In this document: one piece after another, positions 1 to 20,924 of the stretch | How positions within the stretch are numbered: position 1 is the stretch's first letter | Layout: every line of letters starts with the position of its first letter | Source of the DNA: a virus | IMG/VR virus record: IMGVR_UViG_3300042430_001185 | Coordinates: 1-20,924 of that record | Strand: one strand, 5' to 3' | Length of the DNA stretch: 20,924 bases | Notes under the pieces: model-generated | Seen by the model: only the letters and a program-made list of their open reading frames with translations | The model's database searches: none | What the model was told of the DNA's origin: nothing | Program-made: the position numbers and the translations under genes

Positions 1-334
1 TTTGTTGCTGGCGAATGGACACCTCAGACGTTTGTGCGAAGCAGAATATCTCGGAATTTGGATTCTCTACCGCAGCACGGACAACGGAAAATGCACCCCA
101 CTGGGTTTTGCCTGAGCGGTTGCCTCCTAATGCTAGGATTTCATTGACTTCTTTTAGCTGCTCCTCGGCTTTTACCCAGTGCGGCAGACGGAAACCATAT
201 TGATACGGGTCTTTCTCGGCATTCTCAATTGCTTCGTGATAAATGCGGTGGATAGACAATACCTCCTCTGGTGTCATCTGAATTAATTCCTCATCCGTGG
301 GAGGTTTTAGTATCTGATGCTGTCTCCAAATCAT
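1..334 (-). CDS. terL: Terminase large subunit, N-terminal part (cut by window edge)
   Basis: ATPase/nuclease motor that pumps DNA into the prohead, working with the small subunit and portal. Translated from the minus strand, the visible 111 residues start MIWRQHQILK and reach a clear Walker A loop, GGNRSGKT, at about residues 70-77, followed by the helix and strand expected of a terminase ATPase (SEIFCFAQTSE, about residues 94-104). The C-terminal nuclease half is outside the window. The ATG at 334-332 overlaps the TGA of the small terminase gene (ATGA, 4 bases), which is good evidence for this start; another in-frame ATG lies 19 codons later. It is the last gene of the late operon that can be seen. 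Assignment rests on the Walker A motif plus position next to a terS-like gene. Confidence 0.9.
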   Translation of the reverse strand, partial: MIWRQHQILKPPTDEELIQMTPEEVLSIHRIYHEAIENAEKDPYQYGFRLPHWVKAEEQLKEVNEILALGGNRSGKTQWGAFSVVRAAVENPNSEIFCFAQTSEVSIRQQQ

Positions 335-885
335 ACAGTTTCTGCTTCGACTACTTTACCTTTGGCAATTCGGCTTCTAGCTTCGTTGATGAGATTTGCT
401 GCATCGTCCAGACTCGCGCCTTTGCGATGCTCAACCACTGTCGTTGCCATGCCAGTAAGCTGTGCTGCCTTGTCTGTGAGAATGCCAACGGTGATTGCTA
501 GCTTCTCAGGGGAGATTTTAGCAAGGCTATCAGGGTCGTCAAATAGCTGACCAGCACGTTCAAACAACAAGTCGGTGTATTCCTGCGCTGCAATAGCGTA
601 ACGCATTGAAAACTCTTTACGCTTTGTCTCTAGGGTGTCGTTATGCCGCCATTCCAGCTGGCGAATAGTCTCCCTGCCAACTCCAGTTTTCTTGGATATT
701 TCAGTAATCTTGGCTCCTTGAGATAAGAGAAACAATGCTAATGCAGCCTTGTGCGGCGCGTAATGTTCTATGTTGTTCCGTGGCAGCAACTTAGCACGTT
801 CTCTTACCTCAAGAAACCACTCGCTCTTGTCGGGACGATCATCGTAGTAATTGTCTTTCAGTTTCTGGAGTTGTTCCTCGCTCAT
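331..885 (-). CDS. terS: Terminase small subunit
   Basis: DNA-recognition subunit of the packaging terminase. The 184-residue protein has a helix-turn-helix near residues 55-80 (AKITEISKKTGVGRETIRQL), a helical central region fit for ring assembly, and a C-terminal stretch (DKAAQLTGMATTVVEHRKG, about residues 138-156) of the kind seen in many phage small terminases. Its stop overlaps the start of the Walker A-bearing large terminase by four bases, so the two are translationally coupled. It begins 17 bases after the 1050-aa gene ends. No Shine-Dalgarno is visible before its ATG. Identification comes from size, HTH and neighbour; the packaging site it would bind is unknown. Confidence 0.82.
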   Translation of the reverse strand: MSEEQLQKLKDNYYDDRPDKSEWFLEVRERAKLLPRNNIEHYAPHKAALALFLLSQGAKITEISKKTGVGRETIRQLEWRHNDTLETKRKEFSMRYAIAAQEYTDLLFERAGQLFDDPDSLAKISPEKLAITVGILTDKAAQLTGMATTVVEHRKGASLDDAANLINEARSRIAKGKVVEAETV

Positions 886-902
886 GTTGGATGAATCAAA
901 TG

Positions 903-3900
903 CTATTTTGATCCAGAATTCAAGTTTTGTTTTCGCTGAAGATCAAATTTACGATTTAGTTCAGAAAATTTAGAATTAGAATTTGCACGTTCTTTTTCCT
1001 CAAAATCTTTTGCTGCTTGATCCAGCTCAAAAGAAAACTCTGGATCTTCAGATGCTTGTCTCGCAAGAAACGTAAGTCCTTGCCTTGTTTTAAATGCTGA
1101 CTCAAACATTTTAACGTAAGCGTCATTTACATTGCCAGACATTGCATTTCTAGCAAGAGCAGACCTTAATCCATTGCTTTCACTTCCATTTGCAAGAGCA
1201 TACGCTAAGAATCTATTTCTTCCACTTGTAGTCAATTTAGAAATAGGAGCAAAAATACTAATATTTCTACTACTTAAAACAACTCTAGGCATTGCACCTG
1301 TTTTTTCAAGCTCTTTAAGTGTATTAACTTGATATAGTTTTGCAAGATCATAAAGCGCAGTTCCAGAATCAGCACCAAGAATAGTGTTGATGTTTTTTCC
1401 TAATTCACTTGGTGCTTCTTTAGTCCCATAATCAGCTAAGAATTTATCAACGTCAAATAAAGTTTCATATGGTGGAGCCGCAGTAGGAGTTCCACCTTTG
1501 TAATGATCAAGAAATATTCTCATAAAATCTCCCTTGTAGAGATTTCTTGCATCTGGTGACGATTTACTAAGCTGACCCATTGCTATTTCAACGTTTCTAG
1601 TGGTTGCGCCAGCTAACACAGCTCTAGACATTAAATCAGGATCAATGTTTTCAAAATTACCATTTTTAGCAGCTTGAAATATTTCAGATGATACTAATTT
1701 TTCTTCTTCTTTCTTGAGTGCTTCCCTTTTGACAATTTGATCTGCAACTTGATTCCTTTCATTTTTAGATAATGCAGAAGACAATGCAGTTAAATCATCG
1801 CGGGTAATATTAGAAATCTTTACGCCTTTAATTGCCGCTAACTTTTCATTTAAGGTATCTAGTCCCCTAGCTACTTTACCAGAATCAGCATCAAATAATG
1901 TATCTAAGAATCCTTTATCATAATTAAGTTGAGTAATGTTTCCTTGCTTGCCCATGCCAATATCATTCAGATACTGAATCTGCATTCTATCTCTAATAGT
2001 TTTGGCAATACCAGGTTGCGTTGCATCCAAATCTTGAGCAGCACGAAGAACTCGACCCATTGTTTCTGGGTCTTTCATAGCAATCCTTACAACATCTCTT
2101 TGTGTTGCAACATTTTCTCCGCCAGCTTCTTTTAATATGCTACCTAAAGTATTTTTTTGCATATCATTTCTTTTGCCGACTTCTAATGCTGTTTTTTGAA
2201 ATTCATCTGCAAGATTTCGTGTAACTCCATTTGCGTCAGTAGCACTATAACCCTTAAAAATCTGCGATCTAAGCCTAGACAATTCATCTGATATTTTAGT
2301 TCCAAAAATATCTTTGGTTGATCCTCCAACTAGATTTTCCGATCGTAGGTTACCATACGATTTAACTAATTCATTAAAGTCTTTGAAATTTAAAGGTCTA
2401 TTTATAGCTTCAAGGTCTTTCAACTGATTAGTTGTATCTTGAATTTTGCCCTCTAATCTCAATCTTAAATTTGCATCTTTTGCGCTACTTTTTAGTTTTT
2501 GTAAACTTTTTAAGCTATTTTTAATCCTATTGATTTCAATAGGCGCATCTCTTCTAGCCCTAAGACTATTTTCAAGTCCTGTTACTCCTCGATCATCAAC
2601 GAACCCTGAAAAGTTTAATTCACGCTTAATTTGCGGAATTTTATCCAGCATTTCCTGTGCTGTTATTGAAAAACCAGCATTATCAGCTAGATCAGCCATT
2701 AAATCATATTGATTTCTAGTAAATTTTGCGGTTTCTTCATCAAGTTGCTGAATAGTCCCTCTTAAAACTCCACCAAGCTCATCGACATTAGCTTGTCCAT
2801 ATGGTTTAAGCAATCTTTGAACAGCTCCATCAACAATAAATTCATTTTGATCAGTGTTTCGAGCGATTCTGGTTACAAGTTCACCTCTTTTTTGTGCTAG
2901 ATTTCGTGCAACGCTAGCATAATCACCAGGTGCAGTTGTTGCCATTTTTCTAAATGGATCAAATTTTCTTACAATGTCTTGTTGCGCAGTTCTCAATTTT
3001 GCTCCTAATCGAGTTTTAGGATAATCACCAGCAAGTTCTTGCGCTGCCTCTATTCCTTTTGATCCAAATTGTGAACCAGCAGGAACTGCTTCTGGAAGCC
3101 CTTGTCGCTCAGCAGATTCAACAAATTGTTGTCTGAATGTGTTTGGTGTTCCACTTGGAACCCTAAATGCGCGAACAGCAGGAATTGCAACATCACCAAC
3201 TGCACCAAGTGCGCCTCCGATGGCTGCTTGAGTGCCTCGACGTGCAACATTTTCTCCGATATTTTGTTCCATGCCAAGTGCTGCACGGGTAATCATATCG
3301 GCAGCTGTTCCCAAGCCAGCTTCCGCTGCTGCAGCAGTAGCAGTTCCAGCCATTGGGCTTTTTGTAGCTAATGCTGCACTAATTCCAGCGGCTGTTGAGC
3401 CAATAGCAATAGGAGCTTCTACTGCTGCTGCTCCAGCAAAACCAGCAAGACCCATATCAAGCGTAGTAAATGTTTTGCCATCTTTGGTTTTAATCAAGAA
3501 TTGAGTTTTACCACCTACGCTCATAGGCGTAATTCTGGCATCTGGATATGTCTGTTGCAGATATTCAAGCTCTGATTCCCTAGTAGGCAATGCGCCTACA
3601 CCAAATCTTACTCCAGTAGGCAGTTGCTCTGCCGCCATACCACCTTCGCCAACTGGCGCATTGTAAAGCTGGCCAATAGCTTCGCGTTTTGTTGCCATTT
3701 GCTGATCAACAGAAGGCATGTTATACATTGGCGTAGGCATACCCATACCACCTCTCCCACCCATGTTCATGTAGTTAGGCGTAGGGGTAACAATGGGCTT
3801 CTCAATTTCTTGTCTAAGTCCGCTTATTCTTTCTAAATTTGGGGCTTCTTCTTTTTTTTCTAAATTTGAGAATTGATTTTGAAGAACTTTTACTTTATCA

Positions 3901-4055
3901 TAGAGATTTCTACCTAAATCAACATAAGATTGAGCCTCAACATTTTGCCCAGCAGCAACAGCTGCTTGATATTTGTTTTTAGCTTCAATAATCCCGCGAG
4001 ATAGTTTGCCTATGTCAGAACTAATTAATTCTTTTTGTTTTTGTAGATCACTCAT
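903..4055 (-). CDS. Large internal virion (ejection-type) protein, putative
   Basis: A 1050-residue protein with no catalytic motif that I recognise. Seen: a charged coiled-coil-like N-terminus (residues 1-90), a Met/Gly/Pro-rich low-complexity stretch (about 92-113), a long Gly/Ala-rich hydrophobic segment (about 202-296, for example AAAEAGLGTAADMITRAALG), then about 700 mostly helical, charged residues. Podovirus internal core proteins that are ejected into the host often combine great length, long helices and an amphipathic Gly/Ala segment that can enter membranes; the role here is inferred from that and from position between tail genes and terminase. Start overlaps the end of the 497-aa gene as ATGAGTGA (8 bases). 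The DNA is visibly more AT-rich than the tail genes to its right. A structural scaffold-like role is an alternative. Confidence 0.6.
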   Translation of the reverse strand: MSDLQKQKELISSDIGKLSRGIIEAKNKYQAAVAAGQNVEAQSYVDLGRNLYDKVKVLQNQFSNLEKKEEAPNLERISGLRQEIEKPIVTPTPNYMNMGGRGGMGMPTPMYNMPSVDQQMATKREAIGQLYNAPVGEGGMAAEQLPTGVRFGVGALPTRESELEYLQQTYPDARITPMSVGGKTQFLIKTKDGKTFTTLDMGLAGFAGAAAVEAPIAIGSTAAGISAALATKSPMAGTATAAAAEAGLGTAADMITRAALGMEQNIGENVARRGTQAAIGGALGAVGDVAIPAVRAFRVPSGTPNTFRQQFVESAERQGLPEAVPAGSQFGSKGIEAAQELAGDYPKTRLGAKLRTAQQDIVRKFDPFRKMATTAPGDYASVARNLAQKRGELVTRIARNTDQNEFIVDGAVQRLLKPYGQANVDELGGVLRGTIQQLDEETAKFTRNQYDLMADLADNAGFSITAQEMLDKIPQIKRELNFSGFVDDRGVTGLENSLRARRDAPIEINRIKNSLKSLQKLKSSAKDANLRLRLEGKIQDTTNQLKDLEAINRPLNFKDFNELVKSYGNLRSENLVGGSTKDIFGTKISDELSRLRSQIFKGYSATDANGVTRNLADEFQKTALEVGKRNDMQKNTLGSILKEAGGENVATQRDVVRIAMKDPETMGRVLRAAQDLDATQPGIAKTIRDRMQIQYLNDIGMGKQGNITQLNYDKGFLDTLFDADSGKVARGLDTLNEKLAAIKGVKISNITRDDLTALSSALSKNERNQVADQIVKREALKKEEEKLVSSEIFQAAKNGNFENIDPDLMSRAVLAGATTRNVEIAMGQLSKSSPDARNLYKGDFMRIFLDHYKGGTPTAAPPYETLFDVDKFLADYGTKEAPSELGKNINTILGADSGTALYDLAKLYQVNTLKELEKTGAMPRVVLSSRNISIFAPISKLTTSGRNRFLAYALANGSESNGLRSALARNAMSGNVNDAYVKMFESAFKTRQGLTFLARQASEDPEFSFELDQAAKDFEEKERANSNSKFSELNRKFDLQRKQNLNSGSK

Positions 4056-5541
4056 CTATATTTAAGTCTTTTAGTGCTTGTTTAGTTGCATCATCTAATC
4101 CTGTATATGGAGTAGCTGTTGGAGTGGTCGCTTTCTCTTTAACTAATGGATTGCTTTCCATAATCTTAGAAACCTCAGCTTGAACTTCAGAAGGTGTAGC
4201 ATTTTTCTCAAATAACTCTGTTACCTTTTTGCCAATTTCAATATCTCGTTTTGCAGCGTCAATCTTAAATTGAAGTATTTTTTTGTTACCTTCTACTGAT
4301 TTTCCGATATTCGGAGCCAAAACTTGTGTGAAGTATGTCATTTCTCGATCAGAAATAGCACCTTTTGTTAAGTCAATGGCTTCCATTGCCAGATTACCAA
4401 CAAGAGACATGAATTGTTCTTCATTAGCCACATCTTGTCCAAAAAATCTTTTTGCTGCAACTTTGTAATTCTCGAAAGTTCCTGTTTTTACAGCATTACT
4501 ATCCAATAGGTCAAAAGCTTTTTGAACCGATGGTAATTTCTGAGCAGAATCTTGTGATTTTTCAATTAAAGCTATATTTGGAGCATCCATAGCTTGCTTG
4601 CGTGCTGCACCAATATCATCAGGTTTTGATGGAATAGGTTGAATAGATGTTAATTGCTTATTTTTAAATCGACCAATATACTCACCAGCAGGCAAACCTC
4701 TTGATGCAACTTCTTCTTTAGTTAGTCCTCTTTGCTCAATTTCATCACTTTCTACAGGAATCGCATACGAAGGAACTGAAGCATTTGGTTGCGATCCTTC
4801 AAATGGAAGCAATGTAGGCACTTCGCTTTCTACTCCAGTATTAAGAGGTGGCAATAAATTTGTGTCATTGGTATAAAGATTATCAGTAGGAAGCTCTAAG
4901 GCATTAACAATTGCATTAGATTTATTCTGAAGCCCACCTGCTCCTTGAGAAGTAGGCAAGTTTAATGCAGAAGTAATTCCTGATGCTGTAGCAGGAGTTC
5001 CGACAATTGTTCCATCAGGTCTTGTTCTTATGCCTGTTGCGGGGTCAAAAGAAACTGGCACTTTATACTGCTTGCCATTTATAGTTTCTATAATTTCACC
5101 TTGTTGAAAGTTTACGTTTTTGTCGCCTGTAGTGTTTCTTGCATTCATCAATTGACCCTGATCAAATCGACCAAACACGTTAGGAATCATCGCCTTGCCT
5201 TCATCCAGCAATGCAGCTTTCTCGATAGGGCTAAGGTTAGGATCGTTATATGATTGCAAGAATGGAGATAGCGTTTCTTCTACTCCTTTGATTTCATACG
5301 ATTTACCTAGAGTAATTGCAGCTTCAATAGACTTGGCAGACGCTTTGTTGTAAGCATCAACTTTCCTCTGCTCTTTCTTTGCTTCTCCAAAGTTCTGAAT
5401 AGCTCCGCCAATACTCTGCCCAAGATTCTGCAATCCTTGCGCTTGAATCTCAGCAGCGCGAGAAAATCCACTGTAATCTTGTTTGAATGACTCAGGGTTA
5501 ATTCCTGAACCTAGCATTTGTCCTTTTCCGTAAGCTGCCAT
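4048..5541 (-). CDS. Internal virion protein, putative
   Basis: A 497-residue protein of unknown activity. The N-terminus (MAAYGKGQMLGSGINPESF) is followed by a Gln/Ala/Gly-rich helical part (residues 25-110) with an amphipathic pattern (LQNLGQSIGGAIQNFG), a linker rich in Ser/Pro/Asn (about 160-270), and a helical charged C-terminal half (about 310-470). It sits between the S74-like 349-aa gene and the 1050-aa gene, with ATG one base after the previous TAA (TAATATG) and an 8-base overlap downstream. Order and composition resemble the runs of internal or ejection proteins in podoviruses, which is the basis of the call. No peptidoglycan hydrolase signature was seen. Confidence 0.55.
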   Translation of the reverse strand: MAAYGKGQMLGSGINPESFKQDYSGFSRAAEIQAQGLQNLGQSIGGAIQNFGEAKKEQRKVDAYNKASAKSIEAAITLGKSYEIKGVEETLSPFLQSYNDPNLSPIEKAALLDEGKAMIPNVFGRFDQGQLMNARNTTGDKNVNFQQGEIIETINGKQYKVPVSFDPATGIRTRPDGTIVGTPATASGITSALNLPTSQGAGGLQNKSNAIVNALELPTDNLYTNDTNLLPPLNTGVESEVPTLLPFEGSQPNASVPSYAIPVESDEIEQRGLTKEEVASRGLPAGEYIGRFKNKQLTSIQPIPSKPDDIGAARKQAMDAPNIALIEKSQDSAQKLPSVQKAFDLLDSNAVKTGTFENYKVAAKRFFGQDVANEEQFMSLVGNLAMEAIDLTKGAISDREMTYFTQVLAPNIGKSVEGNKKILQFKIDAAKRDIEIGKKVTELFEKNATPSEVQAEVSKIMESNPLVKEKATTPTATPYTGLDDATKQALKDLNIDE

Positions 5542-5542
5542 A

Positions 5543-6592
5543 TTATTTGATTAGTCCGTAATTAACTGCTTTGAATCCACCAATTTCCTCAACTGCCTCA
5601 GGTGTAACCTTTTCAACATCTTGAGCCATAACGCCCATGTGAACAACATTGTCTCCTTTGTATTTGTAGGTGTAAACTGGAAGACCGCTATCTGTCTTTC
5701 CAACTTTTTTAATGTCGGTTTTTAATCTGCGATCAGACATCATACCTGCACTTGCCGCTGCTTTTGCCCCATCTCCAATCAAGCCCATAATAGCAGCTTG
5801 TTGTGCTGCTTTAGCTTGCGCATTTGCAGATGCGGCAGCAAGTTGATTGGAGCGTTGAGCTGCACCAAGGTTAAGTCCAACAGACGTATCAAACAACTGT
5901 GGTGTTCCTGAGCCAATCGCTCCAAGCCCCGTGTTGATAAATTGTTGACCTTGTTGATACGACAATGGTGCATTGCTAAGTAAACTGAGACCTGGTTGAG
6001 TGTAGAATCCTTGTGCGACATTATAGGCATTCTGCCCTGCTTGTGCTGCCTCGGCACGTTTGCGAGCAAATACATCTTCGCGCCCCATAACTTCAGAAGC
6101 GATAGCTGCATTGCCACCTAGTCTCCCAGCTGCTGCAGCCGCTTCACGGGCTGTTTGCTGGTATCCACGCTGTTCTTGTGGGCTAATCATCTGAGACGCT
6201 GCTAATGCCCGTTGTGCTTCAGTATTGAAGTTCTGCACCACGCCAGCTTGTTCTGGAGACAACGCTTGCATTAACCCACGGGTCAATCCTGCTTGTCCAG
6301 TCATCTGACCTAGTTCTGCTTGGCGAGCTTCACCTAGCCCCATACCAGCTTGTTGTGCTGCTTGATTGCTAAGACCAAAGATTCCTTGTTGTCCACCTGC
6401 GCCAGTCAAAAATGATTGGATGTCGCCAAGGTTTAATCCTTGGAATTGTGGACGGAATTGTTGCTCTTGCGAGAAAATTTGCGGCAAAGATTCTGACATT
6501 CCTGAAACGTAACTGCTAATGTCTTTAGCAATATCCATTTTTGGAGCTTTGACTTTTGGCGTTGATCCCGCAATTCCTGGTATTAATCCCAT
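5543..6592 (-). CDS. Virion protein with C-terminal S74-like intramolecular chaperone domain
   Basis: A 349-residue protein. Residues 1-280 are Gln/Ala/Gly-rich and mostly helical (many QQAG, AAQQ and AAAA runs). The last 66 residues start with MMSDRRLKTDIKKVG and continue through VYTYKYKG, HMGVMAQDVE and FKAVNYGLIK. This is the pattern of the peptidase S74 / endosialidase-type chaperone domain, which trimerises tail fibres and in many members cuts itself off at a conserved Ser within the SDxRLK motif; that Ser-Asp is present (about residues 285-286). Here the domain ends a Gln-rich protein next to internal virion genes, not a beta-helix fibre, so it may serve assembly of a virion core or fibre-like part. 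It follows the 110-aa gene after a 3-base gap with no Shine-Dalgarno. Confidence 0.72.
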   Translation of the reverse strand: MGLIPGIAGSTPKVKAPKMDIAKDISSYVSGMSESLPQIFSQEQQFRPQFQGLNLGDIQSFLTGAGGQQGIFGLSNQAAQQAGMGLGEARQAELGQMTGQAGLTRGLMQALSPEQAGVVQNFNTEAQRALAASQMISPQEQRGYQQTAREAAAAAGRLGGNAAIASEVMGREDVFARKRAEAAQAGQNAYNVAQGFYTQPGLSLLSNAPLSYQQGQQFINTGLGAIGSGTPQLFDTSVGLNLGAAQRSNQLAAASANAQAKAAQQAAIMGLIGDGAKAAASAGMMSDRRLKTDIKKVGKTDSGLPVYTYKYKGDNVVHMGVMAQDVEKVTPEAVEEIGGFKAVNYGLIK

Positions 6593-6595
6593 AAT

Positions 6596-6928
6596 TTATC
6601 GTAGTTTAGAGTAAAAGGCTTTCATGCTCAACAAGCGATTGCGACTTGATTGTTTGAAGTCGCGCCGAAAAGCGATGTATTTGTATTTGTTTTTAAAAGG
6701 TTTAAGCGCATCCAACATGTTTCCACAACACATAGTAACGTAAAGTGTATCCGATTCTTCAAACGTAACAGCTTCTTCAAGATTCTTGCTGCTGGCGTGG
6801 AATCCCATAGCGAAAGCATATGGAGTAGAAACAACAATGCCATGACACAAATGCCAACCAATAAGGCTTTGAATGTCGATGTTGTTTGATTCATAAAGGT
6901 TAAGAACTATGGTGAGGTGTGGATTCAT
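6596..6928 (-). CDS. Conserved phage protein of unknown function, 110 aa
   Basis: Small globular-looking protein with no membrane segment. It has Cys and His residues in IGWHLCHGIVV (about residues 22-32) and MCCGNMLDAL (about 66-75) and an Arg/Lys-rich C-terminus ending in FYSKLR. The start ATG overlaps the TGA of the 327-aa gene by 4 bases, and its stop is 3 bases from the 349-aa start, so it is embedded in the late operon. A second minus-strand frame is open over the same stretch (6628-6894, 88 codons), but the junctions on both sides favour this frame. Position suggests a virion or assembly role; I cannot name one. Confidence 0.65.
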   Translation of the reverse strand: MNPHLTIVLNLYESNNIDIQSLIGWHLCHGIVVSTPYAFAMGFHASSKNLEEAVTFEESDTLYVTMCCGNMLDALKPFKNKYKYIAFRRDFKQSSRNRLLSMKAFYSKLR

Positions 6929-7908
6929 CCAATGATTGCTACGCTATTGCACTCAGCATCAATCGCAGTGCTAGACGTATTGACGGTCAAGATTCGTGCG
7001 CATTGTGCGTTGTATGGAGAGCCAGATAGAATGTCATTACCAGAAGTTGTTGCAAAAGCTTTAGCCTCACTACAAGTTCCTAGCACGGAAAAGTTTGCAT
7101 TTGGCAGAGCCACAGAGAAATTGGCAACATAGTAACCGTCTGCTGGTGAATCGCTTGTTGATGGAGGAATAACTGGACTAGGGGCAGCAGCGGAAACGCA
7201 TGAGATATTGCCACTAGATTTAATTTCCTTCCTCAATAATGTTACTGTTCCAGTTCCAGTTGCAGACGCTGCACTTGTTACTGTGAAGATGTTTGCATCG
7301 GTAACTGTAGCTACTTGATAAAGTCCATCTGGAGCAACTGTTCCAGTTCCGACAGTGAAATCAATAAAAACAAGGTTTCCAGCAATCAATCCATGTCCAG
7401 TTACTGTAACCGTAACAGTTGTTCCAGATCTAGAGAATGTTCCAGCAAGGTCTGCATTTGCAGTTGCATCAAAATTAGCCCATGCTCTCACGCCGTAAAC
7501 TGGAGCAGTGCCAGTCTGCGCTCCACTGAGCTTAGGTGCTGTCACATTGGCATCCAGAATCTTGGCAGTAGTCACATTAGCATCAAGGATGTTGGCAGTT
7601 GCCACAGTAATTCCTACTGGCAATGCCTCCGATGCTAGCTTGGACAGCGAGATTGCAGCAGTTGCGCTAATCTTCACATTGGTAATAACTCCGCTTGCAA
7701 TAGCGTTAGCGGTAACAGCATCAACACCCATTTCGTTCGAGGTGATACCTGATGTTGCCACCTTTAACTTACCAGCAGTCAGCGCAAGAGTTCCTCCCGA
7801 CAAAGCATCGCTTGTAAATAGCGTCTGGTCGATGATGTTATTCATCAACGTGCTGGTAATAACCTCGTTGTTTGCGAAAGTGTGCGTTGTTTCTACTACT
7901 CCAGCCAT
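6925..7908 (-). CDS. Tail fibre-like / receptor-binding structural protein, putative
   Basis: A 327-residue protein with very few Lys/Arg and many Thr, Val, Ala and Ser, typical of beta-rich fibre proteins. Residues 1-130 hold near-repeats such as ANILDANVTTAKILDANVTA (about 105-124). Residues 160-215 form a small beta module (TVTVTVTGHGL, then GLYQVATVTDANIFTV) that also occurs in the 813-aa neighbour; this HGL...G.Y.V..V.D...FTV pattern resembles the FCCH-type module found in phage structural proteins. The C-terminus (230-327) has four Cys and no similarity to its neighbour. ATG lies one base after the previous TAA (TAATATG). A shared module and position next to the tail protein suggest that the two are assembled together. 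Confidence 0.65.
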   Translation of the reverse strand: MAGVVETTHTFANNEVITSTLMNNIIDQTLFTSDALSGGTLALTAGKLKVATSGITSNEMGVDAVTANAIASGVITNVKISATAAISLSKLASEALPVGITVATANILDANVTTAKILDANVTAPKLSGAQTGTAPVYGVRAWANFDATANADLAGTFSRSGTTVTVTVTGHGLIAGNLVFIDFTVGTGTVAPDGLYQVATVTDANIFTVTSAASATGTGTVTLLRKEIKSSGNISCVSAAAPSPVIPPSTSDSPADGYYVANFSVALPNANFSVLGTCSEAKAFATTSGNDILSGSPYNAQCARILTVNTSSTAIDAECNSVAIIG

Positions 7909-7909
7909 A

Positions 7910-10351
7910 TTATTTTTGTGAGATGATTTGTCGGTTTGTTACAGAACCTGTAACTTTTATAGACGTGATTTTAGGGGAACCGATTGTCCGTGTCAAGGTT
8001 AGCGTTCCCAGATAGCCTCTAATGCCACCAAGACGGAAGCGAATGTTTCCAGTCTCGTCCTCATTGGTAGATCCTGTGCCAAGCACCACGCCATCAAGAA
8101 ACATGGTTGTCGTTCCGATGCTCTGATTGTTGTCTGGATCTTCTGCTGCGAAGGAAATGTCATACTCGCCTAGACCACCATCGACACATTGCATGGTAAT
8201 TTGCCCATCTGTGAAGCGTTTGCGGTCAAGATTGCCTAGCGCATAGCCTCTAGTTGTCAAAGATGACTGAATTGGGAAGTCGGTTACTTCGCCAGCAGAC
8301 ACTAAGCTATCGTTAGATATCTCTCTCACCTCTAATTCATGCACTCCACCCAGGGATGTCACGGCATAAATGCTGTTTCGCTCGGATGCGCTGCCAATAA
8401 TTAGGTTTTTGATGATAAAATCACCAGCACCGAACGTATCTATAGACTCCCATCCTTTGTTTAGGAAGTTGAAGATCAAGATCGTGTTGTTTCCAATAGC
8501 ATCATTAGCTCCAGCAATAGAATCTAAGGCTACAGCAAGGTAATATCGGTTATTGAACAGAGTTCCAACCGCCTCAGCAGCTAGATTCTTGTTGATTCTG
8601 TCAATATACGGCTGGATGTTTTTAGAAATAGGCTCATCTGCACCGCGAAGGTTGTAGTCATTTAAGAACTCAACAGCATACACACCTTCATCCGAAAGGA
8701 AAAACATAGCATTGCCTTTCATAACAACGCTTTTCTTAGCTAAGCACCCAACTTCGTTAGTCAGCGCAGTCACACGGGTGTCATTTAAGCTCCCAGTAGT
8801 GCCGCTGATAAGGTGCAAGCTATTGCGATTAAGGACAACTAACTTGTCGTCGTAAAATCCCTGCATTGCCACAAGGTAATCTGCCGTGCCACCAGTAATT
8901 CGGAACTGATTGGCAATCTGGTCAAACGTGTGGCTATCTAAAATATCCGAAACAGCAATCTCGTCGGTAATATTTCTATCTGTATAGACTGGTGAATTAT
9001 ACGTTCCGCTTGGAGCATAGTAAAATGGCACCCATAATCTACGCTGGAAGTAAACACCCCATGGCGGAGCAGGTTGATGGATGAATCCTAGACCTTCACT
9101 GAAGCGTCCGCCGAACTCAACTTGTAATCCACCACCAAGGGTAGTTAAATTACCCACAGGGGCGATAAAGGAGATATTGGTAGTGGTAGCACTAAGCACC
9201 TCGAAAGACTTGCCAGAAATAGCACTGAACTCAGGGACGGTAGTCTCGTAGATAACAATGGTGTCTCCAGCTACAATCGTTGTATTCCCTGTAACTGTGA
9301 GGCTTACTACGCCACCAGATACTGACCCATTATTTCCAACAGTAGTAAATACCTGTGGTTGCGTGTATGTTCCTCCAGGAACAAGCGTGAACCCAGATTT
9401 CAACACAGCATCCGTAACCCCAAATGTTTCAGTTTGAGATGATGTGAATATGTAGGTAAACGTATCCTTGCTGGTAACAGAATCAACTGTAAATGTTCCA
9501 TTCGCTGGAATATCAGGAGATACAGCTGTAAGCCCACTGACGACAATAGTGTCTCCAGCAGTTAACCCATGATCTCTTACACGCATGGTAACGTCGGTAG
9601 TTCCTGCCTGACTTGCACTCTCAATCTGACGACCATTAGGGAACCACTCAAATCCTTGGAATCCACCACGGAACAGATACACACGATCAAACGCTTGTAT
9701 CATCTCTGTGTCTCCCGTTAAGGACTGACCTTCTGGATATTCAATATCCTGCGTAGTATAGCCATCCAGATCCACCAAGATTGCCTTTGTGTCCAACGCC
9801 AGCACAATGCTCTCTGCATTCCCTGTGTTTGGATCACTGAACAAGCAAGATGCTCTGACGTTGACGTTGGCAGCGTCGTTGATAGGTGTTCCTGATAAGG
9901 TTCCAGTTGTTGTGGTAATAGTAGTCAACCCAGGCACTAAATACGTCAACGTATCAACACTAGCAACGGTAAGCGCAAAGTCACCATTTAATGTGGCATC
10001 TCCAGCTAACCCAGCTACGCGAGCCAATGCTGTTCCAGTCAAGCCATGACCTGTAATCGTAATCGTAACTACGCCAGCAGTAACACTCGCAGCAGTGATG
10101 CTTTTAGCTGAATCAATCAGAAAGAACGGAATCGTAAGTGGGCTACCACCGCTTGTCAGAGAGTCTGTCCTAGCGACAACTCCCTTGCGAGGCTTCCAAT
10201 ATCCTTCCATCCTGCCGTTCAACGACTCACGCACCTCACCAACTTCTAGCTGGTTCAACTGCAATCGCTGATTCACGCTCAGAAACCCACCATCCCCATC
10301 TGAGGATTGGGCTTCGTCCATCGCACTGCCACTCTGTGCAAACTGACTCAT
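7910..10351 (-). CDS. Beta-propeller tail (nozzle/stabilisation) protein, putative
   Basis: An 813-residue structural protein. N-terminal region: VNQRLQLNQLEVGEVRESLNGRMEGYWKPRKG (quoted in part: LQLNQLEVGEVRES, residues 31-44), then three copies of a small beta module at about 84-140, 246-305 and 340-400, each with T.T.HGL or TVTG, NG.F.V and TFTY-like positions. Residues about 410-813 show beta-propeller-like repeats (FFLSDEGVYAVEF, RYYLAVALDS, ILIFNFLNKGWESIDTF). In T7 gp12 and P22 gp10 families a beta-propeller protein of similar size forms the tail nozzle or plug; this is the best fit but inferred. The start overlaps the preceding TAA by one base (TAATG). Alternative: fibre-bearing hub protein. 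Confidence 0.65.
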   Translation of the reverse strand: MSQFAQSGSAMDEAQSSDGDGGFLSVNQRLQLNQLEVGEVRESLNGRMEGYWKPRKGVVARTDSLTSGGSPLTIPFFLIDSAKSITAASVTAGVVTITITGHGLTGTALARVAGLAGDATLNGDFALTVASVDTLTYLVPGLTTITTTTGTLSGTPINDAANVNVRASCLFSDPNTGNAESIVLALDTKAILVDLDGYTTQDIEYPEGQSLTGDTEMIQAFDRVYLFRGGFQGFEWFPNGRQIESASQAGTTDVTMRVRDHGLTAGDTIVVSGLTAVSPDIPANGTFTVDSVTSKDTFTYIFTSSQTETFGVTDAVLKSGFTLVPGGTYTQPQVFTTVGNNGSVSGGVVSLTVTGNTTIVAGDTIVIYETTVPEFSAISGKSFEVLSATTTNISFIAPVGNLTTLGGGLQVEFGGRFSEGLGFIHQPAPPWGVYFQRRLWVPFYYAPSGTYNSPVYTDRNITDEIAVSDILDSHTFDQIANQFRITGGTADYLVAMQGFYDDKLVVLNRNSLHLISGTTGSLNDTRVTALTNEVGCLAKKSVVMKGNAMFFLSDEGVYAVEFLNDYNLRGADEPISKNIQPYIDRINKNLAAEAVGTLFNNRYYLAVALDSIAGANDAIGNNTILIFNFLNKGWESIDTFGAGDFIIKNLIIGSASERNSIYAVTSLGGVHELEVREISNDSLVSAGEVTDFPIQSSLTTRGYALGNLDRKRFTDGQITMQCVDGGLGEYDISFAAEDPDNNQSIGTTTMFLDGVVLGTGSTNEDETGNIRFRLGGIRGYLGTLTLTRTIGSPKITSIKVTGSVTNRQIISQK

Positions 10352-10602
10352 TAGACGTAATAGACAACAGCTAATCCGCTAGTCAATTCAATGTCATCAA
10401 ACAAGCCACCGATACCTACGCCAGCAGGAATTGTAACCCCAGTTATGTCACTTGCGTTTGTTAAATTTGGAGAACTAATGGTAGCAAATTCGCAATCAGT
10501 CAAACACTGAATCCATCGGCAATTCTTAGTTGCAGATACGTTGCCAAATAATACCTCTCCGCCGCCTTGACCCTGTAGGTCGTATGAAACTGGACTGCTC
10601 AT
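10351..10602 (-). CDS. Small conserved phage structural-type protein, 83 aa
   Basis: First gene of the late operon. An 83-residue, beta-rich, acidic protein (SPVSYDLQGQGGGEVLFG, then CRWIQCLTDCEFATI, then a hydrophobic C-terminus LAVVYYV). Small proteins with the pattern G.G.G..LFG.V.AT...R.IQ...D..F..I are common next to tail or head genes in podoviruses; I cannot name the function and a decoration or head-fibre role is only a guess. Its ATG lies 6 bases after the minus-strand -10 element at 10614-10609, so the message would be leaderless or nearly so. Its stop TAA shares a base with the 813-aa ATG. Confidence 0.65.
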   Translation of the reverse strand: MSSPVSYDLQGQGGGEVLFGNVSATKNCRWIQCLTDCEFATISSPNLTNASDITGVTIPAGVGIGGLFDDIELTSGLAVVYYV

Positions 10603-10608
10603 GCGCGT

Positions 10609-10636
10609 GTTTTATCATTTTGTGAGAATTTGTCAA
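10609..10636 (-). promoter_or_regulatory. Sigma70-like promoter of the late (structural) operon
   Basis: On the minus strand TTGACA (10636-10631), a 16-base spacer and TAAAAC (10614-10609). The predicted start of transcription is at or within a few bases of the ATG at 10602, so translation would start on a leaderless or very short-leader message. It is the only good match upstream of the nine-gene minus-strand run. Confidence 0.55.
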
Positions 10637-10643
10637 GTAGCCA

Positions 10644-10697
10644 TTTAGGCATTTTTTCGGAGGGTGGGGATTTCCCCTTTAGGCATTTTTTCGGAGG
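10644..10697. repeat. 20-bp perfect direct repeat pair, 34-bp period
   Basis: TTTAGGCATTTTTTCGGAGG occurs at 10644-10663 and again at 10678-10697. The gap holds a small palindrome, GGGGATTTCCCC (10666-10677). The pair lies immediately upstream of the late promoter's -35. The 34-bp period is the same as that between members of the iteron-like set at 10792-10905. Likely a protein-binding site. Confidence 0.85.
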
Positions 10698-10791
10698 CTA
10701 GGGAACCAATAGCTATATCCGTAGGCACCGCCCCCGCAACCCCCTCCCCCCTGTTCACCCGCACACTACTCACCAGCACACCTAGCGAATC

Positions 10792-10905
10792 AAACGCTCG
10801 CTTAAATCACCCGCTCAACATGTCGGCCGCCATACTTAAACACTCGCTTGAAACACCCGCTTGCATTGCCGCAGCACCCGTGTGAAACACCCGCTTGCAT
10901 TGCCG
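10792..10905. repeat. Iteron-like array (five AAACRCYCGCTT-type units)
   Basis: Units start at 10792 (AAACGCTCGCTT), 10804 (AAATCACCCGCT), 10838 (AAACACTCGCTT), 10851 (AAACACCCGCTT) and 10885 (AAACACCCGCTT), so spacing alternates 12, 34, 13, 34 bp. The last two belong to a longer 23-bp perfect repeat at 10849-10871 and 10883-10905. Spacing near one and three helical turns and location between divergent promoters fit an origin (initiator iterons) or operator array. It is not CRISPR: units are too short and spacing alternates. Confidence 0.75.
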
Positions 10906-10982
10906 TCACGCCGTCCAGGTATCACCGCAATCCTCCGCGTAAATCTTTCCCGAGAAAAAGCCTAACAGAAATCATTTTATGC

Positions 10983-11012
10983 TTGACATGTTTTGTGATT
11001 GCTGTGTAAAAT
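10983..11012 (+). promoter_or_regulatory. Sigma70-like early rightward promoter
   Basis: TTGACA (10983-10988), 18-base spacer, TAAAAT (11007-11012). It has a perfect -35 and a good -10, and faces the early genes. The first supported gene begins about 370 bases downstream, so the leader would be long and would include the 14-bp tandem repeats. Confidence 0.6.
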
Positions 11013-11114
11013 CAGTACACAAAGGAACGGTTGATAATGCACTGATGACATCCGATGCTTGCCAGGTGTCTGAGCGGTTGTTGATGATTATTTATTGAGA
11101 TGGTAAATAGGTTT

Positions 11115-11178
11115 CTGAGATACTTTCCCTGAGACACTTTCCCTCGATGATTCTTCCCTCGATTCTCTCTTGCTTTCC
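11115..11178. repeat. 14-bp degenerate tandem repeat, CT-rich top strand
   Basis: CTGAGATACTTTCC (11115-11128) and CTGAGACACTTTCC (11129-11142) differ at one base and are followed by looser copies, CTCGATGATTCTTCC (11143-11157) and a 21-base version ending in TTTCC (11158-11178). The top strand is nearly free of G runs while the bottom is purine-rich. Possible initiator-binding or single-strand initiation site. Confidence 0.65.
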
Positions 11179-11391
11179 TCGCTGATTCTCTGTCGATCAT
11201 CCCTTAAATTGACGCTTTGCTCTCTGTTTTCCCCGCCTATTGCTGGCAATGCTAAAAAAATCTCATGCGATAAACCCTTGAGAATCAACAGAAAAAAAGA
11301 AAAGTGAAAATAGTTGCTAAAATGTTGTAGACAATGCCGCGAGATTTGGTAAGTTTGCCCCGCCGCGATGAACACAGCGGCACAACACAGC

Positions 11392-11541
11392 ATGAAAACA
11401 GTAACCTACTACCTAGATAAAGCATCAAGACTTGCACGCCTGCCACAATCCAAAAACGTGCGCCGTAAAATGACAGCAAACCACAGAGCAATGGGTGATG
11501 CGAGACAGCGTTATTTGGCGGCAGCCATGAGTGAGCGATAA
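11392..11541 (+). CDS. Small basic protein of unknown function, 49 aa
   Basis: Short reading frame starting MKTVTYYLDKASRLARL and ending AAAMSER. It is rich in Arg/Lys and Ala, probably helical, and could bind nucleic acid, but no family is recognised. Support: the ATG is preceded by GGCACAACACAGC, the A/C-rich leader found before many right-arm genes, and the next gene follows after another such leader. An in-frame upstream ATG at 11368 (MNTAAQHS extension) is possible; 11392 is preferred because it directly follows the A/C-rich stretch. First supported gene of the early operon. Confidence 0.6.
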   Translation: MKTVTYYLDKASRLARLPQSKNVRRKMTANHRAMGDARQRYLAAAMSER

Positions 11542-11542
11542 T

Positions 11543-11575
11543 CACAACACAACACAACACAACTACAACTTGAAC
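11543..11575 (+). promoter_or_regulatory. A/C-rich translation leader (type example)
   Basis: The 33 bases before the ATG at 11576 consist of CACAACACAACACAACAC-type repeats ending in TTGAAC, with almost no G and no Shine-Dalgarno. Equivalent leaders precede the starts at 11392, 12272, 12837, 13565, 14509, 19506, 19679, 20019 and 20704. An unstructured, G-poor leader can support initiation without Shine-Dalgarno pairing. Confidence 0.6.
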
Positions 11576-12199
11576 ATGAACACACAGCAATTCCAAAAAC
11601 TTATTCGTTCCGTAACTGGACGACCGCTCACTATTGAGACCGAATCTGAAGAAATAGAGCTTGAAACTAAGATTGTAATTTCTAGACCATGGAAAAATGG
11701 GAAAAATGCTTTTTCTTTCGAGTGGAAAACACCGAAAAAAGAAGATTCTTTACTTCGTAGCTTTATAACCGCTTTTTGCGCTAAGTATCGCGAACCAGAC
11801 CCCGCAACCTATTCCCGCAACTGCTCCGCCTATGGCGACAGGTGGGTAGGGCATGAAGAAGAATGGAATAATCCTGAGACTCACTGGAACTGCTCGCTGT
11901 GGAATCACCACGCAGGACACATGACCACTAAGGACAAATTGAAAGCGCAAGTCATCGCCAACTTTGCAAGCTTTGATGCGGGAACTGCTCGCCTTGGTTT
12001 TTATGATACGCACTATGGCATTGGGATATTTACAATTTACGGGGGTGATTGGGTGCAAAAAAGCCTTTCCGCAATGTCCGACTATCTGGCAAGCAAGGCA
12101 ATCCCATACCGCAATGAACTCTCCGATGCTGGTTGGGTTACTCGCTTCGTTATAAATATTGACAAGACCGCTCACGCATCCTTGTTGCGCTCGTTTTAA
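11576..12199 (+). CDS. Hypothetical early protein, 207 aa
   Basis: Unrecognised soluble protein beginning MNTQQFQKLIRSVTGRPLTI. It has a Trp/His/Asn-rich centre (NCSAYGDRWVGHEEEWNN, then HWNCSLWNHHAGH; about residues 82-118) that could bind metal or ligand, and a C-terminal part with LGFYDTHYGIGIFTIYGG. A GTG at 11531 would add 15 residues encoded by the A/C-rich leader (DNHNTTQHNYNLN); the ATG at 11576 is preferred since that extension is simply the leader translated. Stop TAA (12197-12199) is immediately followed by stem I of the first hammerhead ribozyme, so the mRNA would be cut 45 bases after the stop codon. Confidence 0.7.
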   Translation: MNTQQFQKLIRSVTGRPLTIETESEEIELETKIVISRPWKNGKNAFSFEWKTPKKEDSLLRSFITAFCAKYREPDPATYSRNCSAYGDRWVGHEEEWNNPETHWNCSLWNHHAGHMTTKDKLKAQVIANFASFDAGTARLGFYDTHYGIGIFTIYGGDWVQKSLSAMSDYLASKAIPYRNELSDAGWVTRFVINIDKTAHASLLRSF

Positions 12200-12258
12200 G
12201 CCGCTGATGAGTCCTTGGCACAGGACGAAACGCCGCAAGGCGTCTGGCATAGCCAACG
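12200..12258 (+). ncRNA. Hammerhead ribozyme 1 (type I) with 3' hairpin
   Basis: All conserved parts are present in order: stem I 5' strand GCCG (12200-12203), CTGATGA (12204-12210), stem II GTCC/GGAC (12211-12214 with 12223-12226) closed by 8-base loop TTGGCACA, GAAA (12227-12230), stem III CGCC/GGCG (12231-12234 with 12239-12242) closed by a GCAA tetraloop, then the GTC cleavage triplet (12242-12244), then stem I 3' strand TGGC (12245-12248). The last A of GAAA pairs with T12243. Stems II and III are closed and stem I is open, which defines type I. Predicted cut is after C12244. Downstream, TGGC-ATA-GCCA (12245-12255) can form its own hairpin. It begins at the base after the TAA of the 207-aa gene; the 3' product gives the 161-aa gene a 27-base leader. 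Confidence 0.93.
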
Positions 12259-12271
12259 TAACAACTACAAC

Positions 12272-12757
12272 ATGAACATGACAACACAACACGACAACAC
12301 GACACAAGCCGCCCTTGCCATCATAGCAGCAAGCCCCGCAACATCCGCATGGAAGCGCGGGGTTAAAGCATATGCGCTCGAAATGGTTGAGGAGCTAGCC
12401 GACCAGCTGGACGCGACATATAGCCCCGAAAAACTGTTAAACGGTGCTAGGAATTGGAGCGAGTATTCTTGCGGAGGCAACGCGCTGATTTACAATTCCG
12501 ACATTGCAGAGAGACTCTGCAGCCCATCCGAGCTGAAGCGCACCAAGAACGGCGACAACCAGCCGAGCAAAACCGAGACATGGATGGACGTGCAAACGCG
12601 CGCCCTACGCCAAGCCGCTCGTTTGATTGATTCCGCTTACAGACGCGCCGAGAGACCAGCACTAGCCACAGAACGCCCAGGTGACCATGCCGCAGCACTC
12701 GCGGAGGAATGGGGCTGCAGTTATTCAGATGCACTAGTGTATTGCAACTGCGATTGA
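12272..12757 (+). CDS. Conserved hypothetical phage protein, 161 aa
   Basis: Soluble protein starting MNMTTQHDNTTQAAL. The stretch AWKRGVKAYALEMVEEL (about residues 26-42), then SEYSCGGNALIYNSDIAERL and ETWMDVQTRALRQAARLI, resembles a family of uncharacterised proteins seen in gut bacteria and their phages (my recollection, not searched). No catalytic motif is known. ATG 12272 or the second ATG at 12278 both follow AACTACAAC. The frame is open back through the hammerhead to the in-frame TAA at 12197, so the 207-aa and 161-aa frames are separated by a single in-frame stop. After ribozyme cleavage it would be the first gene on its message. Confidence 0.72.
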   Translation: MNMTTQHDNTTQAALAIIAASPATSAWKRGVKAYALEMVEELADQLDATYSPEKLLNGARNWSEYSCGGNALIYNSDIAERLCSPSELKRTKNGDNQPSKTETWMDVQTRALRQAARLIDSAYRRAERPALATERPGDHAAALAEEWGCSYSDALVYCNCD

Positions 12758-12760
12758 TTG

Positions 12761-12806
12761 CCTTGCCCGTTGCTCTCTCCGCTGGGGAGGGCATAGGGCG
12801 GAGCAA
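12761..12806 (+). ncRNA. Candidate H-type pseudoknot after the 161-aa gene
   Basis: Two interleaved pairings can form: CCTTGCCC (12761-12768) with GGGCATAGG (12789-12797, one bulged T), and TTGC+TCCGC (12770-12773 and 12778-12782) with GCGGA+GCAA (12798-12806), leaving TCTC bulged. The two 3' strands are adjacent, as expected for coaxial stacking. It begins 4 bases after the stop codon and is followed by an A/C-rich leader and the ATG at 12837. The two stems were found by eye; no energy was calculated. Confidence 0.45.
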
Positions 12807-12836
12807 ACAGCCGCAACACAACCAACACAAGAAATA

Positions 12837-13190
12837 ATGATAACACACACAAAAGGAAAATGGAAAGCCGAAGGCTGCACAATCTACAGCGGAGAAACCA
12901 TTCTCGCCGTCACCTACTGCGAGGGAAACCGCGAACTGCATCCAAACATGCATGAAAAGGACACGCCGCCTGATTCAGACGGAGAAGAACACGGGGACGG
13001 ATGGGAGGAGGCATGGAAAAATGCCGAACTCATCGCTGCCGCTCCTAGCTTATTGGATGCCTTAATCGCAATAAAGACGCAAGCGGAAAATGCAGCTTTA
13101 ACCTTCCCGAATGCACCAGGACGAGGGGACTTGCTAACCATTGCCAGAATAGCAGGCGATGAAATCGCCAAAGCAAATGGCAACGCTTAA
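12837..13190 (+). CDS. Conserved hypothetical phage protein, 117 aa
   Basis: Starts MITHTKGKWKAEGCTIYSG and contains NAELIAAAPSLLDALIAI (about residues 62-79). The combination of an N-terminal H(T)KG.W....TIY.G..ILA and a later A.LIAAAP.LL.AL is widespread in small phage proteins of unknown function. The middle (residues 35-58) is very acidic with DTPPDSDGEEHGDGWEE. The ATG follows AACACAACCAACACAAG, the A/C-rich leader type. A role in early infection is assumed only from operon position. Confidence 0.75.
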   Translation: MITHTKGKWKAEGCTIYSGETILAVTYCEGNRELHPNMHEKDTPPDSDGEEHGDGWEEAWKNAELIAAAPSLLDALIAIKTQAENAALTFPNAPGRGDLLTIARIAGDEIAKANGNA

Positions 13191-13229
13191 GCAAATTACC
13201 AAAAAAGAAGCTCAAATCCTCGTGACACT

Positions 13230-13373
13230 ATGAAACCAACTTGCTCGCTCGTCCGCCGTCCTATCCGCCGCAATCCATGGCGGAAATGGCTCACCACCAC
13301 CGCTGAAATCATCGGGGGTATTCTCACGATTGCTCTACTTGTAACCCTAACCCTCCTGTCCTTAGCACTATGA
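13230..13373 (+). CDS. Small single-pass membrane protein, 47 aa
   Basis: Reading frame starting MKPTCSLVRRPIRRNPWRKW. The N-terminal half is strongly basic (six Arg and two Lys in the first 19 residues) and residues about 26-47 are one hydrophobic helix (IIGGILTIALLVTLTLLSLAL), giving an N-in, C-out topology by the positive-inside rule. The stop overlaps the next start as ATGA (13370-13373), supporting real translation. The leader CTCGTGACACT has no Shine-Dalgarno. It might be a membrane-active early peptide; a holin role is unlikely to be inferable from one helix alone. Confidence 0.6.
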   Translation: MKPTCSLVRRPIRRNPWRKWLTTTAEIIGGILTIALLVTLTLLSLAL

Positions 13374-13543
13374 CCACGTACACAGCACTATCACAGCGCA
13401 TCCGCGCTGCAGTATCTACTGCCGATCTCAAAGCATTAGAAAAGCGATGCGATAGGCACTATGCGGCAGGCACTATCACGCCCCGCGAGCTTGCCCGATT
13501 GGATGGGTTAATCATGGAGCGCATCGCACTACTGAACCAATAA
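13370..13543 (+). CDS. Small helical hypothetical protein, 57 aa
   Basis: Starts MTTYTALSQRIRAAVSTADL and ends MERIALLNQ. Predicted as two helices with a central turn (YAAGTITPRELARLDG, about residues 31-46), soluble and charge-balanced. No family named. Coupled to the upstream membrane peptide by a 4-base ATGA overlap and followed by ACACAACACAACACAG, the leader of the 93-aa gene. Confidence 0.65.
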   Translation: MTTYTALSQRIRAAVSTADLKALEKRCDRHYAAGTITPRELARLDGLIMERIALLNQ

Positions 13544-13564
13544 ACACAACACAACACAGAAACC

Positions 13565-13846
13565 ATGCAAACAGTAACAGGCAATACATACCCCGTAAAA
13601 GACGCCATAAAGGCACTAGGCGGAAAATGGAATAAAACAGCCAAGGGTTGGGATGTCCCAGACGAGGTAGCAGACGAGGCGCGTGCCTTAGTCTCTGGAG
13701 CGTCAACTGCCGCACGCCGCACAGTTAGCACTGGCTATGTCTCCAATGTCTATCGCTTTTCTAGCGGGGCGGAAATATACCAAAACAAGCGCGGTCGATG
13801 TGAGGACGCGCCATGCTGCGGATGCTGCGGAACAGATAGCCACTGA
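13565..13846 (+). CDS. DUF5710-like small protein with Cys-rich tail, 93 aa
   Basis: Residues 1-42 (TGNTYPVKDAIKALGGKW, then KGWDVPDEVADEARALV) match the compact pattern in which a segment 'becomes' or is converted from Y.VK...K.LGG.W....K.W.VP, seen in DUF5710-like modules that accompany phage and plasmid DNA-processing proteins. The C-terminus is Cys-rich (RCEDAPCCGCCG, about residues 78-89) and may bind a metal. Function unknown. Its TGA stop (13844-13846) is part of the CTGATGA core of the second hammerhead ribozyme, so coding sequence for the last residues (TDSH) also forms stem I. Confidence 0.72.
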   Translation: MQTVTGNTYPVKDAIKALGGKWNKTAKGWDVPDEVADEARALVSGASTAARRTVSTGYVSNVYRFSSGAEIYQNKRGRCEDAPCCGCCGTDSH

Positions 13847-13897
13847 TGAGTCCCAGGCAACGGATGAAACACCCTACGGGGTGTATGGCAAATGCCA
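13839..13897 (+). ncRNA. Hammerhead ribozyme 2 (type I) with 3' hairpin
   Basis: Stem I 5' strand GCCA (13839-13842), CTGATGA (13843-13849), stem II GTCC/GGAT (13850-13853 with 13862-13865, one G-T pair) closed by 8-base loop CAGGCAAC, GAAA (13866-13869), stem III CACCC/GGGTG (13870-13874 with 13879-13883) closed by TACG (a UNCG-type loop on a C-G pair), cleavage triplet GTA (13883-13885), stem I 3' strand TGGC (13886-13889). A13869 pairs with T13884. Predicted cut is after A13885. Downstream TGGC-AAAT-GCCA (13886-13897) can form a hairpin, as in ribozyme 1. Compared with ribozyme 1, changes in each stem keep pairing. Overlaps the end of the 93-aa gene. Confidence 0.93.
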
Positions 13898-13908
13898 ACT
13901 CAAAATAT

Positions 13909-14151
13909 ATGATACTATACCAAAAAACAGAAGATCCCCTCGTAATTGTCACAGACAGCAAAACAAAAGACGTGCAGACTAAAAAGCTAACTGGCATTTA
14001 TTTTCGGATCATTCCTCCCGCAAATGACCGTGTGAATTGGGTGTTGACCTGCTCTGAAATGCACGTTGACAGATGGGCAAGCGCAACAGATTCCACTATG
14101 ATTATCTCCGAGAATCTAAGAAAACAACTTGTCTCACTATTCTCATGCTGA
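13909..14151 (+). CDS. Hypothetical protein, 80 aa (possible 101-aa form starting in the ribozyme)
   Basis: Starts MILYQKTEDPLVIVTDS and ends LVSLFSC; soluble, mixed alpha/beta, no family recognised. The frame stays open upstream to ATG 13846, which overlaps the TGA of the 93-aa gene (TGATG) and lies inside the hammerhead core; that start would add 21 residues (MSPRQRMKHPTGC...). A third in-frame ATG at 13885-13887 is split by the predicted ribozyme cut between 13885 and 13886. On cleaved RNA only 13909 remains, with a 23-base leader, so I choose it. The end overlaps the next start by 7 bases. Confidence 0.6.
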   Translation: MILYQKTEDPLVIVTDSKTKDVQTKKLTGIYFRIIPPANDRVNWVLTCSEMHVDRWASATDSTMIISENLRKQLVSLFSC

Positions 14152-14462
14152 TCGACAACAAAATCGCGTTGATACAATCTGTTGCTGATGTTATCGGGGT
14201 GAAACCTGAAGCCATCACTGGCAAGCGCAAACGGTATTCCGAGGCTCTTGCTAGGCAGCTCGTTATGACGCTCTGGAGTGAAGCTCACTCGCTCCAGGAC
14301 TCCGCCGAAATCGTAAATCGAAGCCATCACACGGCAGCATTTTACGCACGGAAAAAAACCTACGAAAAATTGCACTATTGCGAGAACCTGAAAGAGCAAA
14401 TGCGCAAGATCCTGCAAAGATATTCACAGATTATACTTGAACAAACCACAATTAACGAATAA
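14145..14462 (+). CDS. Stand-alone DnaA domain IV-like DNA-binding protein, 105 aa
   Basis: Residues about 5-72 follow the C-terminal origin-binding domain of DnaA: ADVIGVKPEAITGKRKR (basic loop), EALARQLVMTLWSEA (helix) and SAEIVNRSHHTAAFYARKK, in the place of the DnaA signature helix (GGRDHTTVLHA). The His-His-Thr replaces Asp-His-Thr. No AAA+ domain is attached, so it can bind DNA but not remodel the origin alone. ATG 14145 overlaps the previous stop by 7 bases (ATGCTGA); a longer form from 14073 would run inside the 80-aa gene. Likely roles: binding the phage's own origin or control region, or competing with host DnaA. Confidence 0.7.
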   Translation: MLIDNKIALIQSVADVIGVKPEAITGKRKRYSEALARQLVMTLWSEAHSLQDSAEIVNRSHHTAAFYARKKTYEKLHYCENLKEQMRKILQRYSQIILEQTTINE

Positions 14463-14470
14463 AAAACTCT

Positions 14471-14488
14471 TGTGCGGGAAATTCCGCA
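14471..14488 (+). other. Perfect hairpin between DnaA-like and ERF genes
   Basis: GTGCGG (14471-14476), loop GAAATT, CCGCAC (14483-14488). Six G/C-rich pairs, extendable by a G-T pair. Not followed by a T run, so not a classical terminator; followed by TATCACAACACC and the ERF start at 14509. It may be an RNA stability or processing element. Confidence 0.6.
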
Positions 14489-14508
14489 CTATCACAACAC
14501 CAAAATAA

Positions 14509-15087
14509 ATGAACCTAGAACACAGCACACCAGAATTGTTCACCGCACTCGCTAAAATGCAAGGTGAAGTAGAAAACGCTACAAAAGGGAGTCTTAACCC
14601 TCACTTTAAGAGCAAATATGCGGATCTCGCCGAGGTCTTGAACACCGTTCGCCCCGTCTTGGCGGCAAATGGCTTGTCAGTCATCCAATCGCCCTCGTTT
14701 GACGGTGGGATCTGTCACGTCACTACCACTATCGCGCATAGCGGGGGAGGTTACATCTTCGGCACTATGTCATGCGTCCCAGCAAAACAGGACGGGCAAG
14801 GCATCGGGGCAGCGACAACCTATCTGCGCCGTTACTCGCTGGCAGCGGTCTGTGGGGTAGCGCAGGAGGACGATGACGGGCAATCTGCCGCGCATAACAA
14901 GTCGGCAGTCTATCCGCTTATTTCAAGCGGTGAAGCTGCCAGAATTCGCGAGAACATCGAGGCTCTTGCTATCGACGAACCCGCATTCTTGAAACACTAC
15001 GGGGTCACGTCCGTGGCACAGCTAACCACTGACAAAATCGCCAGCATCGACAAAGCATTCGCAATCAAAGCCAAAGCAAAACCATGA
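14509..15087 (+). CDS. erf: ERF-family single-strand annealing protein
   Basis: Recombinase of the ERF superfamily, which anneals complementary single strands in phage recombination and genome circularisation. Seen: an N-terminal LAKMQGEVENATKGSLNPHF (about residues 14-33) leading into KSKYADLAEVLNTVRPVL, both typical ERF positions; the G.S.IQSP strand; and the signature GIGAATTYLRRYSLAAVCGV (about residues 98-117) followed by acidic QEDDDG. The 192-residue length suits a short ERF. The C-terminal 60 residues are probably the variable tail. Its TGA overlaps the ATG of the exonuclease gene (ATGA), so annealing protein and nuclease are made together, as in Red/RecET-type pairs. Start at 14509 follows an A/C-rich leader. 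Confidence 0.9.
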   Translation: MNLEHSTPELFTALAKMQGEVENATKGSLNPHFKSKYADLAEVLNTVRPVLAANGLSVIQSPSFDGGICHVTTTIAHSGGGYIFGTMSCVPAKQDGQGIGAATTYLRRYSLAAVCGVAQEDDDGQSAAHNKSAVYPLISSGEAARIRENIEALAIDEPAFLKHYGVTSVAQLTTDKIASIDKAFAIKAKAKP

Positions 15088-15890
15088 AAAACGCATCTAT
15101 TGAATACAACTTGGGCAGAGCGTATTACTCACGTTCAGCATCGCCGACGAACTTGTCAGGACCTGTCAGCAAGTCACTACTATGGGATTTTAATCAATCT
15201 CCTTACAAGTGGAGACACAGCACGGGCAAGGAATCGACCCGCGCTATGGATCTAGGCACGCTGATTCACGCAGCGATTCTAGAGCCAAACATTTCGCTGG
15301 ATGTCATCGCCGCAGTATCGCCATTCTCCGACTTCAGGACTAAAGCGGCCCAGGAGTGGAGGGATGACGCGCGAGCCATGGGCAAAATGATTGCTACTGA
15401 TGACGACATTCGTGCTGCATCGGGGTGTGAAGCGGTCTTTTCCGAAGACTATGCACAACGCTTTGCTGGTGGCTACAAATCCGAGGTGGCAGTTTTTGCC
15501 ACTATCGGGGCGACAGACATAAAAGGCATGATTGATCTTGTGCCTGACAATCTCGACCTGCTTGTGGATCTGAAAACGACTGCCAAAATCGGTAATCTGC
15601 GGAACATCACCAGCACTATCATCGACCGAGGTTACCACTGGCAAGCTGCCCTCTATCTCGACCTGTGGAATGCAGCAAGCGGTGAAAATCGCACTCGCTT
15701 TGTCATTTGCTTCATTGAGGTGACAGCACCGTATGAATCGGCATGGGTGGAAGTCTCGCCTGAGTTGATCGAAGCGGGGCGTGTAGGCTACATGAATGCA
15801 CTTGCGAAATGGCAATCATGCGTAGCTGTAGGCGTATGGCCTCGCCAGCATGAGGGGATTACCACTATCGAGAAACCTGCTTACCTATAA
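15084..15890 (+). CDS. RecE-like PD-(D/E)XK exonuclease
   Basis: 5'-to-3' exonuclease of the exonuclease VIII / PDDEXK_12 type, expected to supply single strands to the ERF protein. Motifs in the 268-residue protein: MDLGTLIHAAILEP (about residues 55-68, conserved G...H), KSEVAVFA (about 132-139, possible E), DIKGMIDLV (about 145-153, metal-binding D151), VDLKTT (161-166, the D/E-X-K pair) and YHWQAALYLDLW (about 184-195, the Q...Y motif IV). All catalytic positions look intact. ATG overlaps the ERF stop by four bases. Downstream comes an SSB-like small protein, completing a recombination cassette. Confidence 0.88.
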   Translation: MKNASIEYNLGRAYYSRSASPTNLSGPVSKSLLWDFNQSPYKWRHSTGKESTRAMDLGTLIHAAILEPNISLDVIAAVSPFSDFRTKAAQEWRDDARAMGKMIATDDDIRAASGCEAVFSEDYAQRFAGGYKSEVAVFATIGATDIKGMIDLVPDNLDLLVDLKTTAKIGNLRNITSTIIDRGYHWQAALYLDLWNAASGENRTRFVICFIEVTAPYESAWVEVSPELIEAGRVGYMNALAKWQSCVAVGVWPRQHEGITTIEKPAYL

Positions 15891-15905
15891 ACCAAAAAAG
15901 AGGGG

Positions 15906-15927
15906 GCGCGCATCTCACACCACGCGC
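15906..15927 (+). other. GCGCG/CGCGC hairpin before the SSB-like gene
   Basis: GCGCG (15906-15910) and CGCGC (15923-15927) with a 12-base loop, followed by TTTATATT and the ATG at 15936. It could be a weak terminator or attenuator between the nuclease and the SSB-like gene; five pairs with a long loop is modest support. Confidence 0.35.
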
Positions 15928-15935
15928 TTTATATT

Positions 15936-16163
15936 ATGAAGAAAAAATATGATGCAGTTGCCACCGTGGGCAAATACACGAAAGACGGAATAGAGAAAAA
16001 GCGTTATTTGACCGTAGGAGCGGTTTTTGAGAGCGACGAGGGTAAACTCACCCTAAAGCTGGAAGGAGTGCCTGTATCGCCCGACTGGAGCGGTTGGATC
16101 GCATTCTACGAGCCAAAGTTGGGTTACACTGGAACAACTGAGAACGACACACCTCCATTCTGA
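15936..16163 (+). CDS. Small SSB-like protein, 75 aa (putative)
   Basis: A 75-residue beta-rich protein (KKYDAVATVGKYTKDGIEKK, then YLTVGAVFES and KLTLKLEGVPV) of a type common in phages next to recombination genes. Its C-terminus NDTPPF resembles the acidic tip DDDIPF by which bacterial SSB proteins recruit partners, with a final Phe. It is much shorter than ordinary SSB (about 110 residues of OB fold), so either a minimal OB-like fold or an unrelated beta protein. Location right after the ERF and exonuclease genes supports a single-strand DNA role. The stop TGA shares a base with the next ATG (TGATG). Confidence 0.6.
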   Translation: MKKKYDAVATVGKYTKDGIEKKRYLTVGAVFESDEGKLTLKLEGVPVSPDWSGWIAFYEPKLGYTGTTENDTPPF

Positions 16164-16420
16164 TGAGCATCTTCGACGACACGCCGCTGGAAATCGGAAC
16201 GCAATACTACGATAAGGAAATCATCGGGTGGAATCCTGATGAGAGAAAATATCTAGTTGCTTGCCCACGCTTTCGCACGAAGGAGCTTTGGCTTTCTAAG
16301 GAGAAGGTAGATGCTGAATATGGGAATAGTCTCATGGCAGGAGTAGAGTGCCGCGAGTCGAAGCCAGGGAGCAGCTACAACACCCGATACTTCAGAAGTC
16401 GGGTAGATAGCCCAGAATGA
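16163..16420 (+). CDS. Hypothetical protein, 85 aa
   Basis: Starts MSIFDDTPLEIGTQYYDKEI and includes GWNPDERKYLVACPRFRTKEL (given in part: ERKYLVACPRF) and a C-terminal SYNTRYFRSRVDSPE. Soluble, mixed beta structure, no family recognised. One-base overlap with the preceding stop (TGATG) and four-base overlap with a following mini-frame (ATGA) place it firmly in the early operon. Confidence 0.62.
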   Translation: MSIFDDTPLEIGTQYYDKEIIGWNPDERKYLVACPRFRTKELWLSKEKVDAEYGNSLMAGVECRESKPGSSYNTRYFRSRVDSPE

Positions 16421-16467
16421 AAAATATCCTTGCCACCTCCATCCAATCGTGCAAACTGACCATATGA
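16417..16467 (+). CDS. Bridging mini-ORF, 16 aa
   Basis: MKNILATSIQSCKLTI. Its ATG overlaps the TGA of the 85-aa gene and its own TGA overlaps the ATG of the 65-aa gene, both as ATGA. There is no Shine-Dalgarno for the 65-aa gene, so ribosomes could reach it by stepping through this frame. The peptide itself may have no function. A second bridge with the same geometry lies at 19987-20022. Confidence 0.35.
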   Translation: MKNILATSIQSCKLTI

Positions 16468-16661
16468 AAACGCCAACGTATTCACCCGAAGAAGCAGAGA
16501 AGAACGGCTACAAGTCGATTACTACGCTTTATTTCTTCAATGATGAAGCAGATATGAAATATCTCTCTGCTGTGTTGGCTGACATGGCAAATGTTAAGCA
16601 TTGCCTGATAAAAACGCTCCGAGGAGTGGAGGTGGCAAGGCTTAAAACTGAGATCCTATGA
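16464..16661 (+). CDS. Hypothetical protein, 65 aa
   Basis: Starts MKTPTYSPEEAEKNGYKSIT, continues LYFFNDEADMKYLSAVLADM and ends RLKTEIL. Small soluble alpha/beta protein, no family named. A GTG at 16449 would add five residues; the ATG is preferred because it overlaps the stop of the preceding mini-frame. Its stop overlaps the start of the next gene (ATGA). Confidence 0.6.
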   Translation: MKTPTYSPEEAEKNGYKSITTLYFFNDEADMKYLSAVLADMANVKHCLIKTLRGVEVARLKTEIL

Positions 16662-16861
16662 ATCTATTCCCAGAATTGCCAGAGGAGGAATCACCCCGCC
16701 TGAAATGGATGAAAGCGAAGAACATCCACACGCTGAAAACCAAGGACAACAGATGGGTAGCATACAAAAGCGAGACACAGCACAATTTTACCCACGAGGA
16801 TGAGATTGACGCTGTTGTCGGTCTTGCTAAGAAGCTGAAAATCAAACTCTGGAAAGAATGA
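16658..16861 (+). CDS. Conserved small phage protein, 67 aa
   Basis: Starts MNLFPELPEEESPRLKWMKA, then DNRWVAYKSETQHNFTHEDE and a Lys-rich C-terminus (LAKKLKIKLWKE). The pattern P.L..EESPR..WM...I.T......W.AY..E is one I have seen in small phage proteins adjacent to replication genes, function unknown. Overlaps its upstream neighbour by 4 bases, and its TGA overlaps the ATG of a 40-codon frame. Confidence 0.65.
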   Translation: MNLFPELPEEESPRLKWMKAKNIHTLKTKDNRWVAYKSETQHNFTHEDEIDAVVGLAKKLKIKLWKE

Positions 16862-16980
16862 TTGACTCCGCGCCCGATTGTGCTAATCTTCTCCCGACAG
16901 TGCTAAGTGCGCGACTTTTGCGAACCAGACTTAGCCATTGCCACCGTCTGCTATTGTTGAAAGTTGACTCCATGTCATGA
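16858..16980 (+). CDS. Possible small protein, 40 aa (doubtful)
   Basis: MIDSAPDCANLLPTVLSA..., Leu/Arg-rich, ending LLLLKVDSMS. Support is limited to its ATGA overlap with the 67-aa gene. Against it: its DNA contains a 14-bp direct repeat (CCCGATTGTGCTAA at 16873-16886, CCCGACAGTGCTAA at 16893-16906), the left copy of a 22-bp inverted repeat, and a probable promoter, suggesting a regulatory stretch. Confidence 0.25.
   Translation: MIDSAPDCANLLPTVLSARLLRTRLSHCHRLLLLKVDSMS
16957..16978. repeat. Left copy of 22-bp perfect inverted repeat
   Basis: This 22-base sequence is the exact reverse complement of 19050-19071; identity stops abruptly on both sides. The core reads GTTGACTCCATGTCAT on the plus strand here and on the minus strand at the right copy. 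The two copies bound a 2.1-kb segment holding the only minus-strand genes of the right arm. Confidence 0.9.
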
Positions 16981-16991
16981 GATTGCAAAAT
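16964..16991 (+). promoter_or_regulatory. Possible promoter inside the inverted repeat
   Basis: TTGACT (16964-16969), 16-base spacer, CAAAAT (16986-16991). A transcript starting near 16998 would be only about 100 bases long, ending at the terminator at 17067-17095. Confidence 0.35.
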
Positions 16992-16997
16992 CCTAGG

Positions 16998-17096
16998 CAA
17001 TAAAGGACACATCTCATTTACCAGCGTAAAAGGAGATACGAACACGCTCAGGCGTTTTCAGCATGACCCCGTCAGCACCCACTGGCGGGGTTTTTG
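16998..17096 (+). ncRNA. Candidate small RNA (three hairpins ending in a terminator)
   Basis: Between the possible promoter and the terminator lie two further hairpins: ATCTC-A-TTTAC-CAGC-GTAAA-AG-GAGAT (arms 17011-17021 and 17026-17037) and ACGC-TCAG-GCGT (17044-17055). No reading frame of note is present. The arrangement fits a roughly 100-base regulatory RNA; it may instead be the structured 3' end of the early-operon message. Confidence 0.35.
17067..17095 (+). terminator. Rho-independent terminator of the early operon
   Basis: Stem CCCCGTCAG (17067-17075) with CTGGCGGGG (17082-17090), nine pairs including one G-T, loop CACCCA, then TTTTT. It would end transcripts of the early plus-strand operon. 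It overlaps the last codons of the convergent minus-strand gene (PASGC-stop). Confidence 0.88.
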
Positions 17097-17398
17097 TTTC
17101 TCAATTTATCCAGCTCGCAACGGACAAAGCTCAGGTCGTCCTCCAGCTGAGTGATCCGCTTAACCTGAGAGGCAATGACCTTTTGCGCTTGCTTGTCGGA
17201 AAACGGTCGTTTGCTTTTTGGTAATGATTCGACAAGGTGGTTGTATCGTTCTTGCCAGTTGATTTCCTCACTCATTTTTTTTGCTGGTTCTTTGTATAGC
17301 TTAAATTCTTTGTGCATCTCTTTGCAATGCTCTATAAGTTCCTTTTGCTCAAAATAGCGAGTAGAATGACTGATGATAGCATGTTGTTCTTCACTCAT
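17072..17398 (-). CDS. Coiled-coil hypothetical protein, 108 aa
   Basis: Starts MSEEQHAIISHSTRYFEQKE and is highly charged and helical, with a C-terminal heptad-like stretch (VKRITQLEDDLSFVRCELDK, about residues 79-98). A second MSEE at about residue 44 (MSEEINWQERYNHL) could be an internal start. The ATG at 17398 overlaps the end of the 104-aa gene as ATGAGTGA, so it is coupled; a start at 17485 would run 95 bases inside that gene and is rejected. Its last codons form the stem of the plus-strand terminator. Unknown function; one of two minus-strand genes in the segment bounded by inverted repeats. Confidence 0.62.
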   Translation of the reverse strand: MSEEQHAIISHSTRYFEQKELIEHCKEMHKEFKLYKEPAKKMSEEINWQERYNHLVESLPKSKRPFSDKQAQKVIASQVKRITQLEDDLSFVRCELDKLRNKNPASGC

Positions 17399-17705
17399 TT
17401 TCTTTCGTTGTTTGGTTGTTTTTAGTGTAATATGGTCGAACTTCTTTCTGCCATCGTTGTAAAAATGAATCCTCGCCATCGTCACAACTAACGAGCCAAT
17501 CGACCCGTTGAGCCATTTCAGCAGCTTGGCGTAAAGTATGCGCTGTTTCTCTGAATTTCTCGATCACTTCAGGCGGGTAATTTCTCCCGCGAGTATCGCC
17601 CCATTCATTTTTTGACTTGTCATTGTTCGATCCGATCAATTCGTCAATGTCCCTGGCAATGTCTTCAATTCTGTATTGTTGGTATTGGAAATGTCCTCCG
17701 CTCAT
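17391..17705 (-). CDS. Conserved phage/bacterial protein (MSGGHF... family), 104 aa
   Basis: Begins MSGGHFQYQQYRIEDIARDI and includes NYPPEVIEKFRETAHTLRQA (about residues 42-61) and AQRVDWLVSCDDGEDSFLQRW (given in part: AQRVDWLVSCDDGED, about 65-79). This N-terminus and the later VDWL.S.DDGE.SF..RW block are characteristic of a small family I recognise from phages and bacterial genomes, whose function is not known. Soluble, helical, acidic. Transcribed leftward from the region 17706-18183 with the 108-aa gene. Start leader AGAAAGAAAGAACGAT is purine-rich and may act as a weak ribosome site. Confidence 0.75.
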   Translation of the reverse strand: MSGGHFQYQQYRIEDIARDIDELIGSNNDKSKNEWGDTRGRNYPPEVIEKFRETAHTLRQAAEMAQRVDWLVSCDDGEDSFLQRWQKEVRPYYTKNNQTTKENE

Positions 17706-17993
17706 ATCGTTCTTTCTTTCTTCTGTATTCTGTCCTTTTTATTTCTGTACACAATTAGTCTCATAACCTCCCTAGAGCACACACGATGAGAAACAATATC
17801 TACCATGTGCTTTTATGATTCGGAAACCAGCCCCTTAGGAGTCAACCTCCTGCCACCTCTGCTTAGTCTCATGGTGACAACTCGTTAGCCCCTTTCGAGC
17901 GTTTCAAGCCTAGTGATGAGTGTGGAAGATTCACGTCTTCTCGCGGTGTCCTTTGTTTTGGTCTGTCTTCAGAATCGAACAGGGGCAAATGAA

Positions 17994-18077
17994 AAGCCCG
18001 TCCGAGATACGACCTTCGAACGGGCTTCCAATGCTATTTGAACACACAGCAAGAAATCTTTGTCAGGCGGTCGTATC
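17994..18077. ncRNA. Candidate structured RNA with pseudoknot
   Basis: AAGCCCGT (17994-18001) pairs with ACGGGCTT (18020-18027), eight perfect pairs. The 18-base loop contains GATACGACC (18006-18014), whose exact complement GGTCGTATC lies at 18069-18077, giving a 9-base loop-to-downstream pairing. The intervening 41 bases hold TGCT...AGCA. No T run follows, so it is not a terminator. Either strand could be the functional one; the plus strand would be the leader region of the 255-aa gene, though its best promoter lies downstream. Confidence 0.45.
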
Positions 18078-18143
18078 GCGCGAACGAGGGGAGAATAGAG
18101 CAAGTATGGGAAAACGCAAGAAATAATTTTGATGAGTTTTAAT

Positions 18144-18171
18144 TTGACGGATTTACTATGATGTCTAGTAT
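18144..18171 (+). promoter_or_regulatory. Promoter of the PAPS-reductase-like gene
   Basis: TTGACG (18144-18149), 16-base spacer, TAGTAT (18166-18171). Transcription would start about 6 bases before the ATG at 18184, leaving no room for a Shine-Dalgarno. Same near-leaderless geometry as the late promoter at 10609-10636. Confidence 0.5.
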
Positions 18172-18183
18172 CGCCGCGAACAC

Positions 18184-18951
18184 ATGACAGCAAACACCCC
18201 GAAAGACGGAGATACAATAGCAATATGGATCTCATGCGGAGCAGCCAGTGCAGCAGCAGCAATCCTTACCGTGAGTATGTATGGAGAGCGTTGCAATATA
18301 CGCTTGCTCAACAATCCAATCCAAGAAGAACATGAGGATAATCAGCGATTTGTTCGTGACCTATCCAAGTATTTAGGTCGTGAAATTGAGGTCGTTATAA
18401 ATCCAGATTTTCCATCATTCTCGATATTCGACGTTTTTGAAAAGCGTAAATTCGTGAGTAGCCCATACGGTGCGCCATGCACGGGTGAATTGAAGAAAAA
18501 AGCTAGGCAGCATTGGGAGAACAATAACCATGCAGACTGGCACGTCATCGGGTTTACGGCTGATGAAAAGCATCGGCATGAAAGATTCGTGAAAACTGAA
18601 AGAGATAATGTTTTGCCAATCTTAATTGACAGAGGAATGACGAAAGATGATTGCGGCAAGATGATGGTAGCTTTGGGATTAAAGATGACAATAGCTTACG
18701 AAATCGGAATGCCTAATGCCAACTGTATGGGGTGCGTAAAGTCATCAAGTCCTGCATACTGGCAACTCATCAAAAAGATTGCACCTGCTCAACACGAGAA
18801 AATGTGCGAGGTTACACGACGACTTGGGTGTAAACTTGTCAGGCTACACGGCAAGCGAATTTATTTGGATGAATTACCAGATGGCTCGTATGGGAAATTG
18901 AAGCAAATGGATCTCGACTGTGGATTTTTCTGCGAGGAGAAATGGAGATAA
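18184..18951 (+). CDS. PAPS-reductase-family (PP-loop) protein
   Basis: A 255-residue protein of the adenine nucleotide alpha hydrolase / phosphoadenosine phosphosulfate reductase family as it occurs in phages. Seen: a PP-loop variant ISCGAASAAAA (about residues 16-26; the standard form is SGGxDS), RLLNNPIQEEHEDNQRF, GAPCTGELKKKA (about 96-107), VIGFTADEKHRHERF (121-135), NCMGCVKSSS (180-189) and DCGFFCEEKW (245-254). Five conserved-looking Cys (99, 181, 184, 246, 250) could hold a metal or Fe-S cluster. Real substrates of phage members are mostly unknown; sulfur transfer to nucleic acid or nucleotide activation are possibilities, and sulfate assimilation is not implied. It has its own promoter and lies in the segment bounded by 22-bp repeats, consistent with a moron. 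Confidence 0.85.
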   Translation: MTANTPKDGDTIAIWISCGAASAAAAILTVSMYGERCNIRLLNNPIQEEHEDNQRFVRDLSKYLGREIEVVINPDFPSFSIFDVFEKRKFVSSPYGAPCTGELKKKARQHWENNNHADWHVIGFTADEKHRHERFVKTERDNVLPILIDRGMTKDDCGKMMVALGLKMTIAYEIGMPNANCMGCVKSSSPAYWQLIKKIAPAQHEKMCEVTRRLGCKLVRLHGKRIYLDELPDGSYGKLKQMDLDCGFFCEEKWR

Positions 18952-18964
18952 TTTTCAAGCGGTG

Positions 18965-19009
18965 AAAAAATATCTCCCAAGGTGCGCATCGTGGAGAGGC
19001 GTGGGAGAT
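18965..19009 (-). terminator. Probable minus-strand terminator behind the PAPS-reductase-like gene
   Basis: On the minus strand ATCTCCCA (19009-19002) pairs with TGGGAGAT (18979-18972), followed by A and TTTTTT (18970-18965). The 22-base loop is long. It would stop leftward transcripts from running antisense into the 255-aa gene. On the plus strand the hairpin lacks a T run. Confidence 0.55.
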
Positions 19010-19049
19010 CTGCTGTGATTGGATTCCCGCACCCGACCTAGCTTTCGCG

Positions 19050-19071
19050 ATGACATGGAGTCAACTTTCAA
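19050..19071. repeat. Right copy of 22-bp perfect inverted repeat
   Basis: Exact reverse complement of 16957-16978. It starts with ATGACATGG on the plus strand. The minus strand carries TTGACT but only a poor -10, so a promoter is less likely here than at the left copy. Confidence 0.9.
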
Positions 19072-19182
19072 TCGGGGCAGGAATCCCACCTACTACGCGC
19101 AATGCTGCGTTTCGCAAGTTCGCGAGAATAATACCAGAGAATCTGGCAAATTCAAGATCAAATATCGAGCGGGATCGGTATC

Positions 19183-19215
19183 ATCGGACGTAAATCGGAC
19201 GTATGGCAGACGTAA
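19183..19215. repeat. Three 11-bp tandem repeats (GACGTA boxes)
   Basis: ATCGGACGTAA (19183-19193), ATCGGACGTAT (19194-19204) and GGCAGACGTAA (19205-19215). The 11-bp period places each box on the same face of the helix, as for an operator, about 80 bases upstream of the promoter at 19295. Confidence 0.7.
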
Positions 19216-19294
19216 ATTCTCTAACAAAATACACGCTGGATGCATTGATTTTGCAAGGAAAATGAAAAAGATTGAAAATAAATGAGAAAAAGTA

Positions 19295-19323
19295 TTGACC
19301 TGGGTCATGAGCCGATGTAGAAA
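19295..19323 (+). promoter_or_regulatory. Promoter of the right-end small-gene operon
   Basis: TTGACC (19295-19300), 17-base spacer, TAGAAA (19318-19323). The ATG at 19333 lies 10 bases after the -10, again giving a message with almost no leader. Confidence 0.45.
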
Positions 19324-19332
19324 TCCATCGCC

Positions 19333-19509
19333 ATGAACGAACACATCACCAACCTCACTGAAGCCGAAGCCAAGCTTATGCTGCAATTTGCGATGGAGGA
19401 TCTCCGCTCCGCTATTTATGACCCGCACGCAAGATATGATGCCGCTTGCATCGCCTGGCTCACTCAAACGATTGAGAAACTCAGCAAAGAAAACACAACA
19501 CAATCATGA
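19333..19509 (+). CDS. Small helical protein, first copy of tandem pair, 58 aa
   Basis: MNEHITNLTEAEAKLMLQFA..., about half identical to the next gene by eye, with the same length and the shared block LTEA.AK..L..AMEDL. Two predicted amphipathic helices, acidic, soluble. The C-terminal residues ENTTQS are simply the translated A/C-rich leader (AAAACACAACACAATC) of the next gene, and the stop overlaps the next ATG (ATGA). Function unknown; tandem copies suggest local duplication. Confidence 0.7.
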   Translation: MNEHITNLTEAEAKLMLQFAMEDLRSAIYDPHARYDAACIAWLTQTIEKLSKENTTQS

Positions 19510-19682
19510 ACGAACACATTCAGAACCTCACCGAAGCACAAGCCAAGATATTGCTGGAACTTGCAATGGAGGATCTCCACGAAGCAGTCTATAACCCTGA
19601 CAGAAAAGACGATGCAGCATGGTTCGGTTGGCTCACTAAGATGATCGAAACATTCTCCAAAAAGAACACAACACAACCATGA
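19506..19682 (+). CDS. Small helical protein, second copy of tandem pair, 58 aa
   Basis: MNEHIQNLTEAQAKILLELA..., paralogue of the preceding gene. Conserved between the two: MNEHI, NLTEA, AMEDL, DAA, GWLT or AWLT, and the C-terminal NTTQ encoded by the next gene's leader. The middle differs (DPHARYDAACI against NPDRKDDAAWF). ATGA overlaps on both sides. Unknown function. Confidence 0.72.
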   Translation: MNEHIQNLTEAQAKILLELAMEDLHEAVYNPDRKDDAAWFGWLTKMIETFSKKNTTQP

Positions 19683-19990
19683 ACACATACCAACGCCAAC
19701 TACTAGACAAGCTCATCACCGAGCTAACCGACAAACCATCACCTAACCTACACGCAGCGCAAATGCTCGCCGCCGAGCTTAAAGGCGCAATGCAAGCGCA
19801 AGATGCACCGCAAAAACCAACTCCAGACGCTGACGGGTGGGTGAAGAATAGAGGGGTTGATCCTAATTGCATGATTGCGGCATGGAGATTTATCGACGGA
19901 CATGAATTACATCACTTGATGGATTCACGCGAGTTATCTTGGCGGTTGAATTTGATAGACTCAGACATCACCCACTACCGCCCCGCATGA
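19679..19990 (+). CDS. Hypothetical protein, 103 aa
   Basis: MNTYQRQLLDKLITELTDKP..., with a helical N-terminus, a Pro-rich linker (APQKPTPDADGW, about residues 43-54) and a C-terminal part with NCMIAAWRFIDGHELHHLMD (about 63-82). Soluble. No family recognised. ATGA overlap with the preceding gene and with a following mini-frame. Confidence 0.65.
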   Translation: MNTYQRQLLDKLITELTDKPSPNLHAAQMLAAELKGAMQAQDAPQKPTPDADGWVKNRGVDPNCMIAAWRFIDGHELHHLMDSRELSWRLNLIDSDITHYRPA

Positions 19991-20022
19991 AAACAATCGA
20001 CTCACAACAAATAACACCATGA
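19987..20022 (+). CDS. Bridging mini-ORF, 11 aa
   Basis: MKTIDSQQITP, made of the A/C-rich leader CTCACAACAAATAACACC. Its ATG overlaps the stop of the 103-aa gene and its TGA overlaps the ATG of the ribbon-helix-helix gene, both as ATGA. It may let ribosomes pass from one gene to the next, or arise because leaders end in CCATGA. Confidence 0.35.
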   Translation: MKTIDSQQITP

Positions 20023-20219
20023 GCAATACAAAAGAACAACGAGCGCAGAAACGCGCCATTATCGAAGGCGCAGTCAAAGTCCGCACCCATCGAGCCATCA
20101 GCGTGAAAATGCCGATTGCGCTTGCCGATCGACTGAAACTAGAGGCAAAGGAAAAGCGCAGAATCTTTACAGGCTATGTCTTGGAAAAGATTGAGCAGGG
20201 AATGGAGGTGGCGAAGTGA
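20019..20219 (+). CDS. Ribbon-helix-helix-like DNA-binding protein, 66 aa
   Basis: Basic 66-residue protein. The segment RAISVKMPIALADRLKLEAK followed by KRRIFTGYVLEKIEQGM (about residues 25-62) fits a ribbon-helix-helix fold: a short strand with alternating side chains (ISVKM), helix 1 (ALADRLKLEAKEK), turn, and helix 2 (TGYVLEKIEQ). Such proteins dimerise and bind operators, so it may regulate this operon or the late promoter. The start follows an A/C-rich leader; the end overlaps the next gene as GTGA. Confidence 0.65.
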   Translation: MSNTKEQRAQKRAIIEGAVKVRTHRAISVKMPIALADRLKLEAKEKRRIFTGYVLEKIEQGMEVAK

Positions 20220-20509
20220 GCATGACACACGACGAAATGATTGCCGTTATTCAGGCGCACAAGAACGGCGGGAAGGTGGAATACAGGGAACGATCCGAAA
20301 TCGCATGGACACCAGTGATTTCGGGTAAACCTCTTTGGAATTTTGCAGCTCATGACTACCGCATAAAACCAGAGCCTCGCAGCTTGTGGGTGGTGAGATA
20401 CCAAAGCGGCAATATCGCAGGAACTTACACAGACTTAGTAAGTGCAGAATCAAGAGCAAAAGATGTCAATAATTCAACAATCCACGAATACAAGGAGGCG
20501 CTGCCATGA
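20216..20509 (+). CDS. Conserved phage protein, 97 aa
   Basis: HDEMIAVIQAHKNGGKVEYR, then WTPVISGKPLWNFAAHDYRI and KPEP: the arrangement MI.VI.A...G..(I/V)E.R......W.........WNF...DYR.KPEP belongs to a widespread small phage family of unknown function that I recognise by pattern. GTG at 20216 is chosen because GGAGGT (20204-20209) sits 6 bases upstream; the ATG at 20222 would be 12 bases from it. The C-terminus is followed by a strong Shine-Dalgarno for the next gene. Confidence 0.75.
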   Translation: MSMTHDEMIAVIQAHKNGGKVEYRERSEIAWTPVISGKPLWNFAAHDYRIKPEPRSLWVVRYQSGNIAGTYTDLVSAESRAKDVNNSTIHEYKEALP

Positions 20510-20625
20510 TTGACTTCGTAAAAGCGCATCCCGTGTTCACGGTGTTTTGCCTCATTGTGGGGTTTTATATGGTGGCATTTACGCTCAGCTTAATTAACCC
20601 GCCGAAAGATGATTATGAAGACTAA
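20506..20625 (+). CDS. Small single-pass membrane protein, 39 aa
   Basis: MIDFVKAHPVFTVFCLIVGF..., with one hydrophobic helix at about residues 9-29 and an acidic C-terminus (PPKDDYED). AAGGAGG (20492-20498) lies 7 bases before the ATG, one of the few clear Shine-Dalgarno sequences in the window. ATGA overlap with the previous gene. Function unknown; single-helix early membrane peptides may alter host membrane processes. Confidence 0.62.
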   Translation: MIDFVKAHPVFTVFCLIVGFYMVAFTLSLINPPKDDYED

Positions 20626-20698
20626 ATGCCTACAAGCGTTTTACACGCTCGCAACAGCACTCATGGCTGGACTAGTCGCCTGGATAATTCTACCATAA
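20615..20698 (+). CDS. Small single-pass membrane peptide, 27 aa
   Basis: MKTKCLQAFYTLATALMAGL..., two Lys at the N-terminus then one hydrophobic helix ending WIILP. It overlaps the end of the 39-aa gene by 11 bases in another frame. Tiny, but the pairing of two membrane peptides recalls small accessory pairs; no lysis function can be claimed. Confidence 0.42.
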   Translation: MKTKCLQAFYTLATALMAGLVAWIILP

Positions 20699-20703
20699 CA
20701 AAC

Positions 20704-20924
20704 ATGAACACACAGAACACACCATCACACGCATACAGAATGCAAGAAGTTATTGATATCGGTTTCAACGCTGAAAATACACTGGATGAAAATGACACCG
20801 TGTCACTAAAGGTTGGACAGCTTGCTGATTTTGTCAGACACTACTGCGAGTTATGCCAAGCACTAGTCGACCATGAGATTGAGGCGTTATCTCATGCTGA
20901 GATATTACGCCAGCAAAGCAAGAA
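20704..20924 (+). CDS. Hypothetical protein, N-terminal part (cut by window edge)
   Basis: MNTQNTPSHAYRMQEVIDIG... runs open for 73 codons to the end of the window. Residues about 36-52 (TVSLKVGQLADFVRHYC) suggest a helical soluble protein. Start follows ACCATAACAAAC. It continues the pattern of MNT- or MN-starts after A/C-rich leaders. No family recognised. Confidence 0.62.
   Translation, partial: MNTQNTPSHAYRMQEVIDIGFNAENTLDENDTVSLKVGQLADFVRHYCELCQALVDHEIEALSHAEILRQQSK

Follow-up and report, generated by a model that had tools for sequence, protein, structure and literature searches.

The window, the whole 20,924-base stretch of DNA that was analysed, is a genome fragment of an uncultured phage in which two junctions between early genes carry type I hammerheads. 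Copy 1 lies between ORFs of 207 and 161 aa, and copy 2 at the junction of ORFs of 93 and 80 aa. The features are as follows.

11576-12199, plus strand: 207-aa ORF preceding copy 1, with the stop codon TAA (12197-12199) directly against the ribozyme
12200-12248, plus strand: type I hammerhead copy 1, found by the scanner, the covariance model and RF00163
12200-12203/12245-12248: copy 1 stem I
12204-12210: copy 1 core
12211-12214/12223-12226: copy 1 stem II
12227-12229: copy 1 GAA
12230-12234/12239-12243: copy 1 stem III
12244/12245: copy 1 predicted cleavage site
12252-12256, plus strand: copy 1 3' tail GCCAA, predicted to pair with loop II UUGGC (12215-12219) as a pseudoknot
12272-12757, plus strand: 161-aa ORF downstream of copy 1; its ATG lies 27 nt past the cleavage site
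13565-13846, plus strand: 93-aa ORF ending inside copy 2; weak DUF5710 match, below cut-off
13839-13889, plus strand: type I hammerhead copy 2, found by the scanner and the covariance model
13839-13842/13886-13889: copy 2 stem I
13843-13849: copy 2 core
13844-13846, plus strand: UGA of the copy 2 core, which terminates the 93-aa ORF, an arrangement also seen in most relatives
13850-13853/13862-13865: copy 2 stem II
13866-13868: copy 2 GAA
13869-13874/13879-13884: copy 2 stem III
13885/13886: copy 2 predicted cleavage site
13893-13896, plus strand: copy 2 3' tail UGCC, predicted to pair with loop II GGCA (13856-13859) as a pseudoknot
13909-14151, plus strand: 80-aa ORF downstream of copy 2; its ATG lies 23 nt past the cleavage site

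Including the tails, the elements extend over 12200-12256 and 13839-13898. The surrounding gene cluster encodes an ERF protein and an exonuclease, and terminators between its genes showed no excess over shuffles. Directly upstream of ERF, a 104-aa protein (14148-14462) consists of little beyond a DnaA C-terminal DNA-binding domain (PF08299, above cut-off). No ERF relative in a genome exceeds 63% identity, and these relatives come from various phyla; those in cultured phages are below 60%, so no host was assigned.

Further along the window, a 255-aa protein (18184-18951) matches SspD of the Ssp defence system (PADLOC, E 4.6e-8); our own tentative reading is a PAPS-reductase-like enzyme of the phage. 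An abiF RNA (RF03085, 43.2 bits, above cut-off) lies on the minus strand at 18972-19008, where no neighbouring AbiF-like protein was seen, and another is found in locus L125 (7603-7638, minus strand). We found the exact core of this RNA, GCCTCTCNACGATGCNCA, in at least 120 IMG/VR stretches, where the outer stems differ yet are complementary and the downstream ORFs are unrelated. It is possibly a phage decoy for AbiF defence.

Detection and secondary structure of the two hammerheads

A custom strict scanner covering hammerhead topologies I, II and III found exactly two hammerheads in the window, both of type I. First-order Markov shuffles of the window gave a mean of 0.135 matches at lax settings, and none of 200 shuffled windows yielded a match with equally good stems and loops. 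Both copies have the catalytic core CUGANGA...GAA...NUH, in the form of CUGAUGA, GAA and GUC or GUA, and the scanner and the covariation among 32 sequences agree on three stems with stem I open. This bears out the sequence-only reading, which had described a complete core and three intact stems in each copy; all the stems that it listed are present as given, and stem III has a closing A-U pair in addition. With a slash at the predicted cleavage site, copy 1 reads GCCG-CUGAUGA-GUCC-UUGGCACA-GGAC-GAA-ACGCC-GCAA-GGCGU-C/UGGC and copy 2 reads GCCA-CUGAUGA-GUCC-CAGGCAAC-GGAU-GAA-ACACCC-UACG-GGGUGU-A/UGGC. The cleavage triplet of copy 2 is GUA rather than GUC, and its pair 10.1/11.1, a position that is usually G-C, is a G.U wobble. 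In two relatives (L441:700 and L128:5333), U.U replaces the usual G10.1-C11.1 at the base of stem II. It is possible that these two and copy 2 are slow or decaying ribozymes.

Searching with the Rfam type I model had been suggested as a check, and both copies were matched only below the curated cut-off: RF00163 (Hammerhead_1) gave 22.9 bits for copy 1 and 11.3 bits for copy 2 against a gathering threshold of 34. We read this as a limit of the cut-off, with no structural feature missing, because nearly all other surveyed phage type I hammerheads fail it too. At gathering, Rfam recovered one hammerhead in ten phage loci in which the scanner found about 53; its type I cut-off hides most phage hammerheads. 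Assignments to the Rfam type III family (RF00008, 27.3 bits, wrong register) and to RAGATH-1 (16 bits) were rejected.

When 32 group members were used to build a covariance model, copy 1 scored 63.8 bits and copy 2 scored 80.5 bits, with the next match at 13.9 bits; since both copies are in the model, their own scores are not independent evidence, which comes from the 30 other members and their covariation. In the 32-relative alignment, 97.6% of cells held standard pairs compared to 87.3% after shuffling, and 65 two-sided changes were observed compared to 19. Sliding the partners by one column reduced pairing to 31-41%. Covariation was strong in stems II and III, and stem I and the pseudoknot were nearly invariant inside the group.

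Predicted pairing of loop II with the 3' tail

Because of this near invariance, the pseudoknot was examined in a wider phage set. Here GCC was present in the tail of 31 of 31 hammerheads with GGC in both loop II and stem I and in 8 of 13 with GGC in loop II only, compared to 1 of 11 with GGC in stem I only and 10 of 227 with GGC in neither. Across about 280 phage hammerheads the tail therefore tracks loop II and not stem I, suggesting a pseudoknot. Alternative loop II/tail pairs, read from the same list, included UGGUU/AACC, UAGC/GCUA, UGAC/GUCA and GUUGC/GCAAC. For ribozymes with a short stem I the pairing was supported by permutation tests (0 of 2000), which revealed no loop II/tail pairing in classes that probably use other loop contacts. 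The scan that defined the group had selected GCCA/UGGC stems, not loop II or the tail. A post-cleavage hairpin formed by UGGC...GCCA was also considered as the selected structure and was demoted, as the tail tracks loop II and the hairpin excess outside the group is modest.

From the covariation in the wider set, a loop II/tail pseudoknot is predicted for both window copies. The sequence-only reading had suggested that loop II may contact stem I; the partner of loop II would instead be the 3' tail (12252-12256 and 13893-13896), 3-4 nt past stem I. The pairing is probably needed for the hammerhead fold, because energy calculations that leave out the pseudoknot favour other folds (-23.1 versus -16.2 and -20.2 versus -17.3 kcal/mol for the minimum-energy fold and the hammerhead). 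In another hammerhead, mutational work showed that the pseudoknot pairing is needed (PMC3088659). Collectively, these results make it likely, as judged from sequence comparison, that both elements are genuine pseudoknot-stabilised type I hammerheads that self-cleave at intercistronic junctions. Points that weigh against this reading are the different minimum-energy folds, the G.U pair and GUA triplet of copy 2, the relatives that have no copy, and Rfam scores under the cut-offs.

Placement among the genes and proposed mRNA processing

Each copy had been described as sitting directly after a stop codon. This holds for copy 1, which follows TAA, and not for copy 2, where the stop lies inside the core. 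Of 282 distinct type I hammerheads from phages, 53 have the core UGA as the stop codon of the upstream gene; in another 53 this stop overlaps stem I, in 39 it directly adjoins that stem and in 30 it is 1-6 nt upstream. Together these four classes account for 62%, compared to 4% of random positions and 12% of non-hammerhead CTGAYGA sites. The counts are descriptive, since ORFs of 50 codons or more were called in a simple way, loci were picked by sequence pattern and the sequences are related. When the ORF minimum was raised to 80 or 120 codons, hammerheads still differed from control sites. Type III hammerheads keep a distance from the stop, often of about 30 nt, and 3 of 56 (5%) have it in the same classes; several position and pairing measures were examined before these were chosen, and the percentages call for a retest on an independent set. 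In the open-access literature that we searched, both the stop-codon rule and the contrast between types I and III are apparently unreported.

The most likely role of the elements is co-transcriptional self-cleavage between cistrons, after which the upstream mRNA would end in a folded structure and the next gene would be released. Assuming from gene order that the cluster is transcribed as a single operon, each ribozyme would fold as the polycistronic RNA is made, once the GCC of the tail pairs with the GGC of loop II and fixes stems I and II next to each other. The cut would fall at GUC/U (12244/12245) in copy 1 and at GUA/U (13885/13886) in copy 2. The upstream mRNA would keep the whole folded ribozyme as its 3' end, with a 2',3'-cyclic phosphate, and the downstream mRNA would begin with 5'-OH UGGC, 20-30 nt ahead of the start codon. 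The phage's long mRNA would in this way probably be cut into separate gene units, and we infer that the flanking gene blocks would then decay and be translated independently. That the polycistronic RNA is split had been proposed from the sequence, and the idea is supported by covariation, position and precedent (Perreault et al. 2011, PMC3088659). Because termination occurs on the ribozyme, ribosomes probably compete with its folding; those ending the upstream gene would sit on it and may delay cleavage.

Translation might have a more decisive part, which we propose tentatively. A terminating ribosome would unfold the ribozyme, so that only RNA with an untranslated upstream gene would be cleaved and the element would be a translation sensor, not a constant processing site. 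The use of the core UGA as the stop in 53 of the 282 type I hammerheads, the 62% with a stop nearby or within, and the set-off position of type III would fit such a switch, although the arrangement could merely reflect compact genomes. By extension, type I hammerheads could perhaps be a general 3'-end module, fused to the preceding stop and gated by the ribosome, that couples translation to release of the next gene, with type III ungated; this too we regard as less probable than its converse.

Relatives of the cluster comprised 80 viral loci collected via its ERF protein and a few hundred more from pattern scans of IMG/VR. In close relatives, between one and four similarly built type I hammerheads lie upstream of ERF, at changing gene boundaries, and some relatives have none. 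In others, type II hammerheads occur among these early genes (L138:3923, L143:4302, L129:2566, L136:3716, L140:4142 and L145:1050). A third gene family follows a type I hammerhead in L134 and a type II hammerhead in L138 and L143. These findings do not fit the special paired system of two copies that had been envisaged. The proposed division into 207-aa, 161-aa to 93-aa and 80-aa/DnaA-like/ERF units is likewise not conserved as such, because copy number, boundaries and type vary among relatives; what recurs, while the neighbours change, is a copy preceding the 80-aa gene in close relatives and one preceding the 161-aa gene in L125/L126, L374 and L135 as well as here. At two loci (L067:8443 and L071:6674), the predicted cleavage site of a type I hammerhead is the first base of a tRNA-Tyr gene, and the 3' strand of stem I is the start of the acceptor stem. 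These hammerheads could make tRNA 5' ends instead of RNase P.

What follows the 207-aa gene and its hammerhead is the 161-aa gene in the window and the 80-aa gene in L459, where the homologue of the 207-aa ORF likewise runs into a hammerhead. We looked for signs that recombination moves the ribozyme together with the upstream gene and saw no clear linkage. The same upstream gene before different genes, and vice versa, in a cluster encoding ERF and an exonuclease could mean that the ribozymes serve mainly as short homologies for cassette recombination, with cleavage secondary. This is unlikely, as the compensatory differences in stems II and III are not needed for recombination alone and type II substitutes for type I among the same genes. 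The sub-gathering Rfam scores and the G.U pair of copy 2 would also be expected of inactive look-alikes or chance matches, a reading made very improbable by the shuffled windows, the compensatory changes and Rfam's failure with nearly all other phage type I hammerheads. Least probable is a selfish, retrozyme-like element in which the two same-strand hammerheads, 1641 nt apart, release a unit-length RNA able to circularise: the copies sit at gene ends, the intervening ORFs are ordinary protein-coding genes rather than tandem units or an independent RNA element, copy number and content vary among relatives, and circular products were sought and not found by Perreault et al. 2011 (PMC3088659). 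For intercistronic self-cleavage, the preferred reading, the phage group offers orthologous copies at named gene borders, exchange of types I and II and a clear position rule, which make the ideas of mRNA processing and translation coupling directly testable.

Comparison with known systems

Pseudoknots in hammerheads of types I, II and III, and clusters of prophage hammerheads flanking genes, were described by Perreault et al. 2011 (PMC3088659); tandem native arrays were tested and such clusters cleaved in vitro, one was reported to cleave in E. coli, and mRNA processing was proposed. The window copies resemble these in the type I core, the loop II/tail pseudoknot and the several copies on the coding strand that flank single phage genes or short blocks, two here and one to four in relatives. 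They differ in their GCCA/UGGC stem I, their GGC/GCC pseudoknot and their position ahead of the 80-aa and 161-aa genes, a lineage that is new to us. That paper says nothing about the core overlapping the upstream stop; the term 'stop codon' does not occur in it. A 2017 review (PMC6155905) repeated the phage link and called the role of bacterial and phage hammerheads open. Theta ribozymes of gut phages (PMC10879173) are also small, self-cleaving and involved in phage RNA processing, but they have an HDV-like fold and cleave at tRNA 3' ends.

RF00163 shares topology and core with the window copies, which have a shorter stem I and the pseudoknot. The type II hammerheads of the same phage group (L129, L136, L138, L140, L143 and L145) share the chemistry and placement but are circularly permuted and open at stem II. 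In synthetic insulators of the RiboJ type, which are engineered, hammerhead cleavage is followed by a hairpin ahead of the start codon. In contrast, the corresponding hairpin in the window is just 4 bp long, is in competition with the pseudoknot and shows no independent conservation. Type I phage hammerheads are thus a kind already known, to which the window pair adds.

Follow-up and report, generated by a model that had tools for sequence, protein, structure and literature searches.

Two type I hammerhead ribozymes between phage genes, followed by a GCC strand predicted to pair with loop II and, after cleavage, with the freed stem I strand

The DNA analysed here (the window) is the whole of a 20,924-nt stretch, positions 1 to 20,924 of virus record IMGVR_UViG_3300042430_001185. 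It contains two type I hammerheads on the + strand, and all coordinates given below for its hammerheads and the ORFs next to them are on that strand. Hammerhead 1 begins with the stem I 5' strand GCCG at 12200-12203, which adjoins the stop codon of ORF 11573-12199. The core (CTGATGA, stem II, loop II, GAAA, the stem III hairpin and UC) occupies 12204-12244, with the predicted cut after 12244. The 3' product would begin with the stem I 3' strand TGGC (12245-12248, nt 1-4 of the product), followed by the linker ATA (12249-12251), GCCA (12252-12255) and AC. The loop II strand TTGGC (12215-12219) is the candidate pseudoknot partner of GCCAA at 12252-12256 through 4-5 bp, although T12215 could close stem II instead; alternatively, the GCCA within this strand could serve as a recapture strand for the TGGC at 12245-12248. 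The mRNA of the downstream ORF (12272-12757) would start at 12245, and its start codon is inferred to be ATG 12272 or 12278, giving a leader of 27 or 33 nt.

Hammerhead 2 has the stem I 5' strand GCCA at 13839-13842 and a core of CTGATGA, stem II (GTCC/GGAT), GAAA, stem III and UA at 13843-13885, with the predicted cut after 13885. The stem I 3' strand, again TGGC and again nt 1-4 of the 3' product, lies at 13886-13889 and is separated by AAAT from GCCA at 13894-13897, which is also followed by AC. Here the loop II strand GGCA (13856-13859) would pair with TGCC at 13893-13896, so that TGCCA (13893-13897) combines a pseudoknot 3' strand (TGCC) with a recapture strand (GCCA). The downstream ORF (13909-14151) starts at ATG 13909 after a 23-nt leader. 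The stop codon of ORF 13565-13846 was observed inside the CTGATGA core of this hammerhead (within window 13839-13869), and translation of the upstream gene could therefore run into the ribozyme.

Direct parsing found the CUGANGA and GAAA core and a U-H before the cut in both copies, with stems II and III capped by hairpin loops and stem I open to both flanks. Rfam model RF00008, which describes type III hammerheads, matched hammerhead 1 at a sub-threshold 27.3 bits (gathering score 48.5) and did not match hammerhead 2 in a search of the window; no hit to the type I hammerhead model was listed for the window at E values up to 1. By core and stem layout, both elements are type I hammerheads, and self-cleavage is predicted for both.

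Other genes of the window code for proteins resembling PAPS reductase and exonuclease VIII. Directly downstream of the PAPS-reductase-like ORF is a match to the Rfam abiF RNA (RF03085; 18972-19008, - strand; 43.2 bits compared to a gathering score of 37). A homologue of ORF 11573-12199 in another phage locus, L125, has a hammerhead directly upstream (L125:3538-3612), and window positions 11540-11575 hold a CAACTACAACTTGAA leader that resembles the L125 leader and has no hammerhead core. It appears that such a leader can persist through gain or loss of its ribozyme. No DNA-level relatives of the window were found among 50,697 phage records.

A sequence-only reading of this DNA had pointed out that the 3' products begin TGGC-ATA-GCCAAC (12245) and TGGC-AAAT-GCCAAC (13886), and had proposed that TGGC either pairs upstream in stem I or folds back onto the downstream GCCA as a conserved hairpin. 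The letters, coordinates, differing loops, identical arms and trailing AAC were all confirmed. The 5' ends of the products fold at -3.7 and -5.0 kcal/mol for hammerheads 1 and 2, with z-scores of -0.53 and -2.19. Judged by folding alone, the hairpin does not stand out; the comparative data do make it stand out. Nested energies for hairpin and stem I are within about 1 kcal/mol of each other (-3.9 vs -3.4 for hammerhead 1 and -5.0 vs -4.0 for hammerhead 2), and the loop II-tail duplex is worth about -6.5 kcal/mol in both copies. On these values stem I plus the pseudoknot should win before cleavage, and the balance after cleavage should be close. The energy table had 44 rows; the L085 row contained an invalid hairpin energy, and the column mean was not used.

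Relatives were collected by pattern and protein searches of IMG/VR, together with stretches of the records behind those loci, yielding 294 distinct type I hammerheads; sequence beyond stem I was never a selection criterion. The window family was defined by xGGC (x = T or C) as the stem I 3' strand, a stem I of at most 5 bp, and GGC in loop II. It comprised 41 copies at 23 loci, counting the two in the window (L001 and L003). The stem I 3' strand was TGGC in 39/41 copies and CGGC in 2/41, and xGGC followed by 3 or 4 nt and GCC was present in 41/41 (linker of 3 nt in 14 copies and 4 nt in 27), so the extension that the earlier reading had suggested seeking in related phages is general within this family. 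Eleven of the 41 copies had cores outside the search pattern (CTGACGA, CTGAAGA), and all 11 had the xGGC-GCC arrangement. The first ATG was 20-49 nt after the cut. Stem II came in 11 different 5-mers and the stem III hairpin in 19 versions among the 41 copies, showing that stem I and the downstream GCC are far more constant than the other stems. However, hairpin-free phage families also have a constant stem I (for example, TTAACC in L111 and CGGGT in L064); constancy alone proves nothing.

In a host search of genome contigs, the GCCA...TGGC pattern was found in 36 stretches, none of which parsed as a type I hammerhead; two of these (L189 and L196) are one conserved sequence without ribozyme parts. 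The hammerhead core pattern was found in 0/5, 0/398 and 0/398 bacterial genomes, so that these searches supplied neither a host nor a separate bacterial set for testing. Among phage records, L131 (11649-13185), L114, G832 and G842 each had 4 to about 11 hammerhead cores, many of them shortly before start codons. At L041:4219 (record G823:C1:21601-21678), two type I hammerheads lie back to back, with a few nt separating the first one's stem I from the start of the second core.

The presence of the downstream GCC followed loop II. Among 201 distinct type I hammerheads, a tail GCC was found in 64/70 with GGC in loop II compared to 5/131 without it (Fisher p of about 5e-39, a value overstated by the relatedness of the sequences). 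When stem I lacked GGC, the tail GCC was still present in 12/15 hammerheads with loop II GGC compared to 5/123 without. Relatives lacking the downstream GCCA, which the earlier reading had named as evidence against its hairpin, were found where stem I had GGC and loop II did not (tail GCC in 0/8). Six hammerheads with GGC in the loop lacked the tail GCC; among them, L164:3394 has an AGCTA tail that pairs with its TGGCT loop through a wobble, and in L145 the GCC lies farther out, beyond a longer stem I. The GCC was 7-8 nt from the cut in 62/65 copies, for stems I of 3, 4 or 5 bp alike, and a strand that bridges to loop II at a fixed distance would require just such a constant offset.

Compensatory changes pointed in the same direction. 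L159 has loop II TGGCT, tail AGCCA and stem I AGGC. In L164:3992, loop II is GGTT and the tail is AACTA while stem I is still GGC; pairing of the tail thus tracks loop II, at the cost of the hairpin. GGCA loops of the xGGG family occur with TGC tails, and its GGCG loops with CGC or the wobble TGC. The loop-tail pairs in that family were A-T in 6, A-C in 0, G-C in 19 and G-T in 9 (p 0.004), with 8 other combinations (A-A 6, G-A 1, C-A 1). No compensatory loop II-tail change was seen within the TGGC family itself. The pseudoknot of most TGGC copies has no more than 3 or 4 bp, and its flanks do not covary; the loop 3' flank and the tail formed 23 A-T and 17 A-A combinations among 65 copies. The two window copies have TTGGC/GCCAA (hammerhead 1) and GGCA/TGCC (hammerhead 2). 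A search for the reversed pseudoknot, with GCC in loop II, returned 10 stretches, mostly with the same GGCC-containing loops and no clear family. For loops II without GGC, neither loop II-tail nor hairpin complementarity was clear within 9 nt.

The fourth hairpin pair was T-A in 40 copies and showed no covariation. Copies with CGGC (L134, L139) or AGGC (L159) keep GCCA, and the A after GCC was kept in 6/7 copies with a 3-bp, GGC-first stem I, where it can have no partner. A role for the GCCA simply as a hairpin arm was rejected as the main cause, since tail GCC tracks loop II GGC and not stem I. The sequence-only reading is partly upheld: the re-pairing it proposed can occur, but it missed loop II, whose GGC explains the GCC first. 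These comparisons indicate that pairing with loop II, as the 3' strand of a pseudoknot, is the primary role of the downstream GCC; this pseudoknot most likely helps hold the active shape. In two - strand copies (L075:1085 and L075:1568), the pseudoknot strand (AGCC or AGCT) is followed by a GGCT immediately ahead of a GGAG-like ribosome site, and could pair with that GGCT rather than with stem I.

Pseudoknots of this kind are known. In the work of Perreault et al. (2011, PMC3088659), numerous hammerheads of all three types, about 40% of all, are described as able to form a pseudoknot that stabilises stems I and II, and several pseudoknotted hammerheads sit between phage genes. In a type II ribozyme, shortening the pseudoknot lowered the rate 20- to more than 100-fold, mutation of the pseudoknot had a similar effect, and compensation restored activity (PMC3088659). 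The pseudoknotted type I hammerheads described there share the core, the open stem I and the loop II-tail pairing with those in the window; a downstream third strand that recaptures the stem I product strand is absent from the description as far as it was available (PMC3088659).

Such third strands were found after other type I hammerheads. In the GTGGG family (L030, L063, L176, L181, L183, L184), the sequence of the stem I 5' strand occurs again as CCCAC, 7-14 nt after the pseudoknot GCC, so that pseudoknot and recapture strands are separate there; two L182 copies of this family are without the CCCAC strand. The window family would use a single GCC for both pairings, so that pseudoknot and hairpin are not separable there. 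Matching stem I and third strands also included TTAGAC-GTCTA (L065), TTATAC-GTATA (L336), TTGAAC-GTTCAA (L101), GTGGG-CCCAC (L030, L063), GCGGA-TCCGC (L296) and GCGGT-ACCGC (L339). Counted in overlapping bins covering 3-28 nt downstream, reverse-complement 4-mers occurred 13.1, 10.4, 8.6 and 9.6 times per 1000 positions, compared to 2.0-4.8 per 1000 beyond 28 nt downstream and 3.2-4.4 upstream; direct and reversed 4-mer controls gave 1.6-5.6 per 1000. Upstream complementary competitors were not in excess in these counts.

Dinucleotide shuffles were uninformative, as the GC and CC steps survive them in a tail of 10 nt: at tail lengths of 10 and 20 nt not one group reached significance, and at 40 nt 2/71 did. 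They were replaced by swaps in which 46 stem I groups exchanged tails inside GC strata. In the tail swaps, 4-mer matches were observed at 0.377 compared to 0.198 expected for all groups (0/5000), at 0.357 compared to 0.203 without the TGGC, CGGC, GTGG and GCGG groups (1/5000), at 0.357 compared to 0.201 for loops II without GGC (0/5000), and at 0.404 compared to 0.233 for loci from one IMG/VR search only (1/5000). With 5-mers the excess was weaker (0.088 vs 0.036, 6/5000), with corresponding counts of 53/5000 without the four groups, 136/5000 for loops II without GGC and 13/5000 for the single-search loci. Extension from a 2-nt anchor to the next two pairs gave 146 compared to 94.5 (sd 6.2, 0/3000) for loops of 3-24 nt and 21 compared to 21.0 for loops of 25-34 nt; for loops II without GGC, the signal appeared only with the wider 3-24 nt range. 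In the product, the stem I strand was paired with a mean probability of 0.420 compared to 0.326 (sd 0.023, 0/3000).

The same loci supplied 35 type III hammerheads as a control; in these stem III is the open stem, and its 3' strand was assessed. A third strand was present in 1/35 of these compared to 79/254 type I hammerheads (p 2e-4), and 35/35 type III products start with a closed stem I hairpin, which is 5-8 bp long. Three hammerheads with a second core within 45 nt had been dropped before the swap, extension and type I/III counts. Outside the TGGC, CGGC and GTGG groups, a third strand was found in 76/211 copies compared to 29/211 at a control distance; being present in only about one third of these copies, recapture is optional. 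In a semi-independent set of 13 new hammerheads from the virus records behind the loci, 9/13 had a third strand of at least 4 nt, several of these being weak AT-rich matches in a set too small for replication. Many AT-rich 4-mers near start codons (for example, in L011) are probably chance. The recapture tests are partly post hoc, the idea having arisen after some of the sequences had been read, and they use overlapping data from related phages. At the level of sequence, a strand complementary to the stem I product strand is in excess 3-28 nt downstream across type I families, and downstream only. The capacity for downstream re-pairing of TGGC that had been proposed from the window alone is conserved in relatives and, in a general form, extends to unrelated phage type I hammerheads. 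A partial literature search found no description of a recapture strand after hammerheads.

These results allow more than one scenario. The GCC could be kept for loop II only, with the TGGC/GCCA hairpin an unselected by-product of the GGC in stem I. The dependence of the tail GCC on loop II rather than stem I suggests this, as do the loss of the fourth hairpin pair when stem I changes, the survival of the pseudoknot without the hairpin in L164:3992, and the known occurrence of pseudoknots in all three hammerhead types (PMC3088659). However, the recapture excess is also found where loop II has no GGC (the 0/5000 swap result above), and the CCCAC strand of the GTGGG family is apart from the pseudoknot GCC. 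We regard this by-product scenario as possible but doubtful. Short GC matches arising by chance or composition in a constrained leader would agree with the weak single-sequence folding z-scores and with the dinucleotide shuffles, but such matches would hardly be expected in 41/41 copies of the window family, nor would they account for the decay with distance or for the upstream, direct, reversed and type III controls; chance is a highly improbable explanation.

Alternatively, the hairpin could form before cleavage and turn the ribozyme down, perhaps through a ligand, a protein or translation. In a nested energy model the hairpin was below stem I in the precursor for 27/44 copies, including both in the window, and unconstrained folds of the two window ribozymes lacked stem I. 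That model, however, ignores core contacts and the pseudoknot (about -6.5 kcal/mol in both window copies). No conserved ligand-binding domain was seen, and upstream competitors are not in excess. Furthermore, the GCCA strand is transcribed last, and in the work of Mahen (2010, PMC2817708), downstream competitors hardly inhibited co-transcriptional folding while upstream ones did. An inhibitory switch is thus quite unlikely.

The best reading, and one we hold to be probable, is that stem I and the pseudoknot form before cleavage and a fold-back hairpin forms after it. It is based on sequence, conservation, loop II-tail covariation and the finding that recapture strands are generally in excess behind hammerheads of type I, from which we infer cleavage, folding order, release and any effect on mRNA life. 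The element would be the 3' flank of a type I hammerhead between phage genes, where the transcript would be cut some 20-50 nt ahead of the start codon that follows. In the uncut RNA, TGGC would pair with the upstream GCCG or GCCA as stem I, and the downstream GCC with the loop II GGC; this pseudoknot would join stems I and II and allow fast cleavage. After cleavage, stem I would be a mere 4-bp helix between two RNAs. Pairing of the downstream GCC(A) with the freed TGGC could then disrupt stem I as well as the pseudoknot, so that the upstream RNA would be released and the downstream mRNA would keep its 5'-OH end within a small hairpin.

More tentatively, and with somewhat less confidence than doubt, we suggest that phage type I hammerheads commonly carry a strand-displacement device and that every hammerhead-made mRNA may begin in a hairpin. 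The device would consist of a further downstream strand, a third one, with the sequence of the stem I 5' strand; once the RNA is cut, it would recapture the freed strand, ejecting the upstream RNA, blocking re-ligation and leaving an mRNA that starts in a stem-loop. The window family may be a compressed form, in which one GCC is first the pseudoknot strand and then the recapture strand. Type II and type III hammerheads would need no such device to end up in a hairpin, since stem I is closed in them and its hairpin starts the 3' product; for type II this rule rests on topology. Work by Emory in 1992 and by Bouvet and Belasco in 1992 reportedly found that 5'-terminal stem-loops stabilise ordinary E. 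coli mRNAs. A paired mRNA 5' end would be common to both cases; those ends belong to ordinary mRNA, whereas here the 5'-OH would be ribozyme-made.

In the experiments of Mahen (2010, PMC2817708), upstream complementary inserts blocked a ribozyme co-transcriptionally, downstream inserts hardly did, and adjacent helices exchanged fast in vivo. An excess of downstream but not upstream competitors in our data fits this folding-order finding. The likeness is to the hairpin ribozyme constructs with 3' alternative helices, in which a downstream strand competes for a helix and folding order decides; as far as described, those constructs differ in having engineered inserts of 10-12 bp, another ribozyme, measured folding and no link to product release (PMC2817708). 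Self-cleavage of glmS likewise leaves a 5'-OH on the downstream mRNA, and that product is rapidly degraded by RNase J1 (PMC3997798). Since RNase J1 can attack a 5'-OH product there, a paired end could matter, and the paired 5' end here could have the opposite outcome to that of glmS.

The pseudoknot class was known already; the recapture strand after hammerheads is proposed here, with the caution that conserved downstream arms may be a pseudoknot strand too and not a hairpin alone. The model also offers a possible way for the products to come apart after the cut when a pseudoknot is holding together a stem I of just 4 bp. If the products regularly fold into a 5'-terminal hairpin, a defined and protected mRNA start would be a plausible purpose for these ribozymes.
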